Below, in pieces: positions 1 through 64,000 of a stretch of DNA of 64,000 nt. Origin of the DNA: Hyphococcus luteus (GTDB taxonomy: Bacteria > Pseudomonadota > Alphaproteobacteria > Caulobacterales > Parvularculaceae); contig NZ_PJCH01000005.1 in the NCBI RefSeq assembly GCF_002943565.1, positions 1,054,001-1,118,000 of the forward strand, read 5' to 3'. The position numbers and the translations under genes are program-made. Under the pieces are notes generated by a model. It searched no databases, was not told the DNA's origin, and worked only from the letters and a program-made list of their open reading frames with translations. Each line of letters begins with the position of its first letter. Positions within the stretch are counted from its first letter, which is position 1.

Positions 1-1
1 T

Positions 2-2596
2 TTAAAACACGCCTTTGTCGATTTGCGCCGGCGCACCTTGCGCGAAGTTGTGCGCGGCGACCGCATTGCGGCGCGTCTCGCCAAAGGCGTCGACGACATC
101 GTCCGCACGCTTTTCGCGCTCTCGAAAGAGGGCGTCGGCAAAGACATCGCCGTCTGCGCCGTCGGCGGCTATGGCCGCTCCGAACTGGCCCCCTATTCGG
201 ATATCGATCTCCTTTTCCTGCACCGCCCGCAGGTCGAAAAGACCCTGCGCGACACGTTGAACCGCCTGCTTTATCCCTTGTGGGATTCCGGCGTGAAGCT
301 CGGCTATGGCGCGCATACGCCGGCGAGCGCCGTGGAGTTCGCCAAGAGCGACATTGTCGCGCGGACGGCTTATCTCGATGCGCGGTTCCTGTGCGGGGCC
401 AGGGACGTCTATGACGAATTTCACGCCGGTTTCGACAAGCTGCGGCGCAAGACCGTGCCGGAATTCGTCGCAGCCAAGCTCGAAGAGCAAAATGAGCGTC
501 AGGCGAAATTTTTCGAAACCCGCTATCTGGTCGAGCCCGACATCAAAGAGGCGAAGGGGGGCCTCCGGGACGTTCAGACGATCCGCTGGATTTACCGCTA
601 CGCCTATGGCGACATCCTGAACGATGCGAAAGAGGCCGAAAGAATTGTCGGCAAGGCGGAACGCCAGGCGCTTTTGAAAGCTAAGCGGTTTTTGTGGTCG
701 GTGCGCGTCCATCTGCACGATCTGCGCGGGCGCGCCGACGAAAAACTCACTTTTGACGTGCAGCCGGAAATCGCCGAACGCCTCGGCTATGCCGACCGCA
801 AGAACATGACCGCCGCCGAACGGCTGATGAAGCATTATTTTGTCAATGCGGTCGAGGTTGGCCGCCTGACGCGCATTCTCTGCGCGCGCCTCGAAGAGGA
901 GAAGGCCAAGCGCCTGCCGCGCCTGCCGCGCTTCCTGCCGCGCGCGCTGCAGGAGGACGAGGCGCCGGGCAAGCCGAATTTGCGCATCAATAACGGCCGT
1001 CTCGATTTTGAAAGCGCGGCCAAGGCGCGCCGCCAGCCGCGCGATCTTTTCCGGCTTTTCCGGGCTTACGGCAAGCAGCCGAAAATCGACTTCCACCCCG
1101 ATGCGCTCGCCATCGTCACCGAGCAGGTTCCGAACGTCACGACGCCGGTGCGCCGCGACCCGGTCGTCGCCAGGCTTTTCGCCGGCATTCTGACGGACAG
1201 CGAAGACTCGGTGCGGGTCCTGCGCATCATGACCGAGACGGGGCTTTTGGGAAAATACATTCCCGCTTTCGGATCGATTGTCGGGCGCATCGATTACGGG
1301 CTCTATCGCCGCTTCACCATCGACGAACATGTGCTGCGTTGCGTCGGCCTCTTAAGACAAATTCACCGTTGCGAAATCGAGGAAGAGCATCCGATCGCCT
1401 CGGTGATCGTCAGCAATGCGCAAAATCCGCTGCTCTATTATTACGGGGTTCTTCTCCATGAAGCGCGCTGGTCCTTAAAAGAAAGCTCCGTCGACGCCTG
1501 CGAAAAGCTGGTTATTCGCGTGACCAAGCGTCTGGGCCTCAATGATGAAGAGGCGGCGCTCGCCGGCTGGGCGGCGGCCCGCCATCTGATGCTCGTGCGG
1601 ACGGCGGAACGGCGCAACATCACCGAACCCCGTGCGATTTCCGCTTTCGCGCAATCGGTGGGTTCGCGCGCGCGGCTCGACATGATGCTTGTCCTGTCGG
1701 TCTGTCATTTGCGCGTCGTCGGTTTTCAGTCCTGGGACGAGATGACCCGGCTGCGTCTCGCCGAGCTTTATGACGCTGCGGCCCTTTGGTTCGACCATGG
1801 CGAGGAAGCGCTCGGCAAAAGTCTCAATGACCGTGCGAAACATGTGCGCAAGGAGGCGAAGGAACGGCTTTCCGGCTGGAGCGAAAAGGAAAAGACGGCG
1901 TTTTTGGACCGCCTCGACGATTCCATGATGCGCTCGCTCGATCCGGACATCATCGTGCGGTTTGCGACGCTCGCCCGCGCGGCGGAAAAAGACGCGGCGA
2001 ACAGCGCCGTCGTCGTGACGCCGCGCGACGGCGATCTCGAGGCCATTGTCTACACCGACGACCGGGCGGGGCTGCTTTCCGATCTCGCCGGCGCCGTCGC
2101 CTCGACCGGCATGAGCGTCAGGACCGTGCAGGCGCTCACCACGGATGACGGCAAGGCGATCGATATTTTCATTGTCCAGTCGCCGGACGGCGTGCCGGTT
2201 GAAGACATGGAGCAGGGCAAGCGGCTTCACGAAGCCTTGTTTACGGCCGCCGCCGCGCCGCCCGACAGGCCGCCGGAACTGCGGCGGCGTCTCGGCGACC
2301 GGCGGGAGATTTTCTCGGTTAAATCCGAAGTGCGGATCGAGCGGGAAGCCTCCGAAGAGGCGGCGGTGGTGGAGGCCGAAGGGCTTGACCGGCCCGGGCT
2401 TCTTTACGAGCTGACCCGGGCGCTGGCGCGCGAAGGCGCGACCATCACATCAGCCCATATTGCGACATATGGAGAACGCGCCGTCGACGCATTTTACCTT
2501 CAGACGAAGGACGGGCGGAAGCTCGAAGACGCCGCCGCGCTGGCGCGCATCAAAAAAGCGCTTGGCGAGGTGTTGGCGGCTGGCTCCGACGACTGA
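2..2596 (+). CDS. glnD: Bifunctional [protein-PII] uridylyltransferase/uridylyl-removing enzyme, 5' end missing
   Basis: GlnD senses glutamine and uridylylates or deuridylylates PII to control nitrogen assimilation. The frame is open to the left edge, so the start lies outside the window; 864 residues are visible. Numbering from a TTG at 23, the nucleotidyltransferase motif GGYGRSELAPYSDIDLLFL lies near residues 49-67 and looks intact. Two C-terminal ACT domains (about 675-745 and 785-855) are recognisable. The central HD domain keeps the first histidine (TIDEH), but the usual HD-AKGR-DHS block is replaced by LLHEARWSLKESS (HE at about 479-480), and the later CDI aspartate is CHL. Loss of uridylyl-removing activity is possible. 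The neighbours murJ and trpS are the standard alphaproteobacterial order. Confidence 0.95.
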   Translation, partial: LKHAFVDLRRRTLREVVRGDRIAARLAKGVDDIVRTLFALSKEGVGKDIAVCAVGGYGRSELAPYSDIDLLFLHRPQVEKTLRDTLNRLLYPLWDSGVKLGYGAHTPASAVEFAKSDIVARTAYLDARFLCGARDVYDEFHAGFDKLRRKTVPEFVAAKLEEQNERQAKFFETRYLVEPDIKEAKGGLRDVQTIRWIYRYAYGDILNDAKEAERIVGKAERQALLKAKRFLWSVRVHLHDLRGRADEKLTFDVQPEIAERLGYADRKNMTAAERLMKHYFVNAVEVGRLTRILCARLEEEKAKRLPRLPRFLPRALQEDEAPGKPNLRINNGRLDFESAAKARRQPRDLFRLFRAYGKQPKIDFHPDALAIVTEQVPNVTTPVRRDPVVARLFAGILTDSEDSVRVLRIMTETGLLGKYIPAFGSIVGRIDYGLYRRFTIDEHVLRCVGLLRQIHRCEIEEEHPIASVIVSNAQNPLLYYYGVLLHEARWSLKESSVDACEKLVIRVTKRLGLNDEEAALAGWAAARHLMLVRTAERRNITEPRAISAFAQSVGSRARLDMMLVLSVCHLRVVGFQSWDEMTRLRLAELYDAAALWFDHGEEALGKSLNDRAKHVRKEAKERLSGWSEKEKTAFLDRLDDSMMRSLDPDIIVRFATLARAAEKDAANSAVVVTPRDGDLEAIVYTDDRAGLLSDLAGAVASTGMSVRTVQALTTDDGKAIDIFIVQSPDGVPVEDMEQGKRLHEALFTAAAAPPDRPPELRRRLGDRREIFSVKSEVRIEREASEEAAVVEAEGLDRPGLLYELTRALAREGATITSAHIATYGERAVDAFYLQTKDGRKLEDAAALARIKKALGEVLAAGSDD

Positions 2597-2634
2597 ACAG
2601 GGCTATCGGGGCTCTTTAAAGCGCGAAAATCTCC

Positions 2635-4230
2635 ATGAGCGGCAATATATTCAAATCCCTTGCGACCGTGAGCGGCATGACCATGGCGAGCCGCGTTTTG
2701 GGATTCGCGCGCCAGATCCTGATGGCGGGGATCATCGGCGCCGGCGGCAACCCTGTGGCCGACGCCTTCTGGGCGGCGTTCCGCCTGCCCAACATGTTCC
2801 GGCGCCTGTTCGCCGAAGGCGCTTTTCACGCCGCCTTCATTCCGATGTTTCAGGGCCGGCGCACCGATGGCGGCGAGGCGGAGGCGAAAGCCTTCGCCGA
2901 AGAAGTGCTGGCCGGGCTTATCTTTATACTGACGATCCTGACGGCGCTCGTTGAAATCGCCGCGCCGCTTTTCGTATATCTGATCGCCTCGGGCTTTGAG
3001 GACAATCCGGACAAGTTCCAGCTGACGACGCTCTATACGCGCATCATGTTTCCCTATCTGATGCTGATGTCGCTGGTCGGACTTTACAGCGGCGTTCTGA
3101 ATTCCCTAAGCCGCTTTGCGGCGTCGGCCGCGGCGCCGATCGCGCTCAACGTGTTCATGATCGGCGCGCTCCTCCTTTACGCCGACGCCGAGACCGAAAT
3201 CTCGGGGCTCGCCGTCGCGTGGGGCGTCGCGGCGGGGGGGCTTGCGCAATTCATGCTGCTGCTTCTCGGCGCCTGGCGGCAAGGCTATCTTTTAAAACTC
3301 AAAACGCCGCGCCTGACGCCCGCCATGAAGCGGCTCTTTGCGCTCGGCGCGCCGGGCTTCATCAGCGCCGGGGCCTTGCAGATCAATCTCATCGTCGGCA
3401 CCAATATCGCCAGCCAGGAGCAGGGCGCCGTCTCCTGGCTGATGAACGCCGACCAGCTTTATCAATTGCCGCTCGCCGTGATCGGCATTGCGCTGGGCGT
3501 CGTTCTTTTGCCCATGCTGTCGGCGCGGGTGAAGTCGGGCGACGAAAAGGGCGCGGCGCGCGCGCTCAATCGCGCGCTGGAGCTTTCCGCATTGCTCGCG
3601 ATCCCCGCCGCCGCCGCGTTTGTCATCATGGGCGAGGCGATCTGCGACGCGCTTTTCCGCGGGCTCGCCGGCGACGCCCTGTCGCTTGTCGGCGTAAGAC
3701 GTTCGGCCTTTACGCAGGAAGACGTCGCCATGACCGGCGCGGCGCTCGCTATTTTCGGAGCCGGGCTGCCGGCCTTTGTCTGGCTGAAGATTTTCGCGCC
3801 GGCCTATTTCGCGCGGGAAGACACGAAGACGCCCATGAAATACGCGCTCATCGCCATCGCCGTGAACACGGGGCTCTCCCTTGCGCTTTTCCCTTTCTTC
3901 GGATTTCTCGCCGTTGCGGGCGCCACGTCCTTCGCCGCCTGGCTGCAGGTGACGCTTCTCGCCCAGCGCCTTTACCGGCTGCATCTCTTCCGTCCCAGCG
4001 CCAAGCTCATGGCCCGTTTCGCCCGCATTCTCCTTTCTGTCGCGGGGCTTGCGGCTTTTCTCCTCTGGGCCCTGCCGCAGACGGAGGCGATCTCAGCGTT
4101 TCTGTGGGGACGGGAATGGCTGGCGGTCGCCGCGCTTGTGGGGGCGGGGCTTGTTCTTTACGGCGCGCTCGCCCTGGCGCTTGGCGCCGCGCGCCCCGGC
4201 GACTACAAGACCGGCGCGGCCGGCAAGTAA
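2635..4230 (+). CDS. murJ: Lipid II flippase MurJ (MviN family)
   Basis: Inner-membrane flippase that moves lipid-linked peptidoglycan precursor to the periplasmic face. The 531-residue protein is almost entirely hydrophobic helices, about 14 as expected for the MOP-superfamily MviN fold. The N-terminal family signature is clear: [15 protein letters not shown], then [20 protein letters not shown] near residues 43-62. It starts at an ATG 38 bases after glnD, and the glnD-murJ-trpS order supports the call. Length is normal and nothing is missing. Confidence 0.97.
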
Positions 4231-4265
4231 GGCCGGCGATCAAAGAAGACAAACGAGTTTTTGAT

Positions 4266-5282
4266 ATGAGCGGTTACCAGGGTCCCATGCGCGTTTTTTC
4301 GGGCATTCAGCCATCGGGCGGGATGCATCTCGGCAATTATCTCGGCGCGATCCGCAAATTCGTCGAATTGCAGCATCAATATGAATGCTATTACTGCGTC
4401 GTCGACATGCATGCGATCACCGTCTGGCAGGAACCGGAAAAACTCCGGGAACAGACGTTTCACATCGCCGCCGCTTATCTCGCCGCCGGCATCGATCCGG
4501 AACAGGCCGTGGTGTTTCACCAGTCGGGCGCGCACGCTCATGCGGAACTCGCCTGGATATTCAATTGCGTCGCCCGGCTCGGCTGGCTCGACCGCATGAC
4601 CCAGTTCAAGGACAAGGCCGGCAAAAATTCCGAGCGCGCCTCGGTCGGGCTCTACACCTATCCGGTGCTGCAGGCGGCGGACATTCTCGCCTATAAGGCG
4701 ACCCATGTGCCCGTGGGCGAAGACCAGAAGCAGCATCTGGAATTGTCCCGGGATATCGCCGGCAAGTTCAATCACGACTTCGATAAGCCGGATTTCTTTC
4801 CGCTGCCGGAACCGCTGATCAAGGGGCCCGGCGCGCGCATCATGTCCTTGCGTGATGGCGAGAAGAAAATGTCGAAATCGGATCCATCGGATAACGCCTG
4901 CGTGTTTCTGACCGACGAAGCCGACGCGATCGCCAAAAAGATCAAGAAGGCGAAGTCGGATCCGGACGCGCTGCCTTCCGAACCGGATGGTCTCGAAAAC
5001 CGTCCCGAGGCGAAGAATCTCGTCGGCATCTATGCCGCGCTTTCCGGCAAGTCGGAGGCGCAGGTGCTTTCCGAATTCGGCGGCCAGGGTTTCGGGGTCT
5101 TCAAGCCGGCCCTCGCCGAGCTGGTTGTCGAGAAGATCGCCCCCATCGGCGCGGAGCTGCGTCGGCTCGAGGCCGATCCCGGCCATTTACAGGGCGTCCT
5201 GCGCTCAGGCGCGGAAAAAGCCTCGGCTGTCGCCGATCCCATCGTCCGGGAGGTCCGGGAAATCGTCGGCTTGCTCGTTTAG
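4266..5282 (+). CDS. trpS: Tryptophanyl-tRNA synthetase
   Basis: Class I aminoacyl-tRNA synthetase charging tRNA-Trp. Near the N-terminus is [20 protein letters not shown], where HLGN is the HIGH-type ATP-binding motif. The KMSKS loop is present as [10 protein letters not shown] near residue 200. From ATG 4266 the protein has 338 residues, normal for bacterial TrpS; an in-frame ATG at 4287 gives the more usual MRVFSG start and is a real alternative. The frame stays open far upstream inside murJ, but that part is a shadow. It lies 35 bases after murJ, probably cotranscribed, and a hairpin with a T-run follows. Confidence 0.97.
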
Positions 5283-5312
5283 CCGCCCGAAGCCCGATTG
5301 AAGCGGCTTCAG

Positions 5313-5343
5313 ACGGCCGAGTCCGCTGACCGTTCGGCCTTTT
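5313..5343 (+). terminator. Intrinsic terminator after trpS
   Basis: GGCCGA (5315-5320) pairs with TCGGCC (5334-5339) and is followed directly by TTTT. It probably ends the glnD-murJ-trpS transcript. The loop is 13 bases and the stem short, so it is of moderate strength. Confidence 0.55.
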
Positions 5344-5434
5344 CGCGAATCGGCGCTTTGTTTCAGGCGTTACTTGATTGTTAACGCCTCCGGGCGATGG
5401 TCGCGCGAAGGATGGTTAACCTCGGGCGAAGGCC

Positions 5435-6457
5435 ATGAGCGACGGCGCGATCGACAGGATTGAGGAAGCGGCAGGGACGGCGCCAAGGGCGCGGCCCCGG
5501 CCTGCGCGTCCGCTGATTTCCATTATCGCCCCCTGTTATAACGAGGCGGATGCGCTCGGGCCTTTCATGATGGAAATTGCGCCGGTTCTCGACGGCGCCA
5601 ATTTCGATTATGAGCTTGTCTTTGTCGATGACGGTTCGACCGACGACACGCGCGCAAAGCTTGAAAAGCTGGCGGGGGAAAACAGCCATGTGAAGGTCGT
5701 GATTTTCTCGCGCAATTTCGGCAAGGAAGCCGCGCTCACCGCCGGGCTCGATCATGCGAAAGGCGATGCGGTTGTCGTCATCGACACCGATTTGCAGGAC
5801 CCGCCAGAGCTGATCCGCGATTTCGTCGCCAAATGGCGCGAGGGCGTCGACGTGGTTTATGGCAAGCGCGAGGACCGCGGCGCGGATACGGCGGCCAAGC
5901 GCATGACGGCGGAAGGGTTTTACCGGCTTTTCAACCGGATTTCCGTTGTCAATATCCCGGAAAACACCGGCGATTTCCGCCTCATGGACCGGCGCGTCGT
6001 TGAGGTGATCAAAACGCTCCCCGAACGCTCGCGCTTCATGAAGGGCTTGTTCGTCTGGGCCGGCTTTTCCTCCGTCGCCGTTCCCTATGCGCGTCCGGCG
6101 CGCGCCGCAGGCGAAACCAAGTTCAATTTTTGGAAGCTCTGGAATTTCGCGCTTGACGGCTTTGTCAGTTTCTCAACGGCCCCTTTGCGGGTGTGGAGCT
6201 ATATCGGCGCGGTTGTCGCCTTTTTATCGTTTCTCTATGCGTCTTTCATCATTATACGGACAGTGTTCACCGGCGTTGATGTCCCGGGCTACGCCTCCCT
6301 GGTGGTGCTTATCCTTTTCTTCGGCAGCGTGCAGATGATCTCCGTGGGCGTGCTCGGCGAATATATCTCGCGGCTCTTTGTCGAAGTGAAGCGCCGGCCG
6401 ATTTATATCGTCGATGAAGTGCTCGGCGACGACGGCGCTTCGAATCAAAATGACTGA
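5435..6457 (+). CDS. Glycosyltransferase family 2, polyprenyl-phosphate sugar transferase type (DPM1/GtrB-like)
   Basis: Predicted to transfer a nucleotide sugar onto a polyprenyl phosphate at the membrane. After a 28-residue leader, a GT-A domain begins (ISIIAPCYNEADAL). It has FVDDGSTDDT, FSRNFGKEAAL and the DTDLQDPPELI motif (DxD-like metal site). Two C-terminal transmembrane helices (about 245-268 and 280-305) are typical of GtrB/ArnC-like enzymes. 340 residues is the usual size. Which sugar is used cannot be told from the sequence; no partner flippase (GtrA) is adjacent. Confidence 0.88.
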   Translation: MSDGAIDRIEEAAGTAPRARPRPARPLISIIAPCYNEADALGPFMMEIAPVLDGANFDYELVFVDDGSTDDTRAKLEKLAGENSHVKVVIFSRNFGKEAALTAGLDHAKGDAVVVIDTDLQDPPELIRDFVAKWREGVDVVYGKREDRGADTAAKRMTAEGFYRLFNRISVVNIPENTGDFRLMDRRVVEVIKTLPERSRFMKGLFVWAGFSSVAVPYARPARAAGETKFNFWKLWNFALDGFVSFSTAPLRVWSYIGAVVAFLSFLYASFIIIRTVFTGVDVPGYASLVVLILFFGSVQMISVGVLGEYISRLFVEVKRRPIYIVDEVLGDDGASNQND

Positions 6458-6545
6458 CCTCGCAACCCCGCCGACGGTGAGTTGCATTTGACGCGGATGC
6501 AAGGCAAAGAAACCGCCTGACCGGGTATTGCGGGGGAGGCGGGCG

Positions 6546-7793
6546 TTGAGATTCCCAGCGGCGATGATAGCGTTCATTCTGCTCGCGGCTTGCGGAAACG
6601 AAGCCGCGCCAGCGCCGGAAAAGACCGCCGCGGCCCCCGTGGCGCGCTTCGCCGCCTTCAACGCCTATCTCAACCGGCCGGAAGAGGGCGGGCTGATCGC
6701 GGATCTGAGAGCGCCGGACAATATTCAGGCGCAGAAGGTCGCCGAGATCATCCAGCGCGCCGCGCCTGACATCCTTCTCCTCAGCGAGTTCGATTACGAC
6801 GAGCGCGGCGAGGCGCTGCGCCTCTTCCAGGAGAATTATCTCGAACGCGGCTGGAACGGCGCCGCGCCGGCGGTTTATCCTTACGCCTATCTCGCGTCGT
6901 CGAATACGGGGGTCCCTTCCGGCCATGACCTCGATCGCGACGGCGTTGTGACGGTCGAACCCGGCGCGCGCGCCTATGGCGGCGACGCCTTCGGCTATGG
7001 CGCCTTTCCCGGTCAGTACGCTTTTGTCCTCTTGTCGAAATATCCCATCGATGAAGCGGGCGTTCGAACGTTTCAGGCATTCCTGTGGAAAGACATGCCG
7101 GGCGCCATGCTGCCTGACGATCCGGCGACGCCTGAGCCCGAAGACTGGTACAGCGCCGAGGCGCTTGAGGATTTCCGGCTTTCGTCAAAAACCCACGCGG
7201 ACATTCCGGTGATCGTCGACGGCGCGCGCGTGCATGTGCTGGCGAGTCATCCGACGCCGCCGAGCTTCGACGGCGAGGAAGACCGCAACGGCAAGCGCAA
7301 TCACGACGAAATCCGTCTCTGGGCGGATTATATTGAAGGCGCGGACTACATTTACGACGATGCGGGCGCATCCGGCGGGCTTCCCGCCGGGGAGCGCTTC
7401 GTCATCATGGGCGATTTGAACGCCGATCCGCACGACGCCGGAGCGGTTCCGGGCGCTGTCGGGCAATTGTTGTCATCGCCCTTGATCGCCGGCGCGTCGT
7501 TTCCGAAAAGCGAAGGCGGCGCCGAACAGGCCGCGCTTCAGGGCGGCGTCAATGAAACCCACAAAGGCGACCCAGCCGAAGACACCGCCGATTTTGCCGA
7601 CGATCCCGAAACCGGCGTCGGCAATCTTCATCTCGATTATGTCTTGTTTTCAAAAGCGGGCTTCAAGGAAGAAGCCTCCGGCGTCTTCTGGCCGGCGTCC
7701 GATGAGCCCCATTACGATCTCGTCGGGCCCGGCTATCCGGTGGAGAGCTCCGATCACCGCCTCGTCTGGCGTGATCTCAAGATCGTCGAATAA
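6546..7793 (+). CDS. Endonuclease/exonuclease/phosphatase-family lipoprotein
   Basis: Predicted exported lipoprotein with an EEP (DNase I-like) fold, so a phosphodiesterase or phosphatase of unknown substrate. TTG 6546 is chosen because GGGGGAGG sits about 7 bases upstream; it yields MRFPAAMIAFILLAACG, a short signal with lipobox LAAC. ATG 6564 is another option. Fold landmarks are RFAAFNAYLNR, LLLSEFDYDERG, ASHPTPPSFDG, IMGDLNADP and SSDHRLVW, which supply the catalytic Asn, Glu, Asp and His residues. About 415 residues, longer than a minimal EEP domain. Homologues are often annotated as phytase-like or as hypothetical proteins of this family. Confidence 0.85.
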   Translation: MRFPAAMIAFILLAACGNEAAPAPEKTAAAPVARFAAFNAYLNRPEEGGLIADLRAPDNIQAQKVAEIIQRAAPDILLLSEFDYDERGEALRLFQENYLERGWNGAAPAVYPYAYLASSNTGVPSGHDLDRDGVVTVEPGARAYGGDAFGYGAFPGQYAFVLLSKYPIDEAGVRTFQAFLWKDMPGAMLPDDPATPEPEDWYSAEALEDFRLSSKTHADIPVIVDGARVHVLASHPTPPSFDGEEDRNGKRNHDEIRLWADYIEGADYIYDDAGASGGLPAGERFVIMGDLNADPHDAGAVPGAVGQLLSSPLIAGASFPKSEGGAEQAALQGGVNETHKGDPAEDTADFADDPETGVGNLHLDYVLFSKAGFKEEASGVFWPASDEPHYDLVGPGYPVESSDHRLVWRDLKIVE

Positions 7794-7805
7794 GACAAAT
7801 TGACG

Positions 7806-7829
7806 GCTCGCTTCTGAAACGAAGCGAGC
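7806..7829. terminator. Hairpin between convergent genes
   Basis: GCTCGCTTC and GAAGCGAGC form a perfect 9-bp stem with a 6-base loop between two convergent genes. There is no strong T-run on either side, so termination activity is only suggested. Confidence 0.45.
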
Positions 7830-7849
7830 TCGCACGTTAAGTTCAAGCG

Positions 7850-8524
7850 TTAAACCTGGGCCGCAAGTTTCGGCTGGCTCAGTTTGCGGAAGCGCAAGAA
7901 TCGTCCGCCGAAAAGCAAGCCGCCGAGCATCAATAGGCCTGCGCCCGGCAGCGGCACGGGCGTCATGTCCGGGGGCGCCCAGTCATAGGCGATCGAAAAA
8001 TCGACCTCGCCGCCCGCAGAGCTTATCAGATTGCCTGTAATGACGCCGTTGATCGTATCGACAACCAAAAGATAGTCGATCAGTTCAACCGCGAGGCTGA
8101 TGTCAGAATCCCCGGGGCCGTCGAACATGCCCAAGGTCGAGCAGCAAGCGTCTGAAAGCGTATAGATATTGCCCCCGGCGCTGATGCTGCCGGATCCGTC
8201 AAGGATAGAGGTCGTTGTGAACTCTGTGGGCGACCAATTGAAGCGAGGGTTGACGCCGGTGAAATTCAGGCCGTTGACAGAAAAATGCATGCCCGGAAGG
8301 TCGAGGCCGTTCGGCTCCACCGTGAACAGGCCGTCCGGAATGTCAAATTCAAAGACCAGCATGTCGCCGACCAGTGCAATATCGTCTGTATTCAGAACGC
8401 CATCGCCGCTGGTGATTTGAACATCCGTGACAAAGGTGTCGAGTGAAAGGGTCGCCGCATTGGCGGCGCTTTGACACATTAAGAAACTAAGGACGCTGAA
8501 CAGCGCCAGTTTAAATACATTCAT
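7850..8524 (-). CDS. Secreted protein with VPLPA-type C-terminal sorting signal
   Basis: A 224-residue exported protein of unknown function. The start at 8524 is preceded by GGGAG about 9 bases upstream and opens a signal peptide (MNVFKLALFSVLSFL, cleavage near ANAA). The tail PVPLPGAGLLMLGG, then a hydrophobic helix and a basic end (RFLRFRK), matches the VPLPA/PEP-CTERM tripartite sorting signal processed by exosortases. The middle is rich in small and acidic residues with two adjacent cysteines (ACCSTL) and has no recognisable domain. A second protein with the same tail is encoded at 17927-18637; no exosortase is in the window. Confidence 0.82.
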   Translation of the reverse strand: MNVFKLALFSVLSFLMCQSAANAATLSLDTFVTDVQITSGDGVLNTDDIALVGDMLVFEFDIPDGLFTVEPNGLDLPGMHFSVNGLNFTGVNPRFNWSPTEFTTTSILDGSGSISAGGNIYTLSDACCSTLGMFDGPGDSDISLAVELIDYLLVVDTINGVITGNLISSAGGEVDFSIAYDWAPPDMTPVPLPGAGLLMLGGLLFGGRFLRFRKLSQPKLAAQV

Positions 8525-8627
8525 CGGAATTCTCCCACCATATTCCGATGGAAAGCATAGCAACCGCATGCGGCGCGCGCAAATTCACTCGTCTTTATCC
8601 GCCTTGCGCCGGCAAGGTTTCCGGCGT

Positions 8628-9524
8628 TTAAAACGTAGCGGCGAAGAGAGCCTGATTGGGTCCGAAGCCGGCGCGCTTCATGCCTTCGGAATTCCAGGCG
8701 AAAGCGACCTCGCCTTCGTTCGAGACGGCGATGACGCCGCCGTCGCCGCCGAGCTTGGCGACGTCCTTGATCAATCCTGAAGCGGCGGTCTGAAGATCGG
8801 CGCCCTGATAGCGTACGCGGCTTGCGACATCCTGCGCGCCGCCGGCGAGAATGAAATATTCCCCGAGCCCGGTGCAGGACGCGCCGACAAATTCGTCGGC
8901 CCAGGTTCCCGATCCGATCAGCGGCGTGTCGCCGACCCGTCCTTCGAGCTTGCCGAAGACCCCGCCGGTGGAGGTCGCCGCCGCAATGCGGCCCGCCGCA
9001 TCGAGGGCGACGGCGCCGACCGTGCCGTGGCCGAGCTCGGCCTGGGTCATTTCTTCCGGTTCGACGCCCACGGGCACGACGTAATAGCTTTCCGGGTTTT
9101 CGACGAAGGCGAGGCCTTGGCGGCTGCAGAAATTCTCCGCGCCGCGCCCGGCGAGCATCACATGCGGCGTCGCATCCATCACCGCGCGCGCGGCCCTGAT
9201 CGGGGATTTCAGGTGCTTCACCGCCGCGACGGAGCCTGCCTTGCGGGCGAGACTGCCGCTTTCGCTCGCCATGATCGAGGCGTCGAGCTCGGCGTAGCCC
9301 GCCCGGTTCGGGGGGGCGCCTTTGCCGGCGATATAAAGGCCCGACGTCTCCATGGCTTCGACCAGCGTCTCGACGACGTCGACCGCCGGCGCGCCGTCCT
9401 GGAGCAGCGCCTCGCCGCGCCCGGCGAGCTCGAGAAGATGCGCCTCGGCTTTTGAATAGTCGCGGCCCTTGCGGGCGCCGGCGCCGCCATGCAGGGCGAG
9501 CGCGACTGTCGGTTTTTTTGTCAT
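8628..9524 (-). CDS. Isoaspartyl peptidase/L-asparaginase, Ntn-hydrolase family
   Basis: Plant-type asparaginase that removes isoaspartyl residues or hydrolyses asparagine after self-cleavage into two subunits. The start [16 protein letters not shown] carries the family N-terminal motif. The autocleavage/catalytic site is [10 protein letters not shown], with the nucleophile Thr-168 after G-H-G. Downstream are the substrate-binding TSTGG and [10 protein letters not shown] motifs. Length 298 residues is normal. A longer open frame upstream (to 9665) would overlap gpmA on the other strand and is rejected as a start. Divergent from gpmA with a 108-base gap. Confidence 0.93.
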
Positions 9525-9632
9525 TTTTAAGGTCCGCCTGTTGCCGCTCCTATGTAGGCGCAACCCCATGCCTAGCCAACGGGCGTCGGAGCTTTTATGA
9601 GGACGCCCGACTCTAGTTTTTAGGAGACAGAC

Positions 9633-10352
9633 ATGACCCGCCTCGCCTTGATCCGTCACGGGCAAAGCCAGTGGAACCTCGAAAACCGCTTCACCGGCTG
9701 GGTCGATGTGGACCTGACGGAAAAAGGGATCGCCGAAGCGAAAAAGGCCGGCGATCTCTTAAGGGACACAGGCGCCGAATTTTCCGCCTGCTACACCTCG
9801 GTGCAAAAGCGCGCGATCCGCACGCTCTGGATCGCCCTCGACGAGATGGACCGCATGTGGCTGCCGGTGACCCGGGCCTGGCAATTGAATGAGCGCCATT
9901 ATGGCGGGCTCACCGGGCTCAACAAGGCCGAGACCGCCGAGAAACACGGCGAGGACCAGGTGAAAATCTGGCGGCGCAGCTATGATGTGCCGCCGCCGCC
10001 CATGGAGCCGGGCAGCGAGTTCGATCTTTCGAACGATCCCCGCTACAAGCTTTATGGCTGCGACGTGCCGGCGACGGAGTCCCTCAAGCTCACCCTCGAG
10101 CGGGTTCAGCCCTATTACGAAAAAGAAATCGCGCCGCACCTTAAAGCCGGCGACTCGCTGATCATCGCCGCGCACGGCAATTCCCTGCGCGCGCTCGTCA
10201 AAATCCTCTTCAACGTCGCCGATGAGGACATCGTCCATGTGGAGATCCCCACCGGCAATCCCCTGCTGATCGATCTCGATAAAGGATTGAAGCCGACGCA
10301 GGCGCGCTATCTCGACGAAGATAGAGCGCAGCCGATTCCAGCGGTCAGTTGA
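9633..10352 (+). CDS. gpmA: 2,3-bisphosphoglycerate-dependent phosphoglycerate mutase
   Basis: Glycolytic interconversion of 3- and 2-phosphoglycerate through a phosphohistidine. The N-terminal [18 protein letters not shown] holds the catalytic RHG histidine. [12 protein letters not shown] and [12 protein letters not shown] (second histidine) complete the dPGM active site. 239 residues is typical. AGGAGACAGAC gives a strong ribosome site before ATG. It ends 3 bases from the end of zapA on the opposite strand. It adds to the carbon-metabolism cluster starting 700 bases downstream. Confidence 0.97.
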
Positions 10353-10355
10353 AGA

Positions 10356-10682
10356 TCAGTTATCGAGCTTCGACGCGATGTCGTTGACGCGCTTGGCGGC
10401 CGCTTCGACGGCGCGGCTCGCTCCGCCCATGGTGTCGGGATCGAGCGCCTCGCCGGCGCCGTCCATATCCTCAAGCTGCTCGCGGGCTTCGAAAAGCTCG
10501 TCGCAGATGGTCAGCGCGGATAAAAGCATCAGCCGCGCATCGGACACGTCGGGCAGCTCCGCAGCCATCGCAGAGGCCCGCTTGTCGAGAAACGCCGCAA
10601 GCTGCTGCAGGCGCTCTTCCTGGCCCGCCTCGCAGGTGACGCGGTATTCCCGGTCGTTCACGCGGATTTCAACCTGGCTCAT
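10356..10682 (-). CDS. zapA: Cell division protein ZapA
   Basis: ZapA binds FtsZ and stabilises the Z-ring. The 108-residue protein begins with QVEIRVNDREYRVTC and continues to a helix with LAAFLDKRASAM and VSDARLMLLSALTICDELFEA, the conserved ZapA core and coiled coil. Its start overlaps the stop of the upstream gene by 4 bases (ATGA), so the two are translationally coupled. Confidence 0.92.
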   Translation of the reverse strand: MSQVEIRVNDREYRVTCEAGQEERLQQLAAFLDKRASAMAAELPDVSDARLMLLSALTICDELFEAREQLEDMDGAGEALDPDTMGGASRAVEAAAKRVNDIASKLDN

Positions 10683-10915
10683 GTGTCACCGCCTTTCTTC
10701 TCGTCCTCGGCGAGAATCGCCTTGAGGTCGCTGATCGCCGCGGCGACGCCGCGGGCGGCGTTGTCGGTCTGCTTGCGGGCGGCCAGCGCCTGGCGCCGGG
10801 CGGCCGTCATCGATTCTTCGGTGAGCGCCGCCTCATCCAACTTGACGTCGAGCCGCGATTCGAGGGCTTCGATCGCCTCGGCGAGATTTTGCACCGCTTT
10901 TTCGAGCACTGTCAT
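10679..10915 (-). CDS. DUF4164-like small coiled-coil protein
   Basis: A 78-residue helical protein upstream of zapA. The start at 10915 ([20 protein letters not shown]) begins heptad-like repeats of Leu/Ala and charged residues, so a coiled coil is likely; there is no signal peptide or membrane helix. Small DUF4164 proteins stand next to zapA in many alphaproteobacteria, so a division-linked role is plausible but unproven. The frame is open upstream to 11122 but that part overlaps the tkt promoter region. Confidence 0.75.
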
Positions 10916-11085
10916 GGCCGATTTTTTCCGTTCACCCGCTGAAAGCAGGGCCAATTTGGCCCTCGGCGCTGATTCTGTCCAGCCGGGCCCAAAGCTCTTC
11001 ACCGGCGAGCCTTGACCCCCGCACGCCCGCGATGCATGAAGCCCCCGAAATTCTACGCTTTTCGAGACAAATGGGGGTTTCCCGC

Positions 11086-13071
11086 ATGACCGGCGCCGGC
11101 CCAGATCGGGCTGATTTTCCACAGATGGCGAATGCGATCCGCGCTCTGGCGATGGACGCAGTCGAAAAAGCCAAATCCGGACATCCGGGCATGCCCATGG
11201 GCATGGCCGATGTGGCGACGACCCTGTTCGCCGAACACCTGAAATTCGACGCAGGCAATCCCGACTGGCCGGACCGCGACCGCTTCGTGCTTTCCGCCGG
11301 CCACGGCTCCATGCTGCTTTATTCCCTCGCCTATCTTTTGGGCTATGAAGGGATGACGCTGGAGGAGATCAAGAATTTCCGCCAGCTCGGCAGCAAAACC
11401 GCGGGCCACCCGGAATACGGCCATGCGCCGGCTGTCGAAACGACGACCGGCCCCCTGGGGCAGGGGCTCGCCAACGCCGTCGGCATGGCGCTCGCCGAAG
11501 CGCATCTCAACGCCCGGTTCGGCGACGACGTCGTCGATCACCGCACTTATGCGATCGCCGGCGACGGCTGTCTCATGGAAGGGATCAGCCAGGAGGCGAT
11601 TGCGCTCGCCGGGCATTTGAAGCTCCGTAAGCTGACTGTCCTGTGGGACGACAACAACATCTCCATCGACGGGCCGATTTCGCTTTCCGATTCGACCGAT
11701 CAGCTTGCGCGCTTTGCGGCGAGCGGCTGGGCGACGACGCGCGTCGACGGCCACGATCCGGCGGCGATTTCCGCGGCGATCGAAAAGGCCAAAGCGTCCG
11801 AGCGGCCGACGCTGATCGCCTGCCGCACCACCATCGGCTATGGCGCGCCCACCAAGGCCGGCACCGCCGGCGTGCATGGCGCGCCCCTGGGCGAAGGCGA
11901 AATCGAAGGCGCGCGCCAGGCGCTCGACTGGCCTTACGCCCCGTTCGAAATCCCCGAAGAGCTTCTCGCCAAATGGCGCGCGGCGGGCGCGCGCGGCGCC
12001 GAGACCCGCGCGGCCTGGGAGGCGCGCGTCGCCAAAGACGCGCATTGCGAGGCCTTCAAGACCGCTATGGCGGGCGATTACGCCGGCGCGCTCAACAAGG
12101 CGATCGCGAAATACAACGCCTCGCTCGTGGAAACGCCGCAAAAGCTCGCGACGCGCAAGGCATCCGAGCTGGTGCTCGATGTGGTCAACGAGGTTGTGGT
12201 CGACACGGTCGGCGGGTCGGCGGACCTCACCGGCTCCAACAACACCAAGACCAAGAATATCGACGTTCTGTCTGCGGAGAATTACGCCGGACGGTATGTC
12301 TATTACGGCATTCGCGAGCACGGCATGGCCGCGGCCATGAACGGCATGGCGCTGCATGGCGGCGTCGTTCCCTATGGCGGCACCTTTCTCGTCTTCACCG
12401 ATTACTGCCGCCCGGCGATCCGCCTGTCGGCGCTGATGGGCGTGCGCGTCGTCTATGTGATGACGCACGATTCCATCGGTCTCGGCGAAGACGGGCCGAC
12501 CCACCAGCCGGTCGAACATCTCGCGGCTCTGCGCGCCATTCCGAATTTGAATGTCTACCGTCCCTGCGACGGCGTCGAGACCGCCGAATGCTGGGAAATG
12601 GCGCTGAAAACCATCGCAACGCCGTCGGTCGTCGCGCTCACCCGCCAGGGGCTTGAGCAGGCGCGTCTCAAACCGTCCGATGAAAATCTTTCGGCCAAAG
12701 GCGCTTATGTGATCGCCGGCAAGGATGCAAACGACGTGACCCTGATCGCGTCAGGGTCGGAAGTTTCGCTGGCGCTGAAGGCGCGCGAGGCGCTTGCAAA
12801 AGACGGGATCAAAGCCCGGGTCGTGTCCGCGCCGTGTTTCGAACTCTTTTCCATGCAGCCGGAAAGCTATCAAAAAGAAATTCTCGGCAAGGCGCCGCGC
12901 ATCGGGATCGAAGCGGCCATTCGCCAGGGCTGGGACGTTTTCCTGCGGCGTAAGGACGGCTTTGTCGGCATGACCGGTTTCGGCGCCTCGGCGCCGATCA
13001 ACGATCTATACGAACATTTCGGCATCACACCCGCGGCGGTCGCGGCGAAAGCAAAACGCTTGATCAGTTAG
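11086..13071 (+). CDS. tkt: Transketolase
   Basis: Thiamine-diphosphate enzyme moving two-carbon units in the pentose phosphate pathway. Motifs: [22 protein letters not shown] at the N-terminus; the ThDP/Mg site [13 protein letters not shown] with the later [18 protein letters not shown] and the glutamate-bearing region [15 protein letters not shown] in the pyrimidine domain. The C-terminal domain is complete. ATG 11086 is chosen over 11032 because the first 18 codons look non-coding; ATG 11125 (MANAIR) is also possible. About 661 residues, normal. Gap follows 12 bases later, so cotranscription is likely. Confidence 0.96.
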
Positions 13072-13083
13072 GAGAAACGAAAA

Positions 13084-14091
13084 ATGGCGCTCAAGATTGC
13101 AATCAACGGCTTTGGACGGATCGGACGCCTCGCGCTCCGCTCGATCGTCGAGACCGGACGCAAGGGCGTTGACATTGTCGCGATCAACGATCTGGGGCCG
13201 GTGGAGACCAACGCCCATCTCGTCCAGTACGATTCGATCCACGGCAAGTTCCCGCATGAAGTGAAAGTCCGCAACGACACCATCGATGTGGGGATCGGCC
13301 CCATCAAGGTGTTCGCCGAACGCGATCCGTCGAAGCTGCCCTGGGGCGAGCTCGGCGTCGACATCGTTTATGAATGCACGGGACTTTTCGCGTCGCGCGA
13401 AAAAGCGGCGATGCATCTCGACGCGGGCGCCAAGCGCGTTCTCGTTTCCGCGCCGGCGTCCGGCGCCGACAAGACCATCGTTTTCGGCGTCAATCACGGC
13501 TCGCTGACGGGCCAGGACCATGTCGTCTCCAACGCGTCCTGCACCACGAACTGCCTCGCGCCCGTGGCGAAGGTCCTCAATGACGCGGTCGGCATCGAAC
13601 GCGGCTATATGACGACGATCCACTCTTATACCGGCGACCAGCCGACCCTCGACACCATGCACAAGGATCTCTACCGCGCCCGCGCCGCGGCGATGAACAT
13701 GATCCCGACCTCGACGGGCGCGGCGAAAGCGGTGGGCCTCGTCCTGCCTGATCTCAACGGCAAACTCGACGGCTCGTCGATCCGTGTGCCGACGGCCAAT
13801 GTCTCCGTCGTCGATCTCGTCTTCACGCCGAAGAGGGACACGAGCGTCGAAGAGGTCAACAACGCCATCATCGAAGCGGCGAACGGCAAGCTCAGGGGCG
13901 TGCTCGGCTGCACCGACAAGCCGCTCGTCTCCTCGGATTTCAACCACGACCCGCATTCCTCGACCTTTGCGCTGAACCAGACGCAGATTCTCGAAGGCAA
14001 GCTCGTGCGCATCCTCACCTGGTACGACAATGAGTGGGGCTTCTCGACGCGCATGACCGACACGGCGCTTGAAATGGCGCGTCACATTTAA
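13084..14091 (+). CDS. gap: Glyceraldehyde-3-phosphate dehydrogenase, type I
   Basis: Oxidises glyceraldehyde 3-phosphate to 1,3-bisphosphoglycerate. The NAD-binding start is KIAINGFGRIGRLALR. The catalytic cysteine is Cys-153 in SNASCTTNCLAP, with the later histidine in TIHSYTGDQ; WYDNEWGFS closes the protein. 335 residues is typical. TAGGAGAAACG provides a strong ribosome site. Adjacent to tkt and pgk as in many alphaproteobacterial gap operons. Confidence 0.98.
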   Translation: MALKIAINGFGRIGRLALRSIVETGRKGVDIVAINDLGPVETNAHLVQYDSIHGKFPHEVKVRNDTIDVGIGPIKVFAERDPSKLPWGELGVDIVYECTGLFASREKAAMHLDAGAKRVLVSAPASGADKTIVFGVNHGSLTGQDHVVSNASCTTNCLAPVAKVLNDAVGIERGYMTTIHSYTGDQPTLDTMHKDLYRARAAAMNMIPTSTGAAKAVGLVLPDLNGKLDGSSIRVPTANVSVVDLVFTPKRDTSVEEVNNAIIEAANGKLRGVLGCTDKPLVSSDFNHDPHSSTFALNQTQILEGKLVRILTWYDNEWGFSTRMTDTALEMARHI

Positions 14092-14100
14092 AGGGAACTG

Positions 14101-14138
14101 AAACCGCTGGAACCTCGTTCTTTCAGGGGCGGTTTTTC
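14101..14138 (+). terminator. Possible intrinsic terminator after gap
   Basis: AAACCGC (14101-14107) pairs with GCGGTTT (14129-14135), and the T-run continues to 14137. The loop is about 21 bases, so it may be an attenuator between gap and the downstream genes rather than a full stop. Confidence 0.5.
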
Positions 14139-14152
14139 AGCGGAGACCGGCG

Positions 14153-14590
14153 ATGACCTTCCTTTCAAAGCACGCAAAATGTCTTGTTCCTCTCGCGCTT
14201 TTCGGCGCGGCGGCGTGCAACGAGAAAATCGTCGTTGAAGAACCCGAAGCGACCGAAGAAGGCGACGTCCTGATCGGCGAGAACGCCGAGCCTCTCTATA
14301 TCGGCGTCTGGGCGGCGCAGCCGGATTGGTGTGAGGCTGCGCCGGGCGAGCCGGGGCCGGTGGAGTTCACTGAGACCCGGTTTCTGGGCTATGAAAACAC
14401 ATGCGATATTCTCTCCTCCGAGGAGGGAACAGACGGCGGCTGGCGCCTTGAAATGCGCTGCGCGGGCGAGGGGGAGACCATGATGGAGACCTTCGATGTC
14501 GATCTCGACGCAGAGCGCCTGCGCGTTTCCCGCAATGGCGGTGATCCCGTGACGTTTGTTTCCTGTGCGGATGATAAAGACGAGGACTGA
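14153..14590 (+). CDS. Small putative lipoprotein of unknown function
   Basis: 145 residues with an N-terminal signal ([14 protein letters not shown]) that ends in a lipobox-like AAC at Cys-23 or so. The mature part is acidic ([10 protein letters not shown]) and holds several cysteines ([28 protein letters not shown]) that could form disulfides in the periplasm. Not recognised further. It sits between gap and pgk with 5 bases to pgk, so it is probably translated from the same mRNA. The lipobox is imperfect; a simple secreted protein is the alternative. Confidence 0.7.
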
Positions 14591-14595
14591 CCCGA

Positions 14596-15786
14596 ATGGC
14601 GCATCGCACTCTTGACGATCTCGACGTCGCCGGAAAACGCGTTCTTGTGCGCGTCGATTTCAACGTGCCTATGAAAGACGGAGAGGTGACCGACGCGACC
14701 CGCATCGAGCGCGCCCTGCCGACCATCAACGAGCTTTCGAAAAAGGGCGCGAAGGTCATCCTTCTTTCCCATTTCGGCCGTCCGAAAGGCCAGGTCGCGC
14801 CGGAAATGTCGTTAAAGCCGGTCGCCAAGGCGCTTGAGAAATTCTTGGGCGGCCCGGTTGAGTTCGCCGCCGACTGCATCGGCGAGGAAGCGAAGAAAAC
14901 CGTCAAGAAAATGCTCGACGGCGACGTGGCGGTGTTCGAGAACACCCGCTTTCACGCGGGCGAAGAGAAGAACGATCCGGACTTTGCAAAAGCCCTCGCC
15001 GAAAACGGCGACGCTTATGTGAACGACGCCTTTTCCGCCGCGCATCGCGCCCACGCCTCGACCGAAGGGATCGCGCATCTCCTTCCCTCGGCGGCGGGCC
15101 GGGCCATGGAGCGCGAACTCGATTATCTGAAAGCCGCCTTGTCCGAGCCGGTGCGCCCGATGATGGCGGTGGTCGGCGGGGCGAAAGTCTCGACCAAGAT
15201 CGAGCTTTTGTTGAACCTTGTCGGCCGGGCGGACATCCTCGCCGTCGGCGGCGGCATGGCGAATACGTTTCTCTTTGCGAAGGGGATCAGCGTCGGCAAG
15301 TCGCTCTGCGAGCCGGACCTCGTCTCGACGGCGCGCGAGATCATGGAGCAGGCGAAAGCCAAGGGCTGCGAGATCGTCCTGCCCCTCGATGTCGTCGTCG
15401 CGAAAGAATTCAAGGAAGGCGCGGACCGGGAGGTCAAGGCGGCCGACGCCGTCGCCGCCGACGACATGATCCTCGATCTCGGCCCCGACACGGTCGATCG
15501 CATCGCGGACAAGATCGAAAGCGCCAAGACGCTGGTCTGGAACGGGCCGCTCGGCGCTTTCGAGATCAAGCCCTTCGACACGGCGACGGTCGAAGCGGCG
15601 CGCTTCGCCGCCAAGCGCGTCAAGGATGACGGCCTTGTCGCGGTGGCCGGCGGCGGCGACACGGTCGCGGCGCTCGCCGCAGCCGGGGTCGAAGACGATT
15701 TCACTTATGTTTCGACCGCCGGCGGCGCGTTTCTTGAATGGCTGGAAGGCAAAACCCTGCCCGGGGTCGCGGCGTTGGAAGAGTAG
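14596..15786 (+). CDS. pgk: Phosphoglycerate kinase
   Basis: Makes ATP from 1,3-bisphosphoglycerate. The N-terminal substrate motif is [16 protein letters not shown], followed by [10 protein letters not shown]. The C-terminal nucleotide domain has [32 protein letters not shown] and [10 protein letters not shown]. 396 residues, complete. Starts 5 bases after the lipoprotein gene. The fda gene follows 45 bases later. Confidence 0.98.
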
Positions 15787-15830
15787 CCGGCGCTGAGCGC
15801 TTTGGGAATTTTTCGAGTTCGGAGAGAGAG

Positions 15831-16724
15831 ATGACGCAAGAAAAGATGGCCGATCAGGCCGCAAACAAAGACGGGTTTATCGCGGCCCTCGACCAATCGG
15901 GCGGCTCGACGCCGAAAGCGCTGAAACTTTACGGCGTCGATGACAGCCAATGGTCGAATGACGAGGAAATGTTCGGCCTCATTCATAAGATGCGCGCGCA
16001 GATCATCAAATCGCCGGCTTTCTCAGGCGACAAGGTGATGGGCGCCATTCTCTTCGAGCGCACCATGGACGGCGACATCGACGGCGTCCCGACGGCGCAA
16101 TATTTGTGGGAAAAATGCGGCGTCGTGCCGTTCCTGAAAGTCGACAAAGGGCTTGCGGAAGAAAAAGACGGCGTGAAGCTGATGAAGCCCATGCCCGACC
16201 TCGACGCGCTGTTGGAGCGTGCCGTTAAAAAAGGAATTTTCGGCACGAAAATGCGCTCGGTCATCGACGCCGCGGACCCGAAAGGCATTGCTGCGATCGT
16301 CGATCAGCAGTTCGAGGTCGGCAAACAGATCCTGTCGCACGGGCTCGTCCCGATTCTCGAGCCGGAAGTGACGATTTCGATTGCCGACAAGGCGGAAGCC
16401 GAAGACATTCTGCTCGCGGAAATCACCAAGCATCTGGACGACATCCCCGCCGGCAAACAGGTGATGTTGAAGCTGACCCTGCCGACCAAGGCGAACCTTT
16501 ATAAGCCGCTCATTGACGATCCGCGCATCATGCGCGTCGTGGCGCTCTCCGGCGGCTATTCCCGCGAGGAAGCCAATGAGAAACTGGCGCAGAACACCGG
16601 CATGATCGCCAGCTTTTCGCGCGCGTTGACCGAGGGCCTGTCGGCGCAGCAGAGCGACGAGGAATTCAACGCCAAGCTGGCGGCGGCGATCGACAGCATT
16701 TTCGAAGCCTCCCGGGCCGGCTGA
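15831..16724 (+). CDS. fda: Fructose-bisphosphate aldolase, class I (short bacterial FdaB-like type)
   Basis: Cleaves fructose 1,6-bisphosphate through a Schiff base, without metal. ATG 15831 follows GGAGAGAG; the 297-residue protein begins [16 protein letters not shown]. The likely Schiff-base lysine is Lys-214 in [23 protein letters not shown] near residue 20 and EPEVTI at 177-182 are further family landmarks. It belongs to the compact class I group known from Staphylococcus and some proteobacteria, distinct from the neighbouring class I aldolase. The product is placed last in the gap-pgk run. Confidence 0.9.
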
Positions 16725-16823
16725 GGCGGGGGGCGGTTTTGCGCCGGATCGATCCCCGCTAGACTTGCGCCGCGGCCGCGGCGCCTTGCGCCGCGCCCGA
16801 GAGAGCAATCAAGGGGAGATCCG

Positions 16824-17864
16824 ATGAGCCTGGTAGAATTGAACAAGATCGCCAACGCCATGGTCCTGCCAGGCAAAGGCATTCTCGCCGCGGACGAAAG
16901 CACCGGCACGATCAAGAAGCGCTTCGATTCCATCAATGTGGAATCGACGGAAGACAATCGCCGCGATTATCGCGAGATGCTGTTCCGCACGAACGAGGCC
17001 ATGGAGAATTACATCTCCGGCGTCATTCTTTATGACGAGACCATCCGCCAGAATGCAAAAGACGGAACGCCGCTCGTCAAACTCATTCAGGATGCGGGCT
17101 CGATTCCGGGCGTTAAAGTGGACAAGGGCGCAAAAGACCTCGCCGCCGCGCCGGGCGAGAAAGTCACCGAAGGCCTCGATGGCCTGCGCGAGCGCTTGAA
17201 GGACTATTACGATCTCGGCGCCCGTTTTGCGAAATGGCGCGCGGTGATCGATATCGGCGGCGAAGGTAATCATCGCATTCCGAGCCCTTATTGCATTCAC
17301 GCCAACACGCACGCGCTGGCGCGCTACGCCGCGCTTTGCCAGGAAGCGAACATCGTCCCCATCGTCGAGCCAGAAGTGTTGATGGACGGCGATCACGACA
17401 TCGACCGCTGTTATGAGGTGACCGAATACACGCTCAAGAGCCTGTTCGCCGAACTCTATGAACAGCGCGTCGCGCTCGAGGGAACGATCCTCAAACCCAA
17501 TATGGTGATCTCCGGCAAGCAGTGCGAAACGCAGGCGGGCGTTGCGGAAGTCGCCGAAAAAACCGTCAAATGTTTCCGCGCCGCTGTGCCGGCCGCGCTG
17601 CCGGGCATTGTTTTTCTGTCCGGCGGCCAGTCCGATCAGGAGGCGACGGCGCATCTGAACGCCATGAATGCGGAGTACAAGAATGCAATTCCCTGGGCGC
17701 TCTCCTTCTCCTATGGCCGCGCGCTGCAGGCCGCGCCCTTGAAAGCCTGGAGCGGCAATGAGGCGAATGTCCCGGCGGCGCAGGCGGCGTTCCTTCACCG
17801 GGCCAAGATGAACGGCCTCGCCCAGCTCGGCGACTGGTCTGACGGCCTCGAAAACGCGGCCTGA
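16824..17864 (+). CDS. Fructose-bisphosphate aldolase, class I (eukaryote-like type)
   Basis: Second aldolase, 346 residues, of the animal/plant-like class I family. KGILAADESTGTIKKRF at residues 18-34 and the Schiff-base Lys-224 in EGTILKPNMV are diagnostic. Arg/Lys residues of the phosphate site lie in FAKWRAVID, and LSGGQSDQEAT is present. A good ribosome site (AGGGGAGAT) precedes ATG. It is 99 bases from the previous aldolase with a GC-rich gap, so it may have its own promoter. Two different class I aldolases side by side is unusual; one may serve gluconeogenesis or another phosphosugar. Confidence 0.92.
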   Translation: MSLVELNKIANAMVLPGKGILAADESTGTIKKRFDSINVESTEDNRRDYREMLFRTNEAMENYISGVILYDETIRQNAKDGTPLVKLIQDAGSIPGVKVDKGAKDLAAAPGEKVTEGLDGLRERLKDYYDLGARFAKWRAVIDIGGEGNHRIPSPYCIHANTHALARYAALCQEANIVPIVEPEVLMDGDHDIDRCYEVTEYTLKSLFAELYEQRVALEGTILKPNMVISGKQCETQAGVAEVAEKTVKCFRAAVPAALPGIVFLSGGQSDQEATAHLNAMNAEYKNAIPWALSFSYGRALQAAPLKAWSGNEANVPAAQAAFLHRAKMNGLAQLGDWSDGLENAA

Positions 17865-17877
17865 TCAATGCGAAAAA

Positions 17878-17906
17878 AACGGCGCCTCAAGGGCGCCGTT
17901 TTCGTT
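17878..17906. terminator. Bidirectional intrinsic terminator
   Basis: AACGGCGCC and GGCGCCGTT make a 9-bp stem with a 5-base loop. The plus strand continues TTCGTTTT and the minus strand continues with a long T-run, so it can end both the aldolase transcript and the convergent VPLPA gene. Confidence 0.85.
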
Positions 17907-17926
17907 TTGGCTTTTGTTTCGCCCGC

Positions 17927-18637
17927 TTACGCGGTTTTGCGTTTGCGGCGGCCGTGAAAGCCGAGCGCGCCCGCGCCCATCAGGAACAAGGGCAAGGCCG
18001 CCGGAAGCGGCACTTCCGAAATCGGATCTTCAAAAATTTGGATGCCGCCTTCGGCGAGTTCGCCATTGTCGCCGACTTCGCCGATATAAAGATAAAGCGG
18101 CGATGCGGCGGCGATGGCGCTCATGAAGTTAAAGCCGATGCTGCCGTTCACGCCGAGGCTCAAAAAACCGTCGGGCGTTATTGTCGAGCTGTAGCCGTCA
18201 AATGAGCCGAGCGTCGCCGTCGCATTGTCCACATTAGAGCCTGTGCCGTCCGTGCCGTAGAGCTTCGGATCGGTCGGCGCGAGCTGCGTGCCGGGCGTGA
18301 ATATCGAAGCGGCGTAGTTGAACACCACATCCGACGTCAACGCGGCGACGCAGGCGGCCGAAGCGCAGTTTGTCGCCGAGATGATGACGGCGTCGAGATC
18401 GAAGCCGGAAAATTCGCCGGGCGAAGACCCGCCGATAACGCCGCTGTCGGAAATCGACAGCGCCGAAAAGCTTGCAAGGCCGGCCGTAGACAGATCGGCC
18501 TTGAAGACGGCGGTCTGGGCGGCGCCCGGATCGCCGGTCACGCCGGTGAGTTTGGTGAAGGACACAGGCGCCGCTTGCGCTGCGCCATGCGAAAAAACCG
18601 CGGCCACAAGGCCGACGGCGAACGTCTTTAGTTTCAT
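17927..18637 (-). CDS. Secreted protein with VPLPA-CTERM sorting signal
   Basis: 236-residue exported protein. Signal peptide MKLKTFAVGLVAAVFSHGAAQA; tail SEVPLPAALPLFLMGAGALGF with basic GRRKRKTA, a textbook VPLPA-CTERM exosortase signal. The body is Ser/Ala/Gly-rich and β-like, with two cysteines (TNCASAACVAAL), and no known catalytic motif. Together with the 7850-8524 gene it implies that the genome encodes a matching exosortase outside this window. The promoter region carries a 16-bp inverted repeat (18668-18683). Confidence 0.88.
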   Translation of the reverse strand: MKLKTFAVGLVAAVFSHGAAQAAPVSFTKLTGVTGDPGAAQTAVFKADLSTAGLASFSALSISDSGVIGGSSPGEFSGFDLDAVIISATNCASAACVAALTSDVVFNYAASIFTPGTQLAPTDPKLYGTDGTGSNVDNATATLGSFDGYSSTITPDGFLSLGVNGSIGFNFMSAIAAASPLYLYIGEVGDNGELAEGGIQIFEDPISEVPLPAALPLFLMGAGALGFHGRRKRKTA

Positions 18638-18667
18638 GACTAAGTTCCCCCTAAGTCACTATGTACA

Positions 18668-18683
18668 AGTGCAACATTGCACT
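18668..18683. promoter_or_regulatory. Candidate operator between VPLPA gene and coq4
   Basis: AGTGCAA-CA-TTGCACT is a perfect 7-bp inverted repeat with a 2-base spacer, 31 bases upstream of the VPLPA gene start. Its size and position suit a dimeric repressor or activator; which one is unknown. Confidence 0.45.
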
Positions 18684-18879
18684 GCACACATCTTTCAGCA
18701 TGTTCGCGGAAATGGCAAGAGCGGCCCGAAAGACGGCGCTGCTGGCCCAGGGGTCTGGGCCCCGCCTCACGGAAATTCCATGACGGCGCCTCTTGCAATT
18801 CGCCTTTGATGAGACGACATTCATCAAAGGTAAACTGGTCAGTGTAACGCTATCTTGTAACGCGATTTGGACAGGCCCC

Positions 18880-19755
18880 ATGATGGAAGCTGCAGAAGCG
18901 GAAAAACCGCCGAAAAAGGAAGTCCCGCCGGAGGACTATGTCTGGATCAACGGGTTTCCGACGCCGCCGTCGGAGCCGGTGCGTCCTTTCCACGCTTTTG
19001 CCTCCGTCCTGCGGCTGATCCGCAACAAGGAAGACACGCGCCAGGTGTTCGAAATCGTGCAGGCGCTGTCGGGCGATTCCTCGAAGCGGCTTTTCAAGCG
19101 TTTCACCGATACGGCCTATGGCCGTCGCGTGGTGACCGAGCCGGTGAAGCTCGAGGAAGCGCTCGGCGACCGCGAGCGCCTTCGCGCGTATCCCGAAGGC
19201 ACGCTGGCGAGGCGCTATCTCTCTTTCATGGAAGGCGAGAACCTGACGCCCGAGGGCCTGCGCGCCGCGGCGGAAGAAGCCGACATCGATTACGACGCCT
19301 ATCCCGAATTCGCCGAGCTGATGCGCCTCTTCATGCATCTCCAGGTCAATCACGATCTCTGGCATGTGCTCTCAGGCTATGGCCGCGACGCGCTGGGCGA
19401 GCTTTGCAATCTCGTCTTCACGCGTCAGCAGACGAAAAATCCGGGCTTCCGCCTGATTGTCCTCATCGGCGGTCTTGCGGTGAAGCTCGATGACTGGTCG
19501 GTCCCGACTATCAAGGCGTTGAGGGAAGCGGGCCGCAACGCGAAGAAGACCGAATGGATTTTGGCCCACGATGTCGAGGAATTGCTGGCGCTGCCTCTCG
19601 CTGAGGCGCGGGCGCGGCTCAATATTGCGGAGCCGGCAGTCTATAACGCTATTCCGGCCGATGTGCGCTATGGTCTTTTGAAGCCGAAAGTCGAACAGAC
19701 GCAGACGGAGCGCGAAAAAGCGGCGCGCGAGCGCGCGGCCCTGCAATCGGCGTAA
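18880..19755 (+). CDS. Coq4 family protein, ubiquinone biosynthesis
   Basis: Coq4 organises the ubiquinone synthesis complex and has been linked to C1 decarboxylation/hydroxylation of the quinone ring. The family metal-site motif appears as VNHDLWHVLSGYGRDALGE near residues 154-172. After a proline-rich start (KKEVPPEDYVWINGFPTPP) the protein is helical. The start at 18880/18883 is chosen because the upstream codons run through the promoter region. About 291 residues, slightly longer than yeast-type cores, with a charged C-terminal tail. No other ubi gene is adjacent. Confidence 0.82.
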   Translation: MMEAAEAEKPPKKEVPPEDYVWINGFPTPPSEPVRPFHAFASVLRLIRNKEDTRQVFEIVQALSGDSSKRLFKRFTDTAYGRRVVTEPVKLEEALGDRERLRAYPEGTLARRYLSFMEGENLTPEGLRAAAEEADIDYDAYPEFAELMRLFMHLQVNHDLWHVLSGYGRDALGELCNLVFTRQQTKNPGFRLIVLIGGLAVKLDDWSVPTIKALREAGRNAKKTEWILAHDVEELLALPLAEARARLNIAEPAVYNAIPADVRYGLLKPKVEQTQTEREKAARERAALQSA

Positions 19756-19795
19756 TCTCTTTGCAGCGCATGTGTGCTTTCCTATATAGCGCCTC

Positions 19796-20458
19796 ATGCC
19801 TCACGATTGCCGCCTCTATCTCATGACGCCGCCGCAAATCGCCGATCTCGGGCGGTTTTGCGGCGAATTCGAAAGCGCGCTCGGCGCCGGCGACATCGCC
19901 TGCGTGCAGCTGCGGCTGAAAACGCTTGAAGGCGAGGCTGTGGGCGACGACGACGTGCTGGCGGCGGCCGAAGCGCTTTTGCCGATCGCGCAAAGACATG
20001 ACGCGGCTTTCCTCATCAATGACCGGCCCGACCTGGCGCTGAAATCCGGCGCCGACGGCGTTCATGTGGGACAAGGGGATGCGAGCTGCGAAAAGGCGCG
20101 CGCGGCGCTCGGCGACGACGCGACCGTGGGCGTCACCTGTCATAATTCGAAACATCTGGCGCTTCTCGCCGGCGAGGCGGGGGCGGACTATGTCGCCTTC
20201 GGCGCTTTTTATCCGACCAAGACGAAGGAAGCGCCGACCAAGGCCGAGCCTGCGCTGCTTGAATGGTGGGCTTTCGCGACGACCCTGCCGTCCGTGGCGA
20301 TCGGCGGGATCACGCCGGAAAATTGCGGGCCCCTGGTGCGCGCCGGCGCGGACTTTCTCGCCGTCTCAAATGCGGTTTGGGCGCATGAAGAAGGCCCCGC
20401 CGCGGCGGTCAAAGCCTTCGAAAAGGCGATCTCCGCCGCGCATTCAGGAAAAGTGTGA
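19796..20458 (+). CDS. thiE: Thiamine phosphate synthase
   Basis: Joins HMP-pyrophosphate and thiazole phosphate to give thiamine phosphate. TIM-barrel landmarks: VQLRLKTL, FLINDRPDLALKSGADGVHVGQGD, GADYVAFGAFYPTKTKEAP, and the phosphate loop AIGGITPENCGPLVRAGADFLAVSNAVW. 220 residues, typical. No TPP riboswitch is visible upstream, unlike thiC. One departure from the usual QLR(E/D)K is LRLK. Starts 40 bases after coq4, so it may be cotranscribed with it. Confidence 0.92.
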   Translation: MPHDCRLYLMTPPQIADLGRFCGEFESALGAGDIACVQLRLKTLEGEAVGDDDVLAAAEALLPIAQRHDAAFLINDRPDLALKSGADGVHVGQGDASCEKARAALGDDATVGVTCHNSKHLALLAGEAGADYVAFGAFYPTKTKEAPTKAEPALLEWWAFATTLPSVAIGGITPENCGPLVRAGADFLAVSNAVWAHEEGPAAAVKAFEKAISAAHSGKV

Positions 20459-20580
20459 GCGGTTTTCCGTTTAGAATGCGCGTAAAATAAGCGCTTGACC
20501 CCTTTTGGAACAGATCTTGCGTGACTTCCCGCCGGGCAAGGTGTGGAGGCGCGAGGCCGGGGAGGTTTCGCGCGCAAGAT

Positions 20581-20688
20581 ATGAAACCTCAATGGATCAT
20601 GGCGGGCTGCGCCGCGGCGATCATCCTGATCTGCTTTGCGGCGGCGTTTCTCGAAGGCGCGAATATCGCTTTCGACGCCGTTCAGTAA
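20581..20688 (+). CDS. Putative 35-residue single-helix membrane peptide
   Basis: An ATG-started frame of 36 codons reads MKPQWIMAG then a hydrophobic stretch (CAAAIILICFAAAF) and an acidic end (LEGANIAFDAVQ). GGGGAGG lies about 14 bases upstream, farther than usual. The composition is that of a small inner-membrane protein, and codon choice resembles its neighbours. No family recognised. It sits between thiE and the Sel1 gene; chance cannot be excluded. Confidence 0.45.
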   Translation: MKPQWIMAGCAAAIILICFAAAFLEGANIAFDAVQ

Positions 20689-20745
20689 CCCCGCTTAGCG
20701 GAGGGGCGCTAGGCTTGCCGGACGAAACCGCGTAAACCGGCGCCG

Positions 20746-21750
20746 ATGATCGCCCGTTTTGCGATAATTTTCTGCCTTGTCTTCGCCGCCGCTCCCGCCT
20801 TTGCGCAGGATGAGCGCGCGGGCGCGGCTTACGCTGCTCTTATGGACGGGCGTCATGAAGAGGCGTTCAGGGAAGCGCAAAAGCTTTCCGAAGCCGGGAA
20901 CGCCGACGGCGACGCCATTCTTGCTTACATTTACGAAAACGGGCTCGGGGTCGAGCGCGATCTTCAGCATGCGGTGGATCTTTATACGAAAGCCGCGCGC
21001 GCCGGGCAGCCGGACGCGCAGTTCGCGCTGGGCGAGCTCGCCATGTTCGCCGAAGGCGTCGAGCGCAATGCGGAAACGGCGGCGGGCTGGTACAAGCTCG
21101 CCGCGCGCCAGGGTCATGCCCGCGCAAAGTTGCGTCTCGGCGTCATGCACGCCGAAGGCGACGGCGTGGAAAAAGACAAGGCGCGCGCCATCGAACTCTT
21201 TCGCGAAGCGGCGGAGGCGGGCGAACCGGAAGCGGCGCGCAATCTCGCCATCGCCTATCTTTCCGGCGACGGCGTCGCGCGCGATTACCGGACCGCGGCG
21301 GACTGGTTCGAAAAGGCCGCCGACGCGGGCGATGCGGTGGCGAGCTACAATCTCGGGCTCTTGCTGCAGTCGGGTTCGCTCGGCCCCCCGGATATCGACA
21401 AGGCGGCGGCGCGCATGCGCGAGGCGGCCGAGGCCGGTTTCGCTCCGGCCATGGTCGGGCTCGGCCTTCTCATCCATGACGGCGCCGAGGCCGAGGGCGC
21501 GCCCGCCGACTGGTTCGAACGCGCGGCGAAGGCGGGCGACAGCCAAGGCATGTTCCTTTACGCCGTGGCGCTGGCGGAAGGCGACGGGCGCGACGTCGAC
21601 ATTGACGCCGCCATCGCTCAGCTCGACGCGCTGATCGCGTCGCCCGCGCCGGTGGACCCCGCCCTGATGCAGCAGGCGAAAGCCCTGCGCAAAGATCTCG
21701 AGCGCCGCAAAGGCGGCGGGCTTTTCGGCTTCGGCAGGAAAGAGAATTGA
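20746..21750 (+). CDS. Secreted Sel1-like repeat protein
   Basis: 334 residues: signal peptide MIARFAIIFCLVFAAAPAFAQ, then at least six Sel1/TPR-like repeats of about 36 residues, with recurring blocks such as GLGVERDLQHAVDLYTKAARAG, GDGVEKDKARAIELFREAAEAG and GDGVARDYRTAADWFEKAADAG. Such periplasmic or outer-membrane-associated repeats mediate protein contacts and are common in envelope maintenance and signalling; the partner is unknown. The last 25 residues are basic (RRKGGGLFGFGRKEN). ruvC follows 55 bases later. Confidence 0.9.
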   Translation: MIARFAIIFCLVFAAAPAFAQDERAGAAYAALMDGRHEEAFREAQKLSEAGNADGDAILAYIYENGLGVERDLQHAVDLYTKAARAGQPDAQFALGELAMFAEGVERNAETAAGWYKLAARQGHARAKLRLGVMHAEGDGVEKDKARAIELFREAAEAGEPEAARNLAIAYLSGDGVARDYRTAADWFEKAADAGDAVASYNLGLLLQSGSLGPPDIDKAAARMREAAEAGFAPAMVGLGLLIHDGAEAEGAPADWFERAAKAGDSQGMFLYAVALAEGDGRDVDIDAAIAQLDALIASPAPVDPALMQQAKALRKDLERRKGGGLFGFGRKEN

Positions 21751-21805
21751 GACTCTTGGGGAAAGAGCATTCCCCTTTTGTTCCGAACCCCGTTATGGTC
21801 CGGCT

Positions 21806-22306
21806 ATGAGCGCAGTGATTCGCATATTGGGCGTCGATCCGGGCTCGGCGGCCACCGGCTGGGGCGTCGTCGACATGGCCGGCGCGCGGCTTTCTTATGT
21901 GGCTTCCGGCGTCATTCGTCCCAAAAAGGGCGCGGCGCACGCCGAAAAGCTCAGCGTCATCTTCGAGGGCCTGCAAGCCGTCATCGCGGACTACGATCCG
22001 GGCGAGGCGGCGGTGGAGGAGACATTCGTCAACGCCTCGCCCCGCGACGCGCTGGTTCTGGGCCAGGCGCGCGGCGTCGCGCTCCTGGCGCCGGGGCAGG
22101 CGGGGCTTGCGGTCGCTGAATACGCCGCGAATTCGGTGAAGAAATCGGTGGTCGGCAAGGGCCATGCGGACAAGGCCCAGGTCGCGGCCATGGTGAAAGT
22201 GCTGTTGCCGAAATGCGGGGAGCTGGCGAGCGACGAGGCGGACGCGCTCGCGGTCGCGATCTGTCACGCGCATCATTATGGCATGCGAAAATTGGAGGCG
22301 TCTTAA
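21806..22306 (+). CDS. ruvC: Crossover junction endodeoxyribonuclease RuvC
   Basis: Resolves Holliday junctions in the RuvABC resolvasome. The first catalytic aspartate is in RILGVDPGSAATGWG; acidic partners follow in AAVEETFVNASPRDAL and in SDEADALAVAICHAHH. 166 residues, normal. The stop abuts the ruvA start with no gap, so they are coupled. Confidence 0.97.
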   Translation: MSAVIRILGVDPGSAATGWGVVDMAGARLSYVASGVIRPKKGAAHAEKLSVIFEGLQAVIADYDPGEAAVEETFVNASPRDALVLGQARGVALLAPGQAGLAVAEYAANSVKKSVVGKGHADKAQVAAMVKVLLPKCGELASDEADALAVAICHAHHYGMRKLEAS

Positions 22307-22939
22307 ATGATCGGCAGGCTGAAGGGTTTGGTCGTCACGGTCACGGAAGAGACGGCGCTGATCGACGTCAATGGCGTCGGCTACGAGATTTACGCGAGCC
22401 CGCGCGTTTTGCAGAATTTGGCGCCGGGCGAGGAGAAGGTTGTCTCCATCGAAACCCTGGTGCGCGAGGACATGATCCGGCTCTACGGTTTTCCGTCGGA
22501 GAATGAGCGTCAGGCGTTCCGGCTGTTGCAGAGCGTGCAAGGCGTCGGCGCGCGCCATGCGCTCGCCGTGTTGCAGGTCCTGGCGCCGTCTGAGCTATAC
22601 GACGCGGTGACGGCGGAAGACGTGACCGCGGTCGCCCGCGCCCACGGCGTCGGCAAGAAACTCGCCCAGCGCATCGTCACCGAATTGCAGTCGAAGGCGG
22701 GCGCGCTCGCCGGCGCGACCGGCGAGGTCTATTCCCTCGCGGCGCGTAAAAAGGCGGCGGAGGCCGCGCCGTCCGATCCCGTTCTGGCGGCGAAAGCCGA
22801 CGCGGTCTCGGCGCTCGCCAATCTCGGCTATGACGGCGTCGAGGCGCGCAAAGCCGTCGCCCGCGCGGCGGAAAGCATGGACAGTCCCGGCGTCGAAGCG
22901 CTGATCAAGGCGGCGCTCAAAGAACTGGCCGCGGCGTGA
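22307..22939 (+). CDS. ruvA: Holliday junction branch migration protein RuvA
   Basis: Tetrameric junction-binding protein. N-terminal OB domain (MIGRLKGLVVTVTEETALIDVNGVGY), helix-hairpin-helix pair (LLQSVQGVGARHALAVL and AHGVGKKLAQRIVTEL), then a linker and the RuvB-contacting domain III (AVSALANLGYDGVEARKAV). 210 residues, complete. Separated from ruvB by a 185-base gap filled with a palindromic repeat. Confidence 0.97.
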   Translation: MIGRLKGLVVTVTEETALIDVNGVGYEIYASPRVLQNLAPGEEKVVSIETLVREDMIRLYGFPSENERQAFRLLQSVQGVGARHALAVLQVLAPSELYDAVTAEDVTAVARAHGVGKKLAQRIVTELQSKAGALAGATGEVYSLAARKKAAEAAPSDPVLAAKADAVSALANLGYDGVEARKAVARAAESMDSPGVEALIKAALKELAAA

Positions 22940-22967
22940 GGATTGGGCCGGAAAATATAAACAAGTT

Positions 22968-23094
22968 CCCTCTCCCCATCGGGGAGAGGGGTAGGGTGAG
23001 GGGGAAGAGATGGTGAAATTGGAAAACAACGGCGACATCTCTTCCCCCTCGCCCGAAATCAAAGATTTCGACCTCTCCCCGAGGGGGAGAGATA
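22968..23094. repeat. Palindromic intergenic repeat between ruvA and ruvB
   Basis: Nested inverted repeats. CCCTCTCCCC-ATC-GGGGAGAGGG forms one hairpin. The 15-base arm 22998-23012 pairs with 23036-23050. GAAATC-AAA-GATTTC and CCTCTCCCCGAGGGGGAGAG form two more. Related CCCCTCC/GGGGGA-type elements lie at 63561-63893. It probably makes RNA hairpins inside the ruv transcript. Confidence 0.8.
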
Positions 23095-23124
23095 ATGATT
23101 CGGCGCTAACCGGCAGCGAAAATA

Positions 23125-24159
23125 ATGGCTGAACCCGCTTACGATAATGACCGGCTGATCGACGGCGAGCGCAAAGGCGAAGACGCCGATGCGGCGCTGC
23201 GCCCCAAGAAGCTCGACGATTTTGTGGGCCAGCCGAGCGCCAAGGATAACTTACGCGTTTTCGTGCAAGCGGCCCGTGCGCGCGCCGAAGCGCTCGACCA
23301 TGTTCTCTTTCACGGGCCGCCGGGTCTCGGCAAGACGACGCTGGCGCAGATCGTCGCCAATGAACTCGAAGTGAATTTCCGCGCCACCTCGGGCCCGGCG
23401 ATCACCAAGCCCGGCGATCTCGCCGCGCTCCTCACCAACTTGGAAGCTGGCGACGTGCTCTTCATCGACGAGATTCACCGCCTCTCGCCCGCGGTCGAGG
23501 AAGTGCTTTATCCGGCGATGGAAGACTTCGCCCTCGATCTCATCATCGGCGAGGGGCCCGCGGCGCGCTCGGTCCGCATCGAGTTGCCGCGCTTCACCCT
23601 GATCGGCGCGACGACGCGCTCAGGGCTCCTCGCCAAGCCTTTGCTCGACCGGTTCGGAATCCCTGTGCGCCTCGATTTCTATTCGGAAAAAGACCTCGCT
23701 CATATCGTCTCGCGCGGGGCGTCTCTGTTGAACGCGGAAATGTCCGCCGACGGCGCCGGGGAAATTGCAAGACGCGCGCGAGGCACGCCCCGCGTCGCCG
23801 GGCGCCTCCTGCGCCGGGTGCGCGATGTGGCGACGGTCGAAGGCGCCGGCGTGATTGACGCCATTGTCGCCGACAAGGCCTTGAAACGCCTCGAGATCGA
23901 CAAGCTCGGCCTCGACCCGCTCGACCGTCGCTATCTTCGTCTGATTGCGGAGCATTTCGGCGGCGGCCCGGTGGGCGTCGAGACCATCGCGGCGGCCTTG
24001 GCGGAAGCGCGCGACGCCGTCGAGGATGTGGTCGAACCCTTCCTGTTGCAGCAGGGCCTTATCCAGCGCACCCCGCGCGGGCGCGTTCTCTCCGTCAGCG
24101 CCTGGACGCATCTCGGGCTCCCTGCGCCGAAGGAGTCTTCTTCCAGCCTGTTCGACTAA
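23125..24159 (+). CDS. ruvB: Holliday junction branch migration ATPase RuvB
   Basis: Hexameric AAA+ motor of the RuvAB complex. [12 protein letters not shown] starts the AAA+ domain. Walker A is [12 protein letters not shown] near residue 62; Walker B/sensor are [11 protein letters not shown] and [11 protein letters not shown]. The C-terminal winged helix ends with [13 protein letters not shown]. 344 residues, complete. Confidence 0.98.
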
Positions 24160-24160
24160 T

Positions 24161-24281
24161 CCCGCTCATCCCCGCCCTTCAGCCTGAGGAGCAAGAAATC
24201 CTTCGTCCTTCGGGACGTTCGCTGCGCGAACCCTCAGGATGAAGGATTTCTTGCGTCTCGAAGGACGCCGGGATGAGCGGG
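24161..24281. repeat. Palindromic intergenic repeat after ruvB (copy 1)
   Basis: Outer arms CCCGCTCATCCC (24161-24172) and GGGATGAGCGGG (24270-24281) enclose a core (24176-24265) made of CCTGAGGAGCAAGAAATCC paired with GGATTTCTTGCG-type sequence around TTCG and a central TTCGCTGCGCGAA hairpin. The core is nearly the same as the element at 25356-25447, differing mainly in the central loop. It could also terminate the ruv transcript. Confidence 0.85.
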
Positions 24282-24366
24282 GGGGCGGGAAGTTGATTAA
24301 GTTTGGTCATCATCTGGTGACCATTGCGCCGTACCCTGACGGGGCCATCAGGGGAGGCGCAAACAC

Positions 24367-24882
24367 ATGGGCGGATCGGTTTTTCTGACCCTTTTTTTCG
24401 GGCTGTTTCTGGCGGTCGGCGTCGGCATTCTGGGCTTCGGCCTGCATTCGCTGCACATGTCGCAGCAGGCCGAGCACTGGCCGACGACGCCGGGGACCAT
24501 CACCGCGTCGGACTTCAAGGTGAATTCCGACAGCGACGGCGACACCTATCAGGCGAAAGTCGAGTACACTTATAATGCCGACAGCTATGAACGCACGGGC
24601 GAGAAAATCGTTTTCGGCTATGCGGCCTCGTCGAGCCGCGGTTTTCATCAAGACATTCACGACGCGCTGCCCGTGGGGAGCCAGGTCGCGGTGCGCTACA
24701 ACCCGGCCAATCCCGACCAGGCCGTCCTCTCCTTCGGGGTCAACCAGTCGATCAAGTTTTTGATGATCTTCGGCGCCGTCTGGACAATGTTCACGCTCGG
24801 CATGGTCGCCATGGTCTGGCTCAGCGGCCAGGGCGCAACCACCCTTCTTGACAATATGCTGATCTATTCCACCGGACGCTGA
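24367..24882 (+). CDS. DUF3592 domain membrane protein
   Basis: 171 residues with a membrane helix at each end (about 4-27 and 128-152) enclosing a DUF3592-type extracytoplasmic β domain: WPTTPGTITASDFKV, YQAKVEYTYNADSYERTG, VRYNPANPDQAVL. Function unknown for the family. Single gene between two copies of a palindromic repeat (24161-24281 and 25356-25447), on the same strand as the neighbours. Confidence 0.85.
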   Translation: MGGSVFLTLFFGLFLAVGVGILGFGLHSLHMSQQAEHWPTTPGTITASDFKVNSDSDGDTYQAKVEYTYNADSYERTGEKIVFGYAASSSRGFHQDIHDALPVGSQVAVRYNPANPDQAVLSFGVNQSIKFLMIFGAVWTMFTLGMVAMVWLSGQGATTLLDNMLIYSTGR

Positions 24883-24941
24883 TGCGCCGGTCCTGAAAGG
24901 ATGTCTTGCCTTGCGGGGGCGGGCGCCAGCATGATCGGCCC

Positions 24942-25367
24942 ATGAGCGACAAGGTCTTCACCCTGCCGATCCGCATCTATTACGAGGACACGGATTTCTC
25001 CGGCGTCGTCTATCATGCTGCCTATCTCAAATTCTTCGAGCGCGGGCGCACGGAGGCTTTGCGCGAATGCGGCGTTCATCATTCCGAGCTTTTGGCGCGC
25101 GAAGAGCCGCTCGCCTTCGCCGTAAAGAAGATGACCACCGAATGGCTCGTCCCGGCGAAGATCGACGATATGCTTGAGGTCCGCACCCGGTTCGTCTCGG
25201 CCAAGGGCGCGCGCATGATCCTGGCGCAGGAAATCTGGCGGGAGGAAACCCTCCTGGCGCGCGCGGAGGTTGAAGCGGCGTGCATGTCCCTTGAGGGCAA
25301 GCCCCGGCGCCTGCCCGCGGATATAGCGACCAACTTGACCCAGAAGGGTGCGAAGCCTTCATCCTGA
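24942..25367 (+). CDS. ybgC: Tol-Pal system-associated acyl-CoA thioesterase YbgC
   Basis: Hot-dog fold thioesterase usually encoded ahead of tolQ. The family signature IRIYYEDTDFSGVVYHAAYLKFFERGR includes the catalytic Asp in YEDTD. 141 residues; ATG 24942 chosen because MSDKVFTLPIRIYYEDT is the usual start. The last codons and stop (KPSS-stop) fall inside the palindromic repeat beginning at 25356, so the C-terminus appears shaped by the repeat. The 420-base gap to tolQ means a separate tolQ promoter is likely. Confidence 0.93.
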   Translation: MSDKVFTLPIRIYYEDTDFSGVVYHAAYLKFFERGRTEALRECGVHHSELLAREEPLAFAVKKMTTEWLVPAKIDDMLEVRTRFVSAKGARMILAQEIWREETLLARAEVEAACMSLEGKPRRLPADIATNLTQKGAKPSS

Positions 25368-25447
25368 GGAGCAAAAATCCTTCGTCCTTCGTGACGCGCG
25401 CCTTTCAGGCGCGCCCTCAGGATGAAGGATTTTTGCGTCTCGAAGGG
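25356..25447. repeat. Palindromic intergenic repeat at the end of ybgC (copy 2)
   Basis: Near-identical to the core of 24176-24265: CATCCTGAGGAGCAAAAATC, the TTCGTCCTTCG segment and CCTCAGGATGAAGGATTTTTG recur. The central hairpin differs (GCGCGCC-TTTCA-GGCGCGC here). The arms AGCAAAAATCC and GGATTTTTGC pair. Confidence 0.85.
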
Positions 25448-25632
25448 CATTAACCGTCATTAAACTTTGGAAATCGCCGTCTTGCGGGCGTTCGCCGGCC
25501 CTGCAATCGCCCAAATTCCGGCCATAAGGGGATTAAATGTAAAGGCGTTCGATGTTAACCATGGCCTGGGCGTTTTGAAGGAAAGCTGCGTTTGCCGGTT
25601 TTCCGTCTCAAAACGCCCAAATGTTGAATATA

Positions 25633-25657
25633 GAGCATCCTGAATGTCAGGATGCTC
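25633..25657. other. Perfect 11-bp hairpin upstream of tolQ
   Basis: GAGCATCCTGA, loop ATG, TCAGGATGCTC. It lies in the 420-base gap before tolQ (25368-25787), about 130 bases before the start codon. No T-run follows, so it is either an operator or a 5' UTR structure. The rest of the gap outside the repeat at 25356-25447 shows no gene. Confidence 0.6.
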
Positions 25658-25787
25658 GAGGCCCGGCGCGGGGCGAACGCGTAAGAGGGCGGTTTGCGCC
25701 GATTTCCCGGGACTTAATGGGGAAAGCGGCGGAGAATTCTGTATGTCCCGCTCAGTGAAGCGGGCGGCTTGAGGGATAAGGTAAGCA

Positions 25788-26504
25788 ATGGAAACAGAAG
25801 TCGTAAGCGCTGCAGCCGGAGTAGGGGGCGATTTCAGCCTCTGGAGCCTGTTCCTGCGCGCGGACCCGGTGGTGAAAACGGTGATGGGCATTCTCGTCAT
25901 CGCCTCGGTCTGGTCATGGGCGGTGATCTTCAACAAGTCGATCACCTTCAGCCGCATCAAGTCGAAATCGAACAAGTTCGAAGACCAGTTCTGGTCCGGC
26001 AAGCCGCTCGACGAGCTTTACCGCAAGATCCGCGACAAGCAGGATCATCCCATGGCGCGGGTCTTCGCCGCCGCCATGGAGGAATGGGGCCAGACGAAAT
26101 CGACCGGCCGCACCGACAGTCTCGTCGTCGGCGCGCGCGATCGGCTCGACAAGATTTTGAACGTTTCCGTTTCGCGCGAACTGGAAAAGGCGGAAAAGGA
26201 TCTCGGCGTTCTCGCCACGGTCGGCTCGGCGGCGCCGTTTGTCGGCCTGCTCGGCACGGTCTGGGGCATCATGAACGCTTTTCAGGCGATCGCGCTCACC
26301 AAAGACACGAACCTCGCCGTCGTCGCGCCCGGCATCGCCGAGGCGCTGTTCGCCACGGCGCTTGGCCTTCTCGCCGCGATCCCGGCGGTGGTGGGTTACA
26401 ACCGGTATTCCGCAGCCCTCAATTCCTTCGCCGTGCGCCTGCAAGGCTTCGCCGACGAATTCTCCACGATCCTGTCGCGCCAGCTTGACGAGAGGGCGCG
26501 CTGA
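25788..26504 (+). CDS. tolQ: Tol-Pal system protein TolQ
   Basis: Proton-channel subunit of the TolQRA motor that energises outer-membrane constriction. 238 residues with three membrane helices: about 32-52 ([20 protein letters not shown]), 145-170 and 180-205. The conserved cytoplasmic/TM segment [20 protein letters not shown] and the downstream [24 protein letters not shown] are TolQ/ExbB signatures. Its stop overlaps the tolR start by one base (TGATG). Confidence 0.96.
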
Positions 26505-26938
26505 TGGCCGTCAATCTCAACACCGGCGGCGGGCGCCATCGCCCCGGCCATACAAAGCCCATGGCGGAAATCAATGTGACGCCGCTTGTCGACGTCATGC
26601 TCGTGCTGCTTATCGTTTTCATGGTCGCCGCGCCCTTGCTGACTGTCGGCGTCGCCGTCGATCTTCCCGAAACGTCGGCCAACCCGATCCAGGACCAGGG
26701 CGAGCCCCTGACGGTGACCATCTCCGCCGACGGCGTGATCTATGTGCAGGAAACGCCGGTGGAATACGAAAACCTCGTCGCGCATCTCGAGGCGGTGGCG
26801 ACGGCCGGCTACGACCAGCGCATTTTCATTCGCGGCGACCAGAACCGCGCCTATGGCGATATTGTCCGCGTCATGGGCCGCATCAACGCCGCGGGGTTCC
26901 GCCGCATCGGTCTCGTAACCGATCCGGAAATGGAATAA
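26504..26938 (+). CDS. tolR: Tol-Pal system protein TolR
   Basis: ExbD/TolR family, one N-terminal membrane helix and a periplasmic domain. The proton-path aspartate is in INVTPLVDVMLVLLIVFMV near residue 30. Periplasmic part includes YVQETPVEYENLVAHL and IFIRGDQNRAYGDIVRVM. 144 residues, complete. Coupled to tolQ. Confidence 0.96.
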   Translation: MAVNLNTGGGRHRPGHTKPMAEINVTPLVDVMLVLLIVFMVAAPLLTVGVAVDLPETSANPIQDQGEPLTVTISADGVIYVQETPVEYENLVAHLEAVATAGYDQRIFIRGDQNRAYGDIVRVMGRINAAGFRRIGLVTDPEME

Positions 26939-26976
26939 CGCATACGGACGTTTTGTAATCAGGGCCCGTAAGGTTC

Positions 26977-27846
26977 ATGCGTTTTGGCCTCTTCGCATCG
27001 GTGCTGTTTCACCTCGCCATTATTTTTGGCGGGCTTGTCTGGCTGCCGTCCTTGCGCAAGCTGCCCGATGTGGCGCCGGAGCCTTACATTCCCCTCGAGC
27101 TTATCGAGGAGGCTGAGCTCGATCTCAAAACCAGCGTGCCGGCCGCCGCGCCCGAACCCGTCGAGGAAGAAGAGCCGGAACCGGATCTGCCCGAACCTGT
27201 TGAGGAAGACGAGCCGGCCCCGGCGGAGGAGGCTTCCGAGCCGGTCTCCGAACCGGAACCTGAGCCGGAGCCGGTCGCAGAGGAGCCGGAGCCCGAACCC
27301 GAGCCGGTAAAGCCTGAGCCGGAGCCTAAACCCGAGCCGCCTAAGGAAACGCCGAGCGTGAAGCCGGAGCCCAAAAACGACGAGCTTGATCTCGACGCCC
27401 TGTCGAAACTGATCGACAAGGAGCGCGAGACCGAGCAGGCGCAGCAATCGCGCGAAGCGCCCTCGCAGACGACGGAACAGGCGGACAAGGCGCGCCCGGC
27501 CATCGGCGCCGGCGACCGTCTCACCGCCAGCGACGAAGCCAAGCTGAAAGCGGCCATGGCCGGGTGCTGGAATGCGAGCGCGATCATCGGCGCGCCGGAG
27601 CCCGAAAGGCTTCTCGTCGTCATCGATTTTGAATTGAACCGCGACGGCACGCTCTCCTCGCCTCCGAGGGTGGTGAACGAGCTGCAAATCAATCTATCGG
27701 GAAATCGCTTCTGGCGGGTGGCGCAGCGCGAGGCGGTGAGCGCGGTGGTCAAATGCGCGCCTTATGATTTTCTGCCGCCGGAGCGTTACGAGACGTGGAA
27801 GGAATTCCGCTTTAATTTCAGTCCATCCGACATGGTTGGGCGCTGA
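26977..27846 (+). CDS. tolA: TolA-like protein with proline-glutamate-rich linker
   Basis: Links the inner-membrane TolQR motor to Pal and TolB. One N-terminal helix (RFGLFASVLFHLAIIFGGLVW) is followed by a roughly 90-residue Pro/Glu repeat (EPEPEP type) instead of the long helical domain of E. coli TolA, then a Lys/Gln-rich part and a C-terminal domain (AAMAGCWNASAIIGAPEPERLLVVIDFELNRDG). 289 residues. Position between tolR and tolB decides the name; the sequence alone resembles TonB as much. Confidence 0.88.
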   Translation: MRFGLFASVLFHLAIIFGGLVWLPSLRKLPDVAPEPYIPLELIEEAELDLKTSVPAAAPEPVEEEEPEPDLPEPVEEDEPAPAEEASEPVSEPEPEPEPVAEEPEPEPEPVKPEPEPKPEPPKETPSVKPEPKNDELDLDALSKLIDKERETEQAQQSREAPSQTTEQADKARPAIGAGDRLTASDEAKLKAAMAGCWNASAIIGAPEPERLLVVIDFELNRDGTLSSPPRVVNELQINLSGNRFWRVAQREAVSAVVKCAPYDFLPPERYETWKEFRFNFSPSDMVGR

Positions 27847-27945
27847 CGCGCATGCCGGAAACGTGTAAAGCGGGTTTTCGTCGAAATGCGCGTTGAACAA
27901 AATTTGGGCGAACAGTTTTCAGGGGGCCTGAAAGAGAGCAGCGAT

Positions 27946-29274
27946 ATGAAAAAGTTTTTGACCATCCTCCTGATCGCCGTCGGGGTCTTTGTCTCGCCGG
28001 CTTTCGCGCAGCGCGCGACCATCGACATCACGCAAGGCAATGTCGATCCGATGCCCGTCGCGGCGCCGGATTTCATCGGCGCGGACGATCAGACCATGGG
28101 GCTCGGGCGCGACATCACCGGCGTCATCATGAACGATCTCGACCGGTCGGGCCTGTTCCAGGTGATCGACCAGCGCGCCTATATCCAGAAACCCGAAAGC
28201 GTCAATGAACGCCCGCGTTTCGCCGACTGGCGCCTGATCAAGGCGCAGGTTCTGATCGTCGGCGAGGTGCAGGAGCTCTCCGACGGACGCATCCAGGTTT
28301 CGACCCGCGTCTGGGACGTCTATTCCGACGAACAGCTCGGCGCCGTCGCTTTTAAAACGCCCGCCGACAACTGGCGGCGCGCCGCGCACAAGGTTGCGGA
28401 TTTCGTTTATAAAACGCTCACCGGCGAGAGCGGCTATTTCGATACGCGCGTCGTTTTCGTGCATGAGACCGGGCCGAAGGAGAATCGCGTGAAGCGCCTG
28501 ATGATCATGGATCAGGACGGCGCCAATCCGATTCCCCTGACCGACGGGCTCAACTATCAGGTGCTGACGCCGCGCTTTTCGCCGACGCAGCAGCAGATCA
28601 CCTATATGGCCCTTTTCGACAACCGGCCGGGCCAGGTTTATCTCTTCAACATCGAAACCGGCGAACAGGAACAGCTCGGCAATTTCCGCGGCATGACCTT
28701 CGCGCCGCGTTTCTCGCCGGACGGGCGCGAAGTTTTGATGTCGATGGAGCGGAACGGCAATTCCGACATCTTCATCATGGATCTGTCGACGCGGCGCTTA
28801 ACGCGCCTCACCGACAATCCGGCGATCGACGTCTCGCCGACCATGTCGCCGGACGGAAGGCGCGTCGCCTTTACCTCGGACCGCGGCGGCACCCAGCAGA
28901 TCTATACGATGAACGCCAACGGCACGAACCAGAAGCGCATCACCTTCGGCCAAGGCCGCTATCAGACGCCGGTCTGGTCGCCGCGCGGCGATCTCATCGC
29001 TTTCACGCGGCAATATAACGGGCGCTTTTATATCGGCGTCATCCGCCCCGACGGATCGGGCGAACGTCTCCTGACGGAAAGCTATCTGGAGGAAGGGCCG
29101 ACCTGGTCGCCCAATGGCCGGGTCATCATGTTCTATCGCCAGACGCCGACCCGGCGCGACGGCTCGGGCGGGCAAACCCAGCTCTGGTCGGTTGATCTGA
29201 CCGGCAGAAATCTCAGACGGATCAAAACGCCCGGCGACGCATCGGACCCCGCCTGGTCGCCGCTTTTGCCTTAA
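27946..29274 (+). CDS. tolB: Tol-Pal system β-propeller protein TolB
   Basis: Periplasmic partner of Pal. ATG 27946 gives a clear signal peptide [22 protein letters not shown]; the longer frame from 27886 is non-coding. N-terminal domain ([18 protein letters not shown]) then WD40-like propeller blades with repeated [29 protein letters not shown] and [12 protein letters not shown] motifs. 442 residues, normal. Confidence 0.96.
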
Positions 29275-29570
29275 CTCGTTCGAATCGGGAGGTTTTTCTG
29301 GTCAATCGTAACCGAAAATTCATTTTCGCGCCGGAACGGGCGTTCTTGATTGCTGGCGCGGGTCTCGCTACGATTCAGATGTTGGTTAAATTTTATCCTT
29401 TGACCGACACTGAATTGTAATGCGGGGGACTTAAACCTTCCGTTGCAAGTATGCGCCACAATAGCGTGCGGCATTGTGTGAAATGTGGCTTAGGGGCGGG
29501 GGCGCGCTCGCCGGGCCGGATCAAAAAGCCCAGCGGTTGAAACCGGTGACTGGGGAAGTGGAGCTGAAGA

Positions 29571-30074
29571 ATGAACAAATTTTTGAAAGTGGCTGGAATT
29601 TTCGCCTCGCTGGCGCTGATTTCCGCCTGTGCATCGACTGGACCTGACGTCGACACGACCGATAGCGCCGACACCATGGTCGACACCGGCCCCTCGGGCC
29701 CGGTTCCGGGCACCCAGGCCGATCTCGAACAGTCCGCCGGTCATCGCGTGTTTTTCGCGTTTGATCAGTACACCCTGACGCCGGAAGCGCAGTCGACGCT
29801 CGCCAAGCAGGCGGCCTGGCTGAAAGAATATCCGGAAACCCGTATTCTCGTCGCCGGCAATTGCGACGAACGCGGCACCCGCGAATACAACCTCGCGCTC
29901 GGCGCCCGCCGGGCCGAAGCCGCAAAATCCTATCTCGTGAGCCTCGGCGTCGACGCCGCGCGCATCACCACGGTGTCCTACGGCAAGGAACGCCCGATCG
30001 ACCCGCGGTCGACGGAAGCGGCCTGGTCGCTGAACCGGAACGCCACGACGACGATCACGTCCACCGGCGCGTAA
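29571..30074 (+). CDS. pal: Peptidoglycan-associated lipoprotein Pal
   Basis: Outer-membrane lipoprotein anchoring the envelope to peptidoglycan. Signal with lipobox SLALISAC (Cys at residue 20). An acidic, flexible linker is followed by the OmpA-like domain: HRVFFAFDQYTLTPEAQSTL and the peptidoglycan-binding NCDERGTREYNLALGARRAEAA. 167 residues, typical. The 296-base gap after tolB (29275-29570) suggests its own promoter; no other gene is seen in that gap. Confidence 0.97.
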   Translation: MNKFLKVAGIFASLALISACASTGPDVDTTDSADTMVDTGPSGPVPGTQADLEQSAGHRVFFAFDQYTLTPEAQSTLAKQAAWLKEYPETRILVAGNCDERGTREYNLALGARRAEAAKSYLVSLGVDAARITTVSYGKERPIDPRSTEAAWSLNRNATTTITSTGA

Positions 30075-30108
30075 GCGCGTTGGCGGCGCCGTCAGGCGAA
30101 GAAATGGG

Positions 30109-30141
30109 GGCGCGCCGTTACGCCGGCGCGCCTTTCTTTTT
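30109..30141 (+). terminator. Intrinsic terminator after pal
   Basis: GGCGCGCCG (30109-30117) pairs with CGGCGCGCC (30124-30132) across a 6-base loop, followed by TTTCTTTTTG. It would end the tol-pal transcript. Confidence 0.85.
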
Positions 30142-30223
30142 GTAATTTGGCCGCAGAAACGTTTTTTCGCCTTGTTTTCGTGGCATAGTGAATACGCTGC
30201 TGTTTTGGGTTTGAGGTAAGATC

Positions 30224-31066
30224 ATGACTTCGATCGGAGCTGGTTTAAAAACTGGGCTGCTGGCGCTCTGCGCCGCGCTTTTCGTCGCCGGGCCCGCGAG
30301 CGCCGGCACGAAAGACGACATTCGCGATCTGCAGGCGCGCCTTGCTGCGGCCGAGCAGGCGCTGGCGGCGCAATCGCAGACCACGGTGAAAATCTCCCAG
30401 CTCGAGCGGCAGATCCAGCAACTGACCGGCCAGGTCGAAGAGTTGAGCTACAGGCTCGATCTCGCCAATCAGCGCCTCGATGCGGTGAGCGCGGTTCTTG
30501 CGGGCGACGCCAATTATACGCCGCCAGGCGATTACAGCGGCGCCGGGGCGAGCGGTCCCGGCGGGGGGCCTGTGTCGCTCGTGCCCGGTTCGGATGCTGA
30601 AGAAGGCGGCGAGGACCCCATCGGCAAACAGATCGCGCAATCGTCTGAACAGGCGGCGCCGGACGACGTCTCGCTGCCGCTCGATCCCAATGCGGCGTTC
30701 GATTACGCCTCCAGCTTCCTGCTCGCCGGCGACTACGCCCGCGCCAAAGCGGCCTTCACCATGTATGTGGAGGCGTTCCCCAATCATCCGCGTACGGCGG
30801 ATGCGCAATTCCGCCTCGGTGAAATTCATCTGGCGCTGGGTGAAAACGCGGCCGCCGCCGACGCCTTCATCGCCCATATCCGCAATTATCCGAACGACCC
30901 GCGTTCGGCCGAAGCCTATCTGAAGCTCGGCACGGCTTTCGCGCGGCTCGATAAGACCAAGGAAGCCTGCACGGTGTTCAAGACCATGAAGTCGAAACAT
31001 CCGAATGCATCTTCGCCGGTCCTGCAGCGCGCCAATCTCGAAATGGCGCGCATCGACTGCAAGTAA
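30224..31066 (+). CDS. cpoB: Cell division coordinator CpoB (YbgF family)
   Basis: Periplasmic protein coordinating peptidoglycan synthesis with Tol constriction. Signal peptide ending ASAGTKDD; a coiled coil ([36 protein letters not shown]) follows, then TPR repeats (SSFLLAGDYARAKAAFTMYV, AQFRLGEIHLALGENAAAAD, AEAYLKLGTAFARLDKTKEA). 280 residues. Its stop is directly joined to the TTG start of tilS. Confidence 0.93.
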   Translation: MTSIGAGLKTGLLALCAALFVAGPASAGTKDDIRDLQARLAAAEQALAAQSQTTVKISQLERQIQQLTGQVEELSYRLDLANQRLDAVSAVLAGDANYTPPGDYSGAGASGPGGGPVSLVPGSDAEEGGEDPIGKQIAQSSEQAAPDDVSLPLDPNAAFDYASSFLLAGDYARAKAAFTMYVEAFPNHPRTADAQFRLGEIHLALGENAAAADAFIAHIRNYPNDPRSAEAYLKLGTAFARLDKTKEACTVFKTMKSKHPNASSPVLQRANLEMARIDCK

Positions 31067-32389
31067 TTGGCGACGCAGAACGCGCTGACGCCGGAGGCTT
31101 TCGCCGCGCGGCTCGATGCGCTGGTCCCCCCGAAAAAACTGGCGCTCGCCCTGTCGGGCGGGCGCGATTCCGTCGCGCTTTTGCAGCTTTGCGCGGACTA
31201 TGCGCGGCGCAAAGGGCTCGCGCTTTTCGCCTATACGGTCGATCACGGGCTGCGGGCCGAAGCGGGGCGGGAAGCGCAACAAGCCGCCGGCTGGGCGCGC
31301 GCAGCCGGCGCCGCGCATCGCATTTTAAAATGGACGGGCGACAAGCCCGCAAGCGGCGTTCAGGCGGCGGCGCGCAAGGCGCGCTATCGCCTCATGATCG
31401 AGGCGGCGCAGGCGGACGGCTGCGAAGCGCTGGTGACGGCGCACACGTTGGACGATCAAGCGGAAACGCTTTTCATGCGGCTTTCCCGGGGCGCGGGGAC
31501 AAACGGTCTCGCCGCCATGCGCGAAGAAACCCTCGCGGCGAGCGGCGCCGGCGCGCCGATCCGCCTGTTGCGCCCGCTGCTTTCTTTTTCGCGCGAAAAC
31601 ATCACGCAATGGCTTGGGGCTATCGGACAGGACTTTGTCGACGACCCGTCTAATCTGGACCCAACCTTCGAGCGGGTGCGCGTGCGCGCGGTCTTGGCGG
31701 CGCTTGGCGAACAGGATCTGTTGACGGGGGCCGCGCTTGCAGAGACGGCCGCAAAAGCCGCGAAAGCCGCAGACCGGCTGGCGGGCGAGGAAGACGCGCT
31801 CTTCGATCGTTTCGGCGGCTGTTTTTACGGCTGGGGCGGCGTCTCGCTCGATCGCTGGCGGGGTGATGCGCCCGGGTCCGCCGGTCTCGCCCGGCGGCTC
31901 ATTCATGCGGCGGGCGGCGGCGAGTTTGCGCCCGATGAGGAGGCCGCCGCAGACGCGGTGGAGAACGCCGCCGAGACGGGCGGGGGCGCGCTTGGCGGCG
32001 CGCTCATCCGTCTTTTTAAGGGCCGGCTCTGGTTCTTGAGAGAGCCGGCGGCGCTCCTCGGCCGCGCCGGCCAGGCTGCGGCGTCGCCCGAACCGCTTGA
32101 AGGCGCGCTCTTATGGGACCGCCGTTTCATCATCTCGGTCCGGGGAGAGTCTGAAGGGCTCGAAATCGCGCCCCTCGGCACAGCGGCGCCGGAATTTCTC
32201 GGGGCCCGGGCGGGGCTTTTCAGGGGGCCGGCGGAAGGGCTCTCCGCCCTGCCGGGGCTTTATCAGCGCGGCGTATTGATTGGCGCGCCGTCGCTCCCAT
32301 TTATGGGCAAAGGGCCAAAGACGGCGGGCGCCGCCGCAACGTCGCTGGCCAAGGAACGCTATATGGGCGGAATTGTTAGGTTTTATTAG
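31067..32389 (+). CDS. tilS: tRNA(Ile)-lysidine synthase
   Basis: Converts the anticodon C34 of tRNA-Ile2 to lysidine. The PP-loop is LALALSGGRDSVALLQL near residues 25-41, and the second signature is VTAHTLDDQAETLFMRLSRG. Starts at a TTG immediately after the cpoB stop, an uncommon start, read as MATQNALTPEAF; no ATG is available upstream. 440 residues, with a divergent C-terminal half. Conserved neighbour of ftsH. Confidence 0.92.
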   Translation: MATQNALTPEAFAARLDALVPPKKLALALSGGRDSVALLQLCADYARRKGLALFAYTVDHGLRAEAGREAQQAAGWARAAGAAHRILKWTGDKPASGVQAAARKARYRLMIEAAQADGCEALVTAHTLDDQAETLFMRLSRGAGTNGLAAMREETLAASGAGAPIRLLRPLLSFSRENITQWLGAIGQDFVDDPSNLDPTFERVRVRAVLAALGEQDLLTGAALAETAAKAAKAADRLAGEEDALFDRFGGCFYGWGGVSLDRWRGDAPGSAGLARRLIHAAGGGEFAPDEEAAADAVENAAETGGGALGGALIRLFKGRLWFLREPAALLGRAGQAAASPEPLEGALLWDRRFIISVRGESEGLEIAPLGTAAPEFLGARAGLFRGPAEGLSALPGLYQRGVLIGAPSLPFMGKGPKTAGAAATSLAKERYMGGIVRFY

Positions 32390-32512
32390 ATTTGGCGGGT
32401 TTTGCGCCATTTATCATGGCGCTGGCATTTCTTAACGCCTATCTAATAAGCTCTAATTCAGTGCGGATCGGCGCGCCGCCGGAAGGGCGGGCGACGAAAG
32501 GAACGGGATCGA

Positions 32513-34450
32513 ATGAACGGACGCAATCTACTTATCTGGGGCCTTGTCATCGTCTTTTTCGTGGTGGCCCTGCAATTGTTCGAGTTTTCGACCCCCGGCC
32601 CGCAACAGACCCAGCTTAAATATTCGGATTTCATCCAGCGGGTGGACGCTGGCGGCATCAGCACCGCCGCGGTGTCCAAGGGCGAGGTCACCGGCGAGCT
32701 CGCCGACGGCAGCGCCTATGTCACCACCATCCCCGAAGACGGCCAGATCACCATCGCCGACAAGCTCGATGCGGCGGGCGTCGACACCGAAATCCAGAAA
32801 GAAGAAGAGCTGCCGCTCCTGCTCTCGCTTCTGATCAATATTCTGCCGCTTTTAATCTTCCTCGCCTTCTTCCTGTTCATCATGCGTCAGATGCAAGGCG
32901 CGGGCGGCAAGGCCATGGGCTTCGGCAAGTCCAAGGCGAAGCTTTTGACCGAGCGTCAGGGCCGCGTCACTTTCGATGATGTCGCCGGCATCGACGAGGC
33001 GAAAGAAGAGCTCGAGGAAATCGTCGAATATCTGAAAGACCCGATGAAGTTCCAGCGCCTCGGCGGCAAGATCCCGAAAGGCGCGCTGCTTGTGGGCCCG
33101 CCGGGCACCGGCAAGACGCTGCTCGCCCGCGCCATCGCCGGCGAAGCGAACGTGCCGTTCTTCACCATCTCGGGCTCCGACTTTGTCGAAATGTTTGTCG
33201 GCGTCGGCGCGAGCCGCGTGCGCGACATGTTCGATCAGGCGAAAAAGAACGCGCCCTGCATCATCTTCATCGACGAGATCGATGCGGTGGGCCGTCACCG
33301 CGGCGCCGGGCTCGGCGGCGGCAATGACGAACGCGAGCAGACCCTGAACCAGCTTCTCGTCGAGATGGACGGTTTCGAGGCGAATGAAGGCATCATTCTC
33401 ATCGCCGCCACCAACCGTCCCGACGTGCTCGATCCGGCGCTGTTGCGTCCGGGCCGCTTCGACCGTCAGGTCGTGGTGCCGAACCCGGATGTGGCGGGCC
33501 GCGAAAAAATCCTGAACGTCCACGCCAAGAAAGTCCCGCTGGCGCCCGATGTGAACATCCGCACTATCGCGCGCGGCACGCCGGGTTTCTCCGGCGCCGA
33601 TCTCGCCAATCTCGTCAATGAGGCGGCGCTCCTCGCCGCGCGGCGCGGCAAACGCTTCGTCACGGCGAAGGAATTCGACGATTCCAAGGACAAGGTCATG
33701 ATGGGCGCGGAGCGCCGCTCCATGGTGATGACCGAGGACGAGAAAAAGCTCACCGCCTATCACGAGGCGGGCCACGCCATGGTGTCGATCTGTGTTGAGG
33801 GCAACGACCCCGTGCACAAGGCCACCATCATTCCTCGCGGCCGGGCGCTCGGCATGGTGCAGTCGCTGCCCGAACGCGACCGCTATTCCATGACCCTGCA
33901 GCAGATGACCGCGCGCATCGCCATGGCCATGGGCGGGCGCGTCGCCGAAGAGCTGAAATTCGGCCGGGAGAAAGTGACTTCCGGCGCCTCCTCCGACATC
34001 GATCATGCGACCAAAATCGCGCGCGCCATGGTCACCCAATACGGCCTTTCCGAAAAACTCGGCCCCATCGCCTATTCCGAAGACGAGGGCGAGGTTTTCC
34101 TCGGCCAGTCGATTGCGCGGAACAAGTCGATCTCCACCGAGACGGCGAAGCTCATCGAGGACGAAATCAAGCGTTTCGTCACCGAAGGCTATGAAAAGGC
34201 GAGACAGGTGCTGACCGACCGCCGCGATGACTGGGAGCGGCTGGCGCAGGCGCTGCTCGAGTTTGAAACGCTGACCGGCGAGGAGATTCAAAAGCTCCTT
34301 AATGGCGAAACCATTGTCCGCGAAGACCCTTACGATCCGAAAGATCACACGCCGCCCTCATCGGTGCCGAACACCGGCGCCCCCGCCGGCGGCAAAAAGA
34401 AAGACGACGACGGAACCGGCGGCATGGAGCCGAGCCCGCAAGGGGCCTAG
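32513..34450 (+). CDS. ftsH: ATP-dependent zinc metalloprotease FtsH
   Basis: Membrane-anchored AAA+ protease for quality control. Two helices (about 4-25 and 103-123) flank a small periplasmic domain. Walker [13 protein letters not shown] near 195, Walker [12 protein letters not shown] region [21 protein letters not shown], zinc motif HEAGH near 416-420 and a downstream Asp. 645 residues. The C-terminal tail is low-complexity ([20 protein letters not shown]). Followed by two hairpins. Confidence 0.98.
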
Positions 34451-34463
34451 CCGATAAAATAGA

Positions 34464-34500
34464 ACGGCGTCCGCGCTTGGGGGTGCGGACGCCGCCTTTC
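34464..34500 (+). terminator. Intrinsic terminator after ftsH
   Basis: GGCGTCCGC (34466-34474) pairs with GCGGACGCC (34485-34493), then GCCTTTC. Stem 9 bp, short T-run. Confidence 0.7.
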
Positions 34501-34536
34501 ATAGCCGCCAGCGCGTATGCGCCGGCGGCTATTCTT
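34501..34536 (+). terminator. Second hairpin after ftsH
   Basis: ATAGCCGCC (34501-34509) pairs with GGCGGCTAT around a 13-base loop and is followed by TCTTTT, which overlaps the stop codon of the convergent minus-strand gene. Works as a backup terminator for ftsH. Confidence 0.65.
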
Positions 34537-35655
34537 TTAAAAGCCGATGCCGTTTTGGTCTGCGATCGCGCCCGCAAAGGCCCAGCCGCCGAAGGTTTCC
34601 GACACGGCGATCATCAGTTCATTGTCGCCCTGTTTAAGATCAAGACCGGCGATGTCGAAAAAGCCGACCGTGCCGAGAAAGCGGTAATCGCGCACCGCCC
34701 AGCCGGCGTCGCCGAAATAAACGCGCTTGCCGTTGAGATAAATCCGTACACGGTCGGAATAACCGAAGCGCAGTTCTTTCATCTGCGCCGCATCGGAATT
34801 GATGGTGAGGCGAATAAAGACCGTTGAATCGGCGCCCGGCAGCCGTTCGTGCAGTCTTGAGATATTAGCGATTCCGTTGGTTTCGACCGCGAGCGGCGCC
34901 CAGGAAAGGTCGGCGCCGGCGGAAGGGCGCAGCGTCAGCGCATCGGCGATTTCCGCTTCGGGAAAGACCGACGAAACGGACCATTTTTTGATCAGCCCTT
35001 CCGGCAAGGGGGCCGTTTCTTTCGCTTCGCCGACGATCTTTTCGCCTTTGCGCAAGGGGCGGAAGACGATGTTCGAAAACCGGACGGTTGCGGCCCCCGT
35101 GACGCGCAAGCCCACATAGCCGGATTTCACATCGGTTTTGAGGTCCGGCACATGCAGGGCGGGCTCATCGCCGTTGAAATAGAAATCCGCCTTGTCGCCT
35201 TTGACGACGACTTTCACATGGTTCCAGTCATCGTAATTTTGCGACACGGGCGCGATGGCGTTTTCATCGGAGAAAATCTGCCAGGCGGAATTGCCGTTTT
35301 CGACGGGCGTGTACTGCACCGCATCGGGCTTTTCATTGAGGTGAGAGCGGAAATAGATTTCTTCGAAACGCCGGTCGCTTTCGGCGCGCCAGAGAGGGCC
35401 GATAAAGCCCTGAACCTCGTCGTAAGCGGCGTCGAATTCGATGACGCCGTCCTTGAACGCAATGTCGTCGAGCCAGACGCGCCCGCCTTTAAGGACAAGA
35501 ATCTCGCGGCCATTATACGTTTCGGCGCGGGCTTCCTGGGCGGTCACGCGCCAGGTCTTGCCGTCGAAATCGAGGGTTTCCGGCGCGCTTCCGCTTTGCG
35601 CGCATGCGCAGACAGGCGTCAGGGAGAGGAAAAGAGTTGCAGGCGTTAATCGCAT
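34537..35655 (-). CDS. Secreted protein with LamG/3-keto-disaccharide-hydrolase-like domain
   Basis: 372 residues; signal MRLTPATLFLSLTPVCACAQ, with Cys residues that could also make it a lipoprotein. Residues about 25-215 look like the DUF1080/concanavalin-type sandwich (DGVIEFDAAYDEVQGFIGPLWRA, NYDDWNHVKVVVKGDKADFYFNGD, GYVGLRVTGAATVRFSNIVFRP), a fold that binds or cleaves sugars. Residues about 240-372 (RVRIYLNGKRVYFGD, GWAFAGAIAD) look like a second β domain. No catalytic residues can be named. It lies between ftsH and folP with an AraC gene, where close relatives usually have nothing. Confidence 0.65.
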   Translation of the reverse strand: MRLTPATLFLSLTPVCACAQSGSAPETLDFDGKTWRVTAQEARAETYNGREILVLKGGRVWLDDIAFKDGVIEFDAAYDEVQGFIGPLWRAESDRRFEEIYFRSHLNEKPDAVQYTPVENGNSAWQIFSDENAIAPVSQNYDDWNHVKVVVKGDKADFYFNGDEPALHVPDLKTDVKSGYVGLRVTGAATVRFSNIVFRPLRKGEKIVGEAKETAPLPEGLIKKWSVSSVFPEAEIADALTLRPSAGADLSWAPLAVETNGIANISRLHERLPGADSTVFIRLTINSDAAQMKELRFGYSDRVRIYLNGKRVYFGDAGWAVRDYRFLGTVGFFDIAGLDLKQGDNELMIAVSETFGGWAFAGAIADQNGIGF

Positions 35656-35734
35656 TGCTGGCTCCGCATGAAGGTGGGAAGCCAGCTTGGCCTATTGCGC
35701 GGGCGCGGTATTGCAAAAAGCGGACAAGGCCGGG

Positions 35735-36559
35735 TTAAAGCAGGGCGCGCCGTTCGGCGTGAAACGCCGTGGGGGTCAGCCCGGTTTCCGCTTTGAAGGC
35801 GTTGATCATGTGCGCCTGGTCGTGAAAACCGGCGCCGGCGGCGATGTTCGCCCAGTCGGGCGCCGCATGTCTTTCGGCGGCGAGCGCGGCGGCGGTGATC
35901 TGCAAATAACGGGCGTAAGCCTTGGGCGCGCAGCCGACATGATCGGCGAAGCGGCGGCGCAAATGGCGCTCGCTGACCCCGAGCGCGCCTGCAATCTCGC
36001 GCAGGCGAATCCGCCCCTCCGTCTTGCGCATTGTTTCGGCGGCCCTGCTTTCGGGTCCGTTCTTAAAGGCGCGTCCTTGCGTGAAGCGCTGCACATCGTC
36101 TTTCAGCGCATCGAGGACGGAAAAAGCATCGGCGGTTTCGCCAAGCCGCAGCGTGCGCGCGCAGGCGTCCGTCAGGACCGGAGGCGCGTTTGCAATAGCG
36201 GCATTCGAATAATCGGCAGGCGCGATCCCGAAGAGGGCGGCGGAGACTTCCGGCTTTAACCGGACGGCGATGAGCTCTTCCCGCGGCGAAGGGCGATACT
36301 GCTTCGCCTTGTAATAGGGGCCGCAGACAACGACCCGCAATTCGCTGACCTCGCCGTCAAGGGTTCGCCGGCGCAAGAGTGCAAGGCTCGGCTCGCCATG
36401 GGGGAGAAGCCGGTGCGCGCAGGGCGCGCCGGCGCCGGCGGCGCTGATCCAGGCGAGATCGGCGGGTGCTTCAGGCCCGTCCGCAATTTTCCACGCGCGG
36501 TACTGGCCCAGCGCATGATCCGGGGCGTCAACGCCGCTAGGTTTTAAAAGGCTCGCCAT
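35735..36559 (-). CDS. AraC family transcriptional regulator
   Basis: 274 residues. The N-terminal half (about 1-165) is a ligand-binding region with cupin-like HRLLPHGEPSLALL and REELIAVRLKPE. The C-terminal half is a two-HTH AraC domain: RIRLREIAGALGVSERHLRRRFADHVGCAPK and a second helix NIAAGAGFHDQAHMINAFKAETGLTPTAF. Probably regulates the neighbouring secreted protein, which runs on the same strand 79 bases downstream. The effector is unknown. Confidence 0.9.
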   Translation of the reverse strand: MASLLKPSGVDAPDHALGQYRAWKIADGPEAPADLAWISAAGAGAPCAHRLLPHGEPSLALLRRRTLDGEVSELRVVVCGPYYKAKQYRPSPREELIAVRLKPEVSAALFGIAPADYSNAAIANAPPVLTDACARTLRLGETADAFSVLDALKDDVQRFTQGRAFKNGPESRAAETMRKTEGRIRLREIAGALGVSERHLRRRFADHVGCAPKAYARYLQITAAALAAERHAAPDWANIAAGAGFHDQAHMINAFKAETGLTPTAFHAERRALL

Positions 36560-36646
36560 TGCGGGAGCTTAGCGGAAAGCCCATAAAACCGCATCAAGCG
36601 GTGCGGCGAAACGGCGTTTAATCGCGCCGTGTTGAAAGGAGAGGCG

Positions 36647-37462
36647 ATGAAGGCCTGGCGGATCATGGGCGTCGTTAATGCGACGCCGGACTCCTTTTCG
36701 GATGGCGGACAGTTTCTCGACGCGCAAGCCGCGCTCGCGCACGGGCTGAAGCTTGCGGAAGAAGGCGCCGACATTCTCGACATTGGCGGGGAGTCGACGC
36801 GGCCCGGCGCCGATCTCGTCGCCGTCGAGGATGAAATCGCCAGAACCGTTCCGGTGATCGAAGGGCTGGTCCGCGAAGGCGCGGACGCCGTCATTTCCAT
36901 CGACACGCGAAAGCCGGATGTCGCCAAAGCGGCGGTGCAGGCCGGCGCGTCGATCTGGAACGATGTCACGGCGCTTTCTTTCGCGCCGGACAGTCTTGAA
37001 ACCGCGGCGGCGCTCTCCTGCGACGTTGTTTTGATGCACGCGCAGGGCGATCCGAAAACCATGCAGAAAGATCCGTACTATGACGATGTGGTGGAGGAGG
37101 TTTACGCCTATCTCGCGGCCCGCATCGAGGCTTGCGTCAAGGCCGGCATAGACGAGCGCCGCATCATTACCGATCCGGGGATCGGGTTCGGCAAGACGCT
37201 CGAGCACAATCTTCTCCTGCTCGGCAATCTGGATCGGTTCTGCGCGCTCGGCCGGCCGGTCCTCCTCGGCGCGTCGAGGAAGCGCTTCATCGCCGCCCTC
37301 GACAGGAAGAGCCCCGCCGAGAGCCGTCTCGGCGGCTCGCTGGCGGCGGCGCTGGCGGGGCTGCGTCAGGGCGTCTCCATTTTCCGGGTGCATGACGCCG
37401 CCGCCACAAGGCAGGCGTTAACCGTCGCTAACGCCATAGAAAATCCTCAATTTTCCCGTTAA
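36647..37462 (+). CDS. folP: Dihydropteroate synthase
   Basis: Condenses p-aminobenzoate with hydroxymethyl-dihydropterin pyrophosphate in folate synthesis, the target of sulfonamides. ATG 36647 follows AAAGGAGAG; the family signature IMGVVNATPDSFSDGG is at residues 6-21, LDIGGESTRPGA at 45-56, and GASRKRFIAAL near 208. 271 residues, complete. Precedes glmM as usual for alphaproteobacteria. Confidence 0.97.
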   Translation: MKAWRIMGVVNATPDSFSDGGQFLDAQAALAHGLKLAEEGADILDIGGESTRPGADLVAVEDEIARTVPVIEGLVREGADAVISIDTRKPDVAKAAVQAGASIWNDVTALSFAPDSLETAAALSCDVVLMHAQGDPKTMQKDPYYDDVVEEVYAYLAARIEACVKAGIDERRIITDPGIGFGKTLEHNLLLLGNLDRFCALGRPVLLGASRKRFIAALDRKSPAESRLGGSLAAALAGLRQGVSIFRVHDAAATRQALTVANAIENPQFSR

Positions 37463-37537
37463 GGCATTGATCAAGCCCTTATGCTAGGATCGGGGCGAAG
37501 ACCAGGGAGCTCATGGCCCATGCGGGGCGACGACCAG

Positions 37538-38887
37538 ATGACCGGCAAGCGGGAAATTTTCGGAACGGACGGCGTGCGCGGCCTCGCCAATGCGGGCGCG
37601 ATGACGCCGGACAACATCCTGGCGCTCGGCCTCGCCGTGGGGCGGGTGTTCAAAAACGGCGCGCACCGCCATCGCGTGGTGATCGGCAAGGACACGCGCC
37701 TGTCCGGCTATATGATCGAGCCGGCGCTGACGGCCGGTTTCGCCGCTTCGGGCATGGATGTGTTTTTGCTGGGGCCTTTGCCGACGCCGGCCATGGCGAT
37801 GCTGACGCGGTCCCTGCGCGCCGATCTCGGGGTGATGATCTCCGCCTCGCACAATCCTTATGAAGACAACGGCGTTAAATTTTTCGGGCCCGACGGGTTC
37901 AAGCTTTCCGACGAAACCGAGCTCGAAATCGAGCGGCTGATGAAGGAAGGCCCCGATGCGGGGCTTGCGGGCTCGGCCGATCTCGGCCGGGTGAAACGCG
38001 TCGACGATGCGCGCGCGCGTTATATCGAATTTGCAAAGGCCGCTTTCCCGCGGCGCTGCTCGCTCGACGGCGTGCGCGTCGTCATCGATTGCGCGAACGG
38101 CGCCGGTTACAAGGTCGCGCCCACCGTGCTCTGGGAGCTCGGCGCGGAAGTGAAGGAGATCGGGGTCGAACCCAACGGCTTTAACATCAACCAGAATGTG
38201 GGATCGACGGCGCCGAAGAAAATGCAGGAGGCGGTGCTCGAATATCGCGCCGATATCGGCATTGCGCTCGACGGCGACGCGGACCGGGTCATCATTGCGG
38301 ATGAACGGGGCCGGCTTGTGGACGGCGACCAGATCCTGGCGCTGATCGCGCGCGCCTGGAACAAGAGCGGCGATCTGAAAGGCGGCGGCGTCGTCTCCAC
38401 CGTGATGGCCAATATGGGCCTCCATAAATTTCTCGAAGGCCAGGGCTTGTCCTTGAGGCGCACCAAAGTCGGCGACCGTTACGTCGTCGAGGAGATGCGC
38501 GCGAGCGGCGCCAATGTCGGCGGCGAGCCGTCGGGCCATGTGGTCCTGTCCGATTACGGCACGACGGGCGATGGGCTCGTCACGGCGCTGCAGGTCCTTG
38601 CCGTGGTGGTCGCCGAAGGCCGCAAGGTCAGCGAGGTCTGCAATTGTTTCGACCCGTTCCCGCAAATCCTCAAGAATGTCCGGTATAAGGGCGGCGATCC
38701 TCTGGAGGCCGAAGGGGTCAAGCTTGCGATCAAGGCGGGCGAGGACAAATTCGGCGAGAAAGGCCGTCTCGTCATCCGCAAATCCGGCACCGAACCTTTA
38801 ATCCGGGTCATGGGCGAGGGCGAAAACGGCCCGCTTGTGCAGGCGGTGGTGGACGATATCTGCGCCGCTGTCGAAGCGGCGGCTTAA
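37538..38887 (+). CDS. glmM: Phosphoglucosamine mutase
   Basis: Interconverts glucosamine-6- and 1-phosphate for peptidoglycan and LPS synthesis. ATG 37538 begins [15 protein letters not shown]. The phosphoserine is Ser-104 in [12 protein letters not shown]; the metal-binding DGDADRVI near 242 and [12 protein letters not shown] at the end are intact. 449 residues. The frame extends upstream to 37481 but the codons between look non-coding. Confidence 0.97.
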
Positions 38888-38902
38888 GCTCCCCGAATCT
38901 GA

Positions 38903-38940
38903 AAAAACGGCCGGGCGCGGGGAGCCCGGCCGTTTCCACG
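38903..38940. terminator. Bidirectional terminator after glmM
   Basis: ACGGCCGGGC (38907-38916) pairs with GCCCGGCCGT (38924-38933). On the plus strand TTTCC follows and on the minus strand a run of six Ts, so it can serve glmM and the convergent gene at 38949. Confidence 0.8.
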
Positions 38941-38948
38941 CCCCCAGG

Positions 38949-39494
38949 TTACGCAGCTTCCTGCGTGCGCACCACGGGGAAATCGATATCCGTTTGAGCG
39001 ACGTGATTGATGTAATTGGTGAGAATATTGGCGACCGCGACCGCGACGGTTTCCACGATCTCGCCTTCGCTGAGCCCTGCATTGCGGGCGTCGGAAAGAT
39101 CCGCGTCCGAGACGAGGCCGCGCTTGTCCACGACGGCGACGGCGAATTTGAGAATCGCATTCAGTTTGGGATCGGACGACCGGCCTTGAAGGCGCGCGGC
39201 GATTTCCGCCTCGTCCACTTTGATGCTTTTTGAAATCGCCGAGTGAGCCGAAGCGCAGTAATCGCAGGCGTTTGCGCCGGCGACGGCGAGCGCCAGCGCC
39301 TCGCGGGTTTCCGGGGTGAACGAGCCTTCGCCGAGCGTGTCATTGAAATTGAGCGCGGCGGCGAGCACGGCCGGCTCATGCGCCATGACGCGGTAAAGAT
39401 TCGGAACCATGCCGACTTTCGACTTGATGGCGGTGAAGAGATTGGCGGCGTCGGCGGAAGCGGCGTTGTCTGAAATCTGGGTAAGGCGGGACAT
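38949..39494 (-). CDS. Carboxymuconolactone decarboxylase family protein (AhpD-like)
   Basis: 181-residue AhpD-fold protein, likely a peroxidase or alkylhydroperoxidase-type redox enzyme. The active site CDYCASAHS (CxxC plus His) lies near residues 85-93, with TREALALAVAGANAC before it. Start at 39494 is preceded by AGGAGAAACCCG. Divergent from a TetR gene across a 152-base gap containing paired GGACyrTTyGGT boxes, so it is probably controlled by that TetR protein. Confidence 0.9.
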   Translation of the reverse strand: MSRLTQISDNAASADAANLFTAIKSKVGMVPNLYRVMAHEPAVLAAALNFNDTLGEGSFTPETREALALAVAGANACDYCASAHSAISKSIKVDEAEIAARLQGRSSDPKLNAILKFAVAVVDKRGLVSDADLSDARNAGLSEGEIVETVAVAVANILTNYINHVAQTDIDFPVVRTQEAA

Positions 39495-39583
39495 CGGGTT
39501 TCTCCTGGTTTGTTGCAATCGGTTGGGTTTTGTTCTCTTGCCCCCGGTCTTGTCGCCCGGACGCCTGCTCCATATGTAATTAC

Positions 39584-39623
39584 GGACCGTTTGGTCAATA
39601 ATTGAAACCGGACTATTCGGTAA
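39584..39623. promoter_or_regulatory. Tandem candidate TetR operators
   Basis: GGACCGTTTGGTCA (39584-39597) and GGACTATTCGGTAA (39610-39623) agree at GGAC..TT.GGT.A, 26 bases apart start to start, and each contains partial dyads (GACC/GGTC; ACCG/CGGT). They lie between the divergent AhpD-like and TetR genes, close to the TetR start. Confidence 0.6.
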
Positions 39624-39646
39624 CGATAGCGTGAGAGGATCGGTCG

Positions 39647-40216
39647 ATGGCGCGTTTGCGGGAGTTCGACATTGACGAGGCGCTGGACGCGATGATGGGC
39701 GTCTTCTGGCGCGAGGGCTTTGAAGGCGCCTCGATGCAGGACATCGAGGCGGAGACCGGGCTGAACAAACAGAGCCTTTATCGCGTCTTTCCGGACAAGC
39801 GGGCGATGTATCTCGCCGCGCTCGTGCGTTATGAGGAAATTGCGGCGGCCGAAACCGAAGCCGTGCTGACCGGCGAGGGAACGGCGCAAGAGCGGTTCCG
39901 CAGACTTTTTGACGGCGTTTTAGGGCTGGCTGCGAAAGGCGAGCGGTCGGGTTGCTTTCTGTGCAATGCAGCCGCCGACCAGGGCCAGCAGGATAAGGAG
40001 ACGACGGAGCGGGTCGCCGCCGCCATGCGCCGCATTGAAAAGATCTTCCGGGCGGGGCTCGCCGATGCGCCGCGCTATAAACGCGATCCAAAAGCGTGCG
40101 AGGAAAAAGCGGCGAGCCTGATCGCCGTTTATTTCGGCCTGCGCGTCCTGACGAAAGCGAATGCGCCCTTGCGGCTTTTGAAGGAAGCGGCGGCGGACGC
40201 TGTTGCGGGCATATAA
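39647..40216 (+). CDS. TetR family transcriptional regulator
   Basis: 189 residues. The N-terminal HTH is seen in FDIDEALDAMMGVFWREGFEGASMQDIEAETGLNKQSLYRVFPDKRAMY. The C-terminal ligand domain (TetR_C_16-like) has FRRLFDGVLGLAAKGERSGCFLCNAAADQG, with two neighbouring cysteines that could sense oxidation. Divergently paired with a peroxidase-like gene, so likely a repressor of it. Confidence 0.92.
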   Translation: MARLREFDIDEALDAMMGVFWREGFEGASMQDIEAETGLNKQSLYRVFPDKRAMYLAALVRYEEIAAAETEAVLTGEGTAQERFRRLFDGVLGLAAKGERSGCFLCNAAADQGQQDKETTERVAAAMRRIEKIFRAGLADAPRYKRDPKACEEKAASLIAVYFGLRVLTKANAPLRLLKEAAADAVAGI

Positions 40217-40218
40217 AA

Positions 40219-40249
40219 GCCCGCCGGCAAGATACGCATGCCGGCGGGC
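40219..40249 (-). terminator. Intrinsic terminator on the minus strand
   Basis: GCCCGCCGGC pairs with GCCGGCGGGC over an 11-base loop; on the minus strand TTTTATAT follows, so it suits the gene at 40277-40807. It begins 2 bases after the tetR stop and may also limit readthrough there. Confidence 0.75.
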
Positions 40250-40276
40250 TCCAGGCGCTTCAGCGCGCGCCCCTGT

Positions 40277-40807
40277 TTAGGTGAGAACGCGGATGTCGGC
40301 CCGGCGCGAACATTCCCGGCGCGCGATCCGGTGCAGGCGCCGGTTCGGCACATAACGGGCTTGGGGTCCGCGCGCGTCGACGGTGCAGATAAGGCGCGGG
40401 CCGCGGCGGGTGCGGACCACCCGTTCGCTCAAGACGATGCGGGCGCGATAGCGCGTATCGTAAACCTCGCGGTTGACGAGGCGTCCGCCGCCCCGGCCGC
40501 GATGCGCGCCGCGATAACCGTTGCGGCGGCCGCGATCGTCGTAACGGTCATAGCGGTCGTGATGACGGCTGCGGCGGTCGTAATCGTGATCGCCAAAGCG
40601 GATCGAGAAAGTGACGCCCGACGGCCGATACGCGCCGGCGCGGTAATATTTGTCCGCCGCATAATAGTTGTAATAATTCGCGGCGTGGCTGCGGTGGTCG
40701 TGGTCGATCCGGCAGGGATCGGGCCTGTGCGCGGCCGAAGCCGCCCCGAAGCCCAACGCCGAAATGGCGAGCCCGCCGGCGATCAACGGTTTCAGAAATT
40801 TTTTCAT
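40277..40807 (-). CDS. Secreted basic protein with His/Arg/Tyr-rich region, unknown function
   Basis: 176 residues. Signal peptide MKKFLKPLIAGGLAISALGFGAASA; start preceded by GGAGAG. Mature part has YYNYYAADKYY, then a low-complexity DHDYDRRSRHHDRYDRYDDRGRR region, then a globular end (LICTVDARGPQARYVPNRRLHRIARREC) with two cysteines that may pair. Such His/Tyr/Arg-rich periplasmic proteins may bind metals or acidic polymers; no family recognised. A plus-strand frame across the same region is a shadow. Confidence 0.75.
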   Translation of the reverse strand: MKKFLKPLIAGGLAISALGFGAASAAHRPDPCRIDHDHRSHAANYYNYYAADKYYRAGAYRPSGVTFSIRFGDHDYDRRSRHHDRYDRYDDRGRRNGYRGAHRGRGGGRLVNREVYDTRYRARIVLSERVVRTRRGPRLICTVDARGPQARYVPNRRLHRIARRECSRRADIRVLT

Positions 40808-41018
40808 GTCGCTCTCCGTGCTTGCCCCAGCCGGATGCCGGTAAGCCTCAAGATGGCGGCGGAATGGGGCGAGATTGGCGCGATTTCAGGTCCAAAAGCC
40901 GCCATGGTCCCGTCCGCCGCGCAACTCTTTGTGAACGGCGCGAGCGGGCGAAGGCGGGCGGCGGGGCGAGACGGGGGGGCGATTGCGCAAGCTGTGCAAA
41001 TCGTCTTATTAACTTTTC

Positions 41019-41501
41019 ATGGGTTTTGCGAATGGAGAGTCGAAAGACAGCGCAGACGCGCATGACGGCGCGCCGCCGCTGGCGCATTGCGGGCTCGCCG
41101 CGGCGATCGACGTTGTCGGCGACCGCTGGACGCTGCTCATCATCCGCTCCGCGCTTTACGGCGTCACGCGGTTCGATGACCTGCAGACCTCGCTCGGCAT
41201 GCCGCGCACGGTTCTGTCCAACCGGCTGAAGCGGCTCGTGGAGCGCGGGGTGTTGCGCCGGCGCGCCTATAAGCAAGAGGGCCAGCGTACGCGCCACCAA
41301 TATGTGCTGACCCAGAAAGGCGTCGATCTCGCCTTGCCGCTGATGGCGCTGATGCAATGGGGCCAGAAACATGTCCTCACGGAAAAGGGCGCCGCCGGCA
41401 TCATCAGCCGGCGCACGGGCGAGCCCTTGCAGCTCGGGCTTGTCGACAATACCGGCTCGACCGCGTCGCTGACCGACGTCCAGTTTAAAAAAGCGTCGTA
41501 A
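41019..41501 (+). CDS. HxlR family transcriptional regulator
   Basis: 160 residues. Winged-helix HxlR signature: CGLAAAIDVVGDRWTLLIIRSALYGVTRFDDLQTSLGMPRTVLSNRLKRLVERGVLRRR, including the cysteine near residue 24 that many members use to sense electrophiles or oxidants. Then RHQYVLTQKGVDLALPLMALMQWG. It is convergent with the SnoaL-like gene, 6 bases between the stops. 211 bases without a gene precede it. Confidence 0.92.
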   Translation: MGFANGESKDSADAHDGAPPLAHCGLAAAIDVVGDRWTLLIIRSALYGVTRFDDLQTSLGMPRTVLSNRLKRLVERGVLRRRAYKQEGQRTRHQYVLTQKGVDLALPLMALMQWGQKHVLTEKGAAGIISRRTGEPLQLGLVDNTGSTASLTDVQFKKAS

Positions 41502-41507
41502 GACGCT

Positions 41508-41930
41508 TTATCCGCTCGCGGAAAGCTGGCGAAAAACCGAAAGCCGGTCGGCGATCTGCCAATGGCCGCAGATTTTTCCATCCTTGAAAAAATAAACGGT
41601 GGCGCCCGACATCTTGATGGTTTTGCCGGTGGGGGCGAAGCCGGCGATTTCGCCCAGATGCGTCGCCCGCCAGGTCCAGGTCATCGCGATCCTGTCGCCG
41701 CCGTCGAACATGTCGACGCTGGCGAAGGCCTGGTCCGGGCAGGGCGCGCGCGAGACGCGCACGCGCTCTGCAAAGCCTTCGCGGGTCAGCGTTTTTCCGT
41801 CCCAGGGGTCGCCCGGATCGTGGCGGATTTCATAGCTCTCGCCGACAAAGTCGCCGAGATTTGAAAGGTCGCCGCGATTCCAGACCGTCTCGATGAAACG
41901 GCGGAGCGTTTCGCTGTTGTCGTGCGTCAT
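41508..41930 (-). CDS. SnoaL-like/ester cyclase-type polyketide cyclase fold protein
   Basis: 140 residues with NTF2-like motifs: ETLRRFIETVWNRGDLSNLGDFV, ASVDMFDGGDRIAMTWTWRATHLGEIAGFAPTGKTI, GKICGHWQIADRLSVFRQL, as in SnoaL-like ester cyclases. Start at ATG 41930, one base overlapping the upstream stop (TGATG). A GTG at 41933 also fits. The substrate cannot be told. Confidence 0.85.
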   Translation of the reverse strand: MTHDNSETLRRFIETVWNRGDLSNLGDFVGESYEIRHDPGDPWDGKTLTREGFAERVRVSRAPCPDQAFASVDMFDGGDRIAMTWTWRATHLGEIAGFAPTGKTIKMSGATVYFFKDGKICGHWQIADRLSVFRQLSASG

Positions 41931-42367
41931 CACACCGCCTCCATCGTCAGCTGCGCCGCGCCGTCGGAGGTTTTCTCCGCCGTGACGCCTTCTTGGTTGA
42001 TGATCGCCGAAACCCGGCTGCGATAGGCGGAAAAGCTGTCGAAGGTGACGACATCCACCGGTTCGTCGAAATTGATGATGACGCGCAGATGGTCGCCGGC
42101 CATGGTTCGGAGCGCGACGATCTCGCCGGTGAAGGTCTGGCCGAGATAGCGGCCTTTGACGCGCGAGCCCAGTTGGAACCGCTTTAAAGGCGGCCGGTTG
42201 CCGACCGCCGCATGCAACGTGTTCCAGTCGCGGAAACCATATTGCTTCGCGATCAGCTCCAGGCTTTCGCTGTGGGTGAGAAAATCGCCGTCTTCATCAA
42301 GGCCGGCGCGCAGGCGTTTCGCCTGTCGTTTGAGCGCGTCCAGAGACGGCAAAGAGGGATCGGTCAT
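41930..42367 (-). CDS. Glyoxalase-superfamily N-terminal-domain protein, stand-alone
   Basis: 145 residues. The N-terminal helix block LDALKRQAKRLRAGLDEDGDFLTHSESLELIAKQYGFRDWNTLHAA is typical of a domain found at the N-terminus of some glyoxalase-superfamily proteins; the C-terminal half is β-rich (FQLGSRVKGRYLGQTFTGEIVAL, VDVVTFDSFSAYRSRV) and could bind a small molecule. Start at 42367 chosen (MTDPSLPSLDALKRQ). Coupled to the SnoaL-like gene. Function unknown. Confidence 0.7.
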   Translation of the reverse strand: MTDPSLPSLDALKRQAKRLRAGLDEDGDFLTHSESLELIAKQYGFRDWNTLHAAVGNRPPLKRFQLGSRVKGRYLGQTFTGEIVALRTMAGDHLRVIINFDEPVDVVTFDSFSAYRSRVSAIINQEGVTAEKTSDGAAQLTMEAV

Positions 42368-42482
42368 GGCAAGCCTCGTCTTTCGCCATGCGGAAATCAC
42401 TGATGGGGCTCGCATTGCCATCGGTCCGCAGGCTTTGAAAGCGGGCTGAACCAAGCAAAAAATCGAAGGACTTCACCAAAAG

Positions 42483-42746
42483 CTATAACGCTCGCGAGCG
42501 GCGGGGGCCTTCACCCATGCTCGCGCAAATAGGCCCGGCGGCGGGGCTTGTCAATCGGCTTATTTCGCGCGCCGTCCGCCCGTGGAGGTTACGGCCCCCC
42601 GCCACAATCAGGAAAATTCCGAAGCCGAAAACCAGCCAGGACGCCGCCGGATCGGCCCCGAGCCGGAAGGCGGCGTCCGGAAACAGCTGGACGGCGAGCG
42701 CCGCCAGGCAAGAGACAAGGCCGGTTGAAATCAGCATATTGCTCAT
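42483..42746 (-). CDS. Small two-helix membrane protein
   Basis: 87 residues: helices at about 5-24 (LISTGLVSCLAALAVQLFP) and 36-50 (SWLVFGFGIFLIVAGG), then a basic tail with GRTAREISRL. Start ATG 42746 sits after a purine-rich GAGAGAGACC. The frame is open upstream into the divergent thiD, but that part is shadow. No family recognised. Confidence 0.6.
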   Translation of the reverse strand: MSNMLISTGLVSCLAALAVQLFPDAAFRLGADPAASWLVFGFGIFLIVAGGRNLHGRTAREISRLTSPAAGPICASMGEGPRRSRAL

Positions 42747-42836
42747 GAAATGGTCTCTCTCGCGTTCGTCCCGGTAGCCTCTATTGCGCAATTCGGGCGC
42801 ATGTTTGAAAACCGTAAGGCGACATTGGGAAGGTTT

Positions 42837-43628
42837 ATGAAAGGCCGCGTCCTTATCATCGCCGGATCGGACCCTTCGGGCGGCGCCGGCATCCAGGCCG
42901 ACATCAAGACCGTGACGGCGCTTGGCGGCTATGCGGCGACGGCGATCGCCGCGCTCACCGTGCAGAACACCAAAGGCGTTTCCGCCGTGCATGGCGTCGC
43001 GCCGGAAATCGTCGCCGCGCAGATCGAGGCGGTAATGACGGATATCGGCGCCGACGCCATCAAGATCGGCATGATCGGGGATGTGGAAACCGCGCAAGTC
43101 ATCGAAAACGCCTTAAAAAAACATCCTTCCGTTCCCGTCATCCTCGATCCGGTGCTGGTCGCGACCAGCGGCGACGCGCTCGCCAAAGACGGCGTCGCGG
43201 CGTTTATCCGTGACCGTCTCCTGCCGCTTTCTTTCGTCGTTACGCCGAATACGGATGAAGCGGCGGCGCTGACCGGTCAGACCGTTGAAACGCAGGACGA
43301 CATGATCGAGGCGGGCAGGGCGTTGCGCCGCGCCGGCGCCGGCGCGGCGCTGGTGACGGGCGGACACAAGGCGGGCGAAACGGTGGAAGACGCGCTCGTG
43401 CTTGAAGGCGGCGAGCGCATCTATTCCAACCGCCGCATCGAAACGACGTCTACGCACGGTACGGGTTGCACGCTCGCCTCGGCGATTGCGACGGGCCTGG
43501 CGCAGGGCATGGCGCTGCCCGCCGCCGTCAAACGCGCTGTCGATTATACGCACAAGGCCATCGAAACGGCCCCGGGATATGGCGGCGGTCATGGGCCGCT
43601 CAATCACGCCCATACGATAAAGCCATAA
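42837..43628 (+). CDS. thiD: Hydroxymethylpyrimidine/phosphomethylpyrimidine kinase
   Basis: Phosphorylates HMP and HMP-P for thiamine synthesis. ATG 42837 opens the signature RVLIIAGSDPSGGAGIQADIKT. DPVLVATSGDAL, TPNTDEAAAL and the anion-hole STHGTGCTLASAIATGLAQG are intact. 263 residues. The frame is open upstream to 42750, but no family similarity is seen there. No TPP riboswitch is visible upstream. Confidence 0.95.
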   Translation: MKGRVLIIAGSDPSGGAGIQADIKTVTALGGYAATAIAALTVQNTKGVSAVHGVAPEIVAAQIEAVMTDIGADAIKIGMIGDVETAQVIENALKKHPSVPVILDPVLVATSGDALAKDGVAAFIRDRLLPLSFVVTPNTDEAAALTGQTVETQDDMIEAGRALRRAGAGAALVTGGHKAGETVEDALVLEGGERIYSNRRIETTSTHGTGCTLASAIATGLAQGMALPAAVKRAVDYTHKAIETAPGYGGGHGPLNHAHTIKP

Positions 43629-43710
43629 ATCCCAGCGGCTTGGCGAAAATTTGGACGCGCCATTTTGCCAGTGATAGGCTTGGGGCTTCGCAATCTGGGG
43701 AGAAACGCGA

Positions 43711-44280
43711 ATGACCTTCAAGCATGTTTTGTTGACGAGTTGCGCCGCCGCGATGATCGCGGCTTGCGAGACGACGATTCCAGGCGATGATTCCCAGCCG
43801 CCAACTGTAAAGATCAGCGTGCCGCGGGACGGCAACGAGATTATCGCCAGCACGGAGGCGGACGAAGTGCTGTCGGTGGACCTGACCTGCGGCGCGCAGA
43901 CCGACCTCGGCGTGAATGTTTATGTCATGCGCCGGGATTTTCCGGCGCGCCTGATGCTGACCGTCGGCGACAGCGGCGGCGTCAGCCTGGCCCGCGCTGT
44001 CGTGACGGGCGGCTCGATCAGCAATGTGGAGCCCGCCGACGCCACGGTCAGGAGCGACACATTTTCCGGCCAGCCGGCGACCGTCGTCGAGAAGTCCTAT
44101 GACCGCGCCGATCCGCGGACGGGTCAGGTCATTTTGTTCGATGTGGAGCCGACCACGGGAACCATACGCGGTCCGAACACGGTCGCCGTGCACGGCGTGG
44201 GGTTCGATTTTTCGGGCAATGGCCGGTCCTCGTCGCGCACGCCCATGGGCGTGCAGGAAGCTTTGTGCGGCAATATCTAG
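43711..44280 (+). CDS. Putative lipoprotein of unknown function
   Basis: 189 residues. Signal with lipobox AMIAAC (Cys-19). The rest is β-rich and Thr/Asp/Gly-rich (PPTVKISVPRDGNEI, DVEPTTGTIRGPNT), with cysteines in VDLTCGAQ and ALCGNI that may pair. It could be an Ig-like or periplasmic binding fold; no family recognised. Flanked downstream by a GC hairpin. Confidence 0.75.
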   Translation: MTFKHVLLTSCAAAMIAACETTIPGDDSQPPTVKISVPRDGNEIIASTEADEVLSVDLTCGAQTDLGVNVYVMRRDFPARLMLTVGDSGGVSLARAVVTGGSISNVEPADATVRSDTFSGQPATVVEKSYDRADPRTGQVILFDVEPTTGTIRGPNTVAVHGVGFDFSGNGRSSSRTPMGVQEALCGNI

Positions 44281-44322
44281 CCTGTTGAGGCTTTCTAATC
44301 TTTCAGCGATGATTTTTCGTTT

Positions 44323-44343
44323 GCCGGGGGCGCCGCCCCCGGC
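44323..44343. terminator. GC-rich hairpin between lipoprotein and phzF-like gene
   Basis: GCCGGGGGC, loop GCC, GCCCCCGGC, a perfect 9-bp stem. No T-run follows, so it may act only as a stabilising or partial terminator. Confidence 0.45.
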
Positions 44344-44382
44344 GATATGGGTGCGGATAACAAGGAAAAGGAGACCGCGCTC

Positions 44383-45270
44383 ATGACCGCTTATGATTTT
44401 GTCACGCTCGACGTTTTCACGGACAAGAAATTCGCCGGCAATCAGCTTGCGGCGGTGATGGATGCGCGCGGTCTTTCCACTGAGCAGATGCAGACCATTA
44501 CGCGTGAGTTCAATCTCTCCGAAACGACGTTCGTCCTGCCGCCGGAAAACCCCGATAACACGGCAAGAGTTCGCATTTTCACGCTGGGCTATGAAATGCC
44601 TTTCGCAGGCCATCCGACCGTCGGAACGGCGATTGCGGTCGCGCGCGCCCGGGGGCTGAAAGGCAAGGTCAGGCTGGAGCTCAATACCGGCGTTTTTCCG
44701 GTCGAGGTGGATGCCTCGGAAGAAGGCGGCTTCGCCGAATTCGAAAATCCCAATCTGCCGGCGGAAACCGGCGCGGCGCCGGGGATAGAAGACATCGCGG
44801 CAGCGCTCTCCCTGCCGGCGGATGCGATCCTTCAGGGCGCGAAGGCGCCGCGCCTCTGCGGCGCCGGGGTCGATTATCTTTATGTCTGCGCGCCCCTGGA
44901 GGCGGTCCGGCGGGCGACGCCGAACACGGCGGCCTGGGCGGCGCTGGGGCTTGAGGATGTGGTCGGCGTTTATCTTTACGCCGAAGGCGGCGAGGCGGCG
45001 GACGCCGACTATCATGCGCGCATGTTTGCGCCGGACGCCGGCATCATGGAAGACCCGGCGACGGGCAGCGCCGCGGCGGGCTTTCCGGGGCAAATCGTCC
45101 GTAGCCAGACTGTCCCGGACGGCGTTCATCGCTGGGTGATCGAACAGGGCTTCGAAATGGGCCGGCCGAGCCGCATCCGGGCGAGCGTCGCTGTCGAAGG
45201 GGGCGCTGTTCAGTCGGTGCGCATCGGCGGCGACGCGGTTTTCATGCAAAAAGGTCAGATCTTCATTTGA
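44383..45270 (+). CDS. PhzF family epimerase/isomerase
   Basis: PhzF-fold enzyme. ATG 44383 follows AAAAGGAGACC. The N-terminal FVTLDVFTDKKFAGNQLAAV, the catalytic Glu in REFNLSETTFVLPP and EMPFAGHPTVGTAIAVA match the family; MEDPATGSAAAGFPGQI is the second-half motif. 295 residues, usual size. The substrate is not predictable. Its last 16 bases overlap the tail of the convergent EamA gene. Confidence 0.92.
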   Translation: MTAYDFVTLDVFTDKKFAGNQLAAVMDARGLSTEQMQTITREFNLSETTFVLPPENPDNTARVRIFTLGYEMPFAGHPTVGTAIAVARARGLKGKVRLELNTGVFPVEVDASEEGGFAEFENPNLPAETGAAPGIEDIAAALSLPADAILQGAKAPRLCGAGVDYLYVCAPLEAVRRATPNTAAWAALGLEDVVGVYLYAEGGEAADADYHARMFAPDAGIMEDPATGSAAAGFPGQIVRSQTVPDGVHRWVIEQGFEMGRPSRIRASVAVEGGAVQSVRIGGDAVFMQKGQIFI

Positions 45271-46298
45271 GTTCTTTTGGCGTCCGCCTTTTCAATCACC
45301 GGCTCAAGCTCGCCAGCGATGCCGTCGCCTGCTTCGAGGCCTTGTTCGCGTTTTTTGCTGAACGGCCCGCGCTGGGTGACGGCGACGCCGGCGAGAATGA
45401 TCGCAAGGGCGAGGAATACGCGTGCATCGAGCCGCTCATGATAGGCGAGAGCGCCGACCGCCACGGCCCAGAGCGGGGTGATGTAATTGGACAGCGCCAT
45501 GAAGCCCGCCCCGGCGCGCCGGATCAGCATGATGATCAGGACCCCGTTAAGGCCTGTCGGGAAGACGCCGAGAAAAACGATGCTGCCGAGGCTCGATAGC
45601 GCCCAGTCTTCGCGGTGAAGATCGGCGAGAAAGAGCGCCGGAACCGAGAGGATCGCCGCGACGATCAGCATGCCCGAGGCGAAGACGCGGGGGGCGATGG
45701 GCGGCGCGCGCCGCGATAAAACCGCCGAGACGCCATAAAGGAAGGTCGCGAGCAAAAGCCCCGTCTGCGCCCAAAAGCTGCTGGTCAGGGCGCCCTTCAG
45801 CGCTTCGGGCCCCATCAGCACGAGGACGCCGAGAAAGCCGAGGGCGAATCCGGCGAGCTTGCGCCCGCTTAAATGTTCGTTTGCGAAGAAATAAGCGAGC
45901 GCGATGGTCCAGATCGGCATGAAGGCCATGTAAACGCCCGCAAGCCCGCTCTCCACATGCTGTTGCGCCCAGGGAAAAAGATAAAATGGCAGAACATTGC
46001 CGCTCGCGCCGACGGCGATCATCCAGATCCAGGACCGGCGCACCCGCCAGTTGTTCCCGCTACGGATAAAAAAGGGCGGCAGGCGCCGTCCGCCCGCGCG
46101 GCAGATTGCGTAAACGACGACAGCCGCGACCCATAGCCGCCCCGAAGCCACGGCGGCGGGCGGCATGGTCTCGACCGCCTTCCTGATAAAAGCGAAGGAC
46201 GAACCGCCGAAAGCGACGATGAGGGCGAGCAGCGTCCAGTCGAAAAGGCCCGCTTCTTTGGGGCCCGCTGTTTTAAGGATTGCGCGTTTACCGTTCAT
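45255..46298 (-). CDS. EamA/DMT family transporter
   Basis: 347 residues with about ten membrane helices in the two-repeat EamA pattern: LLALIVAFGGSSFAFIRKAVETMPPAAVASGR in repeat one and ALSNYITPLWAVAVGALAYHERLDARVFLALAIILAGV in repeat two. Substrate unknown. The C-terminal tail is charged. Its start is 164 bases from the divergent serC. Confidence 0.9.
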   Translation of the reverse strand: MNGKRAILKTAGPKEAGLFDWTLLALIVAFGGSSFAFIRKAVETMPPAAVASGRLWVAAVVVYAICRAGGRRLPPFFIRSGNNWRVRRSWIWMIAVGASGNVLPFYLFPWAQQHVESGLAGVYMAFMPIWTIALAYFFANEHLSGRKLAGFALGFLGVLVLMGPEALKGALTSSFWAQTGLLLATFLYGVSAVLSRRAPPIAPRVFASGMLIVAAILSVPALFLADLHREDWALSSLGSIVFLGVFPTGLNGVLIIMLIRRAGAGFMALSNYITPLWAVAVGALAYHERLDARVFLALAIILAGVAVTQRGPFSKKREQGLEAGDGIAGELEPVIEKADAKRTQMKI

Positions 46299-46394
46299 TC
46301 ACGATCCGCGCTATCGGGCCTCCTGGTTTCCCGCAAGAGAGAAAACCTCTTCATGGTGTAAAATATTACCATTTGACGCCGGCGCCCCATCCAT

Positions 46395-46457
46395 GCAATG
46401 CCATGCGTGGGCCACGCCTCCCCAACGAGGCGCGACCCATCTGAGAGGATGGGAGTA
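46395..46457 (+). ncRNA. serC leader RNA (serC motif candidate)
   Basis: Structured 5' leader ending 5 bases before the serC ATG. Hairpins: GCGTG-GGC-CACGC (46405-46417), GCCTC-CCCAAC-GAGGC (46416-46431), CCCATC-TGAGAG-GATGGG (46436-46453). The last stem contains the Shine-Dalgarno GGGAG (46451-46455). GTGGG (46407-46411) could instead pair with CCCAT (46436-46440) and free it. Alphaproteobacteria have a described serC leader motif at this position; I match it by position and structure, not by an alignment. Confidence 0.6.
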
Positions 46458-46462
46458 AAAAC

Positions 46463-47620
46463 ATGACTCAGAAACCGTCTGCGCGCCCGCAGCGCGCTAC
46501 TTTTTCGTCCGGCCCTTGCGCCAAGCGCCCCGGATGGTCTGCGGAAAACCTGCAAACAGACACCCTCGGCCGCTCGCACCGTTCGAAGATCGGCAAAGCC
46601 CGTCTTCAGGAAGCGATTGCGCGCACCCGCGCGCTGCTCGGCGTGCCGGACGATTACCGCATCGGCATTGTGCCGGCGTCGGACACCGGCGCCATGGAAA
46701 TGGCCATGTGGTCGATGCTGGGCGAACGCCCCGTCGACATGCTCGCCTGGGAAAGTTTCGGCGAAGGCTGGGTCACCGATGCGGTGAAACAGCTGAAACT
46801 CGATGCGCGCATGTTGAAGGCGCCGTATGGCGAAATCGCCGATCTCGCCGCCGTCGATCCGAAGCATGACGTCGTCTTCACCTGGAACGGCACCACCTCC
46901 GGCGTGCGCGTTCCCGGCGCCGACTGGATCAGCGACAAGCGTGAAGGGCTCGCGATTTGCGACGCGACCTCAGGCGTTTTCGCGCAACAGCTCGACTGGC
47001 CGAAGCTCGATGTGGTCACTTATTCCTGGCAGAAAGTGCTGGGCGGCGAAGGCGCCCATGGCGTCCTGATCCTTTCCCCGCGCGCCGTCGAACGGCTTGA
47101 AACCTACAAGCCCGACTGGCCGCTGCCGAAAATCTTCCGCCTCACCAAGGCCGGCAAATTGAATGAAGGCATCTTCGAAGGCGCGACCATCAACACGCCG
47201 TCCATGCTCTGCGTCGAGGATTATCTCGATGCGCTGAAATGGGCCGAAAGCCTCGGCGGGCTCAAGGCGCTTTGCGCCCGCGCCGACGCAAACGCCGCGG
47301 CGCTCGGCGATTTCGTCGAAAGCGCGGACTGGCTCGATCATCTGTGCGCCGACCCGGCGATCCGCTCCAACACCTCGGTCTGTCTGAAGATCGTCGATCC
47401 CGACATCGCCAGGCTCGACGAGGCGGAACAGCGCGCTTTCGTGAAATCCATGGAAAAGCTGCTCGACGCCGAAGGCGCGGCCTACGACATCGGCGGCTAT
47501 CGCGACGCGCCGCCGGGGCTTCGCATCTGGTGCGGCGCCACGGTCGAGACCGCTGACATCAAGGCGCTCGGCCCCTGGCTCGACTGGGCCTTCGCCGAAG
47601 CCAAGAAATCCCTCAGTTAA
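46463..47620 (+). CDS. serC: Phosphoserine aminotransferase
   Basis: PLP enzyme making phosphoserine in serine synthesis. 385 residues with [17 protein letters not shown] at the start, [13 protein letters not shown], and the PLP lysine region [20 protein letters not shown]. It belongs to the longer alphaproteobacterial SerC group. Followed by serA after a 106-base palindromic gap. The leader RNA suggests regulated translation. Confidence 0.95.
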
Positions 47621-47629
47621 CAGATTAAA

Positions 47630-47706
47630 CCCGCTCATGCCGGCGCGAGGCCGGCGCCCATGTGTTCTCGTATGAGAAGATCCCGGCTTTCGCCGGGATG
47701 AGCGGG
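47630..47706. repeat. Palindromic repeat between serC and serA
   Basis: Outer arms CCCGCTCAT (47630-47638) and ATGAGCGGG (47698-47706) enclose three hairpins: GCCGGC-GCGAG-GCCGGC, TTCTC-GTAT-GAGAA and ATCCCGGC-TTTC-GCCGGGAT. The outer arms recur around the repeat after ruvB (24161-24281), so this is a related dispersed element. Confidence 0.85.
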
Positions 47707-47726
47707 TGAAAAAGGAAAAAAACCCC

Positions 47727-49307
47727 ATGCCCAAAGTTCTCGTATCCGATAAATTGAGCGAAACGGCTGTCCGCGTTTTCAAGGAGCGCGGCGTCGATGT
47801 CGACTATGAACCGACGCTCGGCAAGGACAAGGAAAAGTTGCTTTCCGTCATCGGCGACTATGACGGTCTCGCGGTGCGCTCCGCCACCAAGGCGATGGCG
47901 CCGGTGATCGAGGCCGGCAAGAAGCTGAAAGTTATCGGCCGCGCCGGCATCGGCGTCGATAATATCGACATCCCGGCCGCGACCGCGGCGGGCGTCGTCG
48001 TCATGAACACGCCTTACGGCAACGCCATCACGACCGCCGAGCACGCCATCGCCATGATGTTTTCCATGGTCCGCCTTATCCCGCAGGCCAACGCCTCCAC
48101 CCATCAGGGCAAGTGGGAAAAATCGGCCTTCATGGGAACGGAAGTCTACGGCAAGACCCTCGGCGTCATCGGCTGCGGCAATATCGGCTCCATCGTCGCC
48201 GACCGCGCCGTCGGGCTGAAAATGCGCGTCGTCGCTTACGACCCCTTCCTCACCGAAGAACGCGCCATCAAGCTCGGCGTTGAAAAGGCCGATCTCGACA
48301 CGCTGCTTTCGCGCGCCGACATCGTCACGGTGCACACGCCCCTGACCGACCAGACGCGCAACATCCTGAGCCGCAACAATCTCTCCAAGCTCAAGAAAGG
48401 CGCCTTCGTCATCAACTGCGCCCGCGGCGGCCTCCTCGACGAAGAGGCCCTGAAAGACATGCTCGACGAAGGCCATATCGCCGGGGCGGCGCTCGACGTT
48501 TTCGAAACCGAGCCCGCGACCGACCACCCGCTTTTCGGCAATCCGAAAGTCGTGGCGACGCCGCATCTCGGCGCCTCGACCAAGGAGGCTCAGGAAAATG
48601 TCGCGATCCAGATCGCCGAACAGATGGCCGATTATCTTGTGCGCGGCGCGGTTTCGAACTCCCTGAACTCGCCGTCGGTGACCGCCGAAGAGGCGCCGCG
48701 GCTGAAGCCCTTTATCGCGCTTGCCGAAAAGCTCGGCGCCTTCGCCGGCCAGCTGACGCGCACCGGGCTGAAAAAGATCGAGGTGATTTACGAAGGCGAC
48801 ATTTCCGAACTCAATCTGAAGCCGCTTACCGCGTCGGCTGTGGCGGGCGTTCTGAAGCCGATGCTGTCGGAAGTGAACATCGTCAATGCGCCGGTGATCG
48901 CCCGCGAACGCGGCGTTTCCATCGCCGAGACGGTGCGCGACGACGCCGACGCTTACGACAGCATCATCCGCCTCAAGATCACCTCGGAAACCCAGACCCG
49001 CACCGTGTCCGGCACGCTCTTCGGCGGCGCGCCGCGCATTGTCGAGATCAAGGGCGTCGACATGGAGGCGTCTTTCTCGCCGCACATGCTCTACACCACC
49101 AATGAGGACAAGCCGGGCTTTATCGGCGCTCTCGGGCGCGCGCTCGGCGAGGCGGGCATGAATATCGGCACCTTCAATCTCGGCCGGGAGGACTCCGGCG
49201 GCGGCGCCATCGCGCTCGTGGCGGTGGACGAACCGATTTCGGACGACCTGCTCGAAAAGGTCCGCGCCCTCCCGCATGTGACCCAGGCGACGGCGCTGGC
49301 GTTTTAA
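47727..49307 (+). CDS. serA: D-3-phosphoglycerate dehydrogenase
   Basis: First enzyme of serine synthesis. 526 residues: catalytic domain, Rossmann GKTLGVIGCGNIGSIVADRA, HTPLTDQTRN, ASTKEAQENVA, an allosteric substrate-binding-like region and a C-terminal ACT domain (DKPGFIGALGRALGEAGMNIGTFNLGRE). ATG 47727 follows AAAGGAAAAAAACCCC. The ACT domain implies serine feedback. Confidence 0.97.
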   Translation: MPKVLVSDKLSETAVRVFKERGVDVDYEPTLGKDKEKLLSVIGDYDGLAVRSATKAMAPVIEAGKKLKVIGRAGIGVDNIDIPAATAAGVVVMNTPYGNAITTAEHAIAMMFSMVRLIPQANASTHQGKWEKSAFMGTEVYGKTLGVIGCGNIGSIVADRAVGLKMRVVAYDPFLTEERAIKLGVEKADLDTLLSRADIVTVHTPLTDQTRNILSRNNLSKLKKGAFVINCARGGLLDEEALKDMLDEGHIAGAALDVFETEPATDHPLFGNPKVVATPHLGASTKEAQENVAIQIAEQMADYLVRGAVSNSLNSPSVTAEEAPRLKPFIALAEKLGAFAGQLTRTGLKKIEVIYEGDISELNLKPLTASAVAGVLKPMLSEVNIVNAPVIARERGVSIAETVRDDADAYDSIIRLKITSETQTRTVSGTLFGGAPRIVEIKGVDMEASFSPHMLYTTNEDKPGFIGALGRALGEAGMNIGTFNLGREDSGGGAIALVAVDEPISDDLLEKVRALPHVTQATALAF

Positions 49308-49346
49308 GCCGCCGGCCGTTCCGAAATGACCGGTTTGCGGGTTGCA

Positions 49347-49374
49347 TTGACCGGGCCTTGAAAGGCCTTATGGT
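49347..49374 (+). promoter_or_regulatory. Candidate σ70 promoter of purA
   Basis: TTGACC (49347-49352), 16 bases, then TATGGT (49369-49374). The spacer holds a perfect palindrome GGCCTT-GA-AAGGCC, a possible operator. It lies 33 bases before the purA start. Confidence 0.5.
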
Positions 49375-49406
49375 GCGCCCGCAATTACCCGATTTTGGAG
49401 GCTTGA

Positions 49407-50699
49407 ATGGCGGATGTCGCGGTCGTCGGCGCGCAATGGGGCGACGAGGGCAAGGGCAAGATTGTCGACTGGTTGTCGGCGCGGGCCGATGTGGTGGTGC
49501 GCTTCCAGGGCGGCCATAACGCCGGCCATACGCTGGTCATCGACGGGGCGGTCTACAAGCTGTCGCTGCTGCCGTCCGGCGTTGTGCGCAAGGGCTGCGT
49601 CGGCGTCATCGGCTCCGGCGTCGTCGTCGATCCCTTCGCGCTGCTCGCCGAAATCGACCGCATCCGCGCGCAAGGCGTAGAGGTCAGCCCTGAGACGCTG
49701 ATGATCGCGGAAAACGCGACGCTGATCCTGCCTGTGCATCAGGAGCTCGACGCCCTGCGCGAAGGCGCGGCGACCGGCGTCAAGATCGGCACCACCAAGC
49801 GCGGCATCGGCCCGGCTTATGAAGACAAGGCCGGGCGCCGGGGCTTGCGCGTCATCGACCTTGCGGACCTGTCGAGCCTCAAGGCGAAGATCGAGAACCT
49901 GCTCGTTCATCACAACGCCCTGCGCCGCGGCTTCGGCGTCGAGGATGTGGATGCAGATGCGCTCTTCGAACAGTTAAGCGCGCTGGCGCCCAAGGTCGCG
50001 CCATTCGCCAGGCCGGTCTGGCGCGAGCTTGACGCCGCGCACAAGGCCGGCAAGCGCATTCTCTTCGAGGGCGCCCAAGGCGTCTTGCTTGACGTCGATC
50101 ACGGCACTTATCCTTACGTCACCTCGTCCAACACGGTGGCGGGCCAGGCGGCGACGGGCTCCGGCCTCGGGCCCCGCGCGGTTCATTATGTGCTGGGCAT
50201 CGTCAAGGCGTATACGACGCGGGTCGGCGAAGGGCCGTTCCCCACCGAACTTCACGACGACACCGGCAAGCGCCTCGGCGAGCGCGGCCATGAATTCGGC
50301 ACGGTGACGGGGCGCCAGCGCCGTTGCGGCTGGTTCGACGCCTGCCTCGTGCGCCAGTCCCTGAAAGTCTCCGGCGTCGACGGCATTGCGCTGACGAAAC
50401 TCGACGTGCTCGACGGGTTCGACGAGATCAAGGTCTGCGTCGGCTATCGCATTAACGGCGAGGAATACGATTACCTGCCCGCCGGCGCCCATATTCAAGC
50501 GGCGACCGAGCCCGTCTACGAGACCATGGAAGGCTGGAAAGGCTCCACCGAAAAGGCGCGGAGCTGGGCCGATTTGCCGGCCGAAGCCGTAAAATATGTC
50601 CGCCGCATCGAGGAGCTCATCGAAACGCCGGTGGCGCTTGTCTCCACCAGTCCCGAACGCGACGACGTCATTCTGATGAAAGATCCGTATCAGGATTGA
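49407..50699 (+). CDS. purA: Adenylosuccinate synthetase
   Basis: GTP-dependent first step from IMP to AMP. Signature [19 protein letters not shown] at residues 5-23 and [36 protein letters not shown] and [16 protein letters not shown], and [21 protein letters not shown], complete the enzyme. 430 residues. Preceded by a good promoter-like sequence and ends 3 bases before the convergent oxidase gene. Confidence 0.98.
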
Positions 50700-50702
50700 T
50701 TG

Positions 50703-51842
50703 TCAGGATTTTTGGCTTTCCACGATGCGCTGGGCGACTTGCGCGTGGCCGGCGAGCATTCTGAGGCGTTCCGTCTCGCGCGGCTCCAGCGACCAGTCTC
50801 CGTGATCCACCGACCCGCCGAGCAGGATCGAGCTTTTGCGCGGAAACATATAGAGAAGCCCGGTTTCCGGCGACGCGCTCACATAGCCGTAATCGACTTC
50901 CGGCTGCGGCAGGAGCATGGTTAGCTGTCCGCGCGCTGGTTCCATTGCCTCATCGCCGAACAGCGCCTTCGCGCCGAGCCCGGTGCAGTTGAAGATGAGT
51001 TTCTCCTTCAGGTCGAAAACATCGCCGGCGGTTTCGAAACTTTTCCGCACGATGCGCCCGCCGGCGTTTTCGACAGCGCGCATCAGCGCGCGCAGATAAA
51101 TATCCGGGTCAATCATGATGGCGTGGTGGCGCTCCACATAACCATAGCCGAAATATTTTTCCGGCGCGGTTTCGACGGCGAGCCCCGCATAAAGATCGTC
51201 GCCTTCGAGATAGGGCGTGCGTTCTTTCAAGGGCGGCTCTTCGCGAAGGCCGAGATAACGCATGTAATAAACGCCGTAAGCCGGGTCGTTTGCGAGATGC
51301 TGAAACTTACGCTGGGCGATCCGCGCCGCGCGCACGAACTGCCGGGCGAAGTTGTCGCTGATCGCGTCGCGCCCGTCATAGAGGGTCGTCGGATGCCAAT
51401 AGGCGCCGGCGATATTGGACGTCGTATAAGGCGGCAGGGCCGCGCCATAGACGCTCACCTCATAACCGCGGCGCAAAAGCAGGAGCGCCGTCGTCAATCC
51501 ATTGACCCCGGCGCCGATGACGGCGGCGCGTTTCCGGTCGATGCTTGCGGCGAGCTCGACCGCGAGCTGCGCGCAGCCCCATGACAGCGTCACGCCACAG
51601 CCGCCATGGCCGTAATTATGGATGACGTCGCGCCGGCCGAATTTTTCATGCTCCAGCCGGAAACCGCTCGGCCGATAGGGGCGAAGGCCGACGACGGTGC
51701 GGATCTCGCGGGAGGGCTGAGACAGGACCGGCGCGTAAGGCGCGTCGAAGGGACGCGCATGATCGTCTGCGGCGCGCGCGGGAAAGGAAGCAAGGGCGGG
51801 CGTCAGCGCCGCCGCGGTCAGAAACTGGCGCCGTGCGATCAT
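50703..51842 (-). CDS. FAD-dependent oxidoreductase, D-amino-acid oxidase-like, exported
   Basis: 379 residues. MIARRQFLTAAALTPALASFPARA is a twin-arginine-like signal (RRQFL), so it is probably exported folded with FAD. RAAVIGAGVNGLTTALLLLRRGYEV is the Rossmann FAD motif; HHAIMIDPDIYLRALMRAVENAGGRI, FNCTGLGAKALFG and the C-terminal SSILLGGSVDHGDW match DAAO-family folds. ATG 51842 has AAGGAG upstream. Substrate is not proven. A long upstream open frame is a shadow. Confidence 0.82.
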   Translation of the reverse strand: MIARRQFLTAAALTPALASFPARAADDHARPFDAPYAPVLSQPSREIRTVVGLRPYRPSGFRLEHEKFGRRDVIHNYGHGGCGVTLSWGCAQLAVELAASIDRKRAAVIGAGVNGLTTALLLLRRGYEVSVYGAALPPYTTSNIAGAYWHPTTLYDGRDAISDNFARQFVRAARIAQRKFQHLANDPAYGVYYMRYLGLREEPPLKERTPYLEGDDLYAGLAVETAPEKYFGYGYVERHHAIMIDPDIYLRALMRAVENAGGRIVRKSFETAGDVFDLKEKLIFNCTGLGAKALFGDEAMEPARGQLTMLLPQPEVDYGYVSASPETGLLYMFPRKSSILLGGSVDHGDWSLEPRETERLRMLAGHAQVAQRIVESQKS

Positions 51843-51956
51843 GGTCGAAACTCCTTGATGACTATCCCCTTCAGCCATCTTTTCGCGCCCCGCGCAGGCG
51901 CGCAAGCTCCCGCGCTCGTGAGGCGAACCATCTGGCGCTCTCCATGCGCGCCGCCT

Positions 51957-52427
51957 ATGATGCGCGTCATGAACAAGGTCAAAACTTTCATTTTCCCGGC
52001 CGTTCTTGCCGCCGGCGCGCTGTTTTTCGCTCTTTCGGGGCGGACGGCCGCGACCGGCGCCGAATACGGGCTCGACCGCGAGCCGGAACTGGTCGCCGCC
52101 ACCTTTTCGTCGGCCTGGTGCTCGTCCTGCAAGATCCTTGAGCCGCGGCTGGCGAAAGTGATCCCCGATTTCGCCGACAAGCCTGTGAAATTCGTCGAGC
52201 TCGATTTCACCTTCGGCCAGCGTGACGACATTGCGGAGAAGGCGCGCGCCGAAGGGTTGGCGGAAATCTATCCGCGCTTTAAAGGCGCGACCGGCTTCAC
52301 CTTGCTTGTGGACCGGGATACGGGCGAGGTTATCGATATGCTGACCATCGATTATTCGAAATCCGCCATGCGCGCCGCGCTCGCCCAGGCGCTCGCCGTT
52401 GCGGCGGTCAGCAAGCCGGCCGATTAA
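51957..52427 (+). CDS. Thioredoxin-domain protein, membrane-anchored
   Basis: 156 residues. ATGs at 51957, 51960 and 51969 are all usable; from 51969 the protein starts MNKVKTFIFPAVLAAGALFFALSG, a signal or anchor. The redox motif is AWCSSCKILEPRLAKV (CxxC). The fold then continues KFVELDFTFGQRDDIAEKARAEG and GATGFTLLVDRDTGEVID. Likely a periplasmic or membrane-facing thiol protein; no partner is evident. Ribosome site is weak. Confidence 0.8.
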   Translation: MMRVMNKVKTFIFPAVLAAGALFFALSGRTAATGAEYGLDREPELVAATFSSAWCSSCKILEPRLAKVIPDFADKPVKFVELDFTFGQRDDIAEKARAEGLAEIYPRFKGATGFTLLVDRDTGEVIDMLTIDYSKSAMRAALAQALAVAAVSKPAD

Positions 52428-52658
52428 TTGTTCCTTATACGAAGTTTCCAGATTTGATACGGGGGTTGCGGCCGCCAAAACCCAGTTCGGGACGCGTTGA
52501 CAATCGTCCATGACGGGCGATTTTGCTTGCGCTTTTTCGCCTTTTGAGGCACGATAAAAGCCGTTCCGAGGGGCGTCCCGCCTGTCGCCAATGGACGACG
52601 GCTCGTGCGACGCGCAACTCGTTTGCCCTTTAAGGGATCCTTGGGGGAGCAACGAGCA
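52428..52658 (+). other. Non-coding stretch upstream of TPP riboswitch 1
   Basis: No gene seen. A possible -35 (TTGACA, 52497-52502) has only a poor -10 (GATTTT, 52519-52524) at 16 bases. It would lead into the riboswitch at 52659-52744. No further signal found. Confidence 0.3.
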
Positions 52659-52744
52659 ATACGCGCCAGGGAGCCAGGGCAATTGGGACTGAGAAAGACC
52701 CTTTGAACCTGAACCGGGTCATGCCGGCGCAGGAACGGAACCGC
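52659..52744 (+). promoter_or_regulatory. TPP riboswitch (thi box), apparently orphan
   Basis: Core TPP aptamer: CCAGGGAGCC, CTGAGA (52689-52694), ACCCTTTGAACCTGA (ACCTGA 52707-52712), and CCGGGT-CAT-GCCGGCGCAGG (P5 hairpin, end near 52733). These match the conserved thi box, although the final GGGA reads GGAA. No clear gene follows on the plus strand: 52745-52928 contains only an 18-codon frame (ATG 52772), the next gene is on the other strand, and a weak terminator lies at 52870-52890. See findings. Confidence 0.85.
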
Positions 52745-52771
52745 GAAAGACTTGGAAAACCCTGCATTTGA

Positions 52772-52828
52772 CATGCAGCGTTGGCTGAGCCTGACGTCGA
52801 TTTCCTCATCGCTGGGCCTGAAAGCTTA
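52772..52828 (+). other. Short 18-codon frame after TPP riboswitch 1
   Basis: ATG CAG CGT TGG... reads MQRWLSLTSISSSLGLKA and stops at TAA. No ribosome site is obvious. It could be a leader peptide, the remnant of the lost regulated gene, or chance. Nothing supports function beyond its place after the riboswitch. Confidence 0.2.
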
Positions 52829-52869
52829 AGCGGCGATGAGGAGACCGGCCCGTTAGTCGGATTTGTTTT

Positions 52870-52890
52870 GACGGTTGCGCCGTCTGTTTT
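52870..52890 (+). terminator. Weak plus-strand terminator after TPP riboswitch 1
   Basis: GACGG (52870-52874) pairs with CCGTC (52880-52884) around TTGCG, then TGTTTT. Stem 5 bp only. A larger inverted repeat CCTCATCGC/GCGATGAGG lies upstream (about 52806-52845). Confidence 0.4.
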
Positions 52891-52928
52891 GACCGCAACG
52901 ATGCAGAAGTTGTTGCGGCTGCTTTCCG

Positions 52929-54518
52929 TCACCGGAAATAGAAAATCAGCGCGATGGTCAGGAGCGCGAGCCCCAGCGCCTGCCAGCGATAATCGTGACG
53001 CCATTTGCGCATTGAGCCCTCGTCATGGTCATGGGCAAGATCGGGCAGGCGAAAATGCGTATGCGCTTTCGCCGCCGGTCCGCGCCAGCGCACGCTAAGG
53101 CCGGCGAGCAAGGCGCAAGCGGCGAGGAACAACAGCCCCGCCATGATGGTGAAGTGAATATCCGGTCCGCCGGCCGCCGCCCAGAGACCGGTGACTTCTT
53201 TTGCGACAAAGAGGGCAAGTCCCGTAGGGATCATGATGAGGAGCGTCCAGAAGGCGGCGCGGGCGCTCACCCGCGAAACGAAAAGCCCGCCCATGAAGGT
53301 CGCGACGACCGCCGGCGTGATATAGGCGAGCGTCGACTGGAAATAGGAAAAGAGCGAGCCGAAACGCTCCACCAGCGGCACGACGCCCATGCCGAAAATC
53401 ATCATGGCGCCGGTGACCGCGCGCCCGATCCATAAAAGCGTATGATCGCCTGTTTCGGGGCGCGCCGGTTTGACGAAATCCATGGTGACGATGGAGGCGC
53501 CGGCGTTGAACGCGCTGTCGAGGCTCGACATGATGGCGGCGATCAGCGCGGTGACGATGAGGCCTTTGAGCCCCGCCGGCAACAGCTCGACGATCAACGT
53601 CGGGAAGGCGAGATCGGGGCGGTCGAGCGCCGGAAACAGAACGAAGGCGATGAGCCCCGGGAGCATCATGAAGAAAAGGTTCGGCAGCTTCAAAAAGCCG
53701 CCGAAGAGGGCGCCCCGCCGCGCGGCTTTCAAGTCCCGCGCGGCGAGAACGCGCTGCACGAAATACTGGTTGAGGGTCCAGTAATAAAAGCCGAGCAGCA
53801 AGACGCCGAAAAGCCCCGTCCAGGGGAGAAAGTCGTCGCTTGCAGGCTTGATCATCTGCGTGCGGCTCGCGTCGAGTTCTGCGAACAAGGCGTCCCAGCC
53901 GCCGACGGCGCCCAGCCCCGCCCAGAGAATGACGAGAGAGCCGACGATCATCAGCGCGGCCTGCACCGCGTCGGTGACGACGACCGCGCGAAGCCCGCCC
54001 GCCACCGTATAGACGCCGGCGAGAAGCGCAATCAGCGCCGCCGCGCCCCAAAGGGAAAGCGCCGGGATGAACATGGAGATGACGAGCCCGCCGGCGAACA
54101 GCGCCCCGGCGATGTCGATGAACATCAGCGTGAACAGCGTGAAGGCGGCGTAAAGCCGGCAGGTGCGCTCGTCAAAGCGGGTTTTCAGATATTCTGGCAC
54201 GGTGAAAAGTTTCGCGCGCAGGAATACCGGCGCCATGAAAAGCGCAAAGAAAATCAGCACCGCCGCGGCGGTCCATTCATAATTGAAAACGACGAGCCCG
54301 TATTCGTAAGACGCGCCGATCAGCCCCACGAAACTCGCACCCGACATGTTGGAGGCGTAAAGCGAGGCGCCGATCAGCGGCCAGGCGAGGGAGCGTCCGG
54401 CCAGGAAATAATCGTCGGCGTTGCGCTCGCGCCGTCCGGACCAGAAGCCGTGCGCCAGAACCGCCGCAAAATAGACAATAATGACGGCGATATCGAATGT
54501 GGCGAGATCGGCGTGCAT
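52929..54518 (-). CDS. Sodium:solute symporter (SSS/SGLT family)
   Basis: 529 residues with about 13-14 helices. Family signatures: NADDYFLAGRSLAWPLIGASLYASNMSGASFVGL and later SSLDSAFNAGASIVTMDFVKPA. A hydrophilic His-rich tail (HTHFRLPDLAHDHDEG) and one final helix follow. Solute unknown (sugars, amino acids or organic cations are possible). The gene is alone on the minus strand, opposite to TPP riboswitch 1. Confidence 0.93.
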   Translation of the reverse strand: MHADLATFDIAVIIVYFAAVLAHGFWSGRRERNADDYFLAGRSLAWPLIGASLYASNMSGASFVGLIGASYEYGLVVFNYEWTAAAVLIFFALFMAPVFLRAKLFTVPEYLKTRFDERTCRLYAAFTLFTLMFIDIAGALFAGGLVISMFIPALSLWGAAALIALLAGVYTVAGGLRAVVVTDAVQAALMIVGSLVILWAGLGAVGGWDALFAELDASRTQMIKPASDDFLPWTGLFGVLLLGFYYWTLNQYFVQRVLAARDLKAARRGALFGGFLKLPNLFFMMLPGLIAFVLFPALDRPDLAFPTLIVELLPAGLKGLIVTALIAAIMSSLDSAFNAGASIVTMDFVKPARPETGDHTLLWIGRAVTGAMMIFGMGVVPLVERFGSLFSYFQSTLAYITPAVVATFMGGLFVSRVSARAAFWTLLIMIPTGLALFVAKEVTGLWAAAGGPDIHFTIMAGLLFLAACALLAGLSVRWRGPAAKAHTHFRLPDLAHDHDEGSMRKWRHDYRWQALGLALLTIALIFYFR

Positions 54519-54602
54519 GGCGCGTCCGCTGCGGCTTCGACCCTTTCGCGCCGCGGGCTACCGCGCGGCGGCTTGAGGCTGTTATAACGGATTCCCTGGA
54601 GA

Positions 54603-55400
54603 ATGCATGGGGCCGGCCTGATGATTTGGAAGACGATGGCGATTGGGTGCGCCCTGATGCAAGCGGCGGCGGGCGCCGCCTTTGCGCAAGAGCGCGCCCC
54701 GCATTGCGTCGAGAGGGCGCGCAAAGACATTGATTATATTGTTTGCCGTTTCGGTCCGCAGGCGGGCGGCGTTCGTCTGTTCCTGAATGACGCGGAAAGC
54801 GAGCCCTACGGCCACTTCAATTTCGTCAGGGACGCGCTGGCGGCGAAGGGCGAACGCCTGGTCTTCGCCATGAACGCCGGCATGTATCATGCGGACAGGC
54901 GGCCCGTGGGGCTTTATGTGGAAGAGGGCGAAGAGGCCGCGCCGCTCAACGACAATGACGGCCCCGGCAATTTTCACTTAAAACCGAACGGCGTGTTTTT
55001 CATCACAGAGGCCGGCGCGGCGGGCGTTTTGGAGACCGAAGCGTTCGTGAAGCGTTTTCCTCCCCCGTTCACGGAGGAGCGGAATATTGCATACGCCACG
55101 CAATCGGGGCCCATGCTGGTCATCGACGGCAAGCTTCATCCGCGTTTTCTGCCCGATTCGGATTCGCTCAAACGCCGCAACGGCGTCGGCGTGACGGAAA
55201 AAGGCGAGGTTATATTCGTCCTCTCCGACAGTCCGGTCCGGTTTCACCATTTCGCGCTGTTCTTTCGCGACGCATTGAAAACGCCGAACGCGCTCTATCT
55301 CGACGGAACGATCTCGCGGCTTTACGCGCCGGAGCTTGACCGCAACGATCCGGGCGCCGCGATGGGGCCGATTGTCGGCGCCGTTGCAAAAGAAGACTGA
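54603..55400 (+). CDS. Phosphodiester glycosidase (NAGPA-like) domain protein, secreted
   Basis: 265 residues; ATG 54603 or 54621 (MIWKTMAIGCALMQAAAGAAFAQ is the signal). The body has the NAGPA-type fold: FNFVRDALAAKGERLVFAMNAGMYHADRRPVGLYVEEG, GNFHLKPNGVFFI, AYATQSGPMLVIDGKLHP, GVGVTEKGEVIFVLSD and NALYLDGTISRLYAPE. Acts in the periplasm or outside; substrate unknown. The GFA-family gene follows at 19 bases. Confidence 0.85.
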   Translation: MHGAGLMIWKTMAIGCALMQAAAGAAFAQERAPHCVERARKDIDYIVCRFGPQAGGVRLFLNDAESEPYGHFNFVRDALAAKGERLVFAMNAGMYHADRRPVGLYVEEGEEAAPLNDNDGPGNFHLKPNGVFFITEAGAAGVLETEAFVKRFPPPFTEERNIAYATQSGPMLVIDGKLHPRFLPDSDSLKRRNGVGVTEKGEVIFVLSDSPVRFHHFALFFRDALKTPNALYLDGTISRLYAPELDRNDPGAAMGPIVGAVAKED

Positions 55401-55419
55401 ACGCCAGAGGAGGTCCGAC

Positions 55420-55911
55420 ATGCCCTTGACGCTCAAAGGCGGCTGCCGCTGCGGCGCCGTCACCTTCACCGTCGACAGCCATACGCCGGTTCCCTATCAG
55501 CGCTGTTATTGCAGTATTTGCCGCAAGACCGCGGGCGGGGGCGGCTACGCCATCAATCTCGCCGCCATCGCCGGCACGCTGAAAATCGAGGGTGAAGAAA
55601 ATTTAGGCGTTTATCGCGCCGTGATCGATCGCGGCGGGCGGCGCGAGACAAGTTCCGGCGAGCGCAATTTCTGCAAAGCCTGTGGAACCGCGTTGTGGCT
55701 TTACGATCCGACCTGGCCGGAGCTCGTTCATCCGCACGCTTCGGCCATCGACACGGATCTGCCCGAGCCGCCTTCGCTGGTGCATTGTCTGCTCAAAGAC
55801 AAGGCGAATTGGGTGCGGCCCGAAATCGGCCCGGACGATCAGGCGTTTGATCATTATCCGCAAGACAGCATCGAGGACTGGCACAAGACGCGCGGGCTCT
55901 GGGCGGACTAA
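55420..55911 (+). CDS. GFA family protein (glutathione-dependent formaldehyde-activating-like)
   Basis: 163 residues. Zinc-binding cysteines: KGGCRCGAVTFTVDSH, QRCYCSICRKTAGGGG and NFCKACGTALWLYDP, all as expected for the GFA fold. ATG 55420 is preceded by AGAGGAGG. The role is uncertain; members bind zinc and some react with glutathione adducts. Separated by 19 bases from the phosphodiester glycosidase. Confidence 0.9.
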   Translation: MPLTLKGGCRCGAVTFTVDSHTPVPYQRCYCSICRKTAGGGGYAINLAAIAGTLKIEGEENLGVYRAVIDRGGRRETSSGERNFCKACGTALWLYDPTWPELVHPHASAIDTDLPEPPSLVHCLLKDKANWVRPEIGPDDQAFDHYPQDSIEDWHKTRGLWAD

Positions 55912-56080
55912 GAACCGCAAAGGGCCCGCCCCGTGCGGCAAGCACGACTGCGCGCCGGCGCTTATGCGCCGAATGCGCGGATGAGCCGTCATCCGCGCTC
56001 ATAAGAAAAGAGCGCGGCTTTGCAATTCGCGTCGAAACCGGCATGCTGGCGGCGCCGGCAACAAAGGAGTCGTCCTTCCC

Positions 56081-57421
56081 GTGAAACAGATCGTCCCCGC
56101 TCTTAGTCTGATCCTTTGTCTTGTTCTCTCCCCCGCCGCCGCTTTCGCGCAGGCCGAGCCCGCCGCAACGCCGCCCGCGCTCACCGAAGAGGAAGCCGCG
56201 ATCGTCGCCCGGGTGGAGGCGAATTTCGGCGACTCCATCGCCTTTCTCGAAGAGGTGGTGAACATCAATTCCGGCACCATGAATCATGAGGGCGTGCGCG
56301 CGGTTGGCCACGCCTTCGCCGGGCCTTTCGAGGCGCTCGGCTTCAAGGTGAAGTGGATCGAGCAGGACAAGGTGAACCGGGCGGGCCATTTCGAGGCTGT
56401 CAAAAAGGGCGATCAAGGCGCGAAGCTGCTCCTTATCGGCCATCTCGACACGGTCTTCGCCAAAGACGGCGACTTCCTCGAATGGAGCCGCGACGGCGAC
56501 GTCGCCAAAGGGCCGGGCGTCGTCGATATGAAGGGCGGCGACATCGTCCTTCTCTATGCGCTGAAAGCGCTCGACGATCTCGACCTTCTGGACGGCGCCG
56601 GCGTCACCGTGCTCATGACCGGCGACGAAGAGATGAGCGGCAAGCCCATCGATATCTCCCGCAAGGACCTCATCAAGGCGGCGAAGCGCGTCGATGTCGC
56701 GCTCAATTTCGAAGGCGGCGCGGAAGGCGAAGTCGTCACCTCGCGCCGCGGCGCTTCCGGCTGGACGCTGACGACGACCGGCGTGCGCGCGCATTCGAGC
56801 CGCATCTTTTCCGAAGAGGTCGGCGCCGGCGCAATCTTCGAAATGGGACGCATTCTGAACGACATCTATGAAGCGCTCGCGGAGGAAGAATATCTCACCT
56901 TCAATCCCGGCGTCGTCGTCGGCGGCACGGATGTGAAATACGACAAGGAGGCGACGCGCGGGAGCGCCTTCGGCAAGACCAATGTCGTCGCGCAAAAGGT
57001 CGTGGTCGACGGCGGCCTTCGTTTCATTTCAGAAGAACAAAAAGAAGCGGCGCGCGAAAAGATGCGCGAAATCGCCGCCGAACACCTTCCGGAAACCGGC
57101 GCGGAGTTTGCGTTCGAGGACAGCTATCCGGCCATGAGTCCCACGGACGGCAATATGGCGCTGCTCGCCCTTGTCTCCGATGTGAGCGAGGATCTGGGCC
57201 AGGGCCCTTTGAAAGGCAACGATCCGTCAAAACGCGGCGCCGCGGACATCTCCTTCGCCGCGCCGCATGCGCCCGCCTCCATGGACGGGCTCGGCCCGGA
57301 AGGCGGCGCGGGCCACACGCCCGACGAATGGCTCGATATTCCCTCCGTCAAGGCGGCGACGGCGCGCGCCGCGCTGATCATCTACCGCCTCACCCGCGAA
57401 GACGCGCCGAGCTTCGAATAG
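56081..57421 (+). CDS. M20 family metallopeptidase (glutamate carboxypeptidase-like), secreted
   Basis: 446 residues. Starts at GTG 56081 with signal MKQIVPALSLILCLVLSPAAAFAQ. Zinc motifs: IGHLDTVFAKDG, KGPGVVDMKGGDIVLLYAL, TGDEEMSGKPID (catalytic Glu-Glu), and GGAGHTPDEWLDIP (His). The dimerisation domain lies in between. Cleaves C-terminal glutamate or similar amides in the periplasm. The next gene begins 18 bases after its stop. Confidence 0.9.
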   Translation: MKQIVPALSLILCLVLSPAAAFAQAEPAATPPALTEEEAAIVARVEANFGDSIAFLEEVVNINSGTMNHEGVRAVGHAFAGPFEALGFKVKWIEQDKVNRAGHFEAVKKGDQGAKLLLIGHLDTVFAKDGDFLEWSRDGDVAKGPGVVDMKGGDIVLLYALKALDDLDLLDGAGVTVLMTGDEEMSGKPIDISRKDLIKAAKRVDVALNFEGGAEGEVVTSRRGASGWTLTTTGVRAHSSRIFSEEVGAGAIFEMGRILNDIYEALAEEEYLTFNPGVVVGGTDVKYDKEATRGSAFGKTNVVAQKVVVDGGLRFISEEQKEAAREKMREIAAEHLPETGAEFAFEDSYPAMSPTDGNMALLALVSDVSEDLGQGPLKGNDPSKRGAADISFAAPHAPASMDGLGPEGGAGHTPDEWLDIPSVKAATARAALIIYRLTREDAPSFE

Positions 57422-57439
57422 GCGGCGAAGGAAAGACCC

Positions 57440-58192
57440 GTGACGGATGCGATCAAAACCGTGCGTATCGACAAGCGGTTCTGCGGGCCGAAAAGCTCCG
57501 GGAATGGCGGCTATTCGGCGGGGCTTTTTGCGCAAGCGATAGACGGGCCGGCGTCCGTGACCCTGAAGGCGCCGCCGCCCCTCGAAACGCCCATTGAATT
57601 GCGCGTGGGCGAAGGCGGGAAAGTCGAAGCGATCGCGGGCGAGACGCTGATCGCTGTCGCCGAGCCGGGCGAGGTGAGCGTCGACCCGCCGGCGATCCCC
57701 GATGACGCCGCTGTCGCCGCGGCCCATGACGCCTTTGTGGAGACGGTCACGGGCCGGCACATCATTCCTTATTGTTTCGTTTGCGGCGACCGCCGCGCCC
57801 CCGGCGACGGCCTCAGGATTTTTTCCGGTCCCGCGCCGGACAGTCCCGTCAACGCCGATTTCTGGACGCCCGCGGCCGACCTCGCCGGCGAAGACGGGCT
57901 TGTGCGTCCTGAATTTTTATGGGCGGCGCTCGACTGCCCCACGGCTTATGCTTTGCGGGTCGGCGAGCGCATGACCCTGCTTGGGCGCATGACGGCGGAG
58001 ATTCGCCGCCGCCCGAAGCCCGGCGAGCGCCTCATCGCCGCGGCCTGGCGGACCGGCGAGGACGGGCGCAAGCATTTCTCGTCCTCGGTGCTGCTCGATG
58101 AAAAGCGCGAGATCGTCGCCGCGGCCAATGCGATCTGGATCGAGCTGAACGACCCCGCGCTGGTGGAGAAGATCAAGGGCGAGAACGCCTGA
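57440..58192 (+). CDS. Thioesterase-like hot-dog fold protein
   Basis: 250 residues from GTG 57440 (AAGGAAAG upstream). The sequence has RFCGPKSSGNGGYSAGLFAQ, a CFVCGDRRAPGDGLRIF pair of cysteines and FLWAALDCPTAYAL then a second hot-dog half (LGRMTAEIRRRPKPGERLIAAAW, SSSVLLDEKREIVAAANAIWIEL). Two hot-dog domains as in some acyl-CoA thioesterases. Substrate unknown. Followed by TPP riboswitch 2. Confidence 0.75.
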   Translation: MTDAIKTVRIDKRFCGPKSSGNGGYSAGLFAQAIDGPASVTLKAPPPLETPIELRVGEGGKVEAIAGETLIAVAEPGEVSVDPPAIPDDAAVAAAHDAFVETVTGRHIIPYCFVCGDRRAPGDGLRIFSGPAPDSPVNADFWTPAADLAGEDGLVRPEFLWAALDCPTAYALRVGERMTLLGRMTAEIRRRPKPGERLIAAAWRTGEDGRKHFSSSVLLDEKREIVAAANAIWIELNDPALVEKIKGENA

Positions 58193-58272
58193 AAACGGCG
58201 GGTTTCACCCCTGGCTTCACTGTGCGTGGCTTTCCTTGATGGACACCCGCCGATTTGCTAGAAAGCGACCAC

Positions 58273-58386
58273 ATTCCGAGGGGCGCCGGCGGCACCGGCT
58301 GAGACCTTGTTTTTCCTCTTCCGGGAGGAAACGGCACAGGGGCACCCTTTGAACCTGATCGGTTAACACCGGCGTAGGGACGGAGG
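58273..58386 (+). promoter_or_regulatory. TPP riboswitch with P1 overlapping the Shine-Dalgarno
   Basis: CCGAGGGGCGCC, CTGAGA (58299-58304), a long P3a insertion, ACCCTTTGAACCTGATC (ACCTGA 58353-58358), ACACCGGCGTAGGGA (to 58380). P1: TCCG (58275-58278) pairs with CGGA (58381-58384), which is part of the ribosome site GGAGG (58382-58386), 5 bases before ATG 58392. TPP binding should therefore hide the ribosome site: translational control. The regulated run is a four-helix protein, a PH-domain protein and thiC. Confidence 0.93.
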
Positions 58387-58391
58387 CGCTT

Positions 58392-58802
58392 ATGATCACC
58401 ACATCCACCGTGCTGACCCTGTCGCTCGCGAAGGCGATGGGCTTTTATTTCATCGCCGGCGGGCTGTCGGGCTTCATCAGCCGCACCCGCTGGGCGGCGA
58501 TCCTCGATGAATTTATCGCGCGGCCGGCGCTCACCTTTATCTCCGGCGTCTTCGTTTTCGTCCTCGGCGCGGCGCTCATCATGGCGCACAACATCTGGAC
58601 CGATCCGCTGGCCATCGCCGTGACGTTGATCGGCTGGGCCGCGGCGATCGAGGGGATCGTCCTCGTCGCTTATCCGGACCCGCTCTTGAGATGGGCGGTC
58701 AAATTCGTGCGCCCCGGCGCGGTCCGCGCCTTTTCCGTCTTCACCATCCTCCTCGGCGCCGTCTTCCTGGCGCTCGGCTTCACCGGCCGGGCGGGGCTTT
58801 GA
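58392..58802 (+). CDS. Four-helix membrane protein under a TPP riboswitch, unknown
   Basis: 136 residues, four predicted membrane helices: about 7-30 (LTLSLAKAMGFYFIAGGLSGFI), 45-66 (LTFISGVFVFVLGAALIMA), 71-92 (LAIAVTLIGWAAAIEGIVLVAY) and 112-133 (FSVFTILLGAVFLALGF). Start placed directly after the riboswitch, whose P1 holds its ribosome site. Not recognised as a known thiamine transporter. Co-regulation with thiC makes a role in transport of thiamine or its pyrimidine precursor plausible, but this is inference. Confidence 0.8.
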   Translation: MITTSTVLTLSLAKAMGFYFIAGGLSGFISRTRWAAILDEFIARPALTFISGVFVFVLGAALIMAHNIWTDPLAIAVTLIGWAAAIEGIVLVAYPDPLLRWAVKFVRPGAVRAFSVFTILLGAVFLALGFTGRAGL

Positions 58803-58807
58803 GCGTC

Positions 58808-61320
<2,513 letters not shown>

Positions 61321-61359
61321 TTTAAGCCTGAGATGCCTGCTTTCGTTACTTTGTAACGG

Positions 61360-61411
61360 TTGCGTGTTTGCGTTTTGTTCTTATATTGCTGTGGGGCGTG
61401 TATATACATTG
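61360..61411 (+). promoter_or_regulatory. Promoter and palindromic element upstream of the AT-rich module
   Basis: TTGCGT (61360-61365), 16 bases, TATATT (61382-61387), then TGTATATACATTG (61399-61411). TGTATATACA is a perfect 10-bp palindrome and the 13-mer recurs at 62991-63003 before the RHH gene. The position just downstream of the -10 suits a repressor. Confidence 0.55.
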
Positions 61412-61432
61412 CTGAAATAGGTGCAGAACAAA

Positions 61433-62041
61433 ATGTCAAAATTCAAAGTAAAAATGAAAATCCAAGGATTTGAGCTTGAATTAGAGGGAAGTCGTGAAGA
61501 CGCAGCTGTCATCAATGAACAATTAGGAAGACAGCTTGCAGGCATGTTGCCTCCCATCGAAGGTATAATTGAAGGCAAGGTGGAGCAAGTAGCTTCGCCG
61601 GGGCAGGCTCATCAAGATGTTGATGAAAAGCCAAAAAGAAAGCAGTCGAGGAAGCGCCGGGTGGCTAGTTCTGGAGAGGCGGCTGAGGCTCCGAAAATTG
61701 AATACCGTCACGATAGCTCTAAGTATGGCAATCCCAAGCAGGATTGGAATGTTACGAAAAAAGTTCTCTGGCTTTTGTATGTCTTGAAGCAAGAGGTAGG
61801 CAGAGATGAGTTTTCAGCCGGTGAGTTGGCTGGCGTATTCAATTTATATTTTAAACAGTTCGGAACTATACGAGCATCTAACGTCAGCCGTGACTTAGGT
61901 AGTGCAAAAAAGAAGTCACCATCACCGGTTGCGGACGATCCGACAAAAAATCCAGTTACCTGGTATCTTACCGATGCAGGGAATAAAAATGCGCAGGCTT
62001 TGGTTGAAGAAGCATTGGGGTCTGACGAATTGAAACTCTGA
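61433..62041 (+). CDS. Uncharacterised protein, first gene of an AT-rich two-gene module
   Basis: 202 residues. Begins SKFKVKMKIQGFELELEG and a helix with AAVINEQLGRQLAGM, followed by a basic linker (KPKRKQSRKRR), then a helical C-terminal part (WNVTKKVLWLLYVLKQEVGRDEFSAGELAGVFNLYFKQFG) that looks like a winged-helix domain. GC content is clearly lower than the core genes. No family recognised. The second gene starts 12 bases after its stop. ATG 61433 is preferred to GTG 61421. Confidence 0.8.
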   Translation: MSKFKVKMKIQGFELELEGSREDAAVINEQLGRQLAGMLPPIEGIIEGKVEQVASPGQAHQDVDEKPKRKQSRKRRVASSGEAAEAPKIEYRHDSSKYGNPKQDWNVTKKVLWLLYVLKQEVGRDEFSAGELAGVFNLYFKQFGTIRASNVSRDLGSAKKKSPSPVADDPTKNPVTWYLTDAGNKNAQALVEEALGSDELKL

Positions 62042-62053
62042 TATTTCAGTATT

Positions 62054-62836
62054 ATGGGACTTATAGAAAAAAAGGCTTTAATAAGCCAAATTTCGCCACC
62101 TATGGATCATCTTCTTGCCACCCAGTTGGTGGATGAGTTCATATCGTCGGAACGTCGGTTTATTCAGCGTGATTGGGAACCATCTCAGTTAGATGGCGGG
62201 CAATTTGCAGAAACACTTGCCCGTATATGGTATCATGCAGATTCAAAAAATTTGAATCGGGGAAAAGATTTCAACGAATGTTTGAAGTACATCGAGAACG
62301 ATCAGGTTACTCATACCATTCAACCAAGGCAAGATGCATTGCACATGGCAAGGGTATTGCGAACTTTATATAAGTTTCGAAGCCAAAGGGGGGCAGTTCA
62401 TATTTCCCTTAATTATACGCCAAACCATATGGATTCAAAGTTTGTGATAGAAATGGTGCGTTGGTGTATGAATGATACGCTTAGAGTCTTCTGGTCCGGC
62501 GATAGAGAGGCTGTTGCAAAAGCAATTAGAGAGTTGCTCCAATTCGATGTGCCTGCAATTGGTGTTTTTGGATCCGTCACACTTGTGCAGCGTACAGACT
62601 TAAGAGTCGAAGAGGAAGTTTTGTTGATATTGCATTTTGCTGGTGAGAACGGAATGTCCCGTCGAGATGTTGGCAAAATTGTTTTGGCTGCTCCTGCTTC
62701 AGTCACGACAACTCTTAAAAAGTTGATGAGTAAGGAATTTCGCCAGATTGTGTTAGACGAAAATGTTTATCGTCTTACAGATTTAGGATCTCGGCGAGTC
62801 CGAAACGAATTGTCTGAGAAGCTCTTGGCGCAATAA
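62054..62836 (+). CDS. Uncharacterised protein with C-terminal winged-helix region, second gene of the AT-rich module
   Basis: 260 residues. Helical N-terminal two-thirds with DGGQFAETLARIWYHADSKNL and FRSQRGAVHISLNYTPNHMDSKFVIEMVRWCMNDTLRVFW, in which R-x6-H resembles but does not prove a HEPN ribonuclease motif. Residues about 185-260 (LRVEEEVLLILHFAGENGMSRRDVGKIVLAAPASVTTTLKKLMSKE) look like a winged helix. AT-rich codons. No family recognised; association with mobile-element or phage-defence cargo is only a guess. Confidence 0.75.
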   Translation: MGLIEKKALISQISPPMDHLLATQLVDEFISSERRFIQRDWEPSQLDGGQFAETLARIWYHADSKNLNRGKDFNECLKYIENDQVTHTIQPRQDALHMARVLRTLYKFRSQRGAVHISLNYTPNHMDSKFVIEMVRWCMNDTLRVFWSGDREAVAKAIRELLQFDVPAIGVFGSVTLVQRTDLRVEEEVLLILHFAGENGMSRRDVGKIVLAAPASVTTTLKKLMSKEFRQIVLDENVYRLTDLGSRRVRNELSEKLLAQ

Positions 62837-62971
62837 TCATATTATCAGATACGGTTGATTGATTGCCTAAAACTCATCGCTAGGATTACTAACCCCAACA
62901 AAGAGATACAATCCGTAGACCGTCTTTGCGGGCCTACTCATCCGCCCCTACAAAATTTTACGCGGGCCCTC

Positions 62972-63003
62972 TTGTGTTCCGTGATTCATATGTATATACA
63001 TTG
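62972..63003 (+). promoter_or_regulatory. Promoter with palindromic element before the RHH gene
   Basis: TTGTGT (62972-62977), 17 bases, TATACA (62995-63000). The -10 lies inside TGTATATACATTG (62991-63003), the same 13-mer as at 61399-61411. An overlapping operator is suggested. Confidence 0.55.
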
Positions 63004-63037
63004 TCTATCGAAGTGATAACGAAATGGCGCCGGTCCC

Positions 63038-63304
63038 ATGGCGGATGACAAGAAGGATGGCGGCAAGACCCCGAAAAAAGGGGTGGTGAAAAAAGGGTCC
63101 TCCAGAAAAGAGGCCCTCAAAAAGCCGGCTGCAGAAAAACGCGAAAAGAAAAACAAGAAAGACAGCCAGCTTGTCATCCGGCTGAACCGGGAGATGCGCG
63201 ACCGTTTCGTTGCGCTTTGCGAAGAGCTGGACACTAGCGCGGCCAGAGAGCTGCGCGGGTTCATGAAGGAGTTTGTGCGCAAGCACGAGGACAAAGAAAA
63301 GTAA
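63038..63304 (+). CDS. Lysine-rich ribbon-helix-helix-like DNA-binding protein
   Basis: 88 residues. The first 45 are very basic and disordered (KKGVVKKGSSRKEALKK). The last part, DSQLVIRLNREMRDRFVALCEELDTSAARELRGFMKEFV, has the strand-helix-helix pattern of Arc/MetJ-type regulators, such as those that regulate plasmid or toxin-antitoxin operons. It may bind the TGTATATACATTG element in its own promoter. The next small gene starts 13 bases after its stop. Confidence 0.7.
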   Translation: MADDKKDGGKTPKKGVVKKGSSRKEALKKPAAEKREKKNKKDSQLVIRLNREMRDRFVALCEELDTSAARELRGFMKEFVRKHEDKEK

Positions 63305-63317
63305 GGAGTCCATTCAA

Positions 63318-63437
63318 ATGGCGAAGAAGAGCAAAGTCAAAGCCCTCAAAAAAGAGATCAAGTCGCGCAAGAAACGCATTGCGCGCCAGGAATCCAAACT
63401 GAAAAAAGCAAAAAAAGCGCTGAAAAAAGCAGCGTAA
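63318..63437 (+). CDS. 39-residue lysine/alanine-rich helical peptide
   Basis: MAKKSKVKALKKEIKSRKKR then IARQESKLKKAKKALKKAA. AAGGAGT lies 8 bases before ATG 63318, so it is well translated. Composition is like histone-H1/HU-tail peptides; it may bind nucleic acid. A perfect terminator follows. Probably cotranscribed with the RHH gene. Confidence 0.65.
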   Translation: MAKKSKVKALKKEIKSRKKRIARQESKLKKAKKALKKAA

Positions 63438-63466
63438 CGCGCCGCTCTTTTCAAAAACTTTTTCAA

Positions 63467-63501
63467 GCCGCCGGTCGCGCCATCGCGTCCGGCGGTTTTT
63501 T
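63467..63501 (+). terminator. Intrinsic terminator after the lysine-rich peptide
   Basis: CCGCCGG (63468-63474) and CCGGCGG (63489-63495) with inner CGCG pairing, then TTTTTT. Ends the RHH/peptide transcript. Confidence 0.9.
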
Positions 63502-63560
63502 GTTGCGAGGTCAGCTGAGGCCATCGCTATGTCACTGAGTGCATAAAGCAGCGGCAAACA

Positions 63561-63893
63561 CCCTCTTCCCCCGCTTGAGCGGGGGAAGTACCGCCCCGGA
63601 CTTGATCCGGGGCGGGGATGGGGGTGAGGCGGTGGAGCGATAAACCGGTTTTGTACGGCTTTGGCGAAACCCCCTCCGTCCGCTGCGCGGACACCTCCCC
63701 CGCAAGCGGGGGAGGAGGGCGCTTCTGCTAAAGATCAGAGCAAGCTCCTCTTCCCCCGTTTACGGGGGAAGTACCCGCGAAGCGGGGGATGGGGGTGAGG
63801 CGGGGAGCATTCGGGTGGTTTTGCGAAACCCCCTCCGTCATCCCGGGCTCGCGCCCGGTCTGACACCTCCCCCATTGTCATGGGGGAGGAAGA
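63561..63893. repeat. Two tandem palindromic repeat units
   Basis: Unit 1 (about 63561-63720) and unit 2 (about 63746-63893) share CTCTTCCCCCG, GCGGGGGA, GATGGGGGTGAGGCGG, AACCCCCTCCGTC and ACACCTCCCCC. Each is a composite inverted repeat with inner hairpins such as CCCCCGC-TTGA-GCGGGGG. No gene fits in 63438-63908 (471 bases). Related in style to the repeat at 22968-23094. Confidence 0.85.
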
Positions 63894-63908
63894 GAGGCCC
63901 TTGAGGGC

Positions 63909-64000
63909 TTAGTTTTCGTCGCCGCTCTCGTCAGGCTTCGATCTCAAAAATAAAACCGACTTCCGCGCGGCGTCGTGGATGGTTTCGAGAACGCCGTCCA
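63909..64000 (-). CDS. 3' end of an unknown minus-strand gene
   Basis: A minus-strand frame open to the right edge encodes the last 29 or so residues (DGVLETIHDAARKSVLFLRS, then KPDESGDEN) and stops at TAA. Composition looks coding, with an acidic C-terminal tail. Too short to assign. Confidence 0.4.
   Translation of the reverse strand, partial: DGVLETIHDAARKSVLFLRSKPDESGDEN

Follow-up and report, generated by a model that had tools for sequence, protein, structure and literature searches.

Few RNA switches have been studied as thoroughly as TPP riboswitches, which usually, though not obligatorily, lie upstream of thiamine genes. Long-P3 TPP riboswitches are described from fungi, where P3 has a length of at least 100 nt and the generic Rfam model often fails (PMC11683625). 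The passages of PMC2258182 on unusual arrangements give one antisense SAM-I riboswitch, that of Clostridium acetobutylicum, with no further candidates in the Barrick and Breaker data, and a handful of aptamers located away from the genes of their own metabolite, which may act via trans-acting RNAs or be orphaned; an independent small-RNA role is raised there for orphaned aptamers. The RZ small RNA of Sinorhizobium is derived from the metZ SAM-II riboswitch (PMC9373788), and RNA homodimers, including riboswitch dimers from crystals, have been reviewed (PMC7357161). Among the open-licence papers searched, none was found on a bacterial long-P3 TPP form, on Parvularcula riboswitches, on phosphodiester glycosidase riboswitches or on palindromic TPP riboswitch dimerization.

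The element discussed here lies in a 64,000-nucleotide stretch of Hyphococcus luteus DNA, called the window below (Table 1). It shares with the family RF00059, and with the thiC riboswitch of the same window, the P1-P5 layout and the core of CUGAGA, ACCCUUUGAACCUGA and GGCG, and differs from them in a branched P3 insert of about 105 nt, a score below the Rfam cut-off and the lack of a thiamine gene directly behind. The fungal long P3 is a long variable stem (PMC11683625, in the part that describes it), whereas the bacterial form is a conserved three-way junction. Like the antisense SAM-I riboswitch it stands downstream of and opposite to another gene, but in contrast to the description in PMC2258182 there is no terminator/antiterminator found, no known ligand-related target operon and no conserved layout. 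As with RZ, the short transcript of a riboswitch would be a small RNA in an alphaproteobacterium; a regulated gene follows RZ (PMC9373788, as far as its account of RZ goes), whereas none is adjacent here. With kissing-loop homodimers it shares a self-complementary loop; compared with the crystal riboswitch dimers covered in the review (PMC7357161, in its sections on them), the dimer here is predicted from covariation alone and two palindromes stand in one loop. We regard it as an even call that this element is a clade-specific TPP riboswitch RNA whose function would be independent of the neighbouring gene.

Table 1. Features of the leader and its immediate neighbours (window positions)
Feature	Position	Strand	Remarks
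Thioredoxin-like gene	51966..52427	+	PF00085; synteny marker
Promoter-like block (putative)	52526..52555	+	-35 CTTGCG (52526-52531), -10-like CACGAT (52550-52555)
TPP aptamer, long-P3 form	52563..52741	+	179 nt, P1 to P1'
Branched P3 insert	52580..52684	+	~105 nt; three-way junction, stem plus two arms (P3b, P3c)
Variable spacer, aptamer to hp2	52742..52795	+	2-169 nt across 32 loci; contains ATG of 18-codon frame
hp2, long conserved hairpin behind aptamer	52796..52849	+	covariation
First hp2-loop hexamer	52814..52819	+	GGGCCT here, self-complementary only with G-U; GGATCC in 18/32 loci
Second hp2-loop palindrome	52824..52831	+	GCTTAAGC
Weak terminator-like hairpin	52870..52884	+	followed by TGTTTTGACC; not a conserved part
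SSS-family sodium:solute symporter	52929..54518	-	PF00474, E 3.2e-64; tail to tail with leader

A long-P3 TPP aptamer in part of the Parvularculaceae

The RF00059 model matches the plus strand at 52658-52753 with 48.5 bits (E 2.2e-8 over 701 bases searched; the same 48.5 bits with E 3.5e-8 in a genome-wide search), which is below the gathering score of 54.3 bits, an annotation cut-off and not a biological trait. P1 was broken in this alignment. About 100 nt further upstream of the match the relatives carry a nearly invariant block beginning GTTCCGAGGGGCGTCCC, and the true 5' strand of P1 is GTTCCG at 52563-52568, pairing with CGGAAC at 52736-52741, so that the aptamer spans 52563-52741. The conserved core motifs and the P1-P5 helices of the TPP riboswitch are all present in this interval, with P3 formed by GTCCC (52575-52579) and GGGAC (52685-52689). 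An earlier note on this DNA had placed a TPP aptamer on the plus strand, which the RF00059 match, core motifs, helices and covariation bear out; its start at 52659 was wrong: only the 3' half had been seen, and about half of the aptamer lies outside the range that it gave. Its description of the neighbours, the 18-codon frame and the weak hairpin stands; it had overlooked the promoter-like block upstream, the branched insert in P3 and hp2, a hairpin that covaries.

The structure was evaluated on 31 aligned sequences, the window included and two loci with far larger inserts (L096 and L103) omitted. Paired states fill 95.2% of the pair cells, 11 of the 47 pairs show compensatory change, and the covariation of 0.127 compares with at most 0.055 for slid versions. 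P1 varies on one side only and P3 not at all, while the lower stem of P3c has both-side changes at four of its five pairs, one of these (40-155) being unpaired in 23/31. The core residues CTGAGA, ACCTGA and GGCG are invariant in this set, and the RNA from 52563-52741 would be expected to bind TPP. One deviation is seen at J5/4, where GAACC replaces GATCC at 52713 (U-to-A) solely in the window's genome (G000), G043 and G009, with T in 28 of the 31; this change could weaken TPP binding or alter ligand affinity. The P3 insert is about 260 nt in two genomes; the omitted L096 and L103, from the same genomes as L170 and L169, have aptamers of ~335 nt with a very large additional insert in P3c.

A DNA search detected the long form in 25 of 28 genomes of the genus, the window's own included, and the three misses are genomes of 83-88% completeness. 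Our model R1, whose training set includes the window's own sequence, scores 186.6 bits at 52563-52741 and is found at 141 bits or more in 32 of the 62 family genomes, 31 of which served to build it, G148 being new. Together with G076 and G157, which have larger inserts and were recognised by hand, the long form is present in 34 of the 62 Parvularculaceae genomes. An order-wide pattern allowing up to 3 mismatches hit 36/398 genomes, 34 of them in the Parvularculaceae and the other two at 3 mismatches, and an exact 23-mer returned 30 stretches from a collection of 84,980 species, labelled Marinicaulis, Parvularcula, Parvularculaceae, Amphiplicatus or unplaced alphaproteobacteria. Amphiplicatus metriothermophilus is one cultured species with the long form. 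The long-P3 form is specific to part of the Parvularculaceae. At its cut-off, Rfam reports the long form in none of 20 relatives' loci, its five matches there lying elsewhere, and in the window it reports solely the TPP riboswitch of ordinary form (58269-58397, 64.9 bits), which is followed by a small reading frame and then by thiC (59410-61320), and a serC leader (RF00517, 46405-46457, 59.1 bits). The P3 insert is the likely cause of the score shortfall, and the cut-off overlooks a bacterial long-P3 TPP form. About 30 family genomes match R1 twice, with one strong and one weak form. In G224, a 215-nt TPP riboswitch (L165) a short way ahead of thiC has a long P3 that by eye seems unrelated; such arms may have had more than one origin within the Parvularculaceae.

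A conserved leader ending in a hairpin with a palindromic loop

In all 33 loci read, the window's included, the thioredoxin-like gene precedes the leader, and a CTTG motif stands 36 nt (24 loci) or 37 nt (9 loci) before P1. This constant spacing makes the block a candidate promoter; a sigma-70 consensus scan of 52000-54500 found none. Behind the aptamer, hp2 has ~16 pairs with one usual mismatch and was found in 32 of the 33 loci; it was not recognised in G002 (L034), although the aptamer is present there. Over 32 sequences 94.1% of its cells are paired, 10 of 19 pairs are compensatory, and covariation is 0.256 against at most 0.117 when slid. The exact hp2 pattern has one match in the window's genome.

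The elements around hp2 are less constant. The 18-codon frame mentioned by the earlier note can be made out by eye, with its ATG at 52773 in the spacer and its stop within hp2, and likewise in the sister genome G043, but the spacer measures just 2-7 nt in ten of 32 loci, and the frame is therefore not a general part of the element. The weak hairpin at 52870-52884 likewise exists; terminator-like hairpins occur 3' of hp2 in 14/32 loci against 7.0 expected, a mild enrichment on which a universal intrinsic terminator was rejected. A small reading frame beginning inside hp2 (ATG/GTG-AGG-AGA), visible by eye at many loci, was dropped as a conserved feature because divergent arms, that of L083 for example, no longer have the start codon. 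In L025, L037, L041 and L042 the likely start codon of the NAGPA gene sits, by eye, in a short hairpin of the type CGTATGCGG behind hp2; T's sometimes follow, and in these four such hairpins may link translation to termination.

The loop of hp2 contains two short words that tend to be self-complementary. The second one (columns 31-38 of alignment A3) is a perfect Watson-Crick palindrome in 17 of 31 sequences, by six different sequences. Its central columns 34-35 are complementary in 28/31 (U-A 13, A-U 12, G-C 2, G-U 1), and columns 33-36 in 30/31 when G-U is allowed; neighbouring bases are unable to pair inside a single hairpin. Taken together, the two words have seven pairs with a covariation of 0.472, compared with at most 0.194 for slid and 0.215 for shuffled versions, while two of the five measures are weak, namely double-change pairs (5 against 3.9 shuffled) and further pair types (14 against 11.7). 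When 183 centres were scanned over both alignments, the hp2-loop centre came out top by far (covariation 1.054, the next 0.413). On a thioredoxin tree, which is modest (11 of 30 inner branches starred, an unsettled bootstrap, some long branches), the loop word changes at least 21 times and its self-complementary state at least 4 times, and 26 of 31 words are self-complementary with G-U. Measured without alignment, the longest Watson-Crick palindrome of the loop averages 7.25 nt against 3.58 in shuffles (32 sequences); seven of the 32 are individually below p 0.05, the sequences being related to each other. G148, from a further genus and outside the alignment, has GCAATTGC at the palindrome position. 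The pattern was spotted after the fact.

A self-complementary loop maintained by covariation, as in a kissing-loop dimer, is what these numbers describe, the two weak measures included, and RNA homodimers via the hp2 loop are the simplest reading at which the palindromes hint. No cis partner of the second palindrome was found in the leader and the next ~1.4 kb of 31 sequences (8-mer: 2 found, 0.86 expected; 6-mer core: 6 found, 10.2 expected). Self-duplex energies were discarded as proof of a dimer: the loop averages -13.7 kcal/mol against -11.5 for shuffles (31 sequences), and four of five other leader stretches also beat their own shuffles, by about 1-4 kcal/mol. Self-pairing stronger than pairing with other species in 31/31 is biased, because a self-pair is symmetric.

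The same palindromes might act at the level of DNA, as the site of a dimeric protein or through a mutational bias to palindromes, and not as RNA dimers. Palindromes are typical of dimeric DNA binders, and the slight excess of self-duplex energy, shared by other stretches, would suit such an explanation. However, a protein site would retain its sequence, whereas this word has changed again and again while mostly staying self-complementary, and G-U pairs are tolerated as in RNA. We consider the DNA-level explanation a real possibility, if a rather unlikely one.

Alternative folds were also compared. RNAalifold alone favours over the canonical fold (A) a 5' hairpin (B) in which the 5' strands of both P2 and P3 find their partner on the 5' side of P3c. 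Since A and B are mutually exclusive, B is a candidate for the ligand-free state. In the private helix of B 97.8% of cells are paired and no pair has changed on both sides, so that its conservation may be a by-product. Partition-function folding of the whole leader without ligand gives P1 a probability below 0.5 in 15/32 sequences (0.15 in the window); in 28/32 the hp2 5' arm has a probability of at least 0.9 of pairing downstream. A conserved switch helix between aptamer and hp2 was not found (mean z 0.1, 32 sequences). An anti-aptamer pairing between the hp2 loop and the 3' half of the aptamer (CCGGAUC/GAUCCGG, noticed by eye in several relatives) was rejected because it did no better than shuffled loops in that comparison.

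Gene turnover behind a retained leader

The genes behind the leader are diverse. A same-strand gene stands directly behind it in 20 of the 33 loci: NAGPA in 9, a secreted protein of ~260-300 aa in 4, a small secreted protein in 3, a barrel protein in 3 and an AspH-like protein in 1. A convergent gene comes first in five (DsrE 3, winged-helix/TPR-like 1, SSS 1), a minus-strand reading frame in two (L096, L103), and in four (L034, L035, L036, L093) nothing was identified before the next riboswitch, L035 having an unassigned 172-aa reading frame. The assignment was partly by eye, as were the AspH-like and winged-helix/TPR labels, and L083 and L084 are outside the 31 assigned loci; over these the gene-behind state changes at least 18 times on the thioredoxin tree. 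The name DUF4136 for the secreted-protein family is a guess; Pfam gave no family for the L092 member and NCBIfam none for the L039 member. Aptamer pairing in the 11 loci without an identified same-strand neighbour is 98.3% of 46 pairs (9 aligned), compared with 95.9% in the other 22 (22 aligned, two of the loci unassigned). Pairing in hp2 is lower without a neighbour (93.8%, 10 rows, against 97.7%, 22 rows), mainly through one row with alignment gaps (L103, 8/16).

An ordinary cis riboswitch would explain much of this: read-through past hp2 would control whatever lies behind, including a larger same-strand block of glycosidase, peptidase and thiC with its own TPP riboswitch, and the retention seen here would reflect long-range read-through across the symporter. 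In all 26 of the 33 loci whose stretch, or longer stretch, includes thiC, this gene follows the leader in the same orientation, 0.85-7.7 kb away, so that cis control of a larger transcript could account for retention; the 20 loci with a same-strand neighbour and the mild enrichment of terminator-like hairpins fit as well. In G233 an ordinary-form TPP riboswitch (L172) stands directly before NAGPA and thiC, an arrangement that links the secreted phosphodiester glycosidase to thiamine control. On the other hand the synteny may be merely inherited, a convergent gene comes first in five loci, and thiC, 6.8 kb away in the window, has a riboswitch of its own. We hold cis control to be possible but unlikely.

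In the window, as the earlier note had said, no plus-strand gene follows the leader for more than 1 kb and the minus-strand symporter ends at 52929. The next plus-strand gene, a NAGPA-type phosphodiester glycosidase, starts at 54603, and the distance from hp2 to the symporter stop is 79 nt. The note had asked whether the regulated gene was deleted or the read-through made an RNA antisense to the symporter, and gene content at the locus in relatives speaks for the former. Among 44 other genomes searched the symporter has an ortholog in G009 alone (81%, the next best 45%); in the sister G043 nothing closer than distant paralogs was found. In G009 (L024) the symporter lies ~0.8 kb behind hp2, and a secreted-protein gene in two frames, 220-1013 nt after the element start, still stands between; this frame-split gene is a pseudogene or an assembly error. 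A search of G000 with the L039 member found no copy of the secreted-protein gene (best E 0.12). The state of G000 is thus best read as loss of a gene that stood between leader and symporter.

Such a loss could be too recent for visible decay, the riboswitch being a useless relic, and the missing gene copy in G000, the frame-split copy in G009 as a sign of decay in the wider clade and the U-to-A change in J5/4 would agree with this. The comparison of G000 with G043, polarised by the outgroup G005, points the other way. Leaving out the P3c apex, 139/142 aptamer positions are identical, as are 41/45 in the promoter block and 50/54 in hp2, against 17/24 plus a length difference in the apex, 47/54 in the spacer, and 67/103 and 26/80 in the upstream and downstream flanks. 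Fourfold sites differ by 19-33% (identical: PurA 173/246, SerA 223/300, Trx 45/67, ThiC 250/310). In the order promoter block, aptamer, hp2, spacer and apex, changes unique to G000 number 0, 0, 2, 1 and 3, those unique to G043 number 3, 1, 2, 3 and 2, and those of ambiguous polarity 1, 2, 0, 1 and 2. With no unique change across 45 + 142 promoter and aptamer sites (three ambiguous) against the fourfold difference, the RNA is probably still used in G000. Other lineages without an identified gene directly behind have been conserved over far longer spans. G017 and G022, where neither has an identified gene before the next riboswitch, are identical at 163/170 aptamer and 53/54 hp2 positions, with fourfold sites at 39/87 (PurA, part), 30/61 (Trx) and 160/288 (ThiC); for G016 and G019, both with convergent DsrE, the aptamer is identical at 165/191 and hp2 at 47/54, with 105/227 (PurA) and 29/56 (Trx). 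The leader needs no fixed neighbour, and a relic seems improbable to us.

Antisense control of the symporter by leader read-through, which the tail-to-tail layout at 79 nt and the precedent in PMC2258182 (as its antisense passage presents it) would suggest, is more improbable still and unsupported as the purpose of the element, given that the ortholog is so rare and separated by a gene in G009, that the symporter adjoins the leader region in 2 of the 33 loci and unrelated convergent genes fill the place elsewhere, that the leader stays conserved where what follows is unrelated or absent, and that apart from the weak hairpin no terminator/antiterminator pair or conserved alternative helix from hp2 loop to aptamer was found. 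The symporter is a neighbour and not judged part of the system, although an incidental antisense effect may occur in this lineage.

A proposed TPP-responsive RNA and what it may mean

Our preferred reading, a clade-specific riboswitch RNA independent of its neighbour, builds on anatomy, covariation, promoter-like spacing, synteny, gene turnover and constraint, all taken from sequence, and predicts from them transcription, TPP binding, a switch, stand-alone function and dimerisation. The leader RNA would be self-contained: transcription would start from a promoter-like block of its own, and hp2 would form the end of the conserved part. Bound TPP would favour the aptamer, with P1, P2, P3 and the branched arm of P3, over hairpin B, which would tie up the 5' strands of P2 and P3 and exclude the aptamer, and the output would pass via hp2 or via polymerase run past hp2. 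In relatives the leader could control whichever gene stands behind it; here the adjacent gene would have been lost and the convergent symporter become next while the RNA was retained, most likely because it acts alone as a small RNA responsive to TPP, perhaps dimerising with itself via the hp2 loop. The fullest version, a free-standing TPP-sensing RNA that pairs with its own second copy via the hp2 palindrome and acts in trans, is a tentative one that we think unlikely.

Conservation without a fixed target gene offers a natural test of riboswitches as independent small RNAs, and the self-complementary loop of hp2 predicts something simple that can be checked, namely RNA homodimers in a bacterial regulator. 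If true, part of the Parvularculaceae would have kept a small RNA that is controlled by a metabolite and associates with itself, even as the genes behind it turned over.
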